Part shown: positions 1 to 54,947 of the stretch, in pieces
Layout: each line of letters opens with the position of its first letter
How positions within the stretch are numbered: position 1 is the first letter of the stretch
NCBI GenBank assembly: GCA_017428055.1
Contig: JAFRRN010000092.1
Location: 1-54,947 of the forward strand
Direction of reading: 5' to 3'
Source: Prevotella sp.
GTDB taxonomy: Bacteria > Bacteroidota > Bacteroidia > Bacteroidales > Bacteroidaceae
DNA length: 54,947 nt
The notes under the pieces: model-generated
Told to the model about the DNA's origin: nothing
What the model saw: the letters and a program-made list of their open reading frames with translations, nothing else
The model's database searches: none
Made by a program: the position numbers and the translations under genes

Positions 1-1
1 G

Positions 2-865
2 AACCAAGACATGGACCTCTTCAGCCAAAACAAGAGCGAGCGGGCGATTTACTTGATTTACGACGGCGACAAGAATGGCAACAACATCCCCGACCCGGAG
101 GAGATAGGCATTCATCCCTTGAAAGGCGACGGCGACTTCCGTAGCCAAGAGTGCATCGAATTGTTGAAACAGGCGGATATTGTCGTGACCAACCCGCCTT
201 TCTCCTTATTCCGTGAATATGTGGCGCAGTTGATGGAATACGACAAGAAGTTCTTGATTATCGGGAATGTCAATGCTTGTTCCACCAAGGAAATATTCCA
301 GCTGATGAAAGACAATAAGGTATGGATGGGCGCAAGCATCCATAGCGGAGACCGTAAGTTTTGGGTTCCCGATGGTTACGAATTAAATGCCGCTGGTTGT
401 GGTGTTGATGAAAATGGCAAGAAATATATTCGAGTGAAAGGTGTAAGATGGTTTACTAATCTTGATTATAAAGAACGCCACGAGGACATTATTCTTTATA
501 GGAAGTACACGCCCGAGGCTTATCCTAAATATGACAATTACGATGCCATTGAAGTTGGGAAGACCGACGAGATTCCCGAAGATTATGACGGCGTGATGGG
601 TGTTCCCATTACATTCCTCGACAAATACAACCCCGACCAGTTTGAGATTCTTGGCATCACCAAGACTTGGTTTGGCTTGGCAAGCAAGACCTACGGCGAG
701 CAAATACAAGTGGACAAGAACGGGAAGGAAAGCCGCGTGACAAAACTGAATGATGGGGCAGTGCTTGAAGTACCCCAGCCACCCATTGGAAAGACCTATT
801 ACAAGGTGGATGGGAAGTTGTACATCCAGACTTACCCCCGTATTCTCATCCGCCGCAGAAAGTAG
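2..865 (+). CDS. EcoRI-family adenine-specific DNA methyltransferase, 5' truncated by window edge
   Basis: This probably transfers a methyl group from S-adenosylmethionine to adenine in DNA, the modification half of a restriction-modification system. The reading frame is open to the left edge, so the true start lies outside the window; the first ATG inside is at 11. The catalytic motif IV appears as VTNPPF (about residues 59-64 from that ATG), followed by family-typical stretches such as FLIIGNVNA and KEIF. The AdoMet-binding motif I is not in the visible part and must lie upstream. The C-terminal half has the long polar region usual for EcoRI-type enzymes. The stop codon is immediately followed by the promoter of the first toxin-antitoxin module. 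The partner nuclease is probably the DUF262-HNH gene at 2287, which is inference from position. Confidence 0.8.
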   Translation, partial: NQDMDLFSQNKSERAIYLIYDGDKNGNNIPDPEEIGIHPLKGDGDFRSQECIELLKQADIVVTNPPFSLFREYVAQLMEYDKKFLIIGNVNACSTKEIFQLMKDNKVWMGASIHSGDRKFWVPDGYELNAAGCGVDENGKKYIRVKGVRWFTNLDYKERHEDIILYRKYTPEAYPKYDNYDAIEVGKTDEIPEDYDGVMGVPITFLDKYNPDQFEILGITKTWFGLASKTYGEQIQVDKNGKESRVTKLNDGAVLEVPQPPIGKTYYKVDGKLYIQTYPRILIRRRK

Positions 866-1001
866 CAAAAGTTTTGTCGTATGGAATATATTTCCTATCT
901 TTGCAACAACCAAAATTGAAATCAATATGAATGCTGTATCAATGGACAATCTGTGGCGTTATCTGCAAGGGCTTTCGCTGACGGCCAGCAACCGGAGGTG
1001 G
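866..1001 (+). repeat. 136 bp direct repeat, copy 1 (promoter plus antitoxin 5' end)
   Basis: This segment recurs at 1662-1797 with five single-base differences and no gaps. It covers a complete promoter, the leader and the first 25 codons of an antitoxin, and starts at the base after the methyltransferase stop codon. The two copies lead into unrelated antitoxin C-termini and unrelated toxins. Confidence 0.95.
873..903 (+). promoter_or_regulatory. Bacteroidetes promoter of toxin-antitoxin module 1
   Basis: TTTG at 873-876 and TATCTTTG at 896-903 are separated by 19 bp, an exact match to the phylum consensus. The antitoxin ATG follows at 927, leaving a leader of about 17-20 nt. Confidence 0.8.
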
Positions 1002-1196
1002 CTGATGGAACGCTTGGCAGAGCCTGCCGCACCGACCGAGACAATGAAAGAAAGAAAAAAGGAGTTGGCTTTTCCGAAAATCCCTAAAGATTACACCCCT
1101 TCCCCCGAAGTGTTGGCTATGACTTTAGGGCCATTGCCGAAAGATATTGATTTGGAGAAGGAGTTGAACGAGAGATGGGAAGAATGGGCAAGATGA
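927..1196 (+). CDS. Antitoxin of module 1 (pairs with PIN toxin)
   Basis: This 89-residue protein is probably the labile antitoxin of a type II module. The ATG at 927 sits a short leader downstream of the promoter and begins the same 25-residue N-terminus (MNAVSMDNLWRYL...) as the antitoxin at 1723. After residue 25 the two diverge completely. The C-terminal part here (LGPLPKDIDLEKELNERWEEW) is acidic and aromatic, as expected for a toxin-binding tail. The stop overlaps the toxin start by 4 bp (ATGA), so translation is probably coupled. I do not recognise a classical DNA-binding fold; the conserved N-terminus may do that job. The start at 750 in the same frame is rejected because it lies upstream of the promoter. 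Confidence 0.75.
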   Translation: MNAVSMDNLWRYLQGLSLTASNRRWLMERLAEPAAPTETMKERKKELAFPKIPKDYTPSPEVLAMTLGPLPKDIDLEKELNERWEEWAR

Positions 1197-1606
1197 AAGT
1201 ATTTCTCGACACCAATGTACTTCTTGACCACTTGGCCAAGCGTGAGGGATTTTATGCTGATGCTGCAATCATCTTCTCTATGGTCAATGATGGTTTGCTG
1301 TTGGGATTGATATCATCTCTTTCCATTATTAATTGTGCCTATGTGTTACCTAAGCATTATGATAGACATGATGTGATGGAACAAATCAAGATCATGCTCA
1401 AGATGTTTACGGTATGCAATGTTGATGCCTCCGTTTTAGAGAAAGCTGTAAACATCAATCCATACGACTTTGAAGATGCCGTGCAGTATCTGTCGTCGTT
1501 ACCGCATAAGCCCGATGTCATCATCACACGTGACAAAAGAGGTTTCCGTGATTTTGATATACCTGTTATGACTCCGAAAGAGTTTGTCACCAAAGCCAAA
1601 GAATAA
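1193..1606 (+). CDS. PIN-domain toxin (VapC-like ribonuclease)
   Basis: This 137-residue protein is a PIN-domain nuclease, most likely an RNA-cleaving toxin. The metal-binding acidic set is visible: D6 in FLDTNVLLD at the N-terminus, E94/D95 in YDFEDAVQYL, and D114 in VIITRDKRGF. ATG 1193 overlaps the antitoxin stop by four bases; two earlier in-frame starts (1175, 1184) would add only MGRMGK and lie inside the antitoxin gene. The length is normal for single-domain VapC proteins. It is cognate to the antitoxin at 927 by position. The known VapC activity is cleavage of tRNA or rRNA; the target here cannot be read from sequence. Confidence 0.85.
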   Translation: MKVFLDTNVLLDHLAKREGFYADAAIIFSMVNDGLLLGLISSLSIINCAYVLPKHYDRHDVMEQIKIMLKMFTVCNVDASVLEKAVNINPYDFEDAVQYLSSLPHKPDVIITRDKRGFRDFDIPVMTPKEFVTKAKE

Positions 1607-1614
1607 ATGTCCCG

Positions 1615-1649
1615 TGGAAATCAAACTGCAATCCGTCCGTGTGCGTGAC
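1615..1649 (+). pseudogene. 35 bp orphan copy of the DUF262-HNH gene 5' end
   Basis: These 35 bases are identical to 2288-2322, which covers codons 1-12 of the DUF262-HNH gene. Here they follow the PIN toxin stop and are cut off after GTGCGTGAC, 12 bp before the second 136 bp repeat begins. This shows that module 1 once sat directly in front of the DUF262 gene, or that the flank was duplicated together with the module. Confidence 0.9.
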
Positions 1650-1661
1650 TATTCGCGCACT

Positions 1662-1797
1662 CAAAAGTTTTGTCGTATGGAATATATTTTCTATCTTTAC
1701 AACAACCAAAATAGAAATCAATATGAATGCTGTATCAATGGACAATCTGTGGCGTTACCTGCAAGGGCTATCGCTGACGGCCAGCAACCGGAGGTGG
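1662..1797 (+). repeat. 136 bp direct repeat, copy 2 (promoter plus antitoxin 5' end)
   Basis: Second copy of the segment at 866-1001 (131 of 136 bases identical). One of the differences changes the last base of the -7 element from G to A. Confidence 0.95.
1669..1699 (+). promoter_or_regulatory. Bacteroidetes promoter of toxin-antitoxin module 2
   Basis: TTTG at 1669-1672 and TATCTTTA at 1692-1699 are 19 bp apart. The final A departs from consensus, so this copy may be weaker than the one at 873. Confidence 0.7.
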
Positions 1798-1950
1798 TTG
1801 GCTGAAAAACTTATAGAATTGCCTACGGAGGGAGTGATGACAGACGCAGAGATTAAAGATGGGTTAGCTGATGCTTTCAAACAATTGGATGAAGTGAAAA
1901 AAGGATGTCGCGAGACACGCGATGCAGAAGAACTGTTGTATGAGCTTTAG
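1723..1950 (+). CDS. Antitoxin of module 2 (pairs with RelE/ParE toxin)
   Basis: A 75-residue probable antitoxin. Its first 25 residues are the same as those of the antitoxin at 927, encoded by the second 136 bp repeat. The remaining 50 residues are unrelated and strongly charged (LADAFKQLDEVKKG, RETRDAEELLYEL), consistent with a helix that wraps a RelE/ParE toxin. The gene overlaps the toxin start at 1940 by 11 bp. The arrangement, a shared N-terminus with a swapped C-terminus and toxin, suggests that the N-terminus is an exchangeable operator-binding or dimerisation module; that role is inference. Confidence 0.75.
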   Translation: MNAVSMDNLWRYLQGLSLTASNRRWLAEKLIELPTEGVMTDAEIKDGLADAFKQLDEVKKGCRETRDAEELLYEL

Positions 1951-2284
1951 GATAAGGACCATCGAGAACTTTGACCGTCAAGCTAAGAAGTTGGCCAAGC
2001 ATTACCCGTCTTTTCGTGAAGACTATGCCAAATTGCTGGACGAACTTCGTGAAAATCCTCTGTTGGGTACTGATTTAGGCGGTGGCATCAGGAAAGTGCG
2101 GATGGCTATTGCCTCAAAGGGAAAGGGCAAAAGAGGAGGAGCCAGAGTGATTACCTTTGAGGCAGACATTATTGCCGAGACATACAATGGGGAACTCATT
2201 CTGCTGTCGGTTTACGATAAGTCAGAACAGAGTACCATCTCTGACCAAGAAATCATGCGATTGAAGAAACTTGCAACACAATAG
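1940..2284 (+). CDS. RelE/ParE-superfamily toxin
   Basis: A 114-residue probable type II toxin. It has the family layout: an N-terminal helical hairpin (RTIENFDRQAKKLAKHYPSF, YAKLLDELRENP), a GIRKVRM strand, the basic GKGKRGGARVIT strand and a late LILLSVYDKSEQ strand. RelE members cleave mRNA on the ribosome and ParE members poison gyrase; which applies is not clear, but the basic KGKGKRGG segment resembles the RelE/HigB branch. ATG 1940 is preferred because it starts the conserved fold and overlaps the antitoxin by 11 bp; ATG 1922 would add six residues. The stop is 2 bp before the DUF262 gene start. Confidence 0.8.
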   Translation: MSFRIRTIENFDRQAKKLAKHYPSFREDYAKLLDELRENPLLGTDLGGGIRKVRMAIASKGKGKRGGARVITFEADIIAETYNGELILLSVYDKSEQSTISDQEIMRLKKLATQ

Positions 2285-2286
2285 GA

Positions 2287-3396
2287 ATGGAAATCAAACT
2301 GCAATCCGTCCGTGTGCGTGACCTGATAGACGGCTATGTGAACGATGCCAACAAAGGCGTGTGGGGCTATGGCGGCAGGCTTGACATCCGCCCGCCTTAC
2401 CAGCGTGAGTTTCGCTATGACATCAAGCAGAGGCAGGCGGTAGTGCATACGATATTGAAAGGCTTTCCGCTCAACATCATGTATTGGAGCGTAGTGGGTG
2501 ACGACCAATACGAGATGATAGACGGGCAGCAGCGCACGTTGAGCATCTGCGAATATCGTTACCATGAGTTTCACATCATCGACCCTGAGCGCGGCACGCT
2601 CTATTTTGGCTCATTGACGAAGGAGGAGCAGGAACGGTTTCTGGATTACGAGCTGTCGGTCTATTTCTGCACGGGAACGGACAAGGAGAAGCTGGACTGG
2701 TTTCGTGTCATCAATATCGCTGGCGAGCGGCTGCTTGACCAAGAGCTGTTGAATGCCGTCTATGTGGGACCGTTTGTCAGCGATGCGCGTAAATATTTCT
2801 CCAAGATGAATTGTCCCGCATATAAGATGGGCGGTGACTTGTTGAATGGTAATGCCATTGAACAGGCATACTTGACAACGGTGCTCCGTTGGGCAGCCCG
2901 CAGGGAGGGTATCAAGGAGACGAGCGAGTATATGTCGAAGCACAAGGACGATGCCAATGCCAATCAGTTGTGGGCTTACTTCTCTGCCATCGTGACATGG
3001 GTACGCTCCACCTTTATTCAATATAGAAGGGAGATGAAGGGGCTGGATTGGGGATTGCTCTATGACACCTATCACGAAAACATCTACGACACGGCAGAAT
3101 TGGAGAGGCGCATCCACGACTTGATGGAGGATGATGAGATTATGAAGAAATCGGGCATCTACAGCTATGTGCTTAGTGGTGACTTGCGCGACTTGTCGTT
3201 CCGTTCCTTCGACAAGAAACAGAAACGGGAGGCATACGAGCGGCAGCAAGGCATCTGTCCCCATTGTGGCAAGCACTTTGAACTGGAAGAGATGGAGGGC
3301 GACCACATCACGCCGTGGGTGGAGGGTGGCACGACGACCGCCGACAATTGCCAGATGCTCTGTAAGAACTGTAACAGGCTGAAGGGCGCACGATAG
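2287..3396 (+). CDS. DUF262-HNH nuclease (GmrSD-type restriction protein)
   Basis: A 369-residue two-domain protein. The N-terminal DUF262 (ParB-like NTPase fold) is marked by PPYQREF around residue 36-42 and DGQQRT at about 79-84. The C-terminal HNH nuclease has a zinc-knuckle CPHC near residue 324, the GDHITPW catalytic element with D339/H340, a following N, and CKNC near the end. DUF262 proteins of the GmrSD group use a nucleotide to cut foreign or modified DNA. Next to an EcoRI-type methyltransferase it is a plausible restriction subunit. The start lies 2 bp after the toxin stop, so expression probably depends on the toxin-antitoxin promoter. The first 12 codons are duplicated at 1615-1649. 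Confidence 0.85.
   Translation: MEIKLQSVRVRDLIDGYVNDANKGVWGYGGRLDIRPPYQREFRYDIKQRQAVVHTILKGFPLNIMYWSVVGDDQYEMIDGQQRTLSICEYRYHEFHIIDPERGTLYFGSLTKEEQERFLDYELSVYFCTGTDKEKLDWFRVINIAGERLLDQELLNAVYVGPFVSDARKYFSKMNCPAYKMGGDLLNGNAIEQAYLTTVLRWAARREGIKETSEYMSKHKDDANANQLWAYFSAIVTWVRSTFIQYRREMKGLDWGLLYDTYHENIYDTAELERRIHDLMEDDEIMKKSGIYSYVLSGDLRDLSFRSFDKKQKREAYERQQGICPHCGKHFELEEMEGDHITPWVEGGTTTADNCQMLCKNCNRLKGAR
2288..2322 (+). repeat. 35 bp direct repeat, functional copy inside the DUF262-HNH gene
   Basis: Intact partner of the orphan copy at 1615-1649; the two are identical over 35 bases and differ immediately afterwards. Confidence 0.9.
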
Positions 3397-3410
3397 GAAT
3401 TACTAATACT

Positions 3411-6400
3411 ATGGGATTAATCGAAAGTAATGTCACGGCGGCTGAGTTGATTACCCGCGTGAAGGAGATTGCCCAATATGAGGGCAAGGAAGGATGCGTC
3501 GCCAACAAGATGATGCACGAGACGTTGGTGTTGGCTTGTGCCGAGGGACTGAAGGGAACACGGCATGGCTTTGGCAACCTTTCCTCACAGGTGGACACCT
3601 TGTGTAAGATGCACCATGTCACGCCCACCGACACTAATGCCATCCACAGGATGAGACGCGACAGCAATAGCTCCAAGCCCCTCTTGCCCGAGGTGTTGCG
3701 TTTTGACTGCTTGGCTCTTGCGAAGTTTATTAGGGTGGTGTTTGGCGATAGTCATGCGAATATTCCATTGCCTCATGAGGAATCAGGGAATGACAAGGGT
3801 AAAGTGTTTGCCGGAGATACACGTGTTGATGCCATACGGTGCATAGTAGATGGGTGGGATGAACATACCATTCGAGTGAATGTGGATCAAGATGGAGTGG
3901 GGGATAGCTTGGTGGTAGATTATGAAAATACGGCTGAATACATCGACTTGTCATATCTGAACGACATATTATATAAAGGTGTACAGCTTAACTTGCTTGA
4001 TGTGGAGATGCGAGAGGGCAGGGCGATACCACGGATGGTGGTCGTGGAACCCGACTATCTGCTTGACATCAGCAGCATCGCCACGTGTTTTGAGGATTAT
4101 GGGCATCATCCCCTGTCGTTTGTCCTTAACCAGATGAAGCCCCGTGTCAATACCCCTGCCACGATCTTGGGAAACTTTGCGGGAAGTGCCTTGGATGATA
4201 TTATTAACAATGAGGATTACCATATCGGCGATACCATCAAGGCGAACTTCCGCGAGCGGGCGTTGGAATACTGTACTTGCGAGGAATTAGATATCGAGGA
4301 TTTCAAGAAGAACATCGCCATACAAGTCAATAACCTACGGCAGATAGTGGACGAGGTCTTCAAGAAATATGACAGGACGAAAGCCATCCTTGAACCTTCA
4401 TTCGTCTGTGAGAAGTTAGGAATACAAGGACGTGTGGACCTTATGACAACGGACATGCGTCTCTTGGTGGAGCAGAAGTCGGGACGCAACATGTACATCG
4501 AGCGGAAGAGTAGAAACAGGCACGGAAGCCTCCATATCGAGAAACACTATGTGCAGCTACTGCTTTATTTTGGCGTGTTGGCTTATAACTTCCATCTTTC
4601 ACGCAGGAATACGGACATCTATTTGCTCTATTCCAAGTACGGGTTGCCTGATGGGTTGCTGGAAGTACAGCCTCTACAGAAGTTGGTACATGAGGCAATC
4701 AAGTTCAGGAACGAGGTGGTTGCCATTGAATACCGTATCGCACAGGAGGGCTTTGGCAAATTCATCGACCAGATGACCCCCAAGACCATCAATGTGGAGG
4801 GGCTTGATGACTACTTCTTCAGGAGATACCAATTGCCATCGATTATGGAGATGACCGAGCCCCTGCACAGGCTCTCGCCATTGGAGCGGGCGTATTTCTG
4901 TAGGATGGCGACATTTGTGGTGAAGGAACAACTGCTTTCCAAGGTGGGAGCGGTGGAAGGAATGGGCAATAGCATGGCAGACCTGTGGAACATGCCGTTG
5001 GCAGAGAAACGAGAGACGGGCAATATCTACATGGGTTTGAAGGTCGTCGCCAAGGAGAAAAGCCGTGCGTCGAATGGCTTTGACACCATCACCCTTGCCA
5101 TTCCCGACCAAGGTGATGGCTTCCTTCCCAATTTCCGGCGGAGCGACATGGTGTATCTCTATGCCTATCGTGACGGGGAGGAACCCGATGTGCGCAAGAG
5201 TTTCCTATTTCAAGGCAATGTGGCAGACATACAAACGACGCAATTGACCATCCATTTGAACGACGGACAGCAGAATCCATTGTTGTTCAGGGATGACGTG
5301 CCGTATGCCGTGGAACATGCCTCGAGCGACATTGGCGGCAATAGTGCCTTGGCAGGATTGCACCGCTTTATTACCGCCATGCAGGACAGGAAGGACTTGC
5401 TATTGGGGCAACGACCGCCACAAGCCGACAAAAGCCGGCAATTGACCAAGAGTTACCATCCTGACTATGATGAGGTGTTGCTGAAAGCCAAGCAAGCCAT
5501 AGACTATTTCCTACTCATCGGTCCCCCGGGAACGGGCAAGACATCGATGGCTTTACGGTTCTTGGTGGAGGAGGAATTGGCGTCTACTTCGTCGAGTGTT
5601 CTGCTGATGGCATATACCAACAGGGCGGTGGACGAGATTTGCGCGATGTTGTGTGGGGTGGGGATTGACTTCATCCGATTGGGGAATGAATATAGTTGTG
5701 ACCCTCAATATAAACCCTATCTATTGGGAAACGCCATCGAGGAATGTCCCAAACTGGATTTCATCAAGCGGAAAATCCAAGAGACAAGGGTCATTGTGGC
5801 AACTACCGCCACGATGCAGTCGCGTCCACTCATCTTCCGAGTCAAGCATTTCTCGTTGGCAATCGTCGATGAGGCGAGCCAGATCTTGGAACCAAACATC
5901 ATAGGGCTGCTTTCCATGCACCATGACGCATCTGACATCGACCGCTTCATCTTGATTGGCGACTATAAGCAGTTGCCAGCGGTAGTGAGGCAAAACGCCA
6001 TCGATGCTGCCGTAGATAGCCCTTTGTTGAGGGAAATAGGGTTGGACGATTGCCGTAATTCACTCTTTGAGCGGCTCATCAGGACTGAAAGGAAACATGA
6101 GAGGACTGACTTTGTTGGCATTTTGCGTAAGCAGGGACGTATGCATCCTGCCATAGCGGAGTTTCCCAACACGATGTTTTACAGGAACGAAAGGCTCGAT
6201 GTCGTGCCATGTAAGCACCAGTTGGAAGGAGACATCGGCTATTCGTTGCCATCGGAAGATGTCCTCGATGACCAATTGAAGAGTCAACGGATGGTCTTTA
6301 TCCCATCCAAGATGTGCAAAAGTCCAGACATTTCCGACAAGGTAAATGTGGATGAGGCGCGTATCGTGGCAGACATTCTCCGTCGGGTGCATCGGTTCTA

Positions 6401-6779
6401 TGGAGAAGCGTTTGACATAAACAGAACCGTGGGTGTCATCGTTCCCTATCGCAACCAGATTGCCACCATCCGCAAGGAAATAGAGAAGTTGGGCATCCCG
6501 TGCCTGTTGGATGTGTCGATTGATACCGTTGAACGCTACCAAGGAAGCCAGCGTGACGTGATCATCTATTCCTTCACCATCCAATACCGTTACCAGATAG
6601 CGTTTCTGACAGCCAATTGTTTTGAGGAGGAGGGTCGCGAAATCGACAGAAAACTGAATGTTGCCATCACTCGGGCAAGGAAACAAATGATCATCACGGG
6701 CAACGAACAGGTGCTTTCTTACCATCCTACATTCAAGAAACTGATGGCTTTTGTCAAGGAAAAAGAAAAAAAATGCTAA
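3411..6779 (+). CDS. Dna2-like PD-(D/E)XK nuclease fused to superfamily 1 helicase
   Basis: A 1122-residue DNA or RNA helicase with a nuclease-like module. The C-terminal half has all superfamily 1 (Upf1/Dna2 branch) motifs: Walker A GPPGTGKT near residue 704, DEAS near 820, GDYKQLP near 850, VIVPYRNQ, VERYQGSQRD and NVAITRAR near 1084. Around residues 341-357, GRVDLM followed by VEQKSG gives the D...ExK signature of RecB/Cas4-like nucleases, with a downstream HIEKHYVQ. The first 130 residues are helical and unassigned. It follows the DUF262-HNH gene by 14 bp on the same strand, so it probably belongs to the same defence operon. A general repair role cannot be excluded. No iron-sulphur cysteine cluster is obvious. 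Confidence 0.8.
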   Translation: MGLIESNVTAAELITRVKEIAQYEGKEGCVANKMMHETLVLACAEGLKGTRHGFGNLSSQVDTLCKMHHVTPTDTNAIHRMRRDSNSSKPLLPEVLRFDCLALAKFIRVVFGDSHANIPLPHEESGNDKGKVFAGDTRVDAIRCIVDGWDEHTIRVNVDQDGVGDSLVVDYENTAEYIDLSYLNDILYKGVQLNLLDVEMREGRAIPRMVVVEPDYLLDISSIATCFEDYGHHPLSFVLNQMKPRVNTPATILGNFAGSALDDIINNEDYHIGDTIKANFRERALEYCTCEELDIEDFKKNIAIQVNNLRQIVDEVFKKYDRTKAILEPSFVCEKLGIQGRVDLMTTDMRLLVEQKSGRNMYIERKSRNRHGSLHIEKHYVQLLLYFGVLAYNFHLSRRNTDIYLLYSKYGLPDGLLEVQPLQKLVHEAIKFRNEVVAIEYRIAQEGFGKFIDQMTPKTINVEGLDDYFFRRYQLPSIMEMTEPLHRLSPLERAYFCRMATFVVKEQLLSKVGAVEGMGNSMADLWNMPLAEKRETGNIYMGLKVVAKEKSRASNGFDTITLAIPDQGDGFLPNFRRSDMVYLYAYRDGEEPDVRKSFLFQGNVADIQTTQLTIHLNDGQQNPLLFRDDVPYAVEHASSDIGGNSALAGLHRFITAMQDRKDLLLGQRPPQADKSRQLTKSYHPDYDEVLLKAKQAIDYFLLIGPPGTGKTSMALRFLVEEELASTSSSVLLMAYTNRAVDEICAMLCGVGIDFIRLGNEYSCDPQYKPYLLGNAIEECPKLDFIKRKIQETRVIVATTATMQSRPLIFRVKHFSLAIVDEASQILEPNIIGLLSMHHDASDIDRFILIGDYKQLPAVVRQNAIDAAVDSPLLREIGLDDCRNSLFERLIRTERKHERTDFVGILRKQGRMHPAIAEFPNTMFYRNERLDVVPCKHQLEGDIGYSLPSEDVLDDQLKSQRMVFIPSKMCKSPDISDKVNVDEARIVADILRRVHRFYGEAFDINRTVGVIVPYRNQIATIRKEIEKLGIPCLLDVSIDTVERYQGSQRDVIIYSFTIQYRYQIAFLTANCFEEEGREIDRKLNVAITRARKQMIITGNEQVLSYHPTFKKLMAFVKEKEKKC

Positions 6780-6785
6780 AAAGGA

Positions 6786-6816
6786 CTTGCCTTTCGGAAA
6801 ATATTGCCTATCTTTG
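6786..6816 (+). promoter_or_regulatory. Promoter of greA
   Basis: CTTG at 6786-6789 and TATCTTTG at 6809-6816 are 19 bp apart. It begins 7 bp after the helicase stop codon and gives greA a leader of about 110 nt. Confidence 0.7.
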
Positions 6817-6854
6817 CAGACGAAAATATAAGGGAAAAGGATTTCAAGGATACT

Positions 6855-6885
6855 GAATTTCGACTACACGGAGTTGTCGAAATTC
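6855..6885 (+). repeat. Inverted repeat in the greA leader
   Basis: GAATTTCGAC at 6855-6864 pairs perfectly with GTCGAAATTC at 6876-6885 across an 11 nt loop. It lies between the promoter and the greA start and is followed by ATTATTTTTG. It could terminate read-through from the helicase gene, act as an attenuator, or bind a regulator; the sequence does not decide. Confidence 0.6.
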
Positions 6886-6930
6886 ATTATTTTTGTTATC
6901 CAAGAATATTAAGAAAAAAAATAGAACATT

Positions 6931-7398
6931 ATGGCTTATATGTCACAAGAAGGCTACGAGAATCTCGTAGAGGAACTGAAACGCTTGGAATCAATCGAGC
7001 GTCCGAAAATCTCAGCCGCCATTGCCGAGGCTCGCGACAAGGGAGACCTGAGCGAGAACTCAGAGTATGAGGCTGCTAAAGAGGCGCAGTCGCACCTCGA
7101 GTCGAAAATCAACCGTCTGAAAGTCACCATATCGGAGGCGAAGATTATTGACACGTCTCTCCTCAGTGGGGATGCCGTACAAATCCTCTCGAAGGTGGAA
7201 CTTACCAATCTTGACACCCAGGCGAAAATGGTTTATACCATTGTGAGTGAAAGCGAGGCAAATCTGCGTGAGGGGAAAATCTCCATCAAGACACCTATTG
7301 CGCAAGGATTGCTGAACAAGAAAGTGGGAGATGAGGCCGTCATTAACATCCCACGTGGTACGATCAGGCTTCGCGTTGACAACATTTCTATCGAATGA
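6931..7398 (+). CDS. greA: Transcription elongation factor GreA
   Basis: A 155-residue cytoplasmic factor that rescues backtracked RNA polymerase by stimulating transcript cleavage. The N-terminal coiled coil carries the diagnostic tip ARDKGDLSENSEY, with acidic residues D39 and E42 that enter the polymerase secondary channel. The C-terminal globular domain (from about residue 80) ends with GTIRLRVDNISIE. The length is normal. It has its own promoter at 6786 and is followed 30 bp later by the HIT-protein gene, with which it probably forms a two-gene operon closed by the terminator at 7819. Confidence 0.95.
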   Translation: MAYMSQEGYENLVEELKRLESIERPKISAAIAEARDKGDLSENSEYEAAKEAQSHLESKINRLKVTISEAKIIDTSLLSGDAVQILSKVELTNLDTQAKMVYTIVSESEANLREGKISIKTPIAQGLLNKKVGDEAVINIPRGTIRLRVDNISIE

Positions 7399-7428
7399 CC
7401 ATACCTTTTTACCATAAATTTGAATATC

Positions 7429-7827
7429 ATGGACATCTTTTCAAAAATTGCCGCTGGCGTAATTCCGAGTTATAAATGCGCTGAGAGTGAGGACTTCTAT
7501 GCCTTCCTTGACATCAATCCATTGGTGAAAGGGCATACATTGGTGATTCCGCGCCGCGAAGTGGATTACATCTTCGACATGGAGGATGAGGAGCTTGCCG
7601 CTTTTCAGGTGTTTGCCAAGAAAGTTGCCATTGCCATCAAGAAAGCCTTTCCATGCAAGAAAGTGGCTGAAGTGGTGCTTGGATTGGAAGTGGCTCATGC
7701 ACATATCCACCTTATCCCGATGCAAAGCGAGGGGGATGTGGACTTCAGGAAGGAGAAATTGAAACTGTCGGAAGAGGAGTTTAAGGCTATTGCCGATAAG
7801 ATTTATACAGAATTTATAAAGGGTTAG
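7429..7827 (+). CDS. HIT family nucleotide hydrolase
   Basis: A 132-residue histidine-triad protein, probably hydrolysing purine-nucleoside phosphoramidates or diadenosine polyphosphates. The triad HAHIHLIP is near residue 89-96, and the N-terminus has the usual DIFSKIAAGVIPSYK and FLDINPLVKGHTLVIP strands. ATG 7429 is chosen over the TTG at 7420 because the family begins with this MDIF-type sequence. It lies 30 bp after greA; the stop codon sits inside the ascending arm of the terminator hairpin. Confidence 0.92.
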   Translation: MDIFSKIAAGVIPSYKCAESEDFYAFLDINPLVKGHTLVIPRREVDYIFDMEDEELAAFQVFAKKVAIAIKKAFPCKKVAEVVLGLEVAHAHIHLIPMQSEGDVDFRKEKLKLSEEEFKAIADKIYTEFIKG

Positions 7828-7848
7828 CGTTGGAGCTAACCCTTTTTT
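7819..7848 (+). terminator. Rho-independent terminator after the HIT gene
   Basis: AAGGGTTAGC (7819-7828) pairs with GCTAACCCTT (7835-7844) over a 6 nt loop, with a T run to 7848. The HIT stop codon TAG at 7825-7827 is part of the stem. Only 2 bp separate it from the end of the convergent guanylyltransferase gene, so it may serve both strands. Confidence 0.85.
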
Positions 7849-7850
7849 GG

Positions 7851-8939
7851 TCAGATATATTCGCCGCCTTTCTTGATATGCACCTCGTTGACATATTTCC
7901 TGACCAAAGCCGATGAGTCCTCCTTCTTGCAGACCAAGAGCATGTTGTCGTTTTCGGCAACAATGAAGCCATTGAGTCCATTCAATACGGCGAACTTGCC
8001 TTTTGAAAGCTTGATAATGGTGTTGTGGCAATCGTCAATCAATACGTCGCTGTCGATGACGACATTTTCGCCCTCAACATTCTGCATCGCCTCGTAAATG
8101 CTATGCCAAGCACCAAGGTCTGCCCAGCCGAAGTCACATTTCTTGACGTAGACGTTCTCCGACTTCTCGAGGATGCCGTAGTCAATGGACAGGTTGGGGT
8201 AAAGGGGGAAGTTCTTTTCTATGTATTCGTTTTCCTTGGCAATGCTGTAGTCGGGGGAGGTAATGTCTAATTGGCGCAAGACGGCGGGCAGAAGAGTCTC
8301 GAAACATTGCAGAAGGTATTTCACGTTTGACATGAAAAGACCAGTGTTCCAATAAAATTCACCGCTCTCCATGAACATACGGGCAAAGTCGCGGTCGGGT
8401 TTCTCCGTGAAAGACTTGACTTGATAGAGTCCTTTTGCTACCTCTTCACCCAATTGGACATAGCCGTAGCCTGGTTCAGGACGGGTGGGCTTGACACCCA
8501 TTGTGAGCAATGCGTCATGGTTTTGCACGAAAGAGATGCCTTCCATGATGTTTTGTAAGAACAAGTCATCATGAAGGACAGAATGGTCGGAAGGGGCGAC
8601 AATCAAGTTGGCATCTTTGTTGAAGTGCTTCACACGGTGGGCTGCCCAAGCCACACTTGGAGCCGTGTTGCGGTAAATGGGTTCTATCATCAGGCACTTC
8701 TCGGGAAGGTCGGGCAATTGCTCACGTACCAAATGGGCATACATCTCGTTGGTGTTGATGAGTATATGGTCTCTCGGAAGAATCTTGGCGAATCGGTCAA
8801 AGGTTTGCTGTAGCTGTGTTCTCCCAATGCCGAAGAAGTCTATGAACTGCTTGGGATGGCGCTCACGGCTGCAAGGCCAAAGCCTCCTGCCTTTGCCCCC
8901 AGAAAGAATCACGCAATAGGTGTTGTCGTTGTTTGTCAT
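7851..8939 (-). CDS. manC: Mannose-1-phosphate guanylyltransferase
   Basis: This 362-residue enzyme makes GDP-mannose from mannose-1-phosphate and GTP, the precursor for mannose- and fucose-containing surface glycans. The N-terminal nucleotide-binding signature is clear: ILSGGKGRRLWPCSRERHPKQF-type motif near residues 10-31. Later family blocks include EPIYRNTAPSVAWAA, APSDHSV, FTEKPD, FYWNTGLF and the KCDFGWADLGAWHS catalytic region near the C-terminus. It lacks the extra C-terminal phosphomannose isomerase domain seen in bifunctional homologues. The start MTNNDN at 8939 is preferred; 20 more codons are open upstream but do not resemble the family. It converges on the HIT gene. Confidence 0.92.
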   Translation of the reverse strand: MTNNDNTYCVILSGGKGRRLWPCSRERHPKQFIDFFGIGRTQLQQTFDRFAKILPRDHILINTNEMYAHLVREQLPDLPEKCLMIEPIYRNTAPSVAWAAHRVKHFNKDANLIVAPSDHSVLHDDLFLQNIMEGISFVQNHDALLTMGVKPTRPEPGYGYVQLGEEVAKGLYQVKSFTEKPDRDFARMFMESGEFYWNTGLFMSNVKYLLQCFETLLPAVLRQLDITSPDYSIAKENEYIEKNFPLYPNLSIDYGILEKSENVYVKKCDFGWADLGAWHSIYEAMQNVEGENVVIDSDVLIDDCHNTIIKLSKGKFAVLNGLNGFIVAENDNMLLVCKKEDSSALVRKYVNEVHIKKGGEYI

Positions 8940-9094
8940 GGTAGGTATGGTTAGTGATAGATGAAGGTAGAACGTTGAGGATTGGAGTTTCTGCATCACC
9001 CACTATTATATTAACGGCATATACCTCTTTTTATTACATTTTGTTCATAAAAAACCACGAAAGGCGTGAAAAAAACATTTTTCTGCCAAAAAAG

Positions 9095-9126
9095 TTTGTA
9101 TGAAAGGAAAAAAACATTTATCTTTG
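9095..9126 (+). promoter_or_regulatory. Promoter of tRNA-Leu
   Basis: TTTG at 9095-9098 and TATCTTTG at 9119-9126, spacing 20 bp, end 13 bp before the mature tRNA 5' end. The segment 8940-9094 upstream holds no other recognisable feature. Confidence 0.8.
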
Positions 9127-9139
9127 CACCGCATTTGAA

Positions 9140-9221
9140 GCCCAGATGGCGGAATCGGTAGACGCGCTGGTCTCAAACACCAGTGGGGCAACCCGTGCCG
9201 GTTCGACCCCGGCTCTGGGTA
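9140..9221 (+). tRNA. tRNA-Leu (anticodon CAA)
   Basis: Folds as a class II tRNA. The acceptor GCCCAGA pairs with TCTGGGT, the anticodon stem CTGGT/ACCAG encloses loop CTCAAAC with anticodon CAA (reads UUG), and GGTTCGACCCC-type T arm follows a short variable arm. The discriminator base is A9221 and CCA is not encoded. It has its own promoter and terminator, so it is a single-gene transcription unit. Confidence 0.95.
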
Positions 9222-9224
9222 CAG

Positions 9225-9268
9225 ATAACGGCTGTTAATCGCTTGATTTTCAGCCGTTATTACATTTT
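9225..9268 (+). terminator. Terminator of tRNA-Leu
   Basis: ATAACGGCTG (9225-9234) pairs perfectly with CAGCCGTTAT (9251-9260) over a 16 nt loop, followed by TACATTTTT. Confidence 0.75.
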
Positions 9269-9272
9269 TAGG

Positions 9273-9461
9273 AGTAGCATAGATTCCCAAGACATAGAGA
9301 AAGCCAAGGATGACATCTTGAAGGATATCAACGACCGATAGCATCGAAAGGTAGGAGTCGTTGCCATAAACCACTTCAAGAAGAACTTCCGAGATGGCGG
9401 ATAGCTTGGCGATGGGCTGCACCCGTGGAAACGTACCGTAGGCAGAAAAGCAATTCCCTGA
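9273..9461 (+). pseudogene. Remnant of a phage virion morphogenesis gene
   Basis: The frame starting at 9273 reads DSQDIEKAKDDILKDINDR, stop, HRKVGVVAINHFKKNF-RDGG, stop, LGDGLHPWKRTVGRKAIP, stop. The block with NHFKKNF, RDGG, a glycine-rich gap and PWK matches the pattern of phage virion/tail morphogenesis proteins (gpG/PF05069-like) of Bacteroidales Mu-like phages, as I remember that family. Two in-frame TAG codons, at 9339 and 9402, and no start codon mark it as dead. It lies directly after the tRNA-Leu terminator, a classic integration neighbourhood. The rest of 9462-9563 shows only A/T-rich sequence before ruvA. The family call is tentative. Confidence 0.45.
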
Positions 9462-9563
9462 TTATTTCCATGGTATCTTGAGAATATAAAAAAACATGTC
9501 TTTATGCAATAAAAGACGGAATTCTATCGTTAATATGTTGTATATATACAATTTTAAGGACGA

Positions 9564-10178
9564 ATGATAGAATATATCAGGGGCGAACTGACTGAGCTAA
9601 CCCCGACGATGGCCGTCATCGAGACGGGAGGAGTAGGGTATGCTTTGTGCATTTCGCTAAACACTTTTAGTGCCATACAAGGCAAGAAAGAGGTACGACT
9701 ATATGTCCACGAGGCGATTGTGACGGGAGGACGTGATGACAGTTACACCCTTTACGGCTTCTCTTCCAAGCAGGAGCGTGACCTTTACCGTTTGCTTATC
9801 ACCGTGAGTGGGGTGGGTGCGAATACTGCCAGGATGATTTTGTCGGCATCTTCGCCTGCAGAGTTATGCAACATCATTGCCAATGGCGACGAGCGGATGC
9901 TGAAGAGCGTGAAAGGTATCGGCCTCAAGACTGCCCAGCGCATCATCATAGACCTTCGTGACAAGATTATGTCATTGGGCATTGCCGAGGAGATGCACGT
10001 CGACGGGCAACCCTCTGCCATGGTGAACAGCAGCGTGAAAGACGAGGCGGTGCAGGCATTGACGATGCTTGGGTTCTCGCCTGCACCCTCGGCAAAGGTT
10101 GTCATCTCCATTTTGAAGGAACAACCCACCTTGCCCGTAGAACAGGTTATTAAGTTGGCATTGAAGCAAATTAAGTAA
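9564..10178 (+). CDS. ruvA: Holliday junction branch migration protein RuvA
   Basis: A 204-residue DNA-binding subunit of the RuvAB branch-migration machine. The OB-fold N-terminus (MIEYIRGELTEL ... GVGYAL), the two helix-hairpin-helix motifs (VSGVGANTARMIL near 76-88 and VKGIGLKTAQRIIIDL near 111-126) and the short C-terminal three-helix RuvB-contacting domain (DEAVQALTMLGFSPAPSAKV) are all present. An AAGGA ribosome-binding site lies about 6 bp before the ATG. sprA follows 27 bp later on the same strand, so the two may be co-transcribed. Confidence 0.96.
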   Translation: MIEYIRGELTELTPTMAVIETGGVGYALCISLNTFSAIQGKKEVRLYVHEAIVTGGRDDSYTLYGFSSKQERDLYRLLITVSGVGANTARMILSASSPAELCNIIANGDERMLKSVKGIGLKTAQRIIIDLRDKIMSLGIAEEMHVDGQPSAMVNSSVKDEAVQALTMLGFSPAPSAKVVISILKEQPTLPVEQVIKLALKQIK

Positions 10179-10205
10179 GTTACTTTTAATGAGGGAGCTA
10201 TCGGT

Positions 10206-13200
10206 TTGAAAGGGAAGTCAAGGCTATTCGGTATGATGATGGGATTGCTGGTGATGGGATTTGTCGCCAGCTATGCCATGTCGTTCCCTTTCGTGGGGGT
10301 TGCGTCCCATGAGGAGAATACCTCAGGGCCGCCCCAAGACGACCCCCGTCGTCAACGAAACAACCAACGGGGAAGGTATACTGATCCCGAAGATGGAGAC
10401 AACCCTCAGGAAAAGGTCGTGGAGATTTCCTCTCAGCCCATCTTGGAGAATGAGGACTCCATCCCCGACTCTTTGCTCCATCCCCGATGGAAAATCCAAC
10501 GCACCCTCCCCATTACCTATAGCGATCTGCATCAGAACCCGATGGATCTGAAACGTCCTGACAACCTAAAGCAGGAGGTGCAATACAATGACACCCTCGG
10601 CAGCTATGTCTTTGGCAACAAGATGGGTAATGCTTGGCTGAACGCCCCCATCATGATGACTCCCGAAGAATATCTCCAATGGTCTACACGACAGAAGATG
10701 CGCGACTATTTCCGCAATAAGAACGATGAGATCTTCAAGTCGAAAGGCAAGGAGAAGTTTGACTTCACTGACATGCACTTCGACTTGGGACCGGCGGAAA
10801 AGATTTTCGGTCCCGGTGGCGTACGCATCAAGACCCAAGGAACGGCAGAGCTGAAGTTTGGGGCTACGTTCAAGAACATCGACAACCCGTCTCTTCCCGT
10901 CCGCAGTCGTAAGACCACGACAATGGACTTCGACGAGAAAATCAACCTGAATGTCAATGGCAAGGTGGGCGATAAGGTAAACCTGAACTTGAATTACAAC
11001 ACTGATGCCACCTTTGACTTCGACACACAGAACATGAAACTGAAGTATGACGGCAAGGAGGATGAAATCATCAAGCTCGTCGAGGCAGGCAACATCTCTT
11101 TCCCCTCCAACTCGTCCTTGGTGAAAGGAGCCAGCTCGCTGTTTGGTCTTCGTACCGACTTGCAGTTCGGGAAGCTGAAACTACAGCTCGTCGCATCACA
11201 AAAGAAAACCAACACACAGAGTGTCTCTTCCAAGGGAGGAGTACAGCTAACCCCCTTTGAAATCGACGCTGCCGACTATGAGGAAAACCGTCATTTTTTC
11301 CTTTCGCAATATTTCCGCGACAAATATGACAATGCCATGAAGACGTTGCCCAACCTCACTACGGGTGTGAAAATCAACCGTATGGAGGTGTGGGTGACAA
11401 ACAAGACGGGAACCACATCCAATACACGCAACATCATTGCCCTTACCGACCTCGGAGAGAACAGCAAGGTTTCCAACAGCCAATGGAGTACCACTGGGTC
11501 GGTTGTCCCTGCCAATGGTGCCAACACGGAGTACTCGGCAATGGTCAGTCAATATGTGGATGCCCGAAACATCGACCAGTCCTCCTCGACGCTCGATGCC
11601 ATTCCTGGGTTTGTGGGAGGCACCGACTATGAGAAATTGGAGAGCGCCCGTCTACTTAATTCCTCGGAATATACGGTGAATACCGCCCTTGGCTATATCA
11701 GCCTGAAGACGGCATTACAGACCGACCAAGTGTTGGCGGTGGCTTACGAATATACCTACGGCGGCACGACCTACCAGGTAGGAGAATTTGCCAGTGACAT
11801 CACCAATGTGAGCCAGGCACTCTTCGTCAAGGCACTGAAGAACACCAGCAACAACCCGTCGCAAGGCAACTGGGATTTGATGATGAAGAACGTCTACAAT
11901 CTCGGCTCCACCTCCGTACAGAAAGACAAGTTCCGTCTTGATGTGAAGTTCCAGAGCGACACGGCGGGTGTCTACCTCACGTATATCCCAGAAGCACAAG
12001 TGAAGGATCAGACATTGCTCAAGGTGTTGGGGGCAGACCGCTTGGATAACAATAACAAGGCACACTCCAATGGCTATTTCGACTTCGTGGAGGGGTATAC
12101 CGTCAGCAATGGCAGGGTGTTCTTCCCCGAGGCAGAGCCCTTTGGCGAATACCTATATAAATATCTGGTGTCCAAAGGCATTAGCGCGGAGAAAGCGGCA
12201 GGATATGCCTTTACTGAGTTGTATGACTCCACGAAGACCATTGCCAAGCAGATTGCCGAGAAAGACAAATATTTGCTCATGGGCCAGTATCGTGGCACCA
12301 ACGCCAATGTTATTTCCCTTGGCGCATACAATGTGCCACAAGGATCGGTCAAAGTGACGGCAGGCGGATTGGACTTGGTGGAGGGGTCGGACTATACCGT
12401 TGACTATAACGCGGGCGAGGTGACCATCCTCAACCAGAGCATCATCGATGCAGGAACACCTATCAATGTGTCGTCGGAGAGCAACACCGACTTCTCACAG
12501 GCTCGCAAAACCATGTTTGGCGTGAACTGGCAATATGACTTCACCAAGAATTTCCAGTTGAGCGGTACCCTGCAACATCTCTCCGAACAGCCTCTCATCT
12601 CAAAGGTCGCCATGGGAAGCGAGCCCCTGAACAACACATTATGGGGCATCAACATGAACTGGCAGAAGGAAAGCCAATGGTTGACGAATGTTCTTGATAT
12701 GTTGCCGCTCCTACACCTGACGCAGCCATCGAGCATCTCTTTCAAGGGGGAGTTTGCCCAGCTCATCGCAGGACAGAGCCATGGCACTCAGGACAATGCC
12801 TCGTATCTCGATGATTTCGAGAACACCGAGTGGGAGATAGACGTATCTTCGCCAACATCGTGGAGTCTGTCAAGCGTACCTTCCACATTTGCTAATTATA
12901 ATGATAAGGAGACGTTGAAGAGCGGATATGGCCGCAGCCTCCTCTCCTGGTATACCATCGACCGCCTCCTGACCAACCGAAGCTCGTCGCTCGCCCCGGG
13001 GCATATCAAGAGCGACCTCGATCAATTGTCCAACCATTATGTGAGAGAGGTGTATGTCAAGGAGCTGTTCCCCAATAAGGACCAGAGCAATTACAATGGG
13101 GCAACCAATACCCAGCCAATTTTGAACCTCGCATATTACCCCGAGGAGCGCGGTCCTTATAACTTCAATCCTAACCTGAACGCACAAGGCAAGTTTGATG

Positions 13201-16200
13201 ACCCCGAGACAAAGTGGGGCGGCATGATGCGCAAACTGGAGACGAGCGACTTCGAGGCCGCCAACATCGAGTATGTCGAGTTTTGGATGCTCGACCCCTT
13301 TATCTATACCCGTGAGCAAGGCATCGCGGACGACTATGGCGGCGACTTCTACATCAACCTTGGCGAGGTGAGCGAGGATATCCTGCGCGATGGCAAGAAA
13401 TTCTATGAGAGTGGGATGCCTGTTGATGGCAATAGCAATTTTACCTATACCCAATGGGGTAAGATTCCCGTGCAATCCACGGTGACTTATGCCTTTGCCA
13501 CCACCTCTGGGTCGCGGGCATTGCAAGATGTGGGTTTCAACGGGTTGAATGATGAGGAAGAGCGTACATACGAATCCTACCAGGATTTCTTGACAGCTAT
13601 CCAAGGAAAGGTGTCGGCTGCCGTGTGGGATTCTATCTATAACGACCCTGCTAACGATAACTACCATTATTTCCGTGGTAGCGACTATGACCAGATGGAG
13701 GCAAATATCTTGCGCCGATACAAATACATCAATAACCCGCAAGGCAACTCACCCGACACCGATACACGTAGCGAGAGCTATGACACGTCGTATAAGACGA
13801 TGCCAGATGTAGAGGATATTAACCAAGACTATACGCTCAACGAATACGAGAAATATTACCAGTATCATGTGTCTATCCGACCCGAGGACTTGGTAGTGGG
13901 ACAAAACTATATCGTGGATAAGCGAAACTACACGCCGAAGTTGCGCAACGGCAAGGAGGAGACGGTTTCGTGGTACCAGTTCCGCATTCCCATCGACCAG
14001 TTTGAACGGAAATTTGGAGGCATCAACGACTTCAGTTCCATTCGTTTCATGCGTATGTTTGTCACGGGATTCAAGCACCCCATCGTCCTCCGTTTTGGCA
14101 CGATGCACCTCGTGCGTGGCGAATGGCGCATCTACCAACAGAACTTGGACAACACTGCGGCGCAGACGGGCCAGATGGCCGTCAGCTCCGTCAATATCGA
14201 GGAGAATAACGACAAGACCCCAGTCAACTATGTGTTGCCACCGGGTATTAGCCGCGCCCTCGACCCACAAAACACCCAGTTGGTGCAGAGCAATGAGCAG
14301 GCGCTTGACTTTACCGTGACCAACCTCAGCACCGGCGAGTCGAAAGCAGTCTATAAGAACACCGTGCAAGACCTCCGCCAATATAAGCGTTTGCAGATGT
14401 TTGTCCATGCTAATGCTTTGGAGCAAAACACCACCAATCTTACCGACAACCAATTGGCGGTGTTTATCCGCTTGGGTAGCGACTATAAGAGCAACTACTA
14501 TGAGTATGAGATTCCCTTGAAGCTAACGCCCCCCGGCATATACGACACCTATTCGTATGTCGGATGTGTTGCCGTCTGGCCCGAGGAGAACATGTTGGAC
14601 ATCCCTCTCGACATCTTCACGAAAGTGAAGAGAGACCGCAACCGAGCCAAGGCAGAGGGTCAGGCATCCTATAACCGCGTATTTACCGCTTACGACAGCG
14701 ATAAACCCAACAATAAGATTAGCGTGATGGGCAACCCCTCATTGGGAGAAGTGAAGACGATGGTGATTGGCGTGCGCAACCTCAGCAGCGACCAAAAGAG
14801 TGGTGAGGTTTGGGTAAATGAACTTCGACTGAAAGAATACAACAACGAGGGAGGATGGGCAGCACAAGGTAACTTCAACGTGCAATTGTCTGACTTTGGC
14901 ACCGTTAATGTGCAGGGACGGTATGTCTCTGAGGGCTTTGGCGGCTTGGAGGAAGGGGTGGCATCGCGAAGTATGGAAGACCAACAGAGCTATACCGTCA
15001 CAACCAATTTCGAATTGGGTAAGTTCTTCCCCGACAAGGCCAAAGTTACCGCTCCCTTGTATTTTTCTATCTCCAAGGATAAGAGTAGCCCCAAGTACAA
15101 TCCCCTCGATACGGACATGAGGTTGAAGGAGGCTCTTGATGCCATGGAATCGCAACGTGAGCGCGACTCGTTGGAAAACATTGCCGTCACCAAGACAACC
15201 AACACCAACTTCTCCTTGTCAAACGTCCGCGTGGGCATTCAAAACAAACGCCATCCCACACCCATCGACCCCGCCAACTTCTCCTTCTCTTATAGCCATT
15301 CACACCGACACACAAGCGGCGAGACCACTGTCTATGAGAACGATGACACTTGGCGTGGCTCCATGGCGTACAACTGGACTCCCGTCTTCAAGCCGTTGGA
15401 GCCGTTCAAGAAAATCAAGAGCAAGTCGAAATACTATGACATCTTGAAGAAGTTTGGGCTTAACTGGTTGCCGCAAAGCGTGGGATTCAACACCGATATC
15501 AGCCGTATCTACCATGAATTGCAAGAGCGCGACATGGAAGATCTTGGTGGCTCCCAATTGCCTTTGACCTTCAGCGAGCAATTCCTGTGGAACAGGGAGT
15601 TCTCCCTAAGATGGGATTTGACAAAGAATCTACATGCCAACTTCAGCAGTGCCACACATGCGGAAATAGAAGAGCCATACACACCCATCAACAAAGACCT
15701 CTATGCCGACCACTACCATGCTTGGAAGGACTCTGTATGGACGAGCATCAAGCACTTCGGAAGGCCGTTGGATTATAACCAGTCGTTCCAAGCGTCATAC
15801 CAGTTGCCGTTGAACCTCATCCCTATCTTCGACTGGCTTAACTCCGATGTGTCGTATAACTCCTCGTATAAATGGGTGAGAGGCACCGACTTGGAGGATG
15901 GCACGTCGTTGGGAAACACCATTTCCACCAACCGCACACTGAACATCAATGGAACGTTTAACCTGGAAAAGCTCTACAACCATATCCCTTTCTTGAAAAA
16001 AGTGAACGAGAAGTTTAACAAGGAGCCAAGCCGAAGCCAGATTGAGAAGGAACGGAAGGAACGCGAACAGAAGAAGAAAGCCGAGAAAGAGCGTAAGCTG
16101 GCACAGGCGAAAGGCGAAGGTGGCGAAGTTGGCGAGGGCGAGAAAGATGCTATGGCTGCCAAGGGTAACAAGCAGAAGGAGTTGCCTAAAAACAAGAAAG

Positions 16201-17915
16201 GCTTTGAGAAGGAAATCACATTGCTGCCTGATACCACCATTGAGGTGAGCCACGGCAAGAAGACGAAACGCCTCATCGTCTCCGCCAAGACAGAAGATGG
16301 CAAGGCTTACCCCGTGAAATACAAGAAAGTGGACGATAACAAGATTAAGATTACCAGCAAGGTGGACTCCGCGTTGAAGGTCAAGGTTACGGTGACGCCC
16401 AAGGATCCACTCGATGACAAGGGGTGGTACAAGACGGCGCAATGCCTCGCCCGTGTCATGATGATGGTGAGAAATGTCAGCCTGTCATATCGCAACAATT
16501 ATTCGCTTGCCTTGCCAGGATTCATGCCCAATGTTGGTAATGCGTTTGGGCAGACGCGCAAGACAAGTTCCATGGCACCGGGCCTGGATTATGCTTTCGG
16601 CTTCGTGGGCGACTCCTATATAGAGAAGGCTCGTGAGAACGATTGGCTATTGGTGAGCGAATCGGTAGCCACCCCCGCCACATCCAACAAGACGGAGGAC
16701 CTTCAGCTGCGCTTGACACTTGAACCTGTCAAGAACTTCAAGGTCGACCTCAACGCTTCCCGCACACAGACCATTGCCAAGAGCGTACAATACATGTACC
16801 AAGGCAACCCCACCACGCAAAGCGGAACGTTCACCATGACAACCCTCTCGCTTAAGAGTGCCTTTGAGGGGATGGGTAATGCCAACAATGGCTATCATAG
16901 CAAGAGCTTCGAAAACTTCTGTAACTCATTGCCAGCGTTCCGCGACCGTGTGGAGGCACAATATGCCAATAGTGTCTATCCCAACGGGACAACATTATCG
17001 GGAAAGACTTTTGATCCAGAGAATGGGGCGGTCAATATGTATAGCTCCGACGTGATGGTACCCGCGTTCCTCGCCTCCTATACCAGCATGGGTGGCAACT
17101 CGCTGTCGATTTTCCCGTCGTTGTCGAGGCTATTGCCCAACTGGAACCTCCGATATAGCGGCTTGAGTAAGCTACCGTGGTTCCGTGAGAATTTCAAGAG
17201 TGTCAACATCAACCATTCGTATAAGAGCATCTATTCCGTGGGGGCGTATAGCTCATACAGTACGTTCATGGAATATATGAATGGGCTTGGCTTTGTCACG
17301 GATGCCACAACGGGCAACCCTATGCCCAGTTCGATGTACAACATCTCCACGGTGAGCATCAACGAGTCGTTCTCGCCCCTGTTGGGATTAGACGTGACCC
17401 TGCTCAACAACATGACGTGCAAACTGGAATACCGTACCACCAGGGTATTGACCCTCAGCATGACGAGCATACAGATCAATGAGTCGGTGAGCAAGGATTG
17501 GGTTGTCGGCGCAGGATATAAAATCAACAACTTCAATCTCTTCGGTGGAGGCAACCATCGCGCCGTGAAAGGTAAAGGTAAGGGAAAGAAGGGCGAAGAG
17601 GAGGAGAAGCAAAACTCTAAGACCACTACGACGAGAGGGAAGACCCAAGTGAACCACGACCTCAACCTACGGCTTGACCTCAGCCTACGCAAACAGGCTG
17701 CCATCACGCGCGACATCGCAACCATGACCAGTTCTGCCTCGTCGGGTAATACGGCTTTCAAACTGTCGTTTATGGCGGAATATACCTTGTCAAAACTCCT
17801 CTCCATGAGTTTCTATTTCGACAGACAGACCAATACTCCGCTCCTTTCGTCCAGCAGCTATCCCACCACCACGCAAGACTTCGGCTTGAGTGTGAAGCTG
17901 TCTCTGACGAGGTGA
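10206..17915 (+). CDS. sprA: Cell-surface protein SprA, type IX secretion translocon
   Basis: A 2569-residue outer-membrane barrel that forms the protein-conducting channel of the type IX secretion system. It has an N-terminal signal sequence, the SprA hallmark stretches (FDFTDMHFDLGPAEKIFGPGG, VRIKTQGTAEL, LNLNYNTDATFDF), and ends in amphipathic strands (FGLSVKLSLTR). The TTG at 10206 is chosen because it follows a GAGGGAG box and supplies the basic n-region KGKSR; the first ATG (10233) would remove that. Two low-complexity charged inserts are visible: a Lys/Glu-rich coiled segment at residues about 1937-2003 (KERKEREQKKKAEKERK) and a KGKGKGKKGEEEEK stretch near 2455. A strong terminator follows. 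Confidence 0.93.
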   Translation: MKGKSRLFGMMMGLLVMGFVASYAMSFPFVGVASHEENTSGPPQDDPRRQRNNQRGRYTDPEDGDNPQEKVVEISSQPILENEDSIPDSLLHPRWKIQRTLPITYSDLHQNPMDLKRPDNLKQEVQYNDTLGSYVFGNKMGNAWLNAPIMMTPEEYLQWSTRQKMRDYFRNKNDEIFKSKGKEKFDFTDMHFDLGPAEKIFGPGGVRIKTQGTAELKFGATFKNIDNPSLPVRSRKTTTMDFDEKINLNVNGKVGDKVNLNLNYNTDATFDFDTQNMKLKYDGKEDEIIKLVEAGNISFPSNSSLVKGASSLFGLRTDLQFGKLKLQLVASQKKTNTQSVSSKGGVQLTPFEIDAADYEENRHFFLSQYFRDKYDNAMKTLPNLTTGVKINRMEVWVTNKTGTTSNTRNIIALTDLGENSKVSNSQWSTTGSVVPANGANTEYSAMVSQYVDARNIDQSSSTLDAIPGFVGGTDYEKLESARLLNSSEYTVNTALGYISLKTALQTDQVLAVAYEYTYGGTTYQVGEFASDITNVSQALFVKALKNTSNNPSQGNWDLMMKNVYNLGSTSVQKDKFRLDVKFQSDTAGVYLTYIPEAQVKDQTLLKVLGADRLDNNNKAHSNGYFDFVEGYTVSNGRVFFPEAEPFGEYLYKYLVSKGISAEKAAGYAFTELYDSTKTIAKQIAEKDKYLLMGQYRGTNANVISLGAYNVPQGSVKVTAGGLDLVEGSDYTVDYNAGEVTILNQSIIDAGTPINVSSESNTDFSQARKTMFGVNWQYDFTKNFQLSGTLQHLSEQPLISKVAMGSEPLNNTLWGINMNWQKESQWLTNVLDMLPLLHLTQPSSISFKGEFAQLIAGQSHGTQDNASYLDDFENTEWEIDVSSPTSWSLSSVPSTFANYNDKETLKSGYGRSLLSWYTIDRLLTNRSSSLAPGHIKSDLDQLSNHYVREVYVKELFPNKDQSNYNGATNTQPILNLAYYPEERGPYNFNPNLNAQGKFDDPETKWGGMMRKLETSDFEAANIEYVEFWMLDPFIYTREQGIADDYGGDFYINLGEVSEDILRDGKKFYESGMPVDGNSNFTYTQWGKIPVQSTVTYAFATTSGSRALQDVGFNGLNDEEERTYESYQDFLTAIQGKVSAAVWDSIYNDPANDNYHYFRGSDYDQMEANILRRYKYINNPQGNSPDTDTRSESYDTSYKTMPDVEDINQDYTLNEYEKYYQYHVSIRPEDLVVGQNYIVDKRNYTPKLRNGKEETVSWYQFRIPIDQFERKFGGINDFSSIRFMRMFVTGFKHPIVLRFGTMHLVRGEWRIYQQNLDNTAAQTGQMAVSSVNIEENNDKTPVNYVLPPGISRALDPQNTQLVQSNEQALDFTVTNLSTGESKAVYKNTVQDLRQYKRLQMFVHANALEQNTTNLTDNQLAVFIRLGSDYKSNYYEYEIPLKLTPPGIYDTYSYVGCVAVWPEENMLDIPLDIFTKVKRDRNRAKAEGQASYNRVFTAYDSDKPNNKISVMGNPSLGEVKTMVIGVRNLSSDQKSGEVWVNELRLKEYNNEGGWAAQGNFNVQLSDFGTVNVQGRYVSEGFGGLEEGVASRSMEDQQSYTVTTNFELGKFFPDKAKVTAPLYFSISKDKSSPKYNPLDTDMRLKEALDAMESQRERDSLENIAVTKTTNTNFSLSNVRVGIQNKRHPTPIDPANFSFSYSHSHRHTSGETTVYENDDTWRGSMAYNWTPVFKPLEPFKKIKSKSKYYDILKKFGLNWLPQSVGFNTDISRIYHELQERDMEDLGGSQLPLTFSEQFLWNREFSLRWDLTKNLHANFSSATHAEIEEPYTPINKDLYADHYHAWKDSVWTSIKHFGRPLDYNQSFQASYQLPLNLIPIFDWLNSDVSYNSSYKWVRGTDLEDGTSLGNTISTNRTLNINGTFNLEKLYNHIPFLKKVNEKFNKEPSRSQIEKERKEREQKKKAEKERKLAQAKGEGGEVGEGEKDAMAAKGNKQKELPKNKKGFEKEITLLPDTTIEVSHGKKTKRLIVSAKTEDGKAYPVKYKKVDDNKIKITSKVDSALKVKVTVTPKDPLDDKGWYKTAQCLARVMMMVRNVSLSYRNNYSLALPGFMPNVGNAFGQTRKTSSMAPGLDYAFGFVGDSYIEKARENDWLLVSESVATPATSNKTEDLQLRLTLEPVKNFKVDLNASRTQTIAKSVQYMYQGNPTTQSGTFTMTTLSLKSAFEGMGNANNGYHSKSFENFCNSLPAFRDRVEAQYANSVYPNGTTLSGKTFDPENGAVNMYSSDVMVPAFLASYTSMGGNSLSIFPSLSRLLPNWNLRYSGLSKLPWFRENFKSVNINHSYKSIYSVGAYSSYSTFMEYMNGLGFVTDATTGNPMPSSMYNISTVSINESFSPLLGLDVTLLNNMTCKLEYRTTRVLTLSMTSIQINESVSKDWVVGAGYKINNFNLFGGGNHRAVKGKGKGKKGEEEEKQNSKTTTTRGKTQVNHDLNLRLDLSLRKQAAITRDIATMTSSASSGNTAFKLSFMAEYTLSKLLSMSFYFDRQTNTPLLSSSSYPTTTQDFGLSVKLSLTR

Positions 17916-17926
17916 TTTCCTTCCTC

Positions 17927-17970
17927 GCATTATTCCCGTTTTTCTTTTTAATGGAATAATGCCCTTTTTG
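17927..17970 (+). terminator. Terminator after sprA
   Basis: GCATTATTCC (17927-17936) pairs perfectly with GGAATAATGC (17953-17962); the loop is 16 nt and T-rich, and CCTTTTTG follows. It lies between convergent sprA and radC. A separate palindrome GGTTATCATAACC at 17990-18002 overlaps the end of radC. Confidence 0.75.
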
Positions 17971-17994
17971 CGGCGTTATCACAATGAAAGGTTA

Positions 17995-18684
17995 TCATAA
18001 CCGTCCCATCTCGTGGTAGCTATAATAGCATCCGTCGCAGATGACGACATGGTCGAGGAAATGTATTCGCATGGTCTCGCAAGCCTTTCTCACTCGCTGG
18101 GTGAGCCTATCGTCGTCGCTGCTGGGTTTGTTGTTGTTAGATGGATGGTTATGGCAGAGTGCGAGGATGGTGGCATTGCATAATAGGGCTTCCTTCATGA
18201 TGATACGCACGTCTACGGCTGTTTCCGTGATGCCCCCGTGGCTAATCCTCTGTGCGCGGATGAGTTTGTAGTTTTGGTTCATCAGCACCACCCATGCCTC
18301 TTCCACGTCCAAGTCTTTCATCAGTGGGTGCATATACTCGTAGATGGCGAGGGCGGAGCCAAGGTCTTTCCGTTGCTCAACCGTCTCCATCTGTCGTCTT
18401 TTCCCTAACTCACAAGCAGCGAGGATGCTAATGGCCTTGGCTTCGCCTATGCCGTTGTAGGTGCATAGCTCTTGTATGCTTTTTTTCCCGAGAGTATTGA
18501 GATTGTTATGGCAGTCGCTCAACACACGTTTCATCAGTTCCACGGCAGACTCCCGTGAGGATCCCGAACCGATGAGGATGGCGAGCAGTTCGGCATTCGA
18601 CAGGATTTCCGCTCCCTTATCGCGTAACTTCTCCCGTGGGCGATCTTGTTCAGCCCATTGGTTGATGCTCAGTTTGTTCTCCAT
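17995..18684 (-). CDS. radC: RadC/JAB-domain DNA repair-family protein
   Basis: A 229-residue RadC (UPF0758) protein. It has an N-terminal helix-hairpin-helix region (REKLRDKGAEILSNAELLAILIGSG, LCTYNGIGEAKAISILAA) and a C-terminal JAB/MPN metalloprotease-like domain with the zinc signature HNHPSNNNKPSSDD. The family has been linked to DNA repair and natural transformation, but its biochemical role is unsettled. It lies 37 bp downstream of the glycosyltransferase gene on the same strand and is probably co-transcribed with it. Confidence 0.92.
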   Translation of the reverse strand: MENKLSINQWAEQDRPREKLRDKGAEILSNAELLAILIGSGSSRESAVELMKRVLSDCHNNLNTLGKKSIQELCTYNGIGEAKAISILAACELGKRRQMETVEQRKDLGSALAIYEYMHPLMKDLDVEEAWVVLMNQNYKLIRAQRISHGGITETAVDVRIIMKEALLCNATILALCHNHPSNNNKPSSDDDRLTQRVRKACETMRIHFLDHVVICDGCYYSYHEMGRL

Positions 18685-18721
18685 AGTGTTTTTTGAAAGG
18701 TCGTAAGGCTTTTAGGGTCTT

Positions 18722-19804
18722 TTATTGATAGAAGTTTTTTTCAAATGCGGTAAATTCGTCTTGTTTTAGGATGATGCGTTTCCACCATGCTTTGATGAAA
18801 CCGAAACCGTAACCCATCAGTTGCACGAAGGCGGCTGGCACGGAAAGCAACCCCACCCAAAGGCTGCGGTTCATGATGCTGGAGTGGATGAAGATGATGC
18901 CGCTATAGAGCAACAGGGGGAAGAGGGCTAACATGCAGAACATGAAACCTATGCCTTGGTGCATGTTATCGGTAGGACGAAGACCATTGGCATCGAGCCA
19001 TTCGCCTTCACAATACAATGCTACACCTAAAAGGAAAAGCAGCAATAAGCAAATGACACCCACCGTGAAGACCATCGGAAGTAGGTGAACAAGTTTCATT
19101 GTTCCAGGATGACGCTTTTCCAGATTGATGCGGGCTATGCCACTGTTGTACACTTGCCGCCAGAACTTGCGGAAGTCCGTGCGCCGCTTATGCCATACCC
19201 ATGCCGATGGGAATAGGCGTGTCTCATGTCCCGCCTCCACGATGCGATAGGAGAAGTCGATGTCCTCGCCGAACCGCATCTTGGAAAACCCGCCGAGGGT
19301 CGCATACACATCGCGGCGTATGCCCATGTTGAATGAGCGGGGGTAGAACTTGTCCAGTTTCGCCTTCCCCCCACGTATGCCTCCTGTGGTGAAAAATGAG
19401 GTCATGGAGTAGGAGATGGCTTTCTGTATGGGTGTGAATGTGGGGTGTGATGCGTCGGGACCGCCGAAAGCTCCAATTGTGGGATGGTGTTTGATTTCAT
19501 CATCGACGGCCTGTAGGTAGCCCTTCGGCAACATCACGTCGCTATCCAAGATGATGAGGTATTCGCCTTTTGCCCGTTCCGCTCCATAGTTGCGGCTTTG
19601 CCCTGGACCGCTGTTCTCTTTCTTAAAATAATGGATGTCAACTTCTTCTTTATACTTTTTGCAAATATCCTCACAAGGAATGGTGGAGCCATCCTCTACG
19701 ATAATGACCTCAAAGTTGGTGAATGATTGGCTTGATAGGCTCTCAAGCAGTTCGTCCACTTCATCGGGGCGGTTGTAGACTGGTATGATAATGGAGTATT
19801 TCAT
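18722..19804 (-). CDS. Membrane-anchored family 2 glycosyltransferase
   Basis: A 360-residue glycosyltransferase. The N-terminal GT-A domain starts SIIIPVYNRPDEVDELLESL and contains VEDGST, the metal-binding LDSDVMLP (DxD-like) and GEDIDFSYRI. After about residue 235 come three hydrophobic segments (LLPMVFTVGVICLLLLFLLG, GFMFCMLALFPLLLYSGIIF, LWVGLLSVPAAFVQLMGYGF), placing it in the inner membrane. It probably transfers a sugar to a lipid-linked glycan on the cytoplasmic face; the substrate is unknown. It is followed by radC and preceded by efp, from which a strong inverted repeat separates it. Confidence 0.88.
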   Translation of the reverse strand: MKYSIIIPVYNRPDEVDELLESLSSQSFTNFEVIIVEDGSTIPCEDICKKYKEEVDIHYFKKENSGPGQSRNYGAERAKGEYLIILDSDVMLPKGYLQAVDDEIKHHPTIGAFGGPDASHPTFTPIQKAISYSMTSFFTTGGIRGGKAKLDKFYPRSFNMGIRRDVYATLGGFSKMRFGEDIDFSYRIVEAGHETRLFPSAWVWHKRRTDFRKFWRQVYNSGIARINLEKRHPGTMKLVHLLPMVFTVGVICLLLLFLLGVALYCEGEWLDANGLRPTDNMHQGIGFMFCMLALFPLLLYSGIIFIHSSIMNRSLWVGLLSVPAAFVQLMGYGFGFIKAWWKRIILKQDEFTAFEKNFYQ

Positions 19805-19841
19805 GGATTAGACGGTATGTGAAAAGGAGGGGTCTCAAAGC

Positions 19842-19891
19842 ATAAGGTTTGAGGTCTTGAAGTAGAAACACCCCATATCCTCAAACCTTAT
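19842..19891 (-). terminator. Inverted repeat after efp, probable terminator
   Basis: ATAAGGTTTGAGG (19842-19854) pairs perfectly over 13 bp with CCTCAAACCTTAT (19879-19891), loop 24 nt, between efp and the glycosyltransferase gene. It lacks a T run on either side, so termination is inferred from position and stem strength only. Confidence 0.5.
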
Positions 19892-19909
19892 ATTTACATA
19901 GTCCTTCGA

Positions 19910-20476
19910 TTATTCCTTCACGCGGTTCACGTAAGAGCCATCGCGTGTGTCAACTTGAATGAGGTCGCCCTCGTTGATGAATAGCGGAACCCTCACTTCC
20001 ACACCTGTCTCCAATGTTGCGGGCTTGGTGGCATTGGTGGCGGTGTCGCCCTTAACGCCCGGCTCGGAATGGGTAATGCGGAGGTTGGTCTTCACTGGCA
20101 TCTCGGCAAATAGGATGGTGTTGGTGTCAGCATCGCTCACCACTTCCACGATGTCGCTCTCTTTCATGAAGTTCACACCCGTGATTAAGTCCTTCGCAAT
20201 AGGGATTTGGTCGTATGTCTCTTGATTCATGAAGATGAAGTCCTCGCCTTCTTGGTAAAGATACTGATAGGGGCGGCGCTCCACGCGCACGTCCTCAAGT
20301 GCTTCGCCGATGTTGAATCGTTTTTCAAGAACACGTCCACTCACCACGTCCTTGAGAGTCGTGCGCATGATGGTGTTGCCTTTGCCGGGCTTTACGTGTA
20401 GGAAGTCGATGCAGAAATACAGTTTGCCATCCATGCGGATGCAAGTTCCTTTCTTGATGTCTTGTGATTTAATCAT
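19910..20476 (-). CDS. efp: Elongation factor P
   Basis: A 188-residue translation factor that relieves ribosome stalling at consecutive prolines. All three domains are present: the KOW-like N-domain with the loop KPGKGN whose K32 is the residue normally positioned at the peptidyl-transferase centre, the OB domain starting around residue 66, and the C-terminal OB domain with SEPGVKGDTATNATKPATLETG and VPLFINEGDLIQVDTRDG. Length and ends are canonical. It is transcribed divergently from rpmH. Confidence 0.96.
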   Translation of the reverse strand: MIKSQDIKKGTCIRMDGKLYFCIDFLHVKPGKGNTIMRTTLKDVVSGRVLEKRFNIGEALEDVRVERRPYQYLYQEGEDFIFMNQETYDQIPIAKDLITGVNFMKESDIVEVVSDADTNTILFAEMPVKTNLRITHSEPGVKGDTATNATKPATLETGVEVRVPLFINEGDLIQVDTRDGSYVNRVKE

Positions 20477-20535
20477 TGTCGTTATTGTTTATAGAATATA
20501 TGATTTGAGTCGAATGTCTCCGCTGAAAAGCGTTG

Positions 20536-20543
20536 CAAAGATA
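20536..20543 (-). promoter_or_regulatory. -7 element of the efp promoter
   Basis: The minus strand reads TATCTTTG at 20543-20536, 60 bp before the efp start. The -33 region is A/T-rich without a clear TTTG, so only the -7 element is called. Confidence 0.55.
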
Positions 20544-20594
20544 CAAATAATATGTAAAAAAACATGTTTTTCATGCTTAAAAAACACATAATTC

Positions 20595-20625
20595 TTTGTT
20601 ATTTCAAAAATTATGCGTACTTTTG
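20595..20625 (+). promoter_or_regulatory. Promoter of rpmH
   Basis: TTTG at 20595-20598 and TACTTTTG at 20618-20625 with exact 19 bp spacing, 64 bp before the rpmH start. Confidence 0.75.
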
Positions 20626-20689
20626 CAACCCGAATTGTCCGCAGAGGGCTGTTCTGAAAGGCAAATAACAATTAAACAACGATAAGACG

Positions 20690-20845
20690 ATGAAAAGAAC
20701 ATTTCAGCCACACAACAAGAGAAGGGCTCACAAGCATGGCTTCCGTGAGAGGATGTCGACGAAGAATGGTCGCCGTGTATTGGCTTCACGCCGCGCCAAG
20801 GGCCGCAAGAAGTTGACGGTGTCAGACGAACACCACGGAAAATAA
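20690..20845 (+). CDS. rpmH: Ribosomal protein L34 (bL34)
   Basis: A 51-residue highly basic protein of the large ribosomal subunit. It reads [22 protein letters not shown] and then [21 protein letters not shown], the universal L34 pattern. It is short enough to be easily missed. It has its own promoter and a hairpin terminator; rnpA and dnaA do not adjoin it here, unlike the arrangement in many bacteria. Confidence 0.97.
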
Positions 20846-20880
20846 TCGCCGTGTGTCTATCTCTCGCATGTAGCGCAGAT

Positions 20881-20918
20881 AAAAGCAGCAAGGACATTTA
20901 TTTCTTTGTTGCTTTTTG
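20881..20918 (+). terminator. Terminator of rpmH
   Basis: AAAAGCAGCAA (20881-20891) pairs with TTGTTGCTTTT (20906-20916), with one G-U pair and a 14 nt loop, ending in TTTTTG. Its T tract supplies the -33 TTTG of the next promoter. Confidence 0.75.
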
Positions 20919-20946
20919 TGTATATGTGAGATTTTTCTTATCTTTG
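20915..20946 (+). promoter_or_regulatory. Promoter of the PASTA-rluD-ddl operon
   Basis: TTTG at 20915-20918 and TATCTTTG at 20939-20946, spacing 20 bp, 20 bp before the PASTA gene start. The -33 box overlaps the end of the rpmH terminator. Confidence 0.78.
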
Positions 20947-20966
20947 CGAAGAAATAACAGAAAAGG

Positions 20967-21662
20967 ATGAAAGCGTCAGAGTTCTTTAGGAAAATTACGA
21001 GTGCTTACCTGTGGGCCAACCTCTTTGGCATGGCCTTGATTGTTGTCTTGATTTGCATAGGGGTAAAGTACGGGTTGGACTTTTACACGCACCACGGGGA
21101 GTCGATTACGATACCAAATGTTAAGAACAAGAGCCTCAAGGATGCCCAGAATATCTTTGAGAGCGTTGGTTTAGTCGTTCATGTGAGTGACACGGGTTAT
21201 GTCAAGTCGTTGCCTCCTGGCTGTGTATTGGAGCAGTCGCCAGAGGCGGGCGAGCGTGTGAAGTCGGGCCATTTGGTCTATGTGACGGTTAATGCGTTGC
21301 AGACGCCCACCCTCACCATGCCTGACCTCATTGACAATAGCTCGCTTCGTGAGGCGATGGCGAAACTTTCGTCCATGGGATTCAAGATGGGTATGCCCAA
21401 GTTCGTTCCTGGTGAGAAGGACTGGGTATATGGTATCGTGGTGAATGGCAAGAATGTAGCGGCTGGCGATAAAATCTCCGTGGAGGACTCAGTCTATATC
21501 CAGGTGGGAAATGGGCTGCGTGATGCTTCCGATTCTGTGAACTATATCGACCCCATTGTCATCGACGAAGATGACTTGATGGACTTGGATGACTTTGAGG
21601 AGGTGCCTGAACGTTCAGCCGAGCCGGTCGAGAAGTCTCCTTCGACAAAAAAAGAAGAATAA
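20967..21662 (+). CDS. Membrane-anchored PASTA-domain protein
   Basis: A 231-residue protein with a cytoplasmic N-terminus, one membrane segment (about residues 13-37) and two PASTA repeats outside the membrane: ITIPNVKNKSLKDAQNIFES...VLEQSPEAGERVKSG and LTMPDLIDNSSLREAMAKL. PASTA modules bind uncrosslinked peptidoglycan or muropeptides. There is no kinase or transpeptidase domain. The last 45 residues are very acidic (DEDDLMDLDDFEE). It heads an operon with rluD, 6 bp downstream, and with ddl, a peptidoglycan precursor gene, which fits a wall-related role. Confidence 0.88.
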   Translation: MKASEFFRKITSAYLWANLFGMALIVVLICIGVKYGLDFYTHHGESITIPNVKNKSLKDAQNIFESVGLVVHVSDTGYVKSLPPGCVLEQSPEAGERVKSGHLVYVTVNALQTPTLTMPDLIDNSSLREAMAKLSSMGFKMGMPKFVPGEKDWVYGIVVNGKNVAAGDKISVEDSVYIQVGNGLRDASDSVNYIDPIVIDEDDLMDLDDFEEVPERSAEPVEKSPSTKKEE

Positions 21663-21668
21663 GTTGTT

Positions 21669-22748
21669 ATGGACGAGGGGAGGGACGAGCGAGTTGAATT
21701 GATGGACGAACTGGACGACGAACAGTCGCTATACGAGCATTTTCGTATCGTGGTAGACCCCGGCCAGTCGCCAATACGTATCGACAAGTTTTTATTGGAG
21801 CATCAGCAGCATTCCAGCCGCAACCGCATCCAAAAGGCTGCGGATGCGGGTTTTATCCATGTCAATGACCGTCCCGTGAAGAGTAGTTACAAGGTGAGGC
21901 CGAATGATGTCATCACCTTGATGCTCGACAGACCGCGCCATGACAACAGCATCGTTCCCGAAAACATCCCCCTTAACATTGTATACGAAGACGATGAATT
22001 GATGGTTGTCAACAAGGAGGCGGGCATGGTGGTGCATCCCGGTGCGGGTAATTTCCACGGGACACTCATCAATGCCGTCGCTTGGCACCTGAAAGACAAT
22101 CCCAAGTTTGACCCCAACGACCCCGAAGTGGGGTTGGTACACCGCATCGACAAGGACACAAGCGGTCTCTTGGTCGTTGCCAAGACCCCCGAAGCAAAGT
22201 CTAAACTGGGTGTGCAGTTCTTCAATAAGACCACCCATCGGAGTTATCTTGCGCTGGTATGGTGTAACTTCACAGAGGATAATGGCAGGATAGAGGGCAA
22301 CATTGCCCGAGACCCGAAAGATCGCCTGCGCATGACCGTTTATCCCCCCGAGTCAGAAATAGGCAAGCCAGCCGTCACCCATTACCGCGTAGTGGAGCGT
22401 TTTGGCTATACCACATTGATAGAATGTATCCTCGAGACGGGCAGAACCCACCAAATTCGCGCCCACATGAAACACATCGGCCATCCCCTTTTCTTTGATG
22501 AGAGATATGGTGGCGACGAGATTTTACGCGGTCAGCGTAGCAGCACGTATAAGGCATTTATCCAAAACTGTTTCAAGTTGTGTCCACGACAGGTGCTTCA
22601 CGCCCAGACGTTGGGTTTCAAGCACCCAGTCACAGGCAAGCAGATGGACTTCACCTCGCCTTTGCCCGATGACATGAAAGCTGTTATCGACAAGTGGCGT
22701 GGTTATATCCATGGGTTACAGTTATCAGATGATATATATAATAAATAA
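21669..22748 (+). CDS. rluD: RluD-type 23S rRNA pseudouridine synthase
   Basis: A 359-residue RluA/RluD-family enzyme that isomerises uridines in RNA. An N-terminal S4 RNA-binding domain (IRIDKFLLEHQQ to KVRPNDVITLML) is followed by the catalytic domain with GLVHRIDKDTSGLLVVAKT, whose D161 is the catalytic aspartate, and TGRTHQIRAHM. The N-terminus carries about 30 extra acidic residues before the S4 domain. It lies 6 bp after the PASTA gene. RluD is the best guess from the S4-plus-catalytic layout; the exact target uridines cannot be read from sequence. Confidence 0.9.
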   Translation: MDEGRDERVELMDELDDEQSLYEHFRIVVDPGQSPIRIDKFLLEHQQHSSRNRIQKAADAGFIHVNDRPVKSSYKVRPNDVITLMLDRPRHDNSIVPENIPLNIVYEDDELMVVNKEAGMVVHPGAGNFHGTLINAVAWHLKDNPKFDPNDPEVGLVHRIDKDTSGLLVVAKTPEAKSKLGVQFFNKTTHRSYLALVWCNFTEDNGRIEGNIARDPKDRLRMTVYPPESEIGKPAVTHYRVVERFGYTTLIECILETGRTHQIRAHMKHIGHPLFFDERYGGDEILRGQRSSTYKAFIQNCFKLCPRQVLHAQTLGFKHPVTGKQMDFTSPLPDDMKAVIDKWRGYIHGLQLSDDIYNK

Positions 22749-22773
22749 TGTGTGAATCACTAATTACCATAAT

Positions 22774-23769
22774 ATGATGAAAAGAAACATTGCCATCGTA
22801 TGCGGTGGCGACTCCTCAGAGCATGATGTGTCACTGCGTTCGGCACAAGGGCTATACTCCTTTTTCGACAAGGAGCGATACAATGTTTATATCGTTGACG
22901 TGAAAGGTCTCGACTGGCATGTGGCTTTTGCCAATGGCGAGATAGCCAATATCGACAAGAACGACTTTTCTTTCAAACTGAATGACAAGACGATTTGGTT
23001 TGATTATGCCTATATCACCATCCACGGAACACCTGGTGAGAACGGAATCATGCAGGGCTTTTTTGACTTGTTGCACCTGCCGTACTCCACAAGTAACGTG
23101 CTGGTGGAGGCCTTGACATTCGATAAGTATGCGCTCAACAACTATTTGAGAGGCTTTGGGGTAAGTGTCGCCAAGAGTATATTGCTTCGTCGTGGGGAGG
23201 AAAACAAATATACGGAGGAAGAAATCGAGGCACAGATTGGGATGCCCTGTTTCGTCAAGCCCGCTGCTGACGGCAGTAGCTTTGGCGTTTCCAAGGTGAA
23301 GAAAGCCGACCAGCTCGCCCCGGCTCTCCGCAATGCCTTCATGGAATGCGAGGATGTGATGATTGAGTCGTTCCTTAAAGGCACGGAGGTGACCGTCGGA
23401 TGCTATAAGACCAAGACAAAGTCAGTGGTATTTCCTGTGACGGAAGTGGTAACGAGCAATGAGTTCTTCGACTACGATGCCAAGTACAACGGACAGGTAC
23501 AGGAGATTACCCCCGCCCGCATATCCCCAGAGTTGACACAGGCATTGCAGGATGAGACGAGTCGTATCTATGACTTGCTGCATTGCAATGGCATCATCCG
23601 TATCGATTACATCGTTACGAAAAATGATGATGGTACTGACAAGATAAATATGTTGGAGGTTAATACAACCCCGGGCATGACTCCCACAAGCTTCATTCCC
23701 CAACAGGTGCGAGCAGCGGGGCTTGACATCAAGGAAGTATTGACCGACATTGTGGAAAACCAGTTTTGA
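22774..23769 (+). CDS. ddl: D-alanine--D-alanine ligase
   Basis: This 331-residue cytoplasmic ATP-grasp enzyme joins two D-alanines for peptidoglycan stem peptides. Visible are the N-terminal VCGGDSSEHDVSLRSAQ, the ATP-grasp block CFVKPAADGSSFGVSKV, the EVTVGCY and FPVTEVV strands, and the C-terminal metal and substrate block MLEVNTTPGMTPTSFIPQQ. Length is slightly below the common 340-360. It follows rluD by 25 bp and precedes an acyltransferase gene, in an operon with the PASTA protein. Confidence 0.95.
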   Translation: MMKRNIAIVCGGDSSEHDVSLRSAQGLYSFFDKERYNVYIVDVKGLDWHVAFANGEIANIDKNDFSFKLNDKTIWFDYAYITIHGTPGENGIMQGFFDLLHLPYSTSNVLVEALTFDKYALNNYLRGFGVSVAKSILLRRGEENKYTEEEIEAQIGMPCFVKPAADGSSFGVSKVKKADQLAPALRNAFMECEDVMIESFLKGTEVTVGCYKTKTKSVVFPVTEVVTSNEFFDYDAKYNGQVQEITPARISPELTQALQDETSRIYDLLHCNGIIRIDYIVTKNDDGTDKINMLEVNTTPGMTPTSFIPQQVRAAGLDIKEVLTDIVENQF

Positions 23770-23797
23770 CGATTTCATCCCATATTCCCCTTAGCCT

Positions 23798-24946
23798 ATG
23801 AACCAGTTTGATGACATCCGCCCTTTCAATCCCGACGAGTTGCCCGAGGTGTACGACCGTCTGCTTGCCAACCCACAATTTCAGGCAGTAATCAATTATC
23901 TCTACCCACAAGTGCCTTTTGGGGCTATTGCGCAGAAGATGCGGGCATGTAAGAGTACGCTGGAGTTCCAAAAGACTTTTTGCTATCCCTTTTTAGGTCA
24001 ATTGTTGGCAAAGGCGAGTACGGGATGCGATATGGATGTGAGCCATATTGACGTGTCGAGACGTTACACTTTCGTTTCCAACCATCGTGACATCGTGCTC
24101 GACTCGGCTCTCCTTGACAAACTGCTCATCGATGTGGGATTCTCCACCACGTGTGAGATTGCCATTGGCGACAACCTCCTCTCGCTCCCTTGGGTGAAGG
24201 ATTTGGTGCGCATCAACAAGTCGTTCATCGTGCAGCGTAACCTTCCTATGCGGCAGATGTTGCTGGCAAGTAAGGTGTTGGCAGATTATATGCACTATGC
24301 CATTGCCGAGAAGAACGAGAATATCTGGATTGCGCAACGAGAGGGTAGGGCGAAGGACTCCGACGACCGCACCCAGGAGTCTGTCCTCAAGATGATGGCG
24401 ATGGGGGGCGAGGGCACACCGGTTGACCGTTTGGTGCAGCTCCACATCGTCCCGTTGGCTATCTCTTACGAGTTTGACCCATGCGACTACCTCAAGGCTG
24501 CCGAGTTCCAGTTGAAGCGCGACGTGCCTGGGTGGAAGAAGAGTGCGCATGATGACGTGGTAAGTATGCAGACTGGCATCATGGGATACAAAGGTCGTAT
24601 ACATTATTATTGTGCTCCATGTATCGACGGATGGTTGCAAACGTTAGACCCCTCTATGCCAAAGGCAGAATTATTCACTGCCATTGCGCAATATATCGAC
24701 AGGGAAATACACCGCCATTACCAACTCTATCCCAACAATTTTGTTGCCCTCGACCTCTTGGAGGGTGGCAACGCCCATGCCTCCCATTATTCCGAAGAGG
24801 AGAAGGCCGCTTTCTTGCAATATGTTGAAAGCAGGATAGGGAAGATAGAAATTCCCCAAAAGGATGAGGACTTCCTGCATGAGCGTATCTTGACGATGTA
24901 TGCCAATCCTGCCAAGAATTACCTGGCGGCAAACCAATCGGAATGA
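23798..24946 (+). CDS. PlsC-like acyltransferase
   Basis: A 382-residue lysophospholipid or glycerol-phosphate acyltransferase-like protein. Block I reads VSNHRDIVLDSALL, giving H-x5-D (or the nearer H-x-D) in place of the classical H-x4-D. Block III EGRAKDSDD corresponds to the EGTRS phosphate-binding element, and HIVPLAISYEFDP follows as block IV. No membrane helix is obvious, so it is probably peripheral. It is the fourth gene of the wall/envelope operon and overlaps the next gene by 4 bp. The substrate (acyl-glycerol-phosphate or another alcohol) is not determined. Confidence 0.8.
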   Translation: MNQFDDIRPFNPDELPEVYDRLLANPQFQAVINYLYPQVPFGAIAQKMRACKSTLEFQKTFCYPFLGQLLAKASTGCDMDVSHIDVSRRYTFVSNHRDIVLDSALLDKLLIDVGFSTTCEIAIGDNLLSLPWVKDLVRINKSFIVQRNLPMRQMLLASKVLADYMHYAIAEKNENIWIAQREGRAKDSDDRTQESVLKMMAMGGEGTPVDRLVQLHIVPLAISYEFDPCDYLKAAEFQLKRDVPGWKKSAHDDVVSMQTGIMGYKGRIHYYCAPCIDGWLQTLDPSMPKAELFTAIAQYIDREIHRHYQLYPNNFVALDLLEGGNAHASHYSEEEKAAFLQYVESRIGKIEIPQKDEDFLHERILTMYANPAKNYLAANQSE

Positions 24947-25623
24947 AAACGATGATGGATTGGCGCATTTCAACCCATCGATGCCACTTTCTTTTGGCTT
25001 TTTTCACATGTTTGTGTCTTTCATGTGAGACGGAAAGTTATGAGACGGGCGATGGAAAATACTCTTACCTACGCGCAGACTTCGTCGAAGCCCATACTTC
25101 CACTGAGAAAGAAGTTGACTATGCCGTGAATGATGATGGCGAAACGCTACAACTCACTCCCCACGCGCAAGCCAAATGGGCAACGGTTGCCGACAGCATG
25201 TACCGCGCCTTGTTATATTATAATAAGGAGAAGACAGCCAATGTTCCCATCTCCATGATGCGTGTCTCTGTGTTGAAGGCAAGGGAGAATGTACCAAGTG
25301 ACAGTATAAAGACCGACCCTGTCACCTTTGAAAGCTCTTGGATGAGTGCCAATGCCAAATACTTAAACCTCAGTTTCTATGTGAAAACGGGCAAGGCAGA
25401 CGACGAGAATGCCATTCAGACCATCGGGCTTTTATGCGATAGCATCACGCCTACCTCCGTCAACCTCCGCCTATACCACGACCAATCCACCATTCCCGAA
25501 TATTATTCCGCACGCGTCTATGCCAGTATCCCCATCATGGAAAACTACAAAGGCAAGGAGTTGCACCTTGCCTTGCAGACGTATCAGGGGGAGAAAAACC
25601 TGTCGTATGCCATTCCCCATTGA
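24943..25623 (+). CDS. NigD-like lipoprotein
   Basis: A 226-residue exported protein. After a basic start, a hydrophobic segment ends in LCLSC, a lipobox, so it is probably lipidated and envelope-attached. The mature part opens with ETGDGKYSYLRADFVEAHT, which resembles the N-terminal OB-like domain of NigD-family proteins of Bacteroidales, followed by a beta-sandwich-like C-terminal part (SSWMSANAKYLNLSFYVKTG, LHLALQTYQG). NigD was described in a bacteriocin locus, but family members are widespread and their role is unknown. The start overlaps the acyltransferase stop (ATGA). Confidence 0.6.
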   Translation: MKTMMDWRISTHRCHFLLAFFTCLCLSCETESYETGDGKYSYLRADFVEAHTSTEKEVDYAVNDDGETLQLTPHAQAKWATVADSMYRALLYYNKEKTANVPISMMRVSVLKARENVPSDSIKTDPVTFESSWMSANAKYLNLSFYVKTGKADDENAIQTIGLLCDSITPTSVNLRLYHDQSTIPEYYSARVYASIPIMENYKGKELHLALQTYQGEKNLSYAIPH

Positions 25624-25633
25624 GGAATGGATG

Positions 25634-26596
25634 TCACAGGGGCAACCCAAATTTGAGCGATAGTTTTTCTAACATGTCCTTGGCAGTAGCAATGAGGTCG
25701 TACTCATGTTGCCAACCCCATTCCTCTTGGGCGCAATGGTCGTCCATCATGTCGGGCCAACTCTCGGCGATGCTCTGCTTCAAGGGGTCTACTTGGTACT
25801 CCATCTCGAAATTAGGCTTGCTCTTCTTGATGACATGATACACCATGTCGGGGCTGAAACTCATGGCGGCGACATTGAATCCATTATGATGGACGAGCCG
25901 CGACGGGTCGGCTTCCATCAGTTCGATGCTGGCGCGGAGGGCATCGGGCATATACATCATGTCCATTCGTGTGTTGGCTTCGATGGGGCAGGTGAATTTC
26001 TTGCCTTGCACGGCATGGTAGAAGATGTCCACGGCATAGTCGGTTGTGCCGCCGCCGGGGGGCGTGAGGTAGGAGATGATGCCGGGGAATCGGACCGACC
26101 GGGTGTCCACACCATATTTATAATGATAATAGTCGCTGAGCAGTTCGGTGGTCACTTTCGAGATGCCATAGATGGTGCGGGGCCGTTGGATGGTGTCCTG
26201 AGGGGTCATGTCGTGTGGGGTCTCCGTGCCGAACGAGCCTATCGAACTGGGCGTGAAGACGGCACAATGATGCTCCCGTGCCACTTCGAGGATGTTGAAA
26301 AGGCCGTCGATGCCAATCTTCCATGCCAATCGCGGTCTCGATTCCGCCACCACGGAGAGTAAAGCCGCCAAGTTGTAGATGGTGTCAATATCATGTTGCT
26401 TGACTACTTGCGCAATTTGCTCGCCGTCGGTGACATCGGCAACCGCCATGGGACCGCCCTCGCGCAGTTCGCCTTTAGGCTCTGCCCCGTGGATATAGCC
26501 CGCCACGACATGCTTGTTGCCATATCGCTTCCGCAATTCCATCGTCAGCTCCGACCCGATTTGTCCTGTGGAGCCAATCACCAAAATGTTTCTCAT
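25634..26596 (-). CDS. tdh: L-threonine 3-dehydrogenase, short-chain (SDR) type
   Basis: A 320-residue NAD-dependent enzyme that oxidises threonine to 2-amino-3-ketobutyrate. The Rossmann glycine motif GSTGQIGSEL is at the N-terminus, with the catalytic YGISK and the segments SSIGSFG, SVRFPGIISY and YAVDIFYHAV that are typical of the SDR-type threonine dehydrogenase. The start MRNILV at 26596 gives the family N-terminus. It is transcribed divergently from kbl, which encodes the next enzyme of the pathway, strongly supporting the specific assignment over a generic sugar epimerase. Confidence 0.88.
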   Translation of the reverse strand: MRNILVIGSTGQIGSELTMELRKRYGNKHVVAGYIHGAEPKGELREGGPMAVADVTDGEQIAQVVKQHDIDTIYNLAALLSVVAESRPRLAWKIGIDGLFNILEVAREHHCAVFTPSSIGSFGTETPHDMTPQDTIQRPRTIYGISKVTTELLSDYYHYKYGVDTRSVRFPGIISYLTPPGGGTTDYAVDIFYHAVQGKKFTCPIEANTRMDMMYMPDALRASIELMEADPSRLVHHNGFNVAAMSFSPDMVYHVIKKSKPNFEMEYQVDPLKQSIAESWPDMMDDHCAQEEWGWQHEYDLIATAKDMLEKLSLKFGLPL

Positions 26597-26636
26597 CGTT
26601 GATATGTTAGTTAGAATGTTGTTAGGTTTATTATTG

Positions 26637-26759
26637 CAAATTAACAACCTTTTTTTTGAAAAAGTGACTTTTGTTGTATAAAATGCGTTTAAAAATGCGA
26701 TAATTTAAACAATTATAACAATCCAAGTATTAAAATGTCGAAAAATATCTGTTAATTTG
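26637..26759. promoter_or_regulatory. Divergent tdh/kbl promoter region
   Basis: Both genes have the same near-consensus -7 element TTAATTTG, on the minus strand at 26644-26637 for tdh and on the plus strand at 26752-26759 for kbl. Both leaders carry CCTAACAAC shortly downstream. No clear -33 TTTG is visible. The symmetry suggests joint regulation; no operator palindrome was found. Confidence 0.5.
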
Positions 26760-26786
26760 CGGCATATTACCTAACAACTAAACATC

Positions 26787-27974
26787 ATGTACGGAAAAAT
26801 GAAAGAGCATCTCAGCCAGACGCTCGCTGAGATTCGTGATGCCGGACTCTACAAGGAGGAGCGTCTAATAGAGAGTCCGCAACGCGCCGCCATCGAGGTG
26901 GCCGGCAAGGAAGTGTTGAATTTTTGTGCTAACAATTACCTGGGACTGTCTGACAACCCACGCCTCATCGACGGTGCCAAGCGCATGATGGACCGACGGG
27001 GCTTCGGGATGTCGAGCGTGAGGTTCATCTGCGGCACACAAGACATCCACAAGGAGTTGGAGGAAGCCATCAGCGACTACTTCAAGACCGAGGACACCAT
27101 CCTCTATGCCGCATGCTTCGATGCCAACGGCGGGGTGTTTGAGCCGTTGCTCACCGATGAGGATGCCATCATCAGCGATGCCCTCAACCATGCCTCGATC
27201 ATCGACGGGGTGCGCCTGTGCAAGGCGAAACGCTATCGTTATGCCAATGCCGACATGGCTGACTTGGAGCGTTGCCTGCAAGAGGCGCAAGCCCAGCGGT
27301 TCCGCATCGTCGTCACCGACGGCGTGTTCTCGATGGATGGCAACGTGGCACCGATGGACAAGATCTGCGACTTGGCGGAGAAATACGATGCTCTTGTCAT
27401 GGTAGACGAGAGCCATTCGGCAGGGGTAGTGGGCAAGACGGGCCATGGCGTGAGCGAGTTCTACAACACTTACGGGCGCGTGGACATCTATACGGGTACG
27501 CTCGGCAAAGCTTTCGGTGGTGCCCTCGGCGGCTTTACCACAGGTCGCAAGGAGATCATCGACCTGCTGAGGCAACGCAGCCGCCCCTATTTGTTCTCCA
27601 ACTCGTTGGCTCCCTGCATCATCGGCGCGTCGCTTGAAGTGTTCAAGATGCTCAAGGAGAGCGATGCGTTGCACGACAAGTTGGTGGAGAACGTCAACTA
27701 TTTCCGCGACAAGATGATGGCAGCGGGTTTTGACATCAAGCCCACGCAGAGTGCTATCTGCGCCGTGATGCTCTATGATGCCAAACTGTCGCAAGTATAT
27801 GCGGCAAAGATGCAGGAAGAGGGCATCTATGTCACGGGATTCTATTACCCCGTGGTGCCGAAGGGACAGGCTCGCATCCGTGTGCAACTCTCCGCCGGTC
27901 ATACCCGTGAGCAGCTTGATAAGTGTATTTCGGCGTTTGTCAAGGTGGGAAAAGAATTGGGTGTCTTGCCGTAA
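26787..27974 (+). CDS. kbl: Glycine C-acetyltransferase (2-amino-3-ketobutyrate CoA ligase)
   Basis: This 395-residue PLP enzyme splits 2-amino-3-ketobutyrate with CoA into glycine and acetyl-CoA. Features are NFCANNYLGLSDNPR at the N-terminus, SSVRFICGTQDIHKELE, VVTDGVFSMDGNVAP, VDESHSAGVVGKTGHG, and the PLP lysine K241 in TLGKAFGGALGG. Length matches the E. coli enzyme closely. With the divergent tdh it completes threonine degradation to glycine and acetyl-CoA. Confidence 0.95.
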   Translation: MYGKMKEHLSQTLAEIRDAGLYKEERLIESPQRAAIEVAGKEVLNFCANNYLGLSDNPRLIDGAKRMMDRRGFGMSSVRFICGTQDIHKELEEAISDYFKTEDTILYAACFDANGGVFEPLLTDEDAIISDALNHASIIDGVRLCKAKRYRYANADMADLERCLQEAQAQRFRIVVTDGVFSMDGNVAPMDKICDLAEKYDALVMVDESHSAGVVGKTGHGVSEFYNTYGRVDIYTGTLGKAFGGALGGFTTGRKEIIDLLRQRSRPYLFSNSLAPCIIGASLEVFKMLKESDALHDKLVENVNYFRDKMMAAGFDIKPTQSAICAVMLYDAKLSQVYAAKMQEEGIYVTGFYYPVVPKGQARIRVQLSAGHTREQLDKCISAFVKVGKELGVLP

Positions 27975-28000
27975 TCCCGGAGCTTACACGATGAGTCTTT

Positions 28001-28069
28001 GGCTGTCCAAGCATCTTGGACGACCCGTCCAAGCCCTTTGGACGATTCGTCCAACATGCTTGGACAGCC
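28001..28069. repeat. 69 bp cloverleaf-like inverted repeat (three-way junction)
   Basis: An outer 14 bp perfect stem, GGCTGTCCAAGCAT (28001-28014) with ATGCTTGGACAGCC (28056-28069), encloses two further hairpins built from the same heptamer. CTTGGACG/CGTCCAAG lies at 28015-28033 with loop ACC, and TTGGACG/CGTCCAA at 28038-28054 with loop ATT. It lies 26 bp after kbl and has no T run. The rest of 27975-28165 is A/T-rich without other features. Confidence 0.9.
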
Positions 28070-28165
28070 TACATATATGCCCCAATGTCATGATGATAAG
28101 CAGCCCAATGTAAAAAAGTATGAACATTTAACAAAAAAATACCATAAAGTATCGTAAAAAAGGAT

Positions 28166-28173
28166 TAATTTTG
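28166..28173 (+). promoter_or_regulatory. -7 element of the susC operon
   Basis: TAATTTTG fits TAnnTTTG and lies 58 bp before the susC start. No matching TTTG is found 19-20 bp upstream, so the promoter may need an activator. Confidence 0.45.
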
Positions 28174-28231
28174 CAAAAGAATATTACAGGATACTGAATT
28201 TTCATTCAACAAACCTAACAAATACCTAAGA

Positions 28232-31200
28232 ATGATTTTAAGTTTTAGAAAAACCCTGCTGCTCGCAGGCGCGTGTGCCGCTGTGGGATTATTCCCAGCT
28301 CAAACGGTCATGGCAGTGTCGCCTTCAGAAGCCACCAATGTGGTTCAGCAGCAAAAGAAAGTGACAGGTGTCATCAGTGATTCCTTCGGTCCCGTCGTGG
28401 GAGCAACGGTCATGGAGAAAGGCACCAGTAATGGAGCGGTTACCGACATTGACGGTAACTTTTCTCTCGACGTGAGACCGGGAGCTACGCTCGTGATCTC
28501 TTACATTGGCTATGAGACGCAAGAAATCGTCGTGGGTAGCCAGTCCTCTTTCAACATCACGCTCCAGACGGGCGCCGCCAGCGACCTCGAGGAAGTGGTT
28601 GTCGTAGGTTATGGCGTGCAGAAGAAGAAGCTCGTCACGGGTGCAACGGTGCAAGTGAAGGGCGAGGACATCGCCAAGCTCAACACTACCAACGCCCTGA
28701 CAGCCATGCAAGCCAGCTCGCCAGGTGTGAACATCGCGCAAAGCTCCGCACAGCCGGGCAAGGGCTTCAAGGTCAACATCCGTGGTGTGGGTACCATCGG
28801 CGAGTCTTCTCCATTGTTGATCATTGACGGAATCAACGCCGGTACGGCAGACAATGGCCTGAATGGCTTGAACCCCAACGACATCGAGAGCATCGACGTG
28901 CTGAAAGATGCCGCCTCGGCTGCTATCTACGGTGCGCGTGCCGCCAACGGTGTGATCCTCGTGACGACGAAACAGGGCAAGGCCGGTGCGCTGACCGTCA
29001 ACTATGACGGGTATGTTGGCATTTCTAATGCCTATAAGGTGCCTGGCTTGGTGAACGCTAAGCAGTACATGCAATTGGTCAACGAAGCTTACTTCAACAC
29101 ATACGGTTATACGCCGAACTGGTCTACCATCGTTCCGCAGTCTGTCGTAGACAAGGTGAACAATGGCTGGGAAGGCACAGACTGGTTTAAGGAGTATGAG
29201 AACAAGAACGCCTTGCAGCATAGCCATGCCGTGACGGTGTCGGGTGGAACGGAGCGTTCCAAGTTCTCCATGAGCTTGAACTATAGCTTCAACGATGGTA
29301 TCATGGGTGGCAACAATTCTTCCGACTATCGCCGTTATGGCGGTCGCATCAATTCCGAGCATGTGCTTTGGAAAGGAAAGAGCCATGACATCCTGACCGT
29401 TGGTGAGAACGTGTCATATTGGTATCACCGTTCACACGACCTCGCAGAGGGCAATGGCTATTGGAATATCATGCAGGCAGCTTACGTTGCCAGTCCATTG
29501 GTAGTGCCTTATAACGAGGATGGCTCACTTACCAGTTGGAAAAATAACGGTAACGGCAACTATAGCACCAACATTTACAGCAACCCGTTGAACCATTTCC
29601 TCAATGGTGGCTACAATGCCATCAACAAGAACCGTGACTTTGGCTACGGAGCTACCATTTACTGGATTGTCGAGCCGCTCAAGGGATTGAAATATCGTGG
29701 ACAGTTCAATACTGGCTACAGTGCCAGCAACCACCGCCATGTGTCAATGCCTTACAGCTCCAGCTATACCGGGTCAAGTGCCAACTATGGCATGAACATC
29801 AATGCGTACGAGAGCTCCAGCTTCTCCATGGAGAATACGTTGAGCTATGTACTTCCCAAGCTCGGAAAGCATAATATCGATGTCCTCGTAGGACAATCGT
29901 TTGAGCGTTCACAATGGAGCATGGGCATTGACAACACGTTTACTGTAGATGAGTCCAACCTCAGCTCGCTGGCTCACAATGGCTGGGATTACCAGATACC
30001 ATCCAACTACGAGCAGCAGTACATGACGGGTCATTCGGGGTATGACAACCCCATGGCAGGGTCTATCGCTTCTTTTTTCGGACGTTTGAATTGGAACTAC
30101 GATGAGAAGTACATGTTGACCGCCATTCTCCGTGCCGATGGCTCCAACAACTTCGCCCGCGGACATCGCTGGGGCTACTTCCCCTCAGTGTCGGCAGGTT
30201 GGGTCATCACCAACGAGAAATTCATGGAGAGTGCATCCTCCTGGCTTGACTTCTTGAAGATTCGTGCCAGCTGGGGACAGAATGGTAACTGTAACATCGG
30301 TAATTTCTATTACTTGTCGAACATTGGCTTCTCGCCGACATCTTATCCCGACTATGGGTATAAGTTCTCCAGCGACAATATCTATACGGTTGGCCAGAAC
30401 AACTACACTACCGGTGCGTATGCTAAGAACGTTCCCAATGAAGATATTACGTGGGAGACTTCCGAGCAGTTGAACATCGGTTTGGATGCTCGTTTCATCG
30501 GCGGTAGGCTTGGCTTGGCTTTCGATTGGTATAAGAAGACCACGAAAGACTGGCTTGTCCAGGCGCCTATGAACGAAGTGTTGGGTTATGAGGAGCCTGC
30601 CATGATCAATGGTGGTGACATCGAGAACACCGGTTTTGAGGTGGGTCTTACTTGGCGCGACTATATCAGCAAGGACTTCAGCTATAACATTGGCGTGAAC
30701 TTTGCCACCAACCATAATGAAGTTACCCGTCTGGCCACCCCGGGTGGAAAGATTGGTATCGACACCAATAAGTATGGCAGCACACTGTTCCAAAACTCCA
30801 GCTACGTGTCTGTTGTAGAGAAAGACCATCCATTAGGTTACTTCAGTGGAATGTCTTACAATGGCATCTGGCAGAACCAGGCACAGATTGACGCTGCCCG
30901 TGCTGCTGGCCAAGCTGTATTGGCAAGTGCACAGCCCGGCGACCCCATTTGGGATGACTTCAATGGTGATGGCGTCATCGACTATGACACAGACCGTCAT
31001 GACATCGGCAATCCTCATCCAGACGTGACCCTTGGTGTGAACCTCGGTATAGAGTGGAAGGGCTTAGACTTTGGCGTGACAGGTTATGGCGCATTCGGAC
31101 AGCAGATTATGCAGTGCTATCGCACCGCTTTGTTGGCTACTCCTTTCAACAACTTCACCGTAGACGCTTTCGACCGTTGGCATGGTGAAGGTACGAGCAA

Positions 31201-32029
31201 CACGCAGCCCCGTCTGACTGTTGGTGCAATCGCCGACCAATGGGTTTCCACACGTTATATGCAGAACGCCGACTATTTCCGCATCCAGAACATCACGCTC
31301 GGTTATGACTTCGCAAGGATTTGGAAAAACCAGTTGTTCCAGAAGTTCCGTCTCTATGTACAGGCACAGAACCTCTATACTTTTACAGGCTATACGGGAG
31401 TGGATCCCGAGTGTACCTCTGATGGTGGCAAGTCGCAAGACAACCAGAACTTCATCCGTGGCGTTGACGTGGGGCTCTACCCATCAGCCCGTACTTTCAT
31501 CCTCGGCGCAAGCATCACATTCAAGGATAAGGCAGACAAGAAAAACGCCGTGGCACCCGTTGTTCAGACCGTTGTTGACAATTCAGAGATCAACCGTCTT
31601 AATGGAGAGATTAATAGGCTTCGCGCCGAAAACGACCAGCTGAAGAACCAAGCTCCCGTGAAGGAGGTGGTGAAGGAAGTGGTTGCCAACAAGGAGTTTG
31701 TGACTTTCCCATACTTGGTGAACTTCGACATCAACAAGACAGATGTGGTGAACCGTGAGATGTTCAACCTCAATAGCGTTGCCGACATGATCAAGGCCAC
31801 ACCGGGCAAGAAGTATGCCGTGGTGGGATATGCCGACAAGCAGACCGGCAGCAGTGACCGCAATGCCCAATTGGCACAACAACGTGCCAAGAATGTCTAT
31901 GACACGCTCATTAATAAGTATGGCGTTCCCGCAAGTAGCCTCGTTCTCGATTCTAAGGGCGGCGTGGACTATTTGTATAAGGATGATGCCCAGGTGAGCC
32001 GTTCGGTTCTTATCTCTGAGGTGAAATAA
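28232..32029 (+). CDS. SusC/RagA-type TonB-dependent transporter with C-terminal OmpA domain
   Basis: A 1265-residue outer-membrane importer. In order: a signal peptide, a carboxypeptidase-regulatory-like domain (VTGVISDSFGPVVGATVMEKG), a TonB-box/plug (EEVVVVGYGVQKK near residues 118-130) and a 22-strand barrel ending SARTFILGASITF near residue 1098, where SusC proteins normally stop. It continues with a short coiled coil (EINRLNGEINRLRAENDQL, about 1116-1140) and an OmpA-like domain (about 1150-1265). That domain contains GYADKQTGSSDRN and LAQQRAKNVYDTL, with the peptidoglycan-binding pair D1202 and R1218 in place. It should import an oligosaccharide or peptide with the SusD partner while tethered to the cell wall. 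The cargo is unknown. Confidence 0.9.
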   Translation: MILSFRKTLLLAGACAAVGLFPAQTVMAVSPSEATNVVQQQKKVTGVISDSFGPVVGATVMEKGTSNGAVTDIDGNFSLDVRPGATLVISYIGYETQEIVVGSQSSFNITLQTGAASDLEEVVVVGYGVQKKKLVTGATVQVKGEDIAKLNTTNALTAMQASSPGVNIAQSSAQPGKGFKVNIRGVGTIGESSPLLIIDGINAGTADNGLNGLNPNDIESIDVLKDAASAAIYGARAANGVILVTTKQGKAGALTVNYDGYVGISNAYKVPGLVNAKQYMQLVNEAYFNTYGYTPNWSTIVPQSVVDKVNNGWEGTDWFKEYENKNALQHSHAVTVSGGTERSKFSMSLNYSFNDGIMGGNNSSDYRRYGGRINSEHVLWKGKSHDILTVGENVSYWYHRSHDLAEGNGYWNIMQAAYVASPLVVPYNEDGSLTSWKNNGNGNYSTNIYSNPLNHFLNGGYNAINKNRDFGYGATIYWIVEPLKGLKYRGQFNTGYSASNHRHVSMPYSSSYTGSSANYGMNINAYESSSFSMENTLSYVLPKLGKHNIDVLVGQSFERSQWSMGIDNTFTVDESNLSSLAHNGWDYQIPSNYEQQYMTGHSGYDNPMAGSIASFFGRLNWNYDEKYMLTAILRADGSNNFARGHRWGYFPSVSAGWVITNEKFMESASSWLDFLKIRASWGQNGNCNIGNFYYLSNIGFSPTSYPDYGYKFSSDNIYTVGQNNYTTGAYAKNVPNEDITWETSEQLNIGLDARFIGGRLGLAFDWYKKTTKDWLVQAPMNEVLGYEEPAMINGGDIENTGFEVGLTWRDYISKDFSYNIGVNFATNHNEVTRLATPGGKIGIDTNKYGSTLFQNSSYVSVVEKDHPLGYFSGMSYNGIWQNQAQIDAARAAGQAVLASAQPGDPIWDDFNGDGVIDYDTDRHDIGNPHPDVTLGVNLGIEWKGLDFGVTGYGAFGQQIMQCYRTALLATPFNNFTVDAFDRWHGEGTSNTQPRLTVGAIADQWVSTRYMQNADYFRIQNITLGYDFARIWKNQLFQKFRLYVQAQNLYTFTGYTGVDPECTSDGGKSQDNQNFIRGVDVGLYPSARTFILGASITFKDKADKKNAVAPVVQTVVDNSEINRLNGEINRLRAENDQLKNQAPVKEVVKEVVANKEFVTFPYLVNFDINKTDVVNREMFNLNSVADMIKATPGKKYAVVGYADKQTGSSDRNAQLAQQRAKNVYDTLINKYGVPASSLVLDSKGGVDYLYKDDAQVSRSVLISEVK

Positions 32030-32059
32030 TAACTTTTAATTTTATAGCATAATAAGAAT

Positions 32060-33901
32060 ATGAAAAAGATATATTTAATGGCTATTGCGGGACTCTTCGC
32101 TTTCGGACTGACGTCTTGCGAGGATTTCCTCGATTCCTCGAACTATACAGAGGCCAATACGTCCAACTTCCCTGCTTCACCCTCAGACCTGAACAGTGAG
32201 TTGGCTGCCCTCTATGGTGTGATGAACCAGTTGAGTAGCGACCCGCTACAGTCGCCTTGGTTCGTGAACTATATCATGTCTGACGATGCCAACGGAGCGG
32301 GTGGAACTGGTGACGTGGAGTGCCATGCCATTGGTCACCTCATGTCTAATAAGGAAGGTCTCTTCGATGCCGCTTGGCACAATACGTATGTGGGTATCGC
32401 CCGTGCAAATGCTATCATCTACGCTGTTGACGCTTTCGACTGGACAGGCCAAGAGAAGACCCGTGGCCAGTTGCTTGGCGAGGCTTACTTTATGCGTGGA
32501 TTGTTCTATCTGTGGGGAACGCAGTTCTGGGGTAATATCCCTGCTTACTGGGCTGCCGCCGCTCCGGACCCCTGTCCGCAACAAGATGCTGAGACGGTGA
32601 TATTCCCACATATCCTCGCCGACTTCGTGAGTGCCGCCAACTTGATGAGCCATGGTGCCACGACGAAGGGGGACGGCCATGCCACCAAGGGTGCCGCGGA
32701 GGGTTTTCTGGCTCGTGCCTACATGTTCTATGAGGGTTTCTATAAGAAGGCTGGCGAGTTGGCAACTGCCACATTGGCTGAGGTAACACTTCCCGAACAG
32801 GAAGGTGTCAGCGGATCCCTCACGAAGCAACAGGTGATTGACTTCCTCAATGATGCCATCAACAACGGTGGATATTCCTTGGTGGAAGACTATCGTCTTC
32901 TTTGGCAGTACACCAATGAGTTGACAGCTCCTGACTATGCTTTCGTGGCAGACCTTAACGAAAAAGGAAAATATTGGGCCGGCAATGGAAACTCTGAGGA
33001 GATGTTCCAAGTGCAGTATATGAACTCGGGAGGCTGGTCTGGTAATATCGGTATGGGCTTCGTTAATCAGGTTTCTCTCTATTGTGGATTGCGTTGTGAT
33101 GACGACGGTGCTGGCAACGCCAACGGCGACTTGGCAACCCTTCCCTTCGGACAGGGATGGGGACAAGGTGCCGTCAATGCCAATCTTTGGGATGACTGGA
33201 ACGATGCCGACCCACGCAAGAAGGCTACCATCCTTGATGCGCAGGCAGAATGTGAGAAGTTTGTGTTTACTACGAGTTGTACGGAGGATGCAGGCTACTA
33301 CAACAAGAAGTGGATGCCCATTACTTGCTCTGGCTCTAACTGGGGTGACCACAACGATGCTTATACTTGGTGGGGTGTCTACCGCAAGAACAATACGGAG
33401 GCCGCCAACAATAATGGTAATTCCTTCCAAGGCGATCACTTTGCCGATATGGTCTTGTTGCGCCTGGCTGACGTAATGTTGATGCAGTCTGAGTTGACGG
33501 GTGATGTCACACAATTAAATAAGGTACGTGCGCGTGCAGGATTGCCCCCACTCACCTATAGCTGGACGAACATTAAGAATGAGCGTCGCTGGGAACTCGC
33601 TTGCGAGGGATTGCGTTTCAATGACCTCCGTCGTTGGTCTGGTAAGGATGGAGGGACTGGTTGCGAGGCTGCTGTCGCACTTGAAAGGCAGAATGGTTCC
33701 CGTGTGAACTATACTGGTCGTTGGACGACCATGCACCATGCCAAGTCTTCATGGGCTGCTCGCTATGCTGCCACAGATGGATTCCTGCCGATACCTCCTG
33801 CCCAGATCACCATTGCTGATGACGAGACCGTACTCAAGCAGAATCCTGGTTGGGGTAGCAATGTGGATGATGCCAATATGACTGGTACTCCTGTTTATTA
33901 A
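32060..33901 (+). CDS. SusD/RagB-family lipoprotein
   Basis: A 613-residue surface lipoprotein that caps the SusC barrel and binds the cargo. The lipobox FGLTSC is followed by EDFLDSSN, a typical SusD start. TPR-like helices (FDAAWHNTYVGIARANAIIY, GQLLGEAYFMRGLFYLWGTQFW) and the family C-terminal blocks (LLRLADVMLMQSEL, NKVRARAGL, ERRWELACEGLRFNDLRRW, PIPPAQI) are present. It starts 30 bp after susC. The sequence is rich in Trp and Gly but does not reveal the ligand. Confidence 0.93.
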   Translation: MKKIYLMAIAGLFAFGLTSCEDFLDSSNYTEANTSNFPASPSDLNSELAALYGVMNQLSSDPLQSPWFVNYIMSDDANGAGGTGDVECHAIGHLMSNKEGLFDAAWHNTYVGIARANAIIYAVDAFDWTGQEKTRGQLLGEAYFMRGLFYLWGTQFWGNIPAYWAAAAPDPCPQQDAETVIFPHILADFVSAANLMSHGATTKGDGHATKGAAEGFLARAYMFYEGFYKKAGELATATLAEVTLPEQEGVSGSLTKQQVIDFLNDAINNGGYSLVEDYRLLWQYTNELTAPDYAFVADLNEKGKYWAGNGNSEEMFQVQYMNSGGWSGNIGMGFVNQVSLYCGLRCDDDGAGNANGDLATLPFGQGWGQGAVNANLWDDWNDADPRKKATILDAQAECEKFVFTTSCTEDAGYYNKKWMPITCSGSNWGDHNDAYTWWGVYRKNNTEAANNNGNSFQGDHFADMVLLRLADVMLMQSELTGDVTQLNKVRARAGLPPLTYSWTNIKNERRWELACEGLRFNDLRRWSGKDGGTGCEAAVALERQNGSRVNYTGRWTTMHHAKSSWAARYAATDGFLPIPPAQITIADDETVLKQNPGWGSNVDDANMTGTPVY

Positions 33902-33928
33902 TAATGTTATATTTTGAAAGAAATAAAA

Positions 33929-35395
33929 ATGAAAAAGAATATATTATTGCTCGTGTTGGCGATGGGAGTGCTGACGGCTTGTGACCCCATCAAGGATGAG
34001 GAAAGCTTCGATGTGAATTCCGTCACTGCGGAGACCTTGCTTGCCAACTCAACATTCTCACAGTATTCTGATGCGGAATGTACGATTCCTGCTGATAATG
34101 GCAATTACATTAAGTTTAATTGTCCGAATGTCCCTTCTTTGGTGATTTATTATATCAAGCCAGACGGCTCGGAGGGAGTCCTCTCGACAGGTAAGTCTGG
34201 TGGCGTGTTCAATTTTGTGCCGAAACGTGGTTCTGACCCCAATCAGACATTGTATTTCCGCTATGTCGACCAAGATGGTAAAGAGGTTGTGGCAAGCAAG
34301 GATTTCAACTTGTTGGTCGCAGCTGATTTAAAACCTGAGATCAAATTGCTTGTCAGTGACGCAGGAAAGAAGGTTTGGAAGTGGGACACCAGTGTGAACA
34401 ACCAATGTTGGGGTAACTTTGCTTACAAGATGGGACCTGCAGAGGATTTCGTCGTCAATGGTGCAAACCAATGGTGGGGTGTCCCACCCGAGGATTTGGT
34501 TGGGCAACTTGACCATTCTGACACGCATGAGGCAACAGGAGAGGAGAGTTCCAATGCCTATATGTTATTTGATGAGGATGGAAAGATTTTCACATTTAAT
34601 GGTGATGGCAAACAAATCCGTACGGGTTCGTTCTCGGTAGATGGTTACACGGGAGCACGTGATGCTGATGATTGGTCTTTGGGTACGTTGAATACGGACG
34701 CAGGTACAATCTTATTCCCATTCAAGATTAATGGTGGTGGATTTATGCCCACTTCCTTTGAGATTCTCCAATTGACTCCTGCAAAGCTCGTGCTTTCCTA
34801 TGCTGCTCCTGATGTGCAGGGAGGCTCATGGGCAGAGGCTACTTTCTGGAGATTCTACAGTGACACCGATGTCTTGGGATGCCTTTCCGATAATTCCGAG
34901 GCAACATGGACTTGGTATGATGAAAGTGGTGCTTGCTGGGGTAACGGCGGCTATGGTGGCCTTGCCACAGGTGGTATCAGTACCCTTACGGGCAATTCAT
35001 GGTGGGGTGTCACCTCGGATGGCTTGAATGAGCAGATATCCAACTATGGCTATGGCCAGGCAGATGGTGCTGGTGCAACCATGACTTTCACAAGCGATGG
35101 ACAGATCAAGAAGAGCAGTGGAGGTTCAGGTGCTTTTGCCTTTGACACGGATAACAAAACAGATATCGGTGGATGGAAAGAGGCAAAGACTTGGGGGCGT
35201 CTGACCACAACAGGTGATGGCATCCTCTTCCCCGTTCGTATCAATGCCGGTACGACGACCAATGAGTTTGACCTTGTTTATTTCGATGACGATTACTTGA
35301 TACTTGCTTATCCTAACGATGCAGCAAATACGGCAATTGAGAATCAAGGTTCGTGGGCAGAGGGTACATTCTGGCGCTTCAAGAAACAGAAATAA
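33929..35395 (+). CDS. Surface glycan-binding-type lipoprotein (SusE/SGBP position)
   Basis: A 488-residue lipoprotein (LAMGVLTAC lipobox) in the position normally held by a surface glycan-binding protein. After an N-terminal beta domain to about residue 130 it has two tandem Trp-rich copies of a 150-residue module. The first begins KVWKWDTSVNNQCWGN and the second ATWTWYDESGACWGN, and both end with an SWAE.TFWRF strand. The shared WWGV, aromatic clusters and repeat layout suggest carbohydrate binding; this is inference. The ATG at 33929 is chosen over the TTG at 33914. It ends the operon; no glycosidase gene adjoins it. Confidence 0.7.
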   Translation: MKKNILLLVLAMGVLTACDPIKDEESFDVNSVTAETLLANSTFSQYSDAECTIPADNGNYIKFNCPNVPSLVIYYIKPDGSEGVLSTGKSGGVFNFVPKRGSDPNQTLYFRYVDQDGKEVVASKDFNLLVAADLKPEIKLLVSDAGKKVWKWDTSVNNQCWGNFAYKMGPAEDFVVNGANQWWGVPPEDLVGQLDHSDTHEATGEESSNAYMLFDEDGKIFTFNGDGKQIRTGSFSVDGYTGARDADDWSLGTLNTDAGTILFPFKINGGGFMPTSFEILQLTPAKLVLSYAAPDVQGGSWAEATFWRFYSDTDVLGCLSDNSEATWTWYDESGACWGNGGYGGLATGGISTLTGNSWWGVTSDGLNEQISNYGYGQADGAGATMTFTSDGQIKKSSGGSGAFAFDTDNKTDIGGWKEAKTWGRLTTTGDGILFPVRINAGTTTNEFDLVYFDDDYLILAYPNDAANTAIENQGSWAEGTFWRFKKQK

Positions 35396-35412
35396 TCTTT
35401 AACAAACTTCTC

Positions 35413-35456
35413 AAACCGTCTCATTTACAACGTTTAAATGAGACGGTTTTCTTTAT
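35413..35456 (+). terminator. Terminator of the susCD operon
   Basis: AAACCGTCTCATTTA (35413-35427) pairs perfectly with TAAATGAGACGGTTT (35435-35449), 15 bp, loop 7 nt, followed by TCTTTATATT. The strongest terminator in the window. Confidence 0.9.
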
Positions 35457-35460
35457 ATTA

Positions 35461-35492
35461 TTTGGATGATTCGGTAATTTGTTTTATTTTTG
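35461..35492 (+). promoter_or_regulatory. Promoter of the rpn/membrane-protein operon
   Basis: TTTG at 35461-35464 and TATTTTTG at 35485-35492, spacing 20 bp, 18 bp before the rpn-type gene start. Confidence 0.75.
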
Positions 35493-35510
35493 CATCATAA
35501 ATATTATACG

Positions 35511-36404
35511 ATGGGAGACAGGACATATATCAGTTTTGACTGGGCTTTGAAGAGACTGCTGCGCGACAAGGCCAATTTTGATGTGTTGGAGGGCTTTCTT
35601 TCCACTTTACTGGAGACGCAGATAAAGATTCATCGTTTGCTGGAGAGCGAGGGTAACCAAGACCGCGAGGAAGCGAAATACAATCGTGTTGACATGCTGG
35701 CGGAGAATGCCGACGGTGAGTTGTTGCTCATTGAGGTGCAGGGAGAGCCGGAGTTTGCTTATTTCCAGAGGATCCTATTCGGCACCTCCAAATTGGTCAC
35801 GGAGTATATTGATGGTGGGAAGAACTTTGACAACGTGAAGAAGGTCTATTCCATCAATATCGTTTACTTCGACCTGGGACAAGGGACTGACTTCGTTTAT
35901 CATGGAAAGACGGAGTTTCGTGGAATCCACAACCATGACGTTTTGTGTCTTTCCCCCTTCCAACGGCAGAAATTCAAGGTTGATGAGGTATATCAACTTT
36001 ACCCCGAGTATTATATATTAAAGGTGAATGACTTTAACCGTTGGTCGAAAGTGCCATTGGAGCAATGGGTGTATTTCCTTTCGACCAGCGAGATACCAGA
36101 GGATGCCGATGCGCCAGGTTTGCAGGCTGCAAGGGAAAAACTTAAGTTCATGCGTATGAATCGTGATGAGCAAGTGGCATACGACCGTTATCTGATGGAT
36201 CGCGTGATATTGAAAAACACCATGATAACGGCGCGTGGCGAGGGTAAAATGGAAGGTTATGCTGAAGGTCGTGCCGAAGGTCGTGCTGAAGGTGCAACAT
36301 CTAAAGCTTTAGAAATAGCCAGTCGTTTGAAAGCTAAGGGAACTCCGATAGATGTTATCCTTGAATTGACAGGTTTGTCGACAGAAGAGATTGGGTCTAT
36401 TTGA
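35511..36404 (+). CDS. Rpn/PD-(D/E)XK nuclease family protein
   Basis: A 297-residue member of the Rpn (recombination-promoting nuclease, YhgA-like) family. The nuclease core shows YNRVDMLAENADGELLLIEVQGE, giving the D...E-x-Q variant of the PD-(D/E)XK site. The tail has Glu/Gly/Ala repeats (EGYAEGRAEGRAEG) followed by the helix and ELTGLSTEEI motif often seen at the end of these proteins. Family members nick DNA and promote RecA-independent recombination; they often behave as mobile genes. The start at 35511 (MGDRTYISFDWALKRLL) is the family N-terminus. Its 3' end overlaps the next frame by 14 bp. Confidence 0.85.
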   Translation: MGDRTYISFDWALKRLLRDKANFDVLEGFLSTLLETQIKIHRLLESEGNQDREEAKYNRVDMLAENADGELLLIEVQGEPEFAYFQRILFGTSKLVTEYIDGGKNFDNVKKVYSINIVYFDLGQGTDFVYHGKTEFRGIHNHDVLCLSPFQRQKFKVDEVYQLYPEYYILKVNDFNRWSKVPLEQWVYFLSTSEIPEDADAPGLQAAREKLKFMRMNRDEQVAYDRYLMDRVILKNTMITARGEGKMEGYAEGRAEGRAEGATSKALEIASRLKAKGTPIDVILELTGLSTEEIGSI

Positions 36405-38040
36405 TTATTTCCGCGTGGTGGACCAATTGAGGGATTATACAAGATGTGGTAGATGGGGGTTGACGGTGCTTTTCGGCATTGGGATATTCTTGTTTTGGTT
36501 TCTGTGTTATCCTCATGCCCTTTCCTATCAGGAGCAATACCAACTATTTCTTTTCTCTTGGGATTATTTATACCAAAGTATTTGTTTGCCAGGCGGCTTC
36601 GTTGATTATTTGGGCGAATTTGTTGTCCAATTCTATTATTATTCATGGTTAGGTGCGTTAGCGTTGGCCATCATGCTTGTCATAATACAACGCTTGATGT
36701 GGTGTATCATGTGTTCAAAGACATCACTCTATGCCCTTAGTTTCGTCCCTTCAATCATGTTGATATGGTTGCTTGGCGACCCCAGTGTGTTGTTATCATA
36801 CATCATGGCTATGTTTGTGGTGTTGATACTTGTGGTTTTGGCTCGCCGAATATATGGTTTATCAAGGCTAAATGCCACGTTTGACATCGTTGTCTTATCC
36901 TGTCTTTATTGGTTGATAGGTCCAATGGCGTGGCTATATGCTGCTTTACGGGTTGCAGACAAGGGATGGCGATGGTCTTGGGTCGTCATTTTGATGTTGA
37001 CGATACAATTATTAGTTTATCATTTCATATTGACTCAATGGCCTTTATATACGGTTGTTTGGGGAACATATTATCGCATCCCATTGCATATCAATGATTT
37101 GATGTGGATTATCCCGCTGGTAATCGTATTGCTTGCCGTGTTACCAAAGTGTTCTTTTGGTAAGCATGTACAGTTGGGGCATGTCCTGCAAACCGTTTTG
37201 CTTGTCCTGCTTGGATTCTTTGCCATCAAGAAAGGGTATGATAAGGAGATGTACGAGTTGATTCGCCAAGACTACCTTGTGCGCAATGAGCGTTGGGACG
37301 AAATTATAGAACAGGCCAAGGAATACCAAGTGAAGACACCATTCAGTTCGGTATGTGTCAATCTCGCCCTGTCGCAAAAGCGGCAATTGGCAGACCGTAT
37401 GTTTGACTTTTACCAAAGTGGGGAAGACGCTCTTGTGATGCCTCGCATACGCGACCTTACCTCTATGCTCCCAACGGCAGAGGTCTTTTGGCGGTTGGGG
37501 ATGGTCAACTCTGCCCAGCGATATATGTTCGACACGCAGGAGTCCATCTTGAATGCCAAGAAGAGTGGGCGTTGTACCAAGCGTATTGCTGAATGTATGT
37601 TGGTCAATGGGCATTACAAGGTGGCGAGGAAGCAATTGGGCTTATTGAAGAAAAGCCTGTTCTACAGGCGATGGGCAACAGAGGTGGAAAAGCTCTTGGG
37701 CAATGAGGCGATGATCAATCGGCATCCTGTCTATGGAAATGTCAGGAAATTGAGATACAAGGAAGATTTCCTTTATAGTTATGAGGAGATGGACAAGATG
37801 TTGGGATTGCTTTTCGTGAACAATCCCGAAAACAAGATGGCTCTCGATTATTTCATGGGGCAGATGCTCTTGAAGGGTAATTTGGGCGGATTCCAACAAT
37901 ATATGTCGTGGGTACAGCAATATGGCGGCTATCGGGTGATGCCCCTTGGCTATCAAGATGTCATGATGTGCATACAGAAAAATGGCAACGTGGAAGGCTC
38001 GCCCTATCGTCGATATGTACAACAACGCACAAGGAATTAA
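36391..38040 (+). CDS. Multi-pass membrane protein with helical tail, copy A (DUF6057-like)
   Basis: A 549-residue protein with about eight hydrophobic segments in the first 290 residues. The other half is soluble and helical, TPR-like: SVCVNLALSQKRQLADRMFDF, AEVFWRLGMVNSAQRYMFD, CMLVNGHYKVARKQLGLLKK. It is clearly homologous to the protein at 40168 (shared CYP, QEQYQLFLF, GEFVVQFY, RQDYLVRNERWDEII, HPVYGNVRKLR). I believe this is the DUF6057 family, function unknown. There is no ATG start before the first membrane segment: TTG 36391 (overlapping the rpn gene), a GTG, or TTG 36427 (which aligns with the start of copy B) must be used. Confidence 0.65.
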   Translation: MGLFDYFRVVDQLRDYTRCGRWGLTVLFGIGIFLFWFLCYPHALSYQEQYQLFLFSWDYLYQSICLPGGFVDYLGEFVVQFYYYSWLGALALAIMLVIIQRLMWCIMCSKTSLYALSFVPSIMLIWLLGDPSVLLSYIMAMFVVLILVVLARRIYGLSRLNATFDIVVLSCLYWLIGPMAWLYAALRVADKGWRWSWVVILMLTIQLLVYHFILTQWPLYTVVWGTYYRIPLHINDLMWIIPLVIVLLAVLPKCSFGKHVQLGHVLQTVLLVLLGFFAIKKGYDKEMYELIRQDYLVRNERWDEIIEQAKEYQVKTPFSSVCVNLALSQKRQLADRMFDFYQSGEDALVMPRIRDLTSMLPTAEVFWRLGMVNSAQRYMFDTQESILNAKKSGRCTKRIAECMLVNGHYKVARKQLGLLKKSLFYRRWATEVEKLLGNEAMINRHPVYGNVRKLRYKEDFLYSYEEMDKMLGLLFVNNPENKMALDYFMGQMLLKGNLGGFQQYMSWVQQYGGYRVMPLGYQDVMMCIQKNGNVEGSPYRRYVQQRTRN

Positions 38041-38052
38041 ATTGGTAAGGTG

Positions 38053-39528
38053 ATGAGAAGGGTTGGTTTTTTGATGGCAATGGCACTATGTGTGTTGGCT
38101 TCATGTACGACGAGGCCTAAAGATGTCATTCTGACAAATGTCTATCCTCCCATCTATCCAGATTATATAGGTGTGACCATTCCCGTCGGCATTGCTCCTT
38201 TGGACTTCAATGTCGTCGATGAAACCGTGGATTTCGTTGATGTTGTGGTACGTGGCAGTATGGGAGGAGAGATCCATGCAAGTGGTGAGTTAGCCGATTT
38301 CGACATGGACGACTGGCATATGTTGACAGAGCAAAACAAGGGAGGCTCCCTTCTCTTTACGGTATGTGCGAGAGATAAAGAGGGGAAATGGCATCAATAC
38401 AAAGACTTCACCATCCATGTTAGCCCCTATTCGTTGGACGATTACGGACTGACCTATCGCCGCATACCTCCGGGATATGAAGTAGGGGGCAATATCGGGA
38501 TTTTCCAGCGTGACATCCATTCGTTCAAGGAGGAAGCCATCCTGACAGAGACGACCGTCCCTGGCAGATGCTTCAATTGCCACACCGCCAATCAGGCAGA
38601 CCCACGGCTATTCACCTTGCAGATGCGAGGAGAGGGCGGCGGAACGCTGATTCAGAAAGATGGAAAACAACAATGGCTCAATACCAAGACCGACTCCACC
38701 AAGGCTGCCGGCAGTTATGCCTATTGGCATCCGTCGGGCAACTATTGTGCGTATGCCGTCAATTCCGTGCATCAGGCATTCTTCGTTGGCACCAAGCAGC
38801 GCATAGAGGCATATCATAGCTTTGGCGACATCATGGTGTTAGACACCCGAACCCATGAGCTTTTGCTGTCGCCGTTGTTGCAAACGGATGACTTGGAGAT
38901 ATTCCCGGCATTCTCCCCCGATGGCAAGACGTTGTATTTCTCAACGTCCAAGCTTTGTCGCGTGCCGGCGGAATATGACAGAGTGAAGTGTAGCCTGTGC
39001 CGTATCTCATTTGATGAGGCAACGGGAACCTTTGGCAGTCAGGTGGATACGTTGGTGAATGCGCGTGATTGGGACAAGAGTGTCACATTGGCTCGCCCGT
39101 CTTACGATGGCCGGTGGCTGATGTTTTGCGTGAGTGGCAGGAGCAATTTCCCCATTTGCCAGCATGATGCCGACCTTTGGTTGATGGATTTGCATGACGG
39201 CACAGTTCGCCCCATCCACGAAGCCAACAGTAAAGAGACCGATAGTTACCACAACTGGAGCAGCAATAGCCATTGGTTCGTGTTTGCTTCCAAGCGCGAG
39301 GATGGCATGTATGCCCAGTTGTTCCTCGCCAGCATCGACGACAAGGGCGATGTCACCAAGCCATTCCTCTTGCCCCAGCGCAACCCGTGGAAGTTCTATC
39401 ATGAGATGATGGACTCCTATAACGTACCCGATTTCACCAAGGAACGGGTGCGGTTTGATGCCCACGAGGCATATCGGCAGGTCTTCAATCAAGAACGAAT
39501 ACAAGTTAAGGTAAAAGATAAGCGATGA
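38053..39528 (+). CDS. Beta-propeller lipoprotein with CxxCH haem motif, copy A
   Basis: A 491-residue lipoprotein (lipobox CVLASC). An N-terminal beta domain (YPPIYPDYIGVTIPVGIAPLDF) precedes a single cytochrome-c type haem-attachment motif, GRCFNCHTAN, at about residue 173-182. The C-terminal 300 residues are TolB/PD40-like propeller blades (FPAFSPDGKTLYFST, RPSYDGRWLMFCVSGR, NWSSNSHWFVFASKRED). It is 12 bp after copy A of the membrane protein and overlaps the next gene by 4 bp. CxxCH implies covalent haem c on the periplasmic or outer side; binding is not proven. GTG 38050 is an alternative start. Confidence 0.7.
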   Translation: MRRVGFLMAMALCVLASCTTRPKDVILTNVYPPIYPDYIGVTIPVGIAPLDFNVVDETVDFVDVVVRGSMGGEIHASGELADFDMDDWHMLTEQNKGGSLLFTVCARDKEGKWHQYKDFTIHVSPYSLDDYGLTYRRIPPGYEVGGNIGIFQRDIHSFKEEAILTETTVPGRCFNCHTANQADPRLFTLQMRGEGGGTLIQKDGKQQWLNTKTDSTKAAGSYAYWHPSGNYCAYAVNSVHQAFFVGTKQRIEAYHSFGDIMVLDTRTHELLLSPLLQTDDLEIFPAFSPDGKTLYFSTSKLCRVPAEYDRVKCSLCRISFDEATGTFGSQVDTLVNARDWDKSVTLARPSYDGRWLMFCVSGRSNFPICQHDADLWLMDLHDGTVRPIHEANSKETDSYHNWSSNSHWFVFASKREDGMYAQLFLASIDDKGDVTKPFLLPQRNPWKFYHEMMDSYNVPDFTKERVRFDAHEAYRQVFNQERIQVKVKDKR

Positions 39529-40184
39529 AACAAATTAAACAAATTCTATTTTTTTTATTGGCAATCATGGGAGTCGCTACATTAGGCGGTTGTCAACAAC
39601 AGGCGCAAACGTGCCACATATATGGTGTCATGGGCAGTGACCAATACGAGGGTAAGCGTATCTTTCTCGTTCCGCTGACAGGTCCCGCAACGGCAGAAAC
39701 GGTCGATTCCATCGAAATCAAGGACCGACGGTTTGAGTTCACCACCGACACCATGCAGATGTATAAGGTCTTGATGGACTATCACTATCGCATGGGTTTG
39801 CAGCCTTTGATTGTCGTGGGAGAGCCGGGGACGGTGAAGGTGGTCATTGACAGTGTCAGCCACGCCACGGGAACGCCGCAAAACGACTCGTTGGAACAAT
39901 GGAAAGTACGCACGGAGATGCACAACCATCGGATGGCATTGATGAACCGTAGCATTGCTGAATTGAGAAGCCTTGGAAACATCCAAGAGGCAGACTTCCT
40001 CAAGCAGCGCAAAGACAGTTTCCATTTGGTCTATAAGAATTACACGCGGGGTATGGCAAAGAACATGGAGGGTACTGTTCTTGGCGACTTCCTGAAAGAC
40101 TTATATCCCTTGACATACAAGAAAGCGTTGCCCGATGGCACGACGATAACCATAGATGCCGACACAAATGAAGAGATTCATTGA
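39525..40184 (+). CDS. DUF4369-type lipoprotein
   Basis: A 219-residue lipoprotein (GVATLGGC lipobox). The mature domain, CHIYGVMGSDQYEGKRIFLVPLTG then VDSIEIKDRRFEFTTDT, follows the pattern of the DUF4369 beta domain that in many Bacteroidales proteins precedes a thioredoxin domain. Here no thioredoxin domain or CxxC follows; the rest is a helical region (MNRSIAELRSLGNIQEADFLKQRKDSF). ATG overlaps the previous stop (ATGA) and the gene end overlaps the next start, so it is firmly inside the operon between the two membrane-protein/propeller pairs. Confidence 0.65.
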   Translation: MKQIKQILFFLLAIMGVATLGGCQQQAQTCHIYGVMGSDQYEGKRIFLVPLTGPATAETVDSIEIKDRRFEFTTDTMQMYKVLMDYHYRMGLQPLIVVGEPGTVKVVIDSVSHATGTPQNDSLEQWKVRTEMHNHRMALMNRSIAELRSLGNIQEADFLKQRKDSFHLVYKNYTRGMAKNMEGTVLGDFLKDLYPLTYKKALPDGTTITIDADTNEEIH

Positions 40185-41883
40185 AAGACATGGAATGTGG
40201 GTGTCGACACTCGCCTTGGGCGTGTGTGCCTTCTTGTTTTGGTGGCGGTGCTATCCTTGCATATTGACATACCATGAGCAATATCAGTTGTTCCTGTTTG
40301 ATAGCGACTATTTCATCGACCGTATCACTCAACCGGGTGGGCTTGCGCGGTATATAGGTGAGTTTTTCGTACAGTTCTACAACCATGTCATGCTCGGAGC
40401 ATTCATCGTGTCGTTATTCTATATGGTGATACAACGCCTGGTGTGGATGATTATTTCGCGTCACATAGATGAAAGCCAACCCTACCAACCGTTATTGGGC
40501 TACATCTTGAGTTTCATTCCCCCCTTGATTCTATGGCTGTTGATGGGAGACGAAAGCTTGATGATGACTTACGTCGTATCATTCACGCTTGCTCTTCTTG
40601 CCATATTGTCGTTTCCCTCCAACAAGAAACTCCGCATCGTGTGGGTCATCATCGTCTTGCCTTTGCTTTATTGGCTGATTGGCCCTATGGTCATGATGGT
40701 GGCAGTATATGCCCTACCGCTCATCTCCATTCCTTATCTTATCGCATGTGTCTTAGCTTTTTCACATGTTGCGGCATATCCCTTGTCGCGCTTGGTGCAG
40801 GGAATTGATTATTATCGTCTTATCGGATTGACGCCATTATGGCTTGTTCTCTTGCCGATGTTCACTATTTTGATAATTGTCATTCTCATTTTGGCAAACT
40901 CTCTCTCTAAGAAAGGGAAAAAAATGAACTTCTACTTATGGATGGGATTGGCAATTTCGGTCATTTATTTCTATTTTTTATCGCCACATACATTCCAATC
41001 TCGTAAATATGAGTTGATTGAATATGATTACCTTGTGCGTATTGGCAATTGGGATGGCATCATAGCCAAGGCGGAGAAGAAGCAGCCAGACCTTCCCATG
41101 AGTGTATGTGCCACTAATTTGGCTTTGGGAATGAATGGGCAACTGGGTGAAAGAGCGTTTGACTTTTTTCAGCATGGCATGGATGGATTGTTGCCTCCCT
41201 TAGAGCGTAACTTTTCTTCTACCCTCATTACAGCAGAGGCTTATTTCCATCTTGGGTTGGTCAATACTGCCCAACGATATGCTTTTGAGGCGATGGAGGC
41301 AATTCCCAACAATAACAAGAGTGCGCGGGTTGTCAAGCGTTTAGTGGAGACTAATCTCATCAATGGTCAATACGATGTGGCTCGCAAGTATATATTGATA
41401 TTACAAAAGACGGCTTTCTACGGAAAGTGGGCATCACGATTGTTACCTCTATTGGGCAACGAGAAGGCAATAGAAGCACATCCTCTTTATGGTTACATGC
41501 GGCGAGTAAGGTTGGTGGACGATTTTCTTTTCAGCGAACATGAGGCAGACAAGATTTGTGGGCAACTATTCTTGCGCAACAAGCAAAACAGGCTTGCCAT
41601 GCAATACTTACTTCTCGCTCCATTATTGCAGCGCGATATGGACAAGTTCATGCAATATGCAGAGTTGGTACGTTCCGAAGTCCACTATAATCCACTTGCG
41701 GCACAGGAGGCATTGGCGTTTGTTTTTATGCGACAAAACCAACGTCCTCCTTTGGGGTTGGTCTCTCCGTCGGTCATGGAGAGGTTTCAATCTTTTGCCC
41801 GAGATTATTCTACCTACGGTGCAAACCCATCTGCGTTAGAGCATTTTCATAACACGACATGGTATTATTTATGTGTAAAATAA
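40168..41883 (+). CDS. Multi-pass membrane protein with helical tail, copy B (DUF6057-like)
   Basis: A 571-residue homologue of the protein at 36391. The membrane half has about eight hydrophobic segments, starting MWVSTLALGVCAFLFWWRC. The tail has TPR-like helices (SVCATNLALGMNGQLGERAFDFF, ITAEAYFHLGLVNTAQRYAFEAM, LINGQYDVARKYILILQK). The conserved CYPCILTYHEQYQLFLF and GGLARYIGEFFVQFYN lie between segments. ATG 40168 is used; ATG 40156 in the same frame adds four residues. It overlaps the DUF4369 gene and its stop overlaps the next start by one base (TAATG), indicating translational coupling with the second propeller protein. Confidence 0.68.
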   Translation: MKRFIERHGMWVSTLALGVCAFLFWWRCYPCILTYHEQYQLFLFDSDYFIDRITQPGGLARYIGEFFVQFYNHVMLGAFIVSLFYMVIQRLVWMIISRHIDESQPYQPLLGYILSFIPPLILWLLMGDESLMMTYVVSFTLALLAILSFPSNKKLRIVWVIIVLPLLYWLIGPMVMMVAVYALPLISIPYLIACVLAFSHVAAYPLSRLVQGIDYYRLIGLTPLWLVLLPMFTILIIVILILANSLSKKGKKMNFYLWMGLAISVIYFYFLSPHTFQSRKYELIEYDYLVRIGNWDGIIAKAEKKQPDLPMSVCATNLALGMNGQLGERAFDFFQHGMDGLLPPLERNFSSTLITAEAYFHLGLVNTAQRYAFEAMEAIPNNNKSARVVKRLVETNLINGQYDVARKYILILQKTAFYGKWASRLLPLLGNEKAIEAHPLYGYMRRVRLVDDFLFSEHEADKICGQLFLRNKQNRLAMQYLLLAPLLQRDMDKFMQYAELVRSEVHYNPLAAQEALAFVFMRQNQRPPLGLVSPSVMERFQSFARDYSTYGANPSALEHFHNTTWYYLCVK

Positions 41884-43352
41884 TGAAACAATATATTCTC
41901 ACGATAGTTGCCATCCTGTCCTTGGCGGCATGTATGTCTAAGGTGAAGTCTCCTAAGATGGTACAACATCATCCTCCCATCTATCCAGATTACATAGGCG
42001 TGACCATTCCTGTAGGCATTGCACCGCTCAATTTCGACTTTGCCGGTCATCCTTTCACGACTATGGATGTTGTCGTTAAGGGTAACAAGGGTGGGGAACT
42101 CCATGTCCAGGGCAGTCAGGCGGACTTCGACATTGATAAATGGCATTCGCTAACTGAGCAAAATCAGGGTGGAGACCTCGTCTTTACCGTCTCGGTTCTC
42201 CATGATGGGCAGTGGGAACAATATCTTCCTTTCACCGTCCATGTCAGCCATTACCCACTTGACGAATGGGGACTCACTTATCGACGTATTGCACCAGGCT
42301 ATGAGGTATATAGCAGCATGGGTCTCTATCAACGAAATCTTGCCAACTTTAATGAAACACCCATCTTTGAAAATACGCAAGTTTCCGGAACTTGTGTCAA
42401 TTGCCATACTTCCAACATGACCAACCCACAACAGTTTGTGTTTCATGTTCGTGGCGACCATGGTGCTACCATGGTTCAACAAGGTGGCAAACGCGAATGG
42501 CTCAAGGCAACAAACGACTTGCTCGGTGGCTCTATGGTCTACCCATATTGGCATCCCTCGGGTAAATACTGCGCCTTTTCTACCAACCAGACACGGCAGG
42601 CCTTCCATGTGGTACGCGATGAGCGCATCGAGGTGTTCGACCTCTCTTCCGATATCTTGGTATACAATCCCTTGACGCATGAGTTGCTGTCAGATTCGCT
42701 TATCGCCACTTCCGACTGGTCAGAGAATGTGCCTACGTTTTCTCCCGATGGCAGGACGCTCTATTTTATGACATGCAAGCAACAAGAATACCCTGCCCAT
42801 TACAAAGATGAGAAATATAATCTGTGCAGTATCTCTTTCAACCCTGACAATGGGGCATTCGGAAACCACGTAGACACACTCTTCAATGCTGTCAAGATGG
42901 GCAAGAGCCTTACGTGGCCGCGCCCGTCTTACGATGGCAAGTACATCCTCTTTACGCTCATAGACTATGGCTATTTCTCCATCTGGCACAATGAGAGCGA
43001 GCAATGGCTGCTCGACTTGCGGACGGGCAAGGCGCATCCCCTCACGCAAGCGAATAGCCGACGGGCAGACAGCTATCACAACTGGAGCGGCAACAGCCAT
43101 TGGATTGTCTTTACCAGCCGACGGGGCGACGGACTGTATTCGCGGCTATATATCGCCCATGTCGATGACAACGGAAAGGCATCCAAGCCTTTCCTCCTCC
43201 CACAGCGACACCCATGGAAGTACGAATGCGGCTCTATCTACTCCTTCAACACGCCCGATTTCACCCATACGCCTGTGCAGTTCGACGCATACAGCGCAAG
43301 GCAAGAGATCATGAGCGACAAGCGGAAAGAAACCATCATGAAGCAAAGGTAG
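41883..43352 (+). CDS. Beta-propeller lipoprotein with CxxCH haem motif, copy B
   Basis: A 489-residue lipoprotein (LSLAAC lipobox) homologous throughout to the protein at 38053. It keeps the haem-type motif GTCVNCHTSN at the same place, the N-terminal YPDYIGVTIPVGIAPLNFDF and the propeller blades (VPTFSPDGRTLYFMT, RPSYDGKYILFTL, NWSGNSHWIVFTSRRGDG). Both copies end with a KPFLLPQR.PWK segment. Conservation of CxxCH in both paralogues argues that it is functional. ATG 41883 is chosen because it gives a standard lipoprotein signal and couples to the upstream stop; an earlier ATG at 41859 lies inside the membrane-protein gene. Confidence 0.72.
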   Translation: MKQYILTIVAILSLAACMSKVKSPKMVQHHPPIYPDYIGVTIPVGIAPLNFDFAGHPFTTMDVVVKGNKGGELHVQGSQADFDIDKWHSLTEQNQGGDLVFTVSVLHDGQWEQYLPFTVHVSHYPLDEWGLTYRRIAPGYEVYSSMGLYQRNLANFNETPIFENTQVSGTCVNCHTSNMTNPQQFVFHVRGDHGATMVQQGGKREWLKATNDLLGGSMVYPYWHPSGKYCAFSTNQTRQAFHVVRDERIEVFDLSSDILVYNPLTHELLSDSLIATSDWSENVPTFSPDGRTLYFMTCKQQEYPAHYKDEKYNLCSISFNPDNGAFGNHVDTLFNAVKMGKSLTWPRPSYDGKYILFTLIDYGYFSIWHNESEQWLLDLRTGKAHPLTQANSRRADSYHNWSGNSHWIVFTSRRGDGLYSRLYIAHVDDNGKASKPFLLPQRHPWKYECGSIYSFNTPDFTHTPVQFDAYSARQEIMSDKRKETIMKQR

Positions 43353-43354
43353 GG

Positions 43355-43384
43355 AAAAGCCTTCTTAAGTAGGGCTTCTTTTGT
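43355..43384 (+). terminator. Weak terminator after the duplicated envelope operon
   Basis: AAGCC (43357-43361) pairs with GGCTT (43373-43377) with a CTTAAG-containing loop, followed by CTTCTTTTG. The stem is short. Confidence 0.45.
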
Positions 43385-43533
43385 CAATATTTTGTCACGG
43401 ATTGGCACTCCGTGGTTGCGTTATTTTCCATCAACCTTGACTTTGGGTGAAAATAACCCCGTTTTTTCGCGTTTTGTAATGTGCTGAATATCAACGTCTT
43501 GCCAAATAGACATATATTCCGCAGCCCGTAAAG

Positions 43534-43641
43534 GCGGCATTTTAACATTTTTTCTGTGGCATCCGCCGCTCGTAGAAGCCCCATCTGCGAGGGATGGATG
43601 TGGCATCCGTCGTCGATAACTGCCGCCCAAAAAATGTTAAA
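43534..43641. repeat. Structured intergenic element with competing inverted repeats
   Basis: TTTAACATTTTTT (43541-43553) is an exact inverted match of AAAAAATGTTAAA (43629-43641). Just outside and inside lie GGCGGCA (43534-43540) and TGCCGCC (43621-43627), also complementary but not nestable with the first pair, so two folds compete. GTGGCATCCG occurs at 43556-43565 and is repeated near 43610. The rest of the gene-free stretch 43385-43850 shows no other feature and no convincing open reading frame. Confidence 0.6.
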
Positions 43642-43852
43642 TGGCCGATTCCGCCCAAAATGGAGGGTGCAGAAAGGTGGAGGAAGGCATGTTTCCATCC
43701 TATTTCATGAATAATCATGACAGTGGTTTTGTCAAGGTATTTCATAATCAATAGTATGGCTGAAGCATATTGTTCATGTCTGTTTACAAGTGTGATTGGT
43801 TGATGAAATATGGCTTTTCGTTGATAATTTGAGTAGAAAACCAACCAAAATG

Positions 43853-43883
43853 GTTGCCGTTTTGTTTCCTTTTTGTATCTTTG
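43853..43883 (+). promoter_or_regulatory. Promoter of the GH43-GH128 gene
   Basis: GTTG at 43853-43856 and TATCTTTG at 43876-43883, spacing 19 bp, 60 bp before the ATG at 43944. It excludes the in-frame TTG at 43854 as the start. Confidence 0.7.
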
Positions 43884-43943
43884 TACGTTGTATTGGTTAT
43901 TGGTAGCCAATCGTTTGCAAAGAGTAATTTGATGGTTAATATC

Positions 43944-46900
43944 ATGAAACATTTTTATTTTCGGGCTTTTGTCATGTCGATGGCGTGTCTTTTGGTGAAT
44001 GGTGTCAGAGGAGAAGACATGGCAGGGTATATGTTTGCTTATTTCCGTGGCAACGCCACGACGCAGGAGCATCTCTTTTATGCGTTTTCAGCCGATGGGT
44101 TGAACTACACCCCCATCAACGGGGGCAATGCCGTGGTGGACTTTTCCAACATCTCCGTGTCGGGCAACATCCGCGACCCGTTTGTGCTGCGGGGCGAGGA
44201 TGGCACATTCTACATGGTGTGTACCGACATGCGGAGCAGCAACGGCTGGTCGAGCAACCGTGGCATCGTGATGTCGAAGAGTACCGACTTGGTGAACTGG
44301 ACGCATAGCACGGTGCATTTCCCCACGAAATATGCGGGGACGGACTGGGAGAACGTGACCCACGTATGGGCCCCAGAGGTTATCTACGACCGCGCTGCGG
44401 GCAAGTACATGGTGTACTTCGCCTTGAACACGAATGGTAACGCGCCAGCCGCATACGACAAGCAGTATTATTGTTATGCCAACAGCGACTTCACCGACTT
44501 GGAGGGTGAGCCGACGCATCTCTATGACCGCGGCTCCGCCACCATCGACCTGACCATTGTTTACAATGAGGATGATGGTCTCTATCATGGTTTCTACAAG
44601 AATGAAGGGGCAGGGGGCATCTGCCACATATCGTGCAGTAGCCTGACGGCAGCCAATGGTGCGGCGACGGGAAGTCAATGGAGTAGCCCAAGCAGCACCG
44701 TCCAGCAAACGACGGATGCCGTGGAGGGGCCAAGCATCTTCAAGCGTATCAGCGATGGCAAATGGATATTGGGCTACGACTGTTATGCGGCAAGCCCCGC
44801 GTACTTCCAGCTTTGCGAGGTGAGTGATGACTTCTCTACTTATACGAAATGGGGCGACTGTGCCAACCATGGGGCGTTTACGCCACGCCATGGTTCCATC
44901 ATCCCACTCACCAACAGCGAACTCTACAACCTCGATGTGGCACTCGGTGGAGCGTCCGACTTGGCGGCTTTGAAGGCGGAGCTGCTGACCGAATTGTCCA
45001 ATGCGTCCAATTTCGGGCTTTCAGTGACCGACGAGCAAGCCGTCTATGACAACGCCCAGGCCAACCGCCTGCAAATCCAAGCCGCCATCAATAGCCTGAA
45101 GGTGAAAGAGTACAATTATGTGGCGGCAAACTATACGTATGATGCCTCGCTGTTGCTGGGCAATCCCACGAATAGCAACATCGTGTCAAATTCCAGCCAA
45201 CATTGGGATGGCACGACATCATCCACGTATTACGAACAGCCTGGCAGCTCGTGGGCGGCATCGTCCTGGACCTCATCCATGGCCTATACCGCCACCTTGC
45301 CCGTGGGCGAGTATGTGTTGCGGGTTGCTTGTCGCTCCGCCGCCAACGTGACAGGTACGATTTCGGGCAACGGCACGACGGCTGCCATCCCCGCCAATGG
45401 CGATGTCGGCTATGGCATTACCACGTCGGGCGTGACCAGTTTCTCCGCCTCCGATACGTATGCCAACAGCAATAAGGGGCGCGGATGGGAATGGCGGTAC
45501 ATCCCTGTCAGCGTGACAGGCTCCTCCAAGACCGTCACCTTCACCATCCAAGCTACCACCAGTTCGCAATACCAATGGTTTAGCGTGACCAATATCGAAC
45601 TCCTCTCGACAAGCTATGTTGCGGCAGAGGTGGTGTCGGATGCGCAAAACAGCACGACAACGAAGTCGCAGGTGACCTCCACCGTCAACATCACCACTGC
45701 CATAGACTATAAGATAACGGGCTCCACGCCGTTCACCACATCGGGCAGTGTCAACATCGCCAACGACAATGCCACGCTCATCCTTTCGGGCGTAAGGCCG
45801 AGTGTGGTCATCAGCTCATGGCTTCCGTATATCAAAATCAATGGTTCGGCAGCGGTAAACGGCACGAATTGCCAGGTGAAGATCTATGGCGACGGCACGA
45901 TTATCATGCCCCACGGCGACTCGTTCTATCCTTTGGTGGCTTACCAAGGCAACGACTGGACGGGTACAGCCAACAACCGATACGACCCGGACACAAAGTA
46001 CAACCTCGCAGGGACGGCTTTCGACAACAGCATCCGCTCGTTCACGTTGCGGCGGGGATATAGCGTGTGCCTCTCCGCCAAGGCGAATGGCTTGGGGTAT
46101 AGCCGCGTATGGGTGGCAGATACCAAGAACATCAAGGTGGACTTGGCGGGAACGCCGCTCGACGGCACGGCATCATTCGTCCGCATCAACAAGTGGAACG
46201 ACACCTCGAAGAAAGGATGGGGGGGCAGTCAGGCGACGCAAAACAGCCTCCTCAACACCACTTGGTACTATAATTGGAATGACAATGGCAACCTCGGCTC
46301 ACCCGACCGCGAGTATGTAGGCATACGCCAGCAGCCGTGGTGGCCCAATCCCGACCAGGAGAGTGCCAACTCCTTAGGTTATAATGAGTTTGACAACTCT
46401 GTGGAAGACTCGTATAAAAACCTTGTCAACATTGCGGGAAGTTCCGATGAGGATGCCATCATCAATGCCGCCGTGGGCAGATGGACAGACCTCCTTGTGA
46501 CTGGAAAACGAATTGGCTCGCCCTGTGTTGCCAACTATAACAATAATTATTCGGGGGGAATGTTGGAGAAATTCCTCAACAAACTGGATGAGAAGGGTTA
46601 TCGTTGTGACTTCATCGTGACTCATTGCTATTGGTACAATGACTGGAGTTCGTGGCAGTCGTCGCTCAATAACATGCACAACCTCTATCCCGGTCGGCAG
46701 ATCTGGATTACCGAGATGAACTATGGTGCCAACTGGACGGGATGGCCGGGGAGCGATACCAGTGCGTCGTCGAGCAACTATGCCATTGAGAAGCAACACT
46801 TTGCACCCATCATCGATGGGCTGGAAAGTACCGATTTCATCGAGCGATATGCCGTATTTAACGATGTACAGGAATGTCGGTATATGTACAATGCCAGCGA

Positions 46901-49337
46901 CGCAAGCCTAAGCAGCACCAATTACCTCACGCCGATGGGTGTCTATTATGCCAACAAGGCATCTAACATTGGTTACAAAGCATCATACAATACGTATGTA
47001 CCCAGCACGGTGGCATATACGACCAACTTGTCAAACCCTGTGCTAAGCAATGTGTTGCAAGACGACTCCGCCAACGAAACGACCGTCAAGTGGACAGACG
47101 CCAATGGCGAATACATCAAGACGATGTATGTGGAGAAATTGGTCAATGGCTCGTGGACGGTGGTCTATACCACGACAGACATCTATTCGGAGAGCGAGAC
47201 GCATAGCTATGAGGCTGTCATTGGTGGCGATGGGGGAACTTTCCGCATCCATACCGTCGATAGATGTAATGGTGACCACTATTCAAGCGAGGTTTCTTCC
47301 GTCACGATGGAGGACAATGTGGGCAGCAAGGTGACCTATAACAACACCACTTATTACCTCGGAGGCAATGTTATCTCCAATGGCGACTTCAACTATGGAT
47401 GGAATGGTTGGACGGATGGCACGGGCAACAGCTCGCCCGCCAAGGCGAAAATGGAAATCATACCCGTGGCAGGACCAGATAATAGTGCCTATCTACGAAC
47501 ATACGGGCATACGGGTGCCGATGGCGATGCCTCTTTTAAGGGGTCGTTTACCATGTCTGCCAATAGCAACTACCAATTCTCCGTATGGCACAAGAACCAT
47601 AATGGTGGGTGGCAGAAGACAAGTCTCTCCTCTGATGGTACGACGGAAAGCTCGGAGGTGTTGAACCTTTCCACCGCAACAGAGTGGATGAAAGAGAGTG
47701 TGACATTCGCCTCTGGGACATATCAAAAGTTCGTCGTTAAATACCGTTGGCTCAATTCGACGGGTCAATTTGACAAGTTCGCCCTCCGCAAGCTTTGTAC
47801 AACAGAGAAGGCGGCATACGAGGACGGCTTTACGCAGGTGCAGAATGAGGCGGAGATCTTCAAGACTTGGAACGCTTCTGTCAATGGCTATACGGACATC
47901 AATACCGAGTTGACGAGTCGTATCAGCACCGCTAACTCAATGACACACACCAATGCCACGACGGCGAAAGCCCGTTATCAAACGGCGGCAACGGCTTTGG
48001 AGGAGGCTTTTGTTGGCGTGAAGACGAAGAAGACGCTCGACTCATTATTGATATTGGCGAATGTCGTTTTGGAGGAGACACACCCTTCCTATTCCACCTT
48101 ACAGACTTCCATTGCCACAGCTACTGCTGCCAATACCGTTTCGGGATATACTGCGGCTCTCGAAGGATTGAGGGATGCCCTTGCCGAATACTTGGTATGG
48201 GCAGACAAGACATCACTTGTGCAAAATCCCACATTCACCGCATCGACGGGATGGACGACAAAAGCGGGAACCTATACGGGCGTCGACCAGCGACTCAATG
48301 ACATTTGGGGGAAGACTTGTTGGAACGCATGGTGGAATACCGCCAACAGCGGCACGATGGAAGTGAAACAAACACTTTCTGATCTGCCGATGGGCTATTA
48401 CAGCATGTCATGTGCTGCCACCACCCAACCATTCTGTATCACCGACCAACATGGCTATATCACGGGAACAAATGCGACGGAGACGACACCCAACCTGACC
48501 TTTGAGCGGTTCGATTCACCCGGAATCACCGATGACGACGTATGGGAGACGCTTGCCTCGAAACCCGTGTGGGTGGAGGATGGCGGTTCGTTGACCATCG
48601 GATTCGTTGGCTCCAAGGAGGGCAAGGAGACAAGCAATCCCGTCTATTCCGATAACCGCGAGGGATGGTGGTGTGCCACCGACTTCAAACTCTATTATAC
48701 CCCCGTCTATCGTCGCACCGATTTGGACGGCACCTGGGGAACGGTTTGCCTGCCGTTTGCCGCCAAGGCGGGCGATGGCGTGACACTCTATCAGGTTAGC
48801 GGAATCAATTCCCGCTATACGCAGATATACCTCGAAGAGGTGTCGGAGATGACTCCGGGCATTCCCTGCTTATTTTATACGGAGAATGCAACGGCAAACT
48901 TCTATGGCACGAGTGGCGAGATTGTAACTTCAACAAGCAATGGAGCGAATGGCTTGAAAGGTGTGCTGAAGAGTAGCATTGGGCAAGTGCCAAGTGGCTC
49001 ATACGTCCTTTCGGACAATGAATGGAATGTGGTGGAGAATGCGGGTGACTTCAATTTGGGCAATTACCGTGCCTATCTTGCCAACCTTTCCACTATTCCC
49101 GTCGTTTCGACAACACCCTCTGATGCCAAGGTTATCAGCGTTGCCCTTGGCTCATATCTCTTTGGTGACATCAACTTAGATGGATATGTCAACATCACGG
49201 ATGTTGTCTGCCTCGTTGACAAGGTGCTGTCGCCCGATACATCCGACATCGACTTGCGGATAGACGACCTCAACGGCGATGGGCAGGTCAACATCACGGA
49301 TGTTACCATCCTTGTGAACTTAATCAATAATCAATAA
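43944..49337 (+). CDS. Secreted modular glycosidase: GH43-like, GH128-like, carbohydrate-binding-type modules, dockerin
   Basis: A 1797-residue exported protein (signal MKHFYFRAFVMSMACLLVNGVRG). Residues about 30-360 form a GH43-like five-bladed propeller with RDPF (D78) and VEGP (E261) as likely catalytic base and acid. Helical FIVAR-like linkers and a CBM-like beta domain (about 400-550) follow. Residues about 720-1010 resemble GH128 (Asl1-like beta-1,3-glucanase): YYNWNDNGN, GYNEFDN (E815) and ITEMNYG (E924). Two more CBM-like domains begin NGDFNYGWNGWTDG and NPTFTASTGWTTKAG. The C-terminus is a dockerin-like pair of Ca-binding loops, DINLDGYVNITD and DLNGDGQVNITD. It probably attacks arabinose- or xylose-decorated and beta-1,3-glucan material. 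A small dockerin protein follows 15 bp later. Confidence 0.8.
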   Translation: MKHFYFRAFVMSMACLLVNGVRGEDMAGYMFAYFRGNATTQEHLFYAFSADGLNYTPINGGNAVVDFSNISVSGNIRDPFVLRGEDGTFYMVCTDMRSSNGWSSNRGIVMSKSTDLVNWTHSTVHFPTKYAGTDWENVTHVWAPEVIYDRAAGKYMVYFALNTNGNAPAAYDKQYYCYANSDFTDLEGEPTHLYDRGSATIDLTIVYNEDDGLYHGFYKNEGAGGICHISCSSLTAANGAATGSQWSSPSSTVQQTTDAVEGPSIFKRISDGKWILGYDCYAASPAYFQLCEVSDDFSTYTKWGDCANHGAFTPRHGSIIPLTNSELYNLDVALGGASDLAALKAELLTELSNASNFGLSVTDEQAVYDNAQANRLQIQAAINSLKVKEYNYVAANYTYDASLLLGNPTNSNIVSNSSQHWDGTTSSTYYEQPGSSWAASSWTSSMAYTATLPVGEYVLRVACRSAANVTGTISGNGTTAAIPANGDVGYGITTSGVTSFSASDTYANSNKGRGWEWRYIPVSVTGSSKTVTFTIQATTSSQYQWFSVTNIELLSTSYVAAEVVSDAQNSTTTKSQVTSTVNITTAIDYKITGSTPFTTSGSVNIANDNATLILSGVRPSVVISSWLPYIKINGSAAVNGTNCQVKIYGDGTIIMPHGDSFYPLVAYQGNDWTGTANNRYDPDTKYNLAGTAFDNSIRSFTLRRGYSVCLSAKANGLGYSRVWVADTKNIKVDLAGTPLDGTASFVRINKWNDTSKKGWGGSQATQNSLLNTTWYYNWNDNGNLGSPDREYVGIRQQPWWPNPDQESANSLGYNEFDNSVEDSYKNLVNIAGSSDEDAIINAAVGRWTDLLVTGKRIGSPCVANYNNNYSGGMLEKFLNKLDEKGYRCDFIVTHCYWYNDWSSWQSSLNNMHNLYPGRQIWITEMNYGANWTGWPGSDTSASSSNYAIEKQHFAPIIDGLESTDFIERYAVFNDVQECRYMYNASDASLSSTNYLTPMGVYYANKASNIGYKASYNTYVPSTVAYTTNLSNPVLSNVLQDDSANETTVKWTDANGEYIKTMYVEKLVNGSWTVVYTTTDIYSESETHSYEAVIGGDGGTFRIHTVDRCNGDHYSSEVSSVTMEDNVGSKVTYNNTTYYLGGNVISNGDFNYGWNGWTDGTGNSSPAKAKMEIIPVAGPDNSAYLRTYGHTGADGDASFKGSFTMSANSNYQFSVWHKNHNGGWQKTSLSSDGTTESSEVLNLSTATEWMKESVTFASGTYQKFVVKYRWLNSTGQFDKFALRKLCTTEKAAYEDGFTQVQNEAEIFKTWNASVNGYTDINTELTSRISTANSMTHTNATTAKARYQTAATALEEAFVGVKTKKTLDSLLILANVVLEETHPSYSTLQTSIATATAANTVSGYTAALEGLRDALAEYLVWADKTSLVQNPTFTASTGWTTKAGTYTGVDQRLNDIWGKTCWNAWWNTANSGTMEVKQTLSDLPMGYYSMSCAATTQPFCITDQHGYITGTNATETTPNLTFERFDSPGITDDDVWETLASKPVWVEDGGSLTIGFVGSKEGKETSNPVYSDNREGWWCATDFKLYYTPVYRRTDLDGTWGTVCLPFAAKAGDGVTLYQVSGINSRYTQIYLEEVSEMTPGIPCLFYTENATANFYGTSGEIVTSTSNGANGLKGVLKSSIGQVPSGSYVLSDNEWNVVENAGDFNLGNYRAYLANLSTIPVVSTTPSDAKVISVALGSYLFGDINLDGYVNITDVVCLVDKVLSPDTSDIDLRIDDLNGDGQVNITDVTILVNLINNQ

Positions 49338-49352
49338 AGATAAAATCAATTC

Positions 49353-49772
49353 ATGATGAAAAAGAAAATTTTGATGGCATGTGTGGCACTGTGGGGTGTG
49401 CTGCAAGGTGCGTGGAGTTACGATTACCCCTATTTGACATTTCAGTCAGCCGATGGCACGACCAAGTCTCTTTCCGTGGAATCGTTGTTTATCACGTTTG
49501 AGAATGGGCAATTGTTGGCGACCAATGTCGATGGCGACGAGGTGTTGACATTGACCGACTTGACGAAGATGTATTTCTCTGACGGCACGACAGCCCTTGT
49601 GGGTGATGTCAACCGTGATGGATTGGTGAACATTACGGATGTGGTGTGCTTGGTGAATTACCTCCTGACCAGCGATGACACGGGTATTGACCTTGTGGCG
49701 GCTGATGTCAATGGGGATGACGAGATCAACATCACCGATGCCGTAACACTACTGAATATCATTTTGGAATAA
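49353..49772 (+). CDS. Small secreted dockerin-type protein
   Basis: A 139-residue exported protein. The signal peptide (MMKKKILMACVALWGVLQGAWS) is followed by a 55-residue beta domain (YPYLTFQSADGTTKSLSVESLFITFENGQLLATN ... LTDLTKMYFSDGT) of a kind that in Bacteroidales usually sits at the end of much larger secreted proteins. A dockerin pair closes it: DVNRDGLVNITDVVCLVNYLL and DVNGDDEINITDAVTLLN. The dockerin closely resembles that of the upstream glycosidase, including ITDVVCLV. There is no enzyme domain. It may be an adaptor or surface-attachment partner of the glycosidase; that is inference. Confidence 0.75.
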   Translation: MMKKKILMACVALWGVLQGAWSYDYPYLTFQSADGTTKSLSVESLFITFENGQLLATNVDGDEVLTLTDLTKMYFSDGTTALVGDVNRDGLVNITDVVCLVNYLLTSDDTGIDLVAADVNGDDEINITDAVTLLNIILE

Positions 49773-49801
49773 ATATTTTCTAACCTAATCATTTTTATCA
49801 A

Positions 49802-50956
49802 ATGGCAAACAGATTTATCTTAAACGAAGTATCATACTTCGGACCCGGCGCCCGTAAGGAGTTGCCTGGCGTGGTGGCTCGTCTTGGATTCAAGAAGGCA
49901 TTGGTGGTAACAGACAAAGGCCTCATCAAGTTTGGTGTTGCCAAACAGGTGACCGACGTAATGGATGAGGCGGGTATCGCTTACGAGATCTTCAGCGACG
50001 TGAAACCCAATCCCACGGTGACAAACGTGAAGGATGGCATCGAGGCTTGCAAGAAAGCAGAGGCCGACTTCATCGTGGCGATAGGTGGAGGCTCTGCCAT
50101 GGACACGGCAAAAGGCATCGGCATCGTGGTACGTAATCCAGAGTTCTCTGACATCGTTTCCTTGGAGGGCGTGGCTGACACCAAGAACAAGTCGCTTCCC
50201 ATTATCGCCCTGCCCACCACGGCTGGTACGGCTGCTGAGACGACCATCAATTATGTGATTATCGACGAGACTCGTCAGGCAAAAATGGTGTGCGTAGACC
50301 CGAATGACATTCCTTGTGTGGCTATCATCGATGCTGAGTTGATGTACTCCCTGCCCAAGAGCCTCACGGCAGCCACGGGTATGGATGCCATGACCCACGC
50401 CATCGAGGGATTGATTACCAAGGCTGCATGGGAACTGTCCGATATGTTTGAGATCAAGGCGATTGAGATGATTTACAGATACTTGCCCATCGCCGTGGAA
50501 GAACCGACCAACCCTGTGGGTCGTGACGGCATGGCCGTGGCACAGTATGTGGCTGGTATGGCATTCTCTAACGTGGGTCTTGGTGTCGATCATGGCATGG
50601 CTCATCCGCTCTCCGCGCTCCACGACATCCCGCACGGAGTGGCCTGCGCTATGCTTTTGCCCACGGTGATGCGTTTCAACGCCCCTGCCGCCAAGGCGAA
50701 ATACGTAGACATCGCCAAGGCTTGTGGCGTGTATAAGGACGGCATGACCGTGGACGAGGCTGCTGATGCCGCTTGCGAGGCTATCGCCGACCTCAGCCGT
50801 CGTGTGGGAATCCCCGAGCATCTTACGGATTTAGGCATCACGGAGAAGGACATCGACGCATTGGCAGACCAAGCCATTGTGGATGTTTGCACGCCAGGCA
50901 ATCCGCGCGAGGTGACCCGCGACGACATCGTTGCACTCTATAAGCAGATTCTCTAA
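49802..50956 (+). CDS. fucO: Lactaldehyde reductase (iron-containing alcohol dehydrogenase)
   Basis: A 384-residue group III alcohol dehydrogenase. FucO reduces L-lactaldehyde from fucose or rhamnose breakdown to 1,2-propanediol with NADH. The nucleotide site IVAIGGGSAMDTAKGIGI, the ALPTTAGTAAETT block and the metal ligands in IDAELM, MTHAIEGL and VDHGMAHPLSALHD are all present. Length and end match FucO closely. It begins 29 bp after the dockerin gene without a visible promoter of its own and is closed by a hairpin terminator, so it may be co-transcribed with the glycosidase genes. Confidence 0.92.
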   Translation: MANRFILNEVSYFGPGARKELPGVVARLGFKKALVVTDKGLIKFGVAKQVTDVMDEAGIAYEIFSDVKPNPTVTNVKDGIEACKKAEADFIVAIGGGSAMDTAKGIGIVVRNPEFSDIVSLEGVADTKNKSLPIIALPTTAGTAAETTINYVIIDETRQAKMVCVDPNDIPCVAIIDAELMYSLPKSLTAATGMDAMTHAIEGLITKAAWELSDMFEIKAIEMIYRYLPIAVEEPTNPVGRDGMAVAQYVAGMAFSNVGLGVDHGMAHPLSALHDIPHGVACAMLLPTVMRFNAPAAKAKYVDIAKACGVYKDGMTVDEAADAACEAIADLSRRVGIPEHLTDLGITEKDIDALADQAIVDVCTPGNPREVTRDDIVALYKQIL

Positions 50957-50969
50957 ACCTATTCTTTAA

Positions 50970-51016
50970 TTCCATGTGGCTTGTAGTTGTCATACAAGTC
51001 GCATGGAACTTTTTTG
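50970..51016 (+). terminator. Terminator of fucO
   Basis: TTCCATG (50970-50976) pairs with CATGGAA (51002-51008), and CTTGTA (50980-50985) with TACAAG (50993-50998) inside it, giving a long interrupted stem followed by CTTTTTTG. Confidence 0.8.
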
Positions 51017-51044
51017 TAACACTAAAATCAACAGACATAATACT

Positions 51045-51446
51045 ATGAATGAACCAATTGCATTTAATACGAGTGATGTCATGGAGAAAATCATCAAAGT
51101 CCGTGGCATGGATGTCCTTATCGACAGGGATGTGGCAGAACTCTACGGAGTGGAGACGAAACATGTCAACCAAGCATTGAGAAACAACCCGGAAAAGTTC
51201 CCTGAAGGGTATGTCTTAACTTTGCAACTATCTGAAAGTCAAGAACTGGTCAAAAATTTTGACCGGTTCGATACCATCAAACATTCAGGTGTGACACCAC
51301 ACGCTTTCACGGAACGCGGACTCTATATGCTCGCAACCATCCTCAAAAGTAAAAGAGCCACCACGACGACCCTTGCCATCATTGACTCGTTTGTCAAATT
51401 GAGGGAGATTTCGGGTCACCAGCAAAACCCTGTGTTGAAGAATTAG
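51045..51446 (+). CDS. ORF6N-domain protein, short form
   Basis: A 133-residue protein with the ORF6N (KilA-N-related) DNA-binding domain: KVRGMDVLIDRDVAELYGVETKHVNQALRNNPEKFPEGYVL, then HAFTERGLYMLATILKSKRA. This domain is common on phages and mobile elements of Bacteroidales. Homologues normally continue with a coiled-coil C-terminus; here the protein ends soon after FVKLREISG, so it looks shortened. ATG 51045 is the family start. No promoter is visible between it and the fucO terminator. Confidence 0.75.
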   Translation: MNEPIAFNTSDVMEKIIKVRGMDVLIDRDVAELYGVETKHVNQALRNNPEKFPEGYVLTLQLSESQELVKNFDRFDTIKHSGVTPHAFTERGLYMLATILKSKRATTTTLAIIDSFVKLREISGHQQNPVLKN

Positions 51447-51566
51447 CTTGATTGCTTATTTCTCATCATTTATTACCCATTTTTTTGAGAACTTTCTTAT
51501 CCCGAACTCGCGTATTATTATACTTAAAAGCTTATAGCCCCATCATTATACCGTTTTATTTTGGCT

Positions 51567-51632
51567 ATAGCCGCAACCCCTTTTGACCATAGCCGCAACC
51601 CCTTTCGGCTATAGGCGCAAAGTCATAAAGGT
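51567..51632. repeat. 22 bp tandem repeat, three degenerate units
   Basis: Units start at 51567, 51589 and 51611. The first two share ATAGCCGCAACCCCTTT; the third begins ATAGGCGCAA and decays. CTATAG ends of units 1 and 3 are also inverted-repeat halves. Flanking sequence 51447-51566 and 51633-51805 contains no gene or other feature I can support. Confidence 0.7.
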
Positions 51633-51805
51633 AGCATTTGTTCCCTCCATCCGATGCTTCTATACCCGATAAAGGCACTCTTTTTTTCCGACAAACCATC
51701 GTTCCCTTCATTTAGGAAATATCATCTGATTGTTCCAGAAAGTACTATACTTTGAGCTTTAATCGCCTCGGTTTGTTGCTTCAGAGAAAGAAATCTGTCG
51801 CAACG

Positions 51806-51837
51806 CTTGGCTTTTTCAATAAATATCCATATATTTG
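51806..51837 (+). promoter_or_regulatory. Promoter of the structured RNA gene
   Basis: CTTG at 51806-51809 and TATATTTG at 51830-51837, spacing 20 bp. No protein gene follows on this strand before 52364. Confidence 0.6.
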
Positions 51838-51843
51838 CAACAT

Positions 51844-52136
51844 GGATGGTAGTCAGAAAGAAATAAAGCCTATCGTTTCAAATAATCAATCATAACCGTT
51901 TAAACATCAAGAAAGGAACAACAGCATGACATAGCGTTTATCAATAACGAACATACAACAAAGATAGCGTTAGCTTATATTCTTGTCTCTGAAAATCGGC
52001 AAAAATGATGAGGCACCAAGAGTAAAGGTTAATGCTCACGCTGCAAGGCGTGGGCTTTTACTCGATTATGGTGCATAGGTGTTTGCCGATACCTCAGAGA
52101 CGTAGACGAAGTAAACAAGTCCACGTCTTCTTTTTG
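51844..52136 (+). ncRNA. Structured non-coding RNA (candidate Bacteroidales-1/6S-like)
   Basis: From promoter to terminator there is no protein gene but a long rod-like hairpin. Its stems, from outside in, are GTCTCTGA/TCAGAGAC (51986-51993 with 52095-52102), ATCGGCAAA/TTTGCCGAT (51996-52004 with 52083-52091), GCACCA/TGGTGC (52014-52019 with 52070-52075), GAGTAAA/TTTACTC (52021-52027 with 52058-52064), and GCTCACGC/GCGTGGGC (52035-52042 with 52049-52056, loop TGCAAG). A terminator GACGTAGAC/GTCCACGTC plus T run follows at 52100-52136. The rod with internal loops and its own promoter suits the Bacteroidales-1 class, considered a 6S-type RNA polymerase regulator. I rely on memory for that class, and the 5' 140 nt lack clear structure, so the mature end may be nearer 51980. 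Confidence 0.55.
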
Positions 52137-52269
52137 TGCAATAATTAGCCCATTTTTCATATATACCATGAACCAAATATCAAATAAAAAAATCTTTTAC
52201 CTCTTAACCTCAAATTTCACACGCTTATCCACGGAAACGCCATCTTGTCCACAAACGGCAAAATCGGGG

Positions 52270-52301
52270 GTTGCAGGATAGTTTTATTATTCGTATATTT
52301 G
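52270..52301 (+). promoter_or_regulatory. Promoter of the Ig-like surface protein gene
   Basis: GTTG at 52270-52273 and TATATTTG at 52294-52301, spacing 20 bp, 36 bp before the out-of-frame ATG at 52338. Confidence 0.6.
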
Positions 52302-52363
52302 TCAACTCAATAATGCAACAATCCAAATAACAACAATATGAAACAAAAGCCTTTATTAGAATC

Positions 52364-54589
52364 TTGCAGGGCAAAGTGATAGGATTATTTTCACTATGCT
52401 TGTTATTGTGCATGAATGTGCTATCCGTACATTCTGAATCCTACATGCTTTCAGTAGGGGAGAGCGTCACCATCAGCCAAACCCCATACGGTGGTGGCTA
52501 CATTGACAATGTGGGACTAAACGACTACATCGATAGCCATTTAGAGTTTATTGAGAATGCAGACAACTCGGCGACTATCAGGGTCAAGTCATATTTCGAT
52601 TATACCGCCACCGTGAAACTGGTTTTTATCGAAAGATATACTTATATGGGGAAAACCCAACAAAGTACCTATTATAGAAATATTGACATTACGTGTAAGT
52701 TTGTCACCCCGACAAGTGTCTCGCTCCCTAAAACAATCAATGTATCAACAAGCGGACAGGTTGACATAACCCCAACCATAGAGCCAGAAGGTGCTTCCGT
52801 CACCAGCATATCTTGGACAAAGTCTAATGGTAGTGCTGTTTTTTCCATTGTTCCTACCGACAACAAATGTACCATCACGGGTAAGACGGCGGGCGAGGGA
52901 AGCATCACCGTAACCGTCAATGGAAATGAGAAACTCAAGGCAACCAGCACGGTCATCGTTTACGACCCCAGTAATCCCCCACCAACATCTGTGTCTCTCC
53001 CAAAAACCAAGGAAATCAGCATTGGCGGGCATGTCACCTTGAAGCCAACCCTCTCGCCAAGCAACGCTTCGACCACTTATATTTGGACTTCGAGCAATGA
53101 GAGCGTGGCAACCGTCAGTTATGGGAAGGTCGTGGGGAAAGCAGAGGGAACGACCACCATCACGGTATGGACGGCTAATTCCCTAACCGCGACATGTATG
53201 GTCACGGTTGTAAGGAGTAATGGTAAAGATGACGAGGGGGCTGGCAATTCCAACTCTGGTACTGTTGACGGACACGGATATGTGGACTTGGGGCTGAGTG
53301 TGAAATGGGCAACCTGCAATGTCGGGGCAAGCAAGCCCGAAGACTTCGGTGGGTACTACGCATGGGGAGAGACCGTGGAAGGCGGGTCATATAGTCGTGC
53401 CACGTATACCCCCAGCACATCCATCAGCACGGACATCAAGGGCACGAGATATGATGTGGCATACGTGAAATGGGGAACGAATTGGAGGATGCCCACGGTA
53501 AGTGAATATAATGAGCTGTTTAGTAAATGTACTTGTAAAGAGGAAACGCTAAACGGGGTGAGTGGCTATAGGCTGACGGGTCCTAATGGAGCGAGCATCT
53601 TTATTCCCAATGCCGGACATAAGGAGGACGGTAAGACATATAATGCCTTACGTTTGTGGACTTCGATACCAAGGGTCACCGACGACACAAGGCTCAAGGC
53701 TTGGCAGGCATTCTACTCCAACTACTCGATGCAGACAAATAACAACGGCAACCGATATGCTGGCTATTCCGTGCGACCTGTCACGACGGCAGAGGGCACT
53801 CCCAACGAAGTGACGGACATCACCGTGACCCCCTCATACAGGACCATCGATGTGGGAGAAACATTTTATGTGGATTACGAACTCACCCCGTCGGGTGTCT
53901 CAACAACGGTCACTTGGAGTTCCGACAACCCAAATGTCGCAACCGTCTCGTCGTCGGGTCTCGTCAAGGGCATTGGTAAAGGCTCTACCTATATCAAGGC
54001 AGAAACTTCCAATGGCATCTCTGGCTATTGCTATGTCACGGTCAACTCTCCTACGCCAGACCCCGTAAGCATTACGGTGTCCCCTTCATCCAAGACGATA
54101 GAAGTAGGAGAGACTTTCTATGCAAGCTACACCCTTTCACCATCCAATGCGGAAACCACCGTGACATGGTATTCGGATGACACGAGTATCGCCACGGTGA
54201 GTTCTTCGGGGAAAGTGACAGGCATCAAGGCGGGAATCACCTATATCAATGCGAAAACTTCTAATGGAAAGGAAGATAGGTGTAAGGTGACGGTGGAAGA
54301 TGTTGGATTGAAAGATGGGGATTACTTCTCGGTAAAAACTGCGGAGGGTGTGTGGATGGATTTTCAGGTTATTAGCAGCAGTAGTAAAACATGTAGAGTA
54401 AAGGGACACAATTATTCTGCAATTTCGGAATATACTAAAGGTTCACTCACAATACCATCCACAATAAAAGGTTATACGATTACGTGCATTGGAGACAGTG
54501 CATTCAAGGATTGTTCGAGCTTGACCTCCGTGACAATTCCCAACAGTGTTACCGCAATTGGCGATGATGCTTTCGGAAGTTGTATTTAG
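52364..54589 (+). CDS. Ig-like (Big_2)/FISUMP surface protein with truncated BspA-type leucine-rich repeat
   Basis: A 741-residue exported protein. The signal segment GLFSLCLLLCMNVLS is followed by two Big_2-like domains (VSLPKTINVSTSGQVDITPTIEP; VSLPKTKEISIGGHVTLKPTLSP). A FISUMP-type domain comes next (HGYVDLGLSVKWATCNVGASKPEDFGGYYAWGET ... WRMPTVSEYNEL), then two further Big_2 domains (ITVTPSYRTIDVGETF; ITVSPSSKTIEVGETF). It ends just after one BspA-type leucine-rich repeat (IGDSAFKDCSSLTSVTIPNSVTAIGDDAFGSCI). The frame has no ATG near the promoter: ATG 52338 is one base out of phase, and TTG 52364 is the first usable start. It is probably a cell-surface adhesin-like protein. Both ends look damaged. 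Confidence 0.72.
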   Translation: MQGKVIGLFSLCLLLCMNVLSVHSESYMLSVGESVTISQTPYGGGYIDNVGLNDYIDSHLEFIENADNSATIRVKSYFDYTATVKLVFIERYTYMGKTQQSTYYRNIDITCKFVTPTSVSLPKTINVSTSGQVDITPTIEPEGASVTSISWTKSNGSAVFSIVPTDNKCTITGKTAGEGSITVTVNGNEKLKATSTVIVYDPSNPPPTSVSLPKTKEISIGGHVTLKPTLSPSNASTTYIWTSSNESVATVSYGKVVGKAEGTTTITVWTANSLTATCMVTVVRSNGKDDEGAGNSNSGTVDGHGYVDLGLSVKWATCNVGASKPEDFGGYYAWGETVEGGSYSRATYTPSTSISTDIKGTRYDVAYVKWGTNWRMPTVSEYNELFSKCTCKEETLNGVSGYRLTGPNGASIFIPNAGHKEDGKTYNALRLWTSIPRVTDDTRLKAWQAFYSNYSMQTNNNGNRYAGYSVRPVTTAEGTPNEVTDITVTPSYRTIDVGETFYVDYELTPSGVSTTVTWSSDNPNVATVSSSGLVKGIGKGSTYIKAETSNGISGYCYVTVNSPTPDPVSITVSPSSKTIEVGETFYASYTLSPSNAETTVTWYSDDTSIATVSSSGKVTGIKAGITYINAKTSNGKEDRCKVTVEDVGLKDGDYFSVKTAEGVWMDFQVISSSSKTCRVKGHNYSAISEYTKGSLTIPSTIKGYTITCIGDSAFKDCSSLTSVTIPNSVTAIGDDAFGSCI

Positions 54590-54681
54590 AGACCTATAAA
54601 CTACCATGAACAACGAAAACTAATCGAACTTAAATCATTGTACTACAGTTACTTTTGGATTTTAACACTTCAGAAGCCGTT

Positions 54682-54713
54682 TTTGGTTGCTTCGGAAATT
54701 CCCTATAAATTTG
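54682..54713 (+). promoter_or_regulatory. Promoter in the right-end intergenic region
   Basis: TTTG at 54682-54685 and TAAATTTG at 54706-54713, spacing 20 bp. No gene starts within the remaining 234 bp, so its product lies beyond the window or is an untranslated RNA. Confidence 0.65.
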
Positions 54714-54947
54714 CAACGTATTTCTACCGCAGGGAATTTACGAGGCTTTATTTTTGCCACATCGTGGAGAGAGTTGACAAGGGTTGCTGACAGGTTACAA
54801 CAGTTGACAGAGTCCTGAACTCTTTTTGAGTAAAGCAACATTGTGGCGAAAGTTGACAGAGGGTGTCGAGAGTTAACTTGTGATTACTTGCGGAGAGGTA
54901 CAGCAAAAGGAATGTTGAACCGATAAATATCGCAAGTATGCCAAAAA
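54714..54947 (+). other. Gene-free right end with AGTTGACA motifs
   Basis: The octamer AGTTGACA occurs at 54772, 54802 and 54851, with AGTTAAC at 54871, all in the same orientation. No coding sequence is supported. A second -7-like TATTTTTG is at 54749-54756 without a -33 partner. It may be a long leader of a gene beyond the window. Confidence 0.4.

Follow-up and report, generated by a model that had tools for sequence, protein, structure and literature searches.

A genome of Prevotella sp. carries two predicted toxin-antitoxin modules side by side between an EcoRI-type methylase gene (M) and a putative restriction nuclease gene (R), and this locus varies a type of nested defence arrangement that is already known. 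The analysed stretch (hereafter the window; 54,947 nucleotides) belongs to a 4.2-Mb draft assembly of 106 contigs that is 93.57% complete. We regard sequential arrival of the modules in the M-R junction, with a duplicated start of R left as a scar and with antitoxin heads that were shared or recombined, as the most probable explanation overall. The readable scar suggests a way in which such a locus may gather defence and addiction genes between core genes that stay intact.

Organization of the locus

The features are as follows, all on the forward strand.

11..865, +, M, EcoRI-type adenine-specific DNA methylase (PF13651, E 2e-103; PADLOC MTase_II, E 6e-84); 5′ part missing, cut by the contig start
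866..1004, +, left repeat copy 1, promoter-like site and antitoxin head (codons 1-26)
873..876 and 896..903, +, promoter-like site copy 1, TTTG, then 19 nt, then TATCTTTG
927..1196, +, antitoxin 1, 89 aa, head as in module 2 and tail of the PIN_3-linked kind
1193..1606, +, toxin 1, predicted PIN_3 ribonuclease-like protein, 137 aa (PF13470, E 5e-15)
1615..1649, +, orphan R start, copy of R bases 2-36
1650..1662, +, spacer of 13 nt, TATTCGCGCACTC, its final base common to left repeat copy 2
1662..1800, +, left repeat copy 2, promoter-like site and antitoxin head
1723..1950, +, antitoxin 2, 75 aa, tail of the RelE-linked kind
1940..2284, +, toxin 2, predicted RelE/HigB-like protein, 114 aa (PF06296, E 4e-9)
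2287..3396, +, R, putative restriction nuclease with GmrSD_N (DUF262) and HNH domains, 369 aa (PADLOC REase_II, E 5e-130)

In both modules a small antitoxin gene precedes and overlaps a toxin gene of a known family (by 4 bp in module 1 and 11 bp in module 2), the arrangement of type II systems, and the two pairs are predicted to be complete type II operons of the PIN/VapC-like and RelE/HigB-like kinds. The DTN, EDA and ITR positions of toxin 1 are retained in all six aligned relatives. Toxin 1 had no match among PDB sequences at E 0.01, and the closest solved relative of toxin 2 by sequence is HigB-2 (chains, E 4e-9). Neither antitoxin matched a Pfam family above the cut-off.

An earlier note had described a promoter and antitoxin-head segment and a 35-bp gene start, each present twice around unrelated PIN and RelE/ParE cores, with the live 35-bp copy opening a DUF262-HNH gene. 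All of this is borne out: the left repeats (866-1004 versus 1662-1800) are identical at 133 of 139 bases and the right repeats (1615-1649 versus 2288-2322) at 35 of 35, the cores belong to PIN_3 and RelE, and R carries both expected domains. Three of the six left-repeat mismatches fall inside the antitoxin head and are silent at the protein level (26/26 residues), and the -7 box of copy 2, TATCTTTA, differs from that of copy 1 by one base. The left repeat was found at two sites only in the genome (DNA search, E 0.001), no third copy of the right repeat was found in the draft with up to three mismatches allowed, and the 35-base repeat was absent from 100 dinucleotide shuffles of the window. Three details go beyond the earlier description, namely that the orphan R start opens with GTG and the live R gene with ATG, that a 13-nt spacer follows the orphan, and that the stop codon of M ends one base ahead of the left repeat. 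What had been missed is the frame of the whole, in which the DUF262-HNH gene is the putative nuclease of a restriction pair with the M gene ending at 865.

The promoter-like sites in both left repeats follow what we take to be the Bacteroidetes promoter consensus; a search for sigma-70 promoters returned one site, below the shuffle mean of 4.1, and the Bacteroidetes-type motif was adopted instead. No terminator-like site was found on the forward strand between M and R.

The M-R pair and its junction in relatives

A methylase gene adjoining an endonuclease gene is the layout of a type II restriction-modification system, and the conserved pairing together with the PADLOC model names suggests that methylation by M may shield from R the sequence that both recognise. 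R loci were surveyed at 193 places, from which 21 were dropped (14 duplicates and seven lacking the R 5′ end, L143 among them), leaving 172 distinct loci. M lies upstream of R at 168 of these and at 40/40 loci of a second, more distant clade, a set that was not deduplicated. The other four comprise L093, L134 and L144, where the DNA upstream of R extends over 536, 148 and 66 bp, and L096, where M is downstream. M and R abut, with less than 79 bp of extra DNA, at 145/168 loci and at all 40 of the second clade, six of the 168 junctions hold inserts of 79-257 bp, and 17 hold 694-1948 bp. The cargo of these 17 consists of Bro-N proteins (nine), an ATPase with a partner that we take to be TOPRIM-like (five), a protein of unknown kind (one) and toxin-antitoxin genes (two); at L081 the ATPase is listed and the partner gene was hidden by the ORF filter, its last bases matching those of L079. 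Cargo between conserved M and R genes is the form of a restriction locus with an embedded accessory gene.

Among the loci surveyed, toxin-antitoxin genes occupy the M-R junction in this genome only (the window and L145). The same genome holds a further junction with cargo, where the R 5′ end is missing (L143), and a fragment on contig 17 that matches R residues 293-369 (L146). Close relatives, with M 86-87% and R 83-87% identical, include three empty junctions (L066, L074, L075) and two with cargo, one an unknown protein (L067) and the other the ATPase and TOPRIM-like genes (L112); the comparison turned up no further genome that could be assigned to this species. Searches of plasmids gave 50 records at E 1e-20. 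In the six annotated regions inspected, M abuts R in three (one of them by unnamed CDS positions only), no M is listed in two, and in the last one the pair is separated by a predicted ABC-F resistance gene. Phages gave five records, and four pattern matches in viral contigs included no relatives. The helicase gene 3′ of R (3411-6779) was rejected as a member of the system, since the flanks of 109 other loci (1.5-6 kb) held no match of at least 30% identity, weaker matches being filtered out.

A scan of the 172 loci (692 kb, score cut-off 19) recovered orphan R starts at three, the window, L120 and L052, all of whose junctions hold inserted genes, and at 0/40 loci of the second clade. The three scores, 35, 39 and 23, compare with shuffle maxima of 14, 12 and 13 (60 shuffles each). 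The duplications measure 35 bp in the window, 39 bp at L120 and about 50 bp at L052, and at the latter two the orphan accompanies a single cargo unrelated to toxin-antitoxin modules. At L053, where M and R are 88 bp apart, a candidate copy reached a score of 11 (shuffle maximum 10); this is below the scan cut-off, and the copy was not counted. Because orphan R starts are confined in this survey to cargo-bearing junctions, the second module probably entered at the 5′ end of R and supplied a fresh R start. Insertion by this route is not the sole one, since 14 of 18 cargo junctions (the 17 plus L143, which stands outside the orphan count because its R 5′ end is missing) have no orphan above the shuffle maximum. 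Such orphans offer a simple signature by which further acquisitions could be spotted and perhaps put in order.

The 13-nt spacer (1650-1662) separates the orphan R start from the second promoter, and one of its frames reads YSRT, which hints weakly at the leftover C-terminal end of a different methylase. Of 167 M tails, 165 have the motif [YF]xR[ILVF][LIVFA][IV], and [YF]xR[ILVFT] has a frequency of 0.0037 in random 13-mers. At L120 a second M tail (YARILI) follows the orphan and matches the tail of the best relative at 22/28 bases; the motif alone occurs in 0.55% of random 60-mers.

Origin of the two-module arrangement

Antitoxin heads were collected from 98 loci and the two window modules, giving 73 distinct heads, 14 of them untyped; residues were compared over 26 codons in 69 heads from antitoxins of at least 60 aa, as the repeat stops at codon 26 and a comparison over 36 codons blurs the sign of a chimera. 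The head of antitoxin 1 has M6, D7 and R23, as does that of antitoxin 2, whereas L6, N7 and either Q or K at position 23 characterise all ten other heads in the toxin class of antitoxin 1. Outside RelE-type heads, M6 and R23 also occur in other PIN groups (M6 in 3/6 and 2/4, R23 in 4/6 and 2/4). The tail of antitoxin 1 scores best with its own, PIN_3-linked toxin class. By these residues, antitoxin 1 looks like a chimera of module 2's head and a PIN-type tail, and head exchange between the modules is likely, since module 1 carries the head of module 2 on such a tail.

The earlier note had proposed a cassette system in which toxin cores are exchanged between common ends, and had suggested looking in relatives for single modules or third toxin types. 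The idea is supported in part: the two-module arrangement occurs at 1/172 distinct R loci, relatives carry other cargo between M and R, and relatives of the same antitoxin head elsewhere in the genus precede PIN, RelE, ParE and PemK-like toxins. Against the idea, the two common ends are seen together only here, because none of the other 71 distinct head-bearing antitoxin loci lies beside M or R (1-2 kb flanks), and the right flank does not mark the edge of a toxin cassette. It belongs to a restriction gene, of which it is the 5′ end, and it is also duplicated beside unrelated cargo at L052 and L120. Repeated exchange between the two ends is hypothetical.

In the sequential history, one module, which may be either of the two, would have come to lie in the M-R junction, and DNA with the other module and an R start would then have joined the 5′ end of R, at one end by homology within R and at the other by an illegitimate join. 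Thirty-five bases of the R start would remain as the scar, and the second copy would keep R readable. The 96% identity of the promoter-heads may reflect head recombination or a common origin from a single promoter-head unit.

Tandem duplication of a module with the R start, followed by replacement of one core through recombination in the head and R start, is closest to the earlier model. It would explain the near-identical promoter-heads, the identical R starts and the chimeric look of antitoxin 1, and the duplicated unit would begin right at the M stop. We nevertheless consider it rather unlikely, as it leaves the 13 nt at the junction with no assigned origin, requires recombination within 35 bp on the right side, and does not fit the orphans of L052 and L120, which accompany a single unrelated cargo and no duplicated module.

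Sequential arrival could be extended to a dedicated acquisition slot in EcoRI-type/DUF262-HNH pairs. Incoming defence or toxin genes would bring an M′ tail and a fresh R′ start and join the resident R somewhere in its first 25-50 bases, M and R would stay unbroken, scars would record arrivals, and R placed behind an antitoxin promoter would make the antitoxin a controller of restriction. Taken with all these steps, the slot is doubtful.

Movement of the modules by a recombinase or transposase, with the 35 bp as a target-site duplication, appears improbable. Direct repeats do flank the second insert, with similar borders at L120 and L052, but their length varies among the three cases and is not constant as for a transposon or insertion sequence, the cargo is unrelated, and the R start is included each time. 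No recombinase or transposase was recognised by eye in the translated ORFs of 15 inserts; HMM scans covered the genes of the window and a single representative of each kind of cargo. Chimeric assembly, in which two single-module strains were joined into one contig through the repeats, is very improbable: a fragmented, incomplete draft with repeats does invite misassembly, but an overlap join would not create the orphan/13-nt/promoter junction, which by reasoning is expected in neither single-module form, and the same junction type recurs at independent loci.

Related systems, expression and maintenance

R-linked genes (rlo, RloA/RloB, DinD-like) belong to type I hsd loci. Similar cargo, a Bro-N protein or an ATPase with its TOPRIM-like partner, sits in relatives' M-R junctions, where an EcoRI-type M is paired with a DUF262-HNH R in place of hsd genes. 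In a partial literature search, with most subscription journals outside it, this M-R pair with embedded toxin-antitoxin genes was not found. The closest likeness is the pneumococcal type I locus SpnIV, in which tvrAT, a Phd-Doc-like toxin-antitoxin pair, lies between hsdM and hsdR (PMC6265443). That locus is of type I, with the tyrosine recombinase tvrR and hsdS shuffling (PMC6265443), whereas the window has a type II-like M-R pair, two toxin-antitoxin pairs and an R-start scar. The prrC gene in the type IC locus ecoprrI likewise encodes a growth-arresting nuclease within a restriction locus; PrrC is held latent by the restriction complex itself (PMC12707154; PMC3506569), whereas each window toxin has its own antitoxin gene. 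Type II pairs are known to exchange families, one antitoxin type occurring with several toxin families (PMC2701414); what the two window modules have in common is a head of 26 codons with its promoter, and both forms stand side by side.

Transcription of R probably depends in part on the two antitoxin promoters, presumably autoregulated, because R starts 2 bp downstream of the RelE stop and both promoters separate it from M. A cell that lost the locus might be penalised by toxin besides restriction. Against this idea, the nearest precedent, tvrAT, is reported to suppress shuffling, with no evidence for an addiction function according to its authors (PMC6265443). Both effects, on R expression and on locus maintenance, are inferred, and the locus offers a natural test of whether an antitoxin promoter can take control of a restriction nuclease.

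Two toxin-antitoxin operons at a methylase-nuclease junction

Two toxin-antitoxin (TA) operons were found within the junction of an EcoRI-type adenine methylase gene (M) and a putative restriction nuclease gene (R); because M and R also form a pair in relatives, the operons cannot be described as an independent pair of modules that merely share flanks. R, the gene behind module 2, encodes GmrSD_N (DUF262) and HNH domains, and almost its full length matched a PADLOC type II nuclease model; its nearest relatives among named records (83-88%) come mostly from rumen Prevotella, Xylanibacter, and Bacteroidaceae genomes. A census input of 193 loci gave 172 distinct loci with an R start, of which 168 have M upstream of R, separated by -72 to 71 bp in 145 of the 168. 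The gap is -3 to 51 bp in 40 of 40 loci (not deduplicated) of a second, more distant clade. The methylase of one relative (L096, 7360-7986) is located downstream of R, not upstream. Behind R in the window lies a gene (3411-6779) for a helicase of 1122 aa (AAA_11/AAA_12; partial PADLOC MkoA match), and no match to it of at least 30% was identified beside R in 109 other tabulated loci.

Ends at 865: M, EcoRI-type adenine methylase gene, one base ahead of the first left repeat
866-1004 and 1662-1800: left repeat, 139 nt with 6 mismatches, comprising the promoter and antitoxin codons 1-26 (the head)
1615-1649 and 2288-2322: right repeat, 35/35 identical, the start of R as an orphan copy and in the live gene

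Both repeats, as claimed in the earlier note, are present and far beyond chance. A DNA search revealed just these two copies of the left repeat in the 4.2 Mb draft genome, and no third copy of the 35-nt right repeat occurs there with three mismatches allowed. The differing cores between the repeats, previously described as PIN versus RelE/ParE, were identified as a PIN_3 toxin (module 1) and a RelE/HigB-like toxin (module 2), and in both modules the toxin gene overlaps the antitoxin gene. Both toxins look intact because they keep residues invariant among aligned relatives, which are DTN, EDA, and ITR in the PIN toxin (7 sequences, including that of the window) and RK.RM and SK.KGK in the RelE toxin (8 sequences).

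Toxin or TA genes within restriction loci are already known. Similar to the window, tvrAT of pneumococcus represents TA genes between the methylase and nuclease genes of a restriction locus, in that case hsdM and hsdR, and its authors report no evidence of addiction (PMC6265443); prrC, embedded in ecoprrI, is likewise a toxin gene inside a restriction locus (PMC12707154, PMC3506569). No precedent for two stacked TA pairs and an R-start scar at an EcoRI-type/DUF262-HNH locus turned up in the literature searched, mostly at listing level.

Cargo between M and R in relatives

M and R are at least 79 bp apart in 23 of 168 loci, including 17 with 694-1948 bp. Cargo kinds were called from translated ORFs, with an HMM scan of one representative each of the Bro-N protein, the ATPase, and its partner. 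A single Bro-N type protein is the cargo in nine of the 17 large-insert junctions (representative: PADLOC PDC-S13, E 2e-117) and an ATPase in five (representative: PDC-M31A, E 4e-68; also AriA, E 2e-24), four of which have a second gene listed (representative: DUF4276 match under the Pfam cut-off). One further junction (L067) contains a 227-aa protein of no assigned family. TA cargo is present in two junctions, both from the window's genome: the window itself and L145 (contig 36; locus 3100-4123), in which an antitoxin without a Pfam match and a PIN_3 toxin lie between another M and R. The L145 antitoxin does not carry the head of the window's modules. In a third M-R pair of this genome, L143 (contig 35; locus 3400-4420), M is separated from R by a Kinase-PolyVal gene; this locus was left out of the census as its R alignment begins only at residue 35. 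A fourth locus of the genome, L144, runs into the contig edge; all three of its M-R pairs with a readable junction thus contain inserts.

Among relatives with high identity in M (86-87%) as well as in R (83-87%), the junction is empty or contains an unknown protein or ATPase and TOPRIM-like genes, so the cargo varies while M and R persist. On an Enterococcus dispar plasmid (L368; NZ_CP116586.1, locus 925-3501), the annotation places optrA, a predicted ABC-F resistance gene, between the genes for an EcoRI-type methylase and the DUF262 protein; the same junction is occupied in another phylum.

Orphan copies of the nuclease start

Second R-start copies upstream of R were sought in the 172 loci (692 kb) and the 40 second-clade loci at a score of at least 19, a cut-off that weaker copies would escape, and were identified in 3 of 172 and 0 of 40. 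All three (window, L120, and L052) are located in junctions with cargo, with scores of 35, 39, and 23 versus shuffle maxima of 14, 12, and 13, respectively. The orphan comprises 35 bp in the window and 19/19 plus 29/32 in L052; in L120 it covers 25 bp of R, or 39 bp when the bases ahead of the start are counted. L120 and L052 share the order M, orphan directly after, Bro-N gene, and live R. The 14 nt before the orphan of L120 (M end) are identical to those before its live R (Bro-N gene end), which extends the duplicated stretch to 39 bp and may be due to chance, to conversion, or to target duplication. Behind this orphan follows a second methylase tail, YARILI, in which 22 of 28 bases match the tail of the closest relative; 0.55% of random 60-mers contain the motif by itself. 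The 13 nt behind the window's orphan read YSRT, and a pattern of this kind fits 0.37% of random 13-mers.

Orphans may represent joins of the resident R start with incoming DNA bearing cargo and its own R start. A combination of homology at one end with an illegitimate join at the other has reportedly been described for DNA uptake and conjugation (PMC3240628). Presumably only short scars persist, since cargo between long direct repeats would be lost again by deletion. No orphan was found in 14 of the 17 large-cargo junctions, which counts against the generality of this route.

Antitoxin heads and predicted expression

Of the 398 genomes in the genus, 86 contain a relative of antitoxin 1 at E 1e-5, and in many cases the match is confined to the head. 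Seven toxin references allowed the typing of 59 out of 73 distinct heads, two of which are the window's, giving 13 PIN (PF01850 type), 12 RelE, 11 PIN_3 as in the window, 10 ParE, two further PIN_3 groups with 6 and 4 heads, and 3 PemK-like, with some assignments at 31-50% identity and the PemK reference match under Pfam's cut-off. The cassette with common ends proposed in the earlier note is partly supported, as cargo varies in the M-R junction, but neither M nor R adjoins any of the 71 other heads in the 1-2 kb of flanking DNA covered.

At the protein level the two window heads do not differ; their DNA is 96% identical, with the 61 upstream bases 95% alike. This head identity is the highest among 1443 pairs from different toxin classes; five RelE/ParE-class head pairs are also high (0.91-0.95). 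The antitoxin 1 head has M6, D7, and R23, whereas each of the 10 remaining heads in this class carries L6 and N7 together with Q or K at 23; M6 and R23 also occur in other PIN groups. The tail of antitoxin 1 scores best with its own toxin class. Because of these near-identical heads, the residues unlike those of its class, and the tail of its own class, module 1 seems to wear a module 2-type head, for which recombination inside the antitoxin gene would be the simplest account.

Gene order, gene overlaps, and two promoter-like sites between M and R are established, no terminator-like site was found on the + strand between them, and 2 bp separate the RelE stop from the R start. Each antitoxin would neutralise its own toxin and repress its own promoter, R would be transcribed partly from the antitoxin promoters, and locus loss would be penalised by both the toxins and restriction. 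In promoter copy 2, the -7 box (1692-1699) reads TATCTTTA, compared with TATCTTTG in copy 1; because its final base is A and that of copy 1 is G, expression of R may rest chiefly on the first promoter together with read-through from M.
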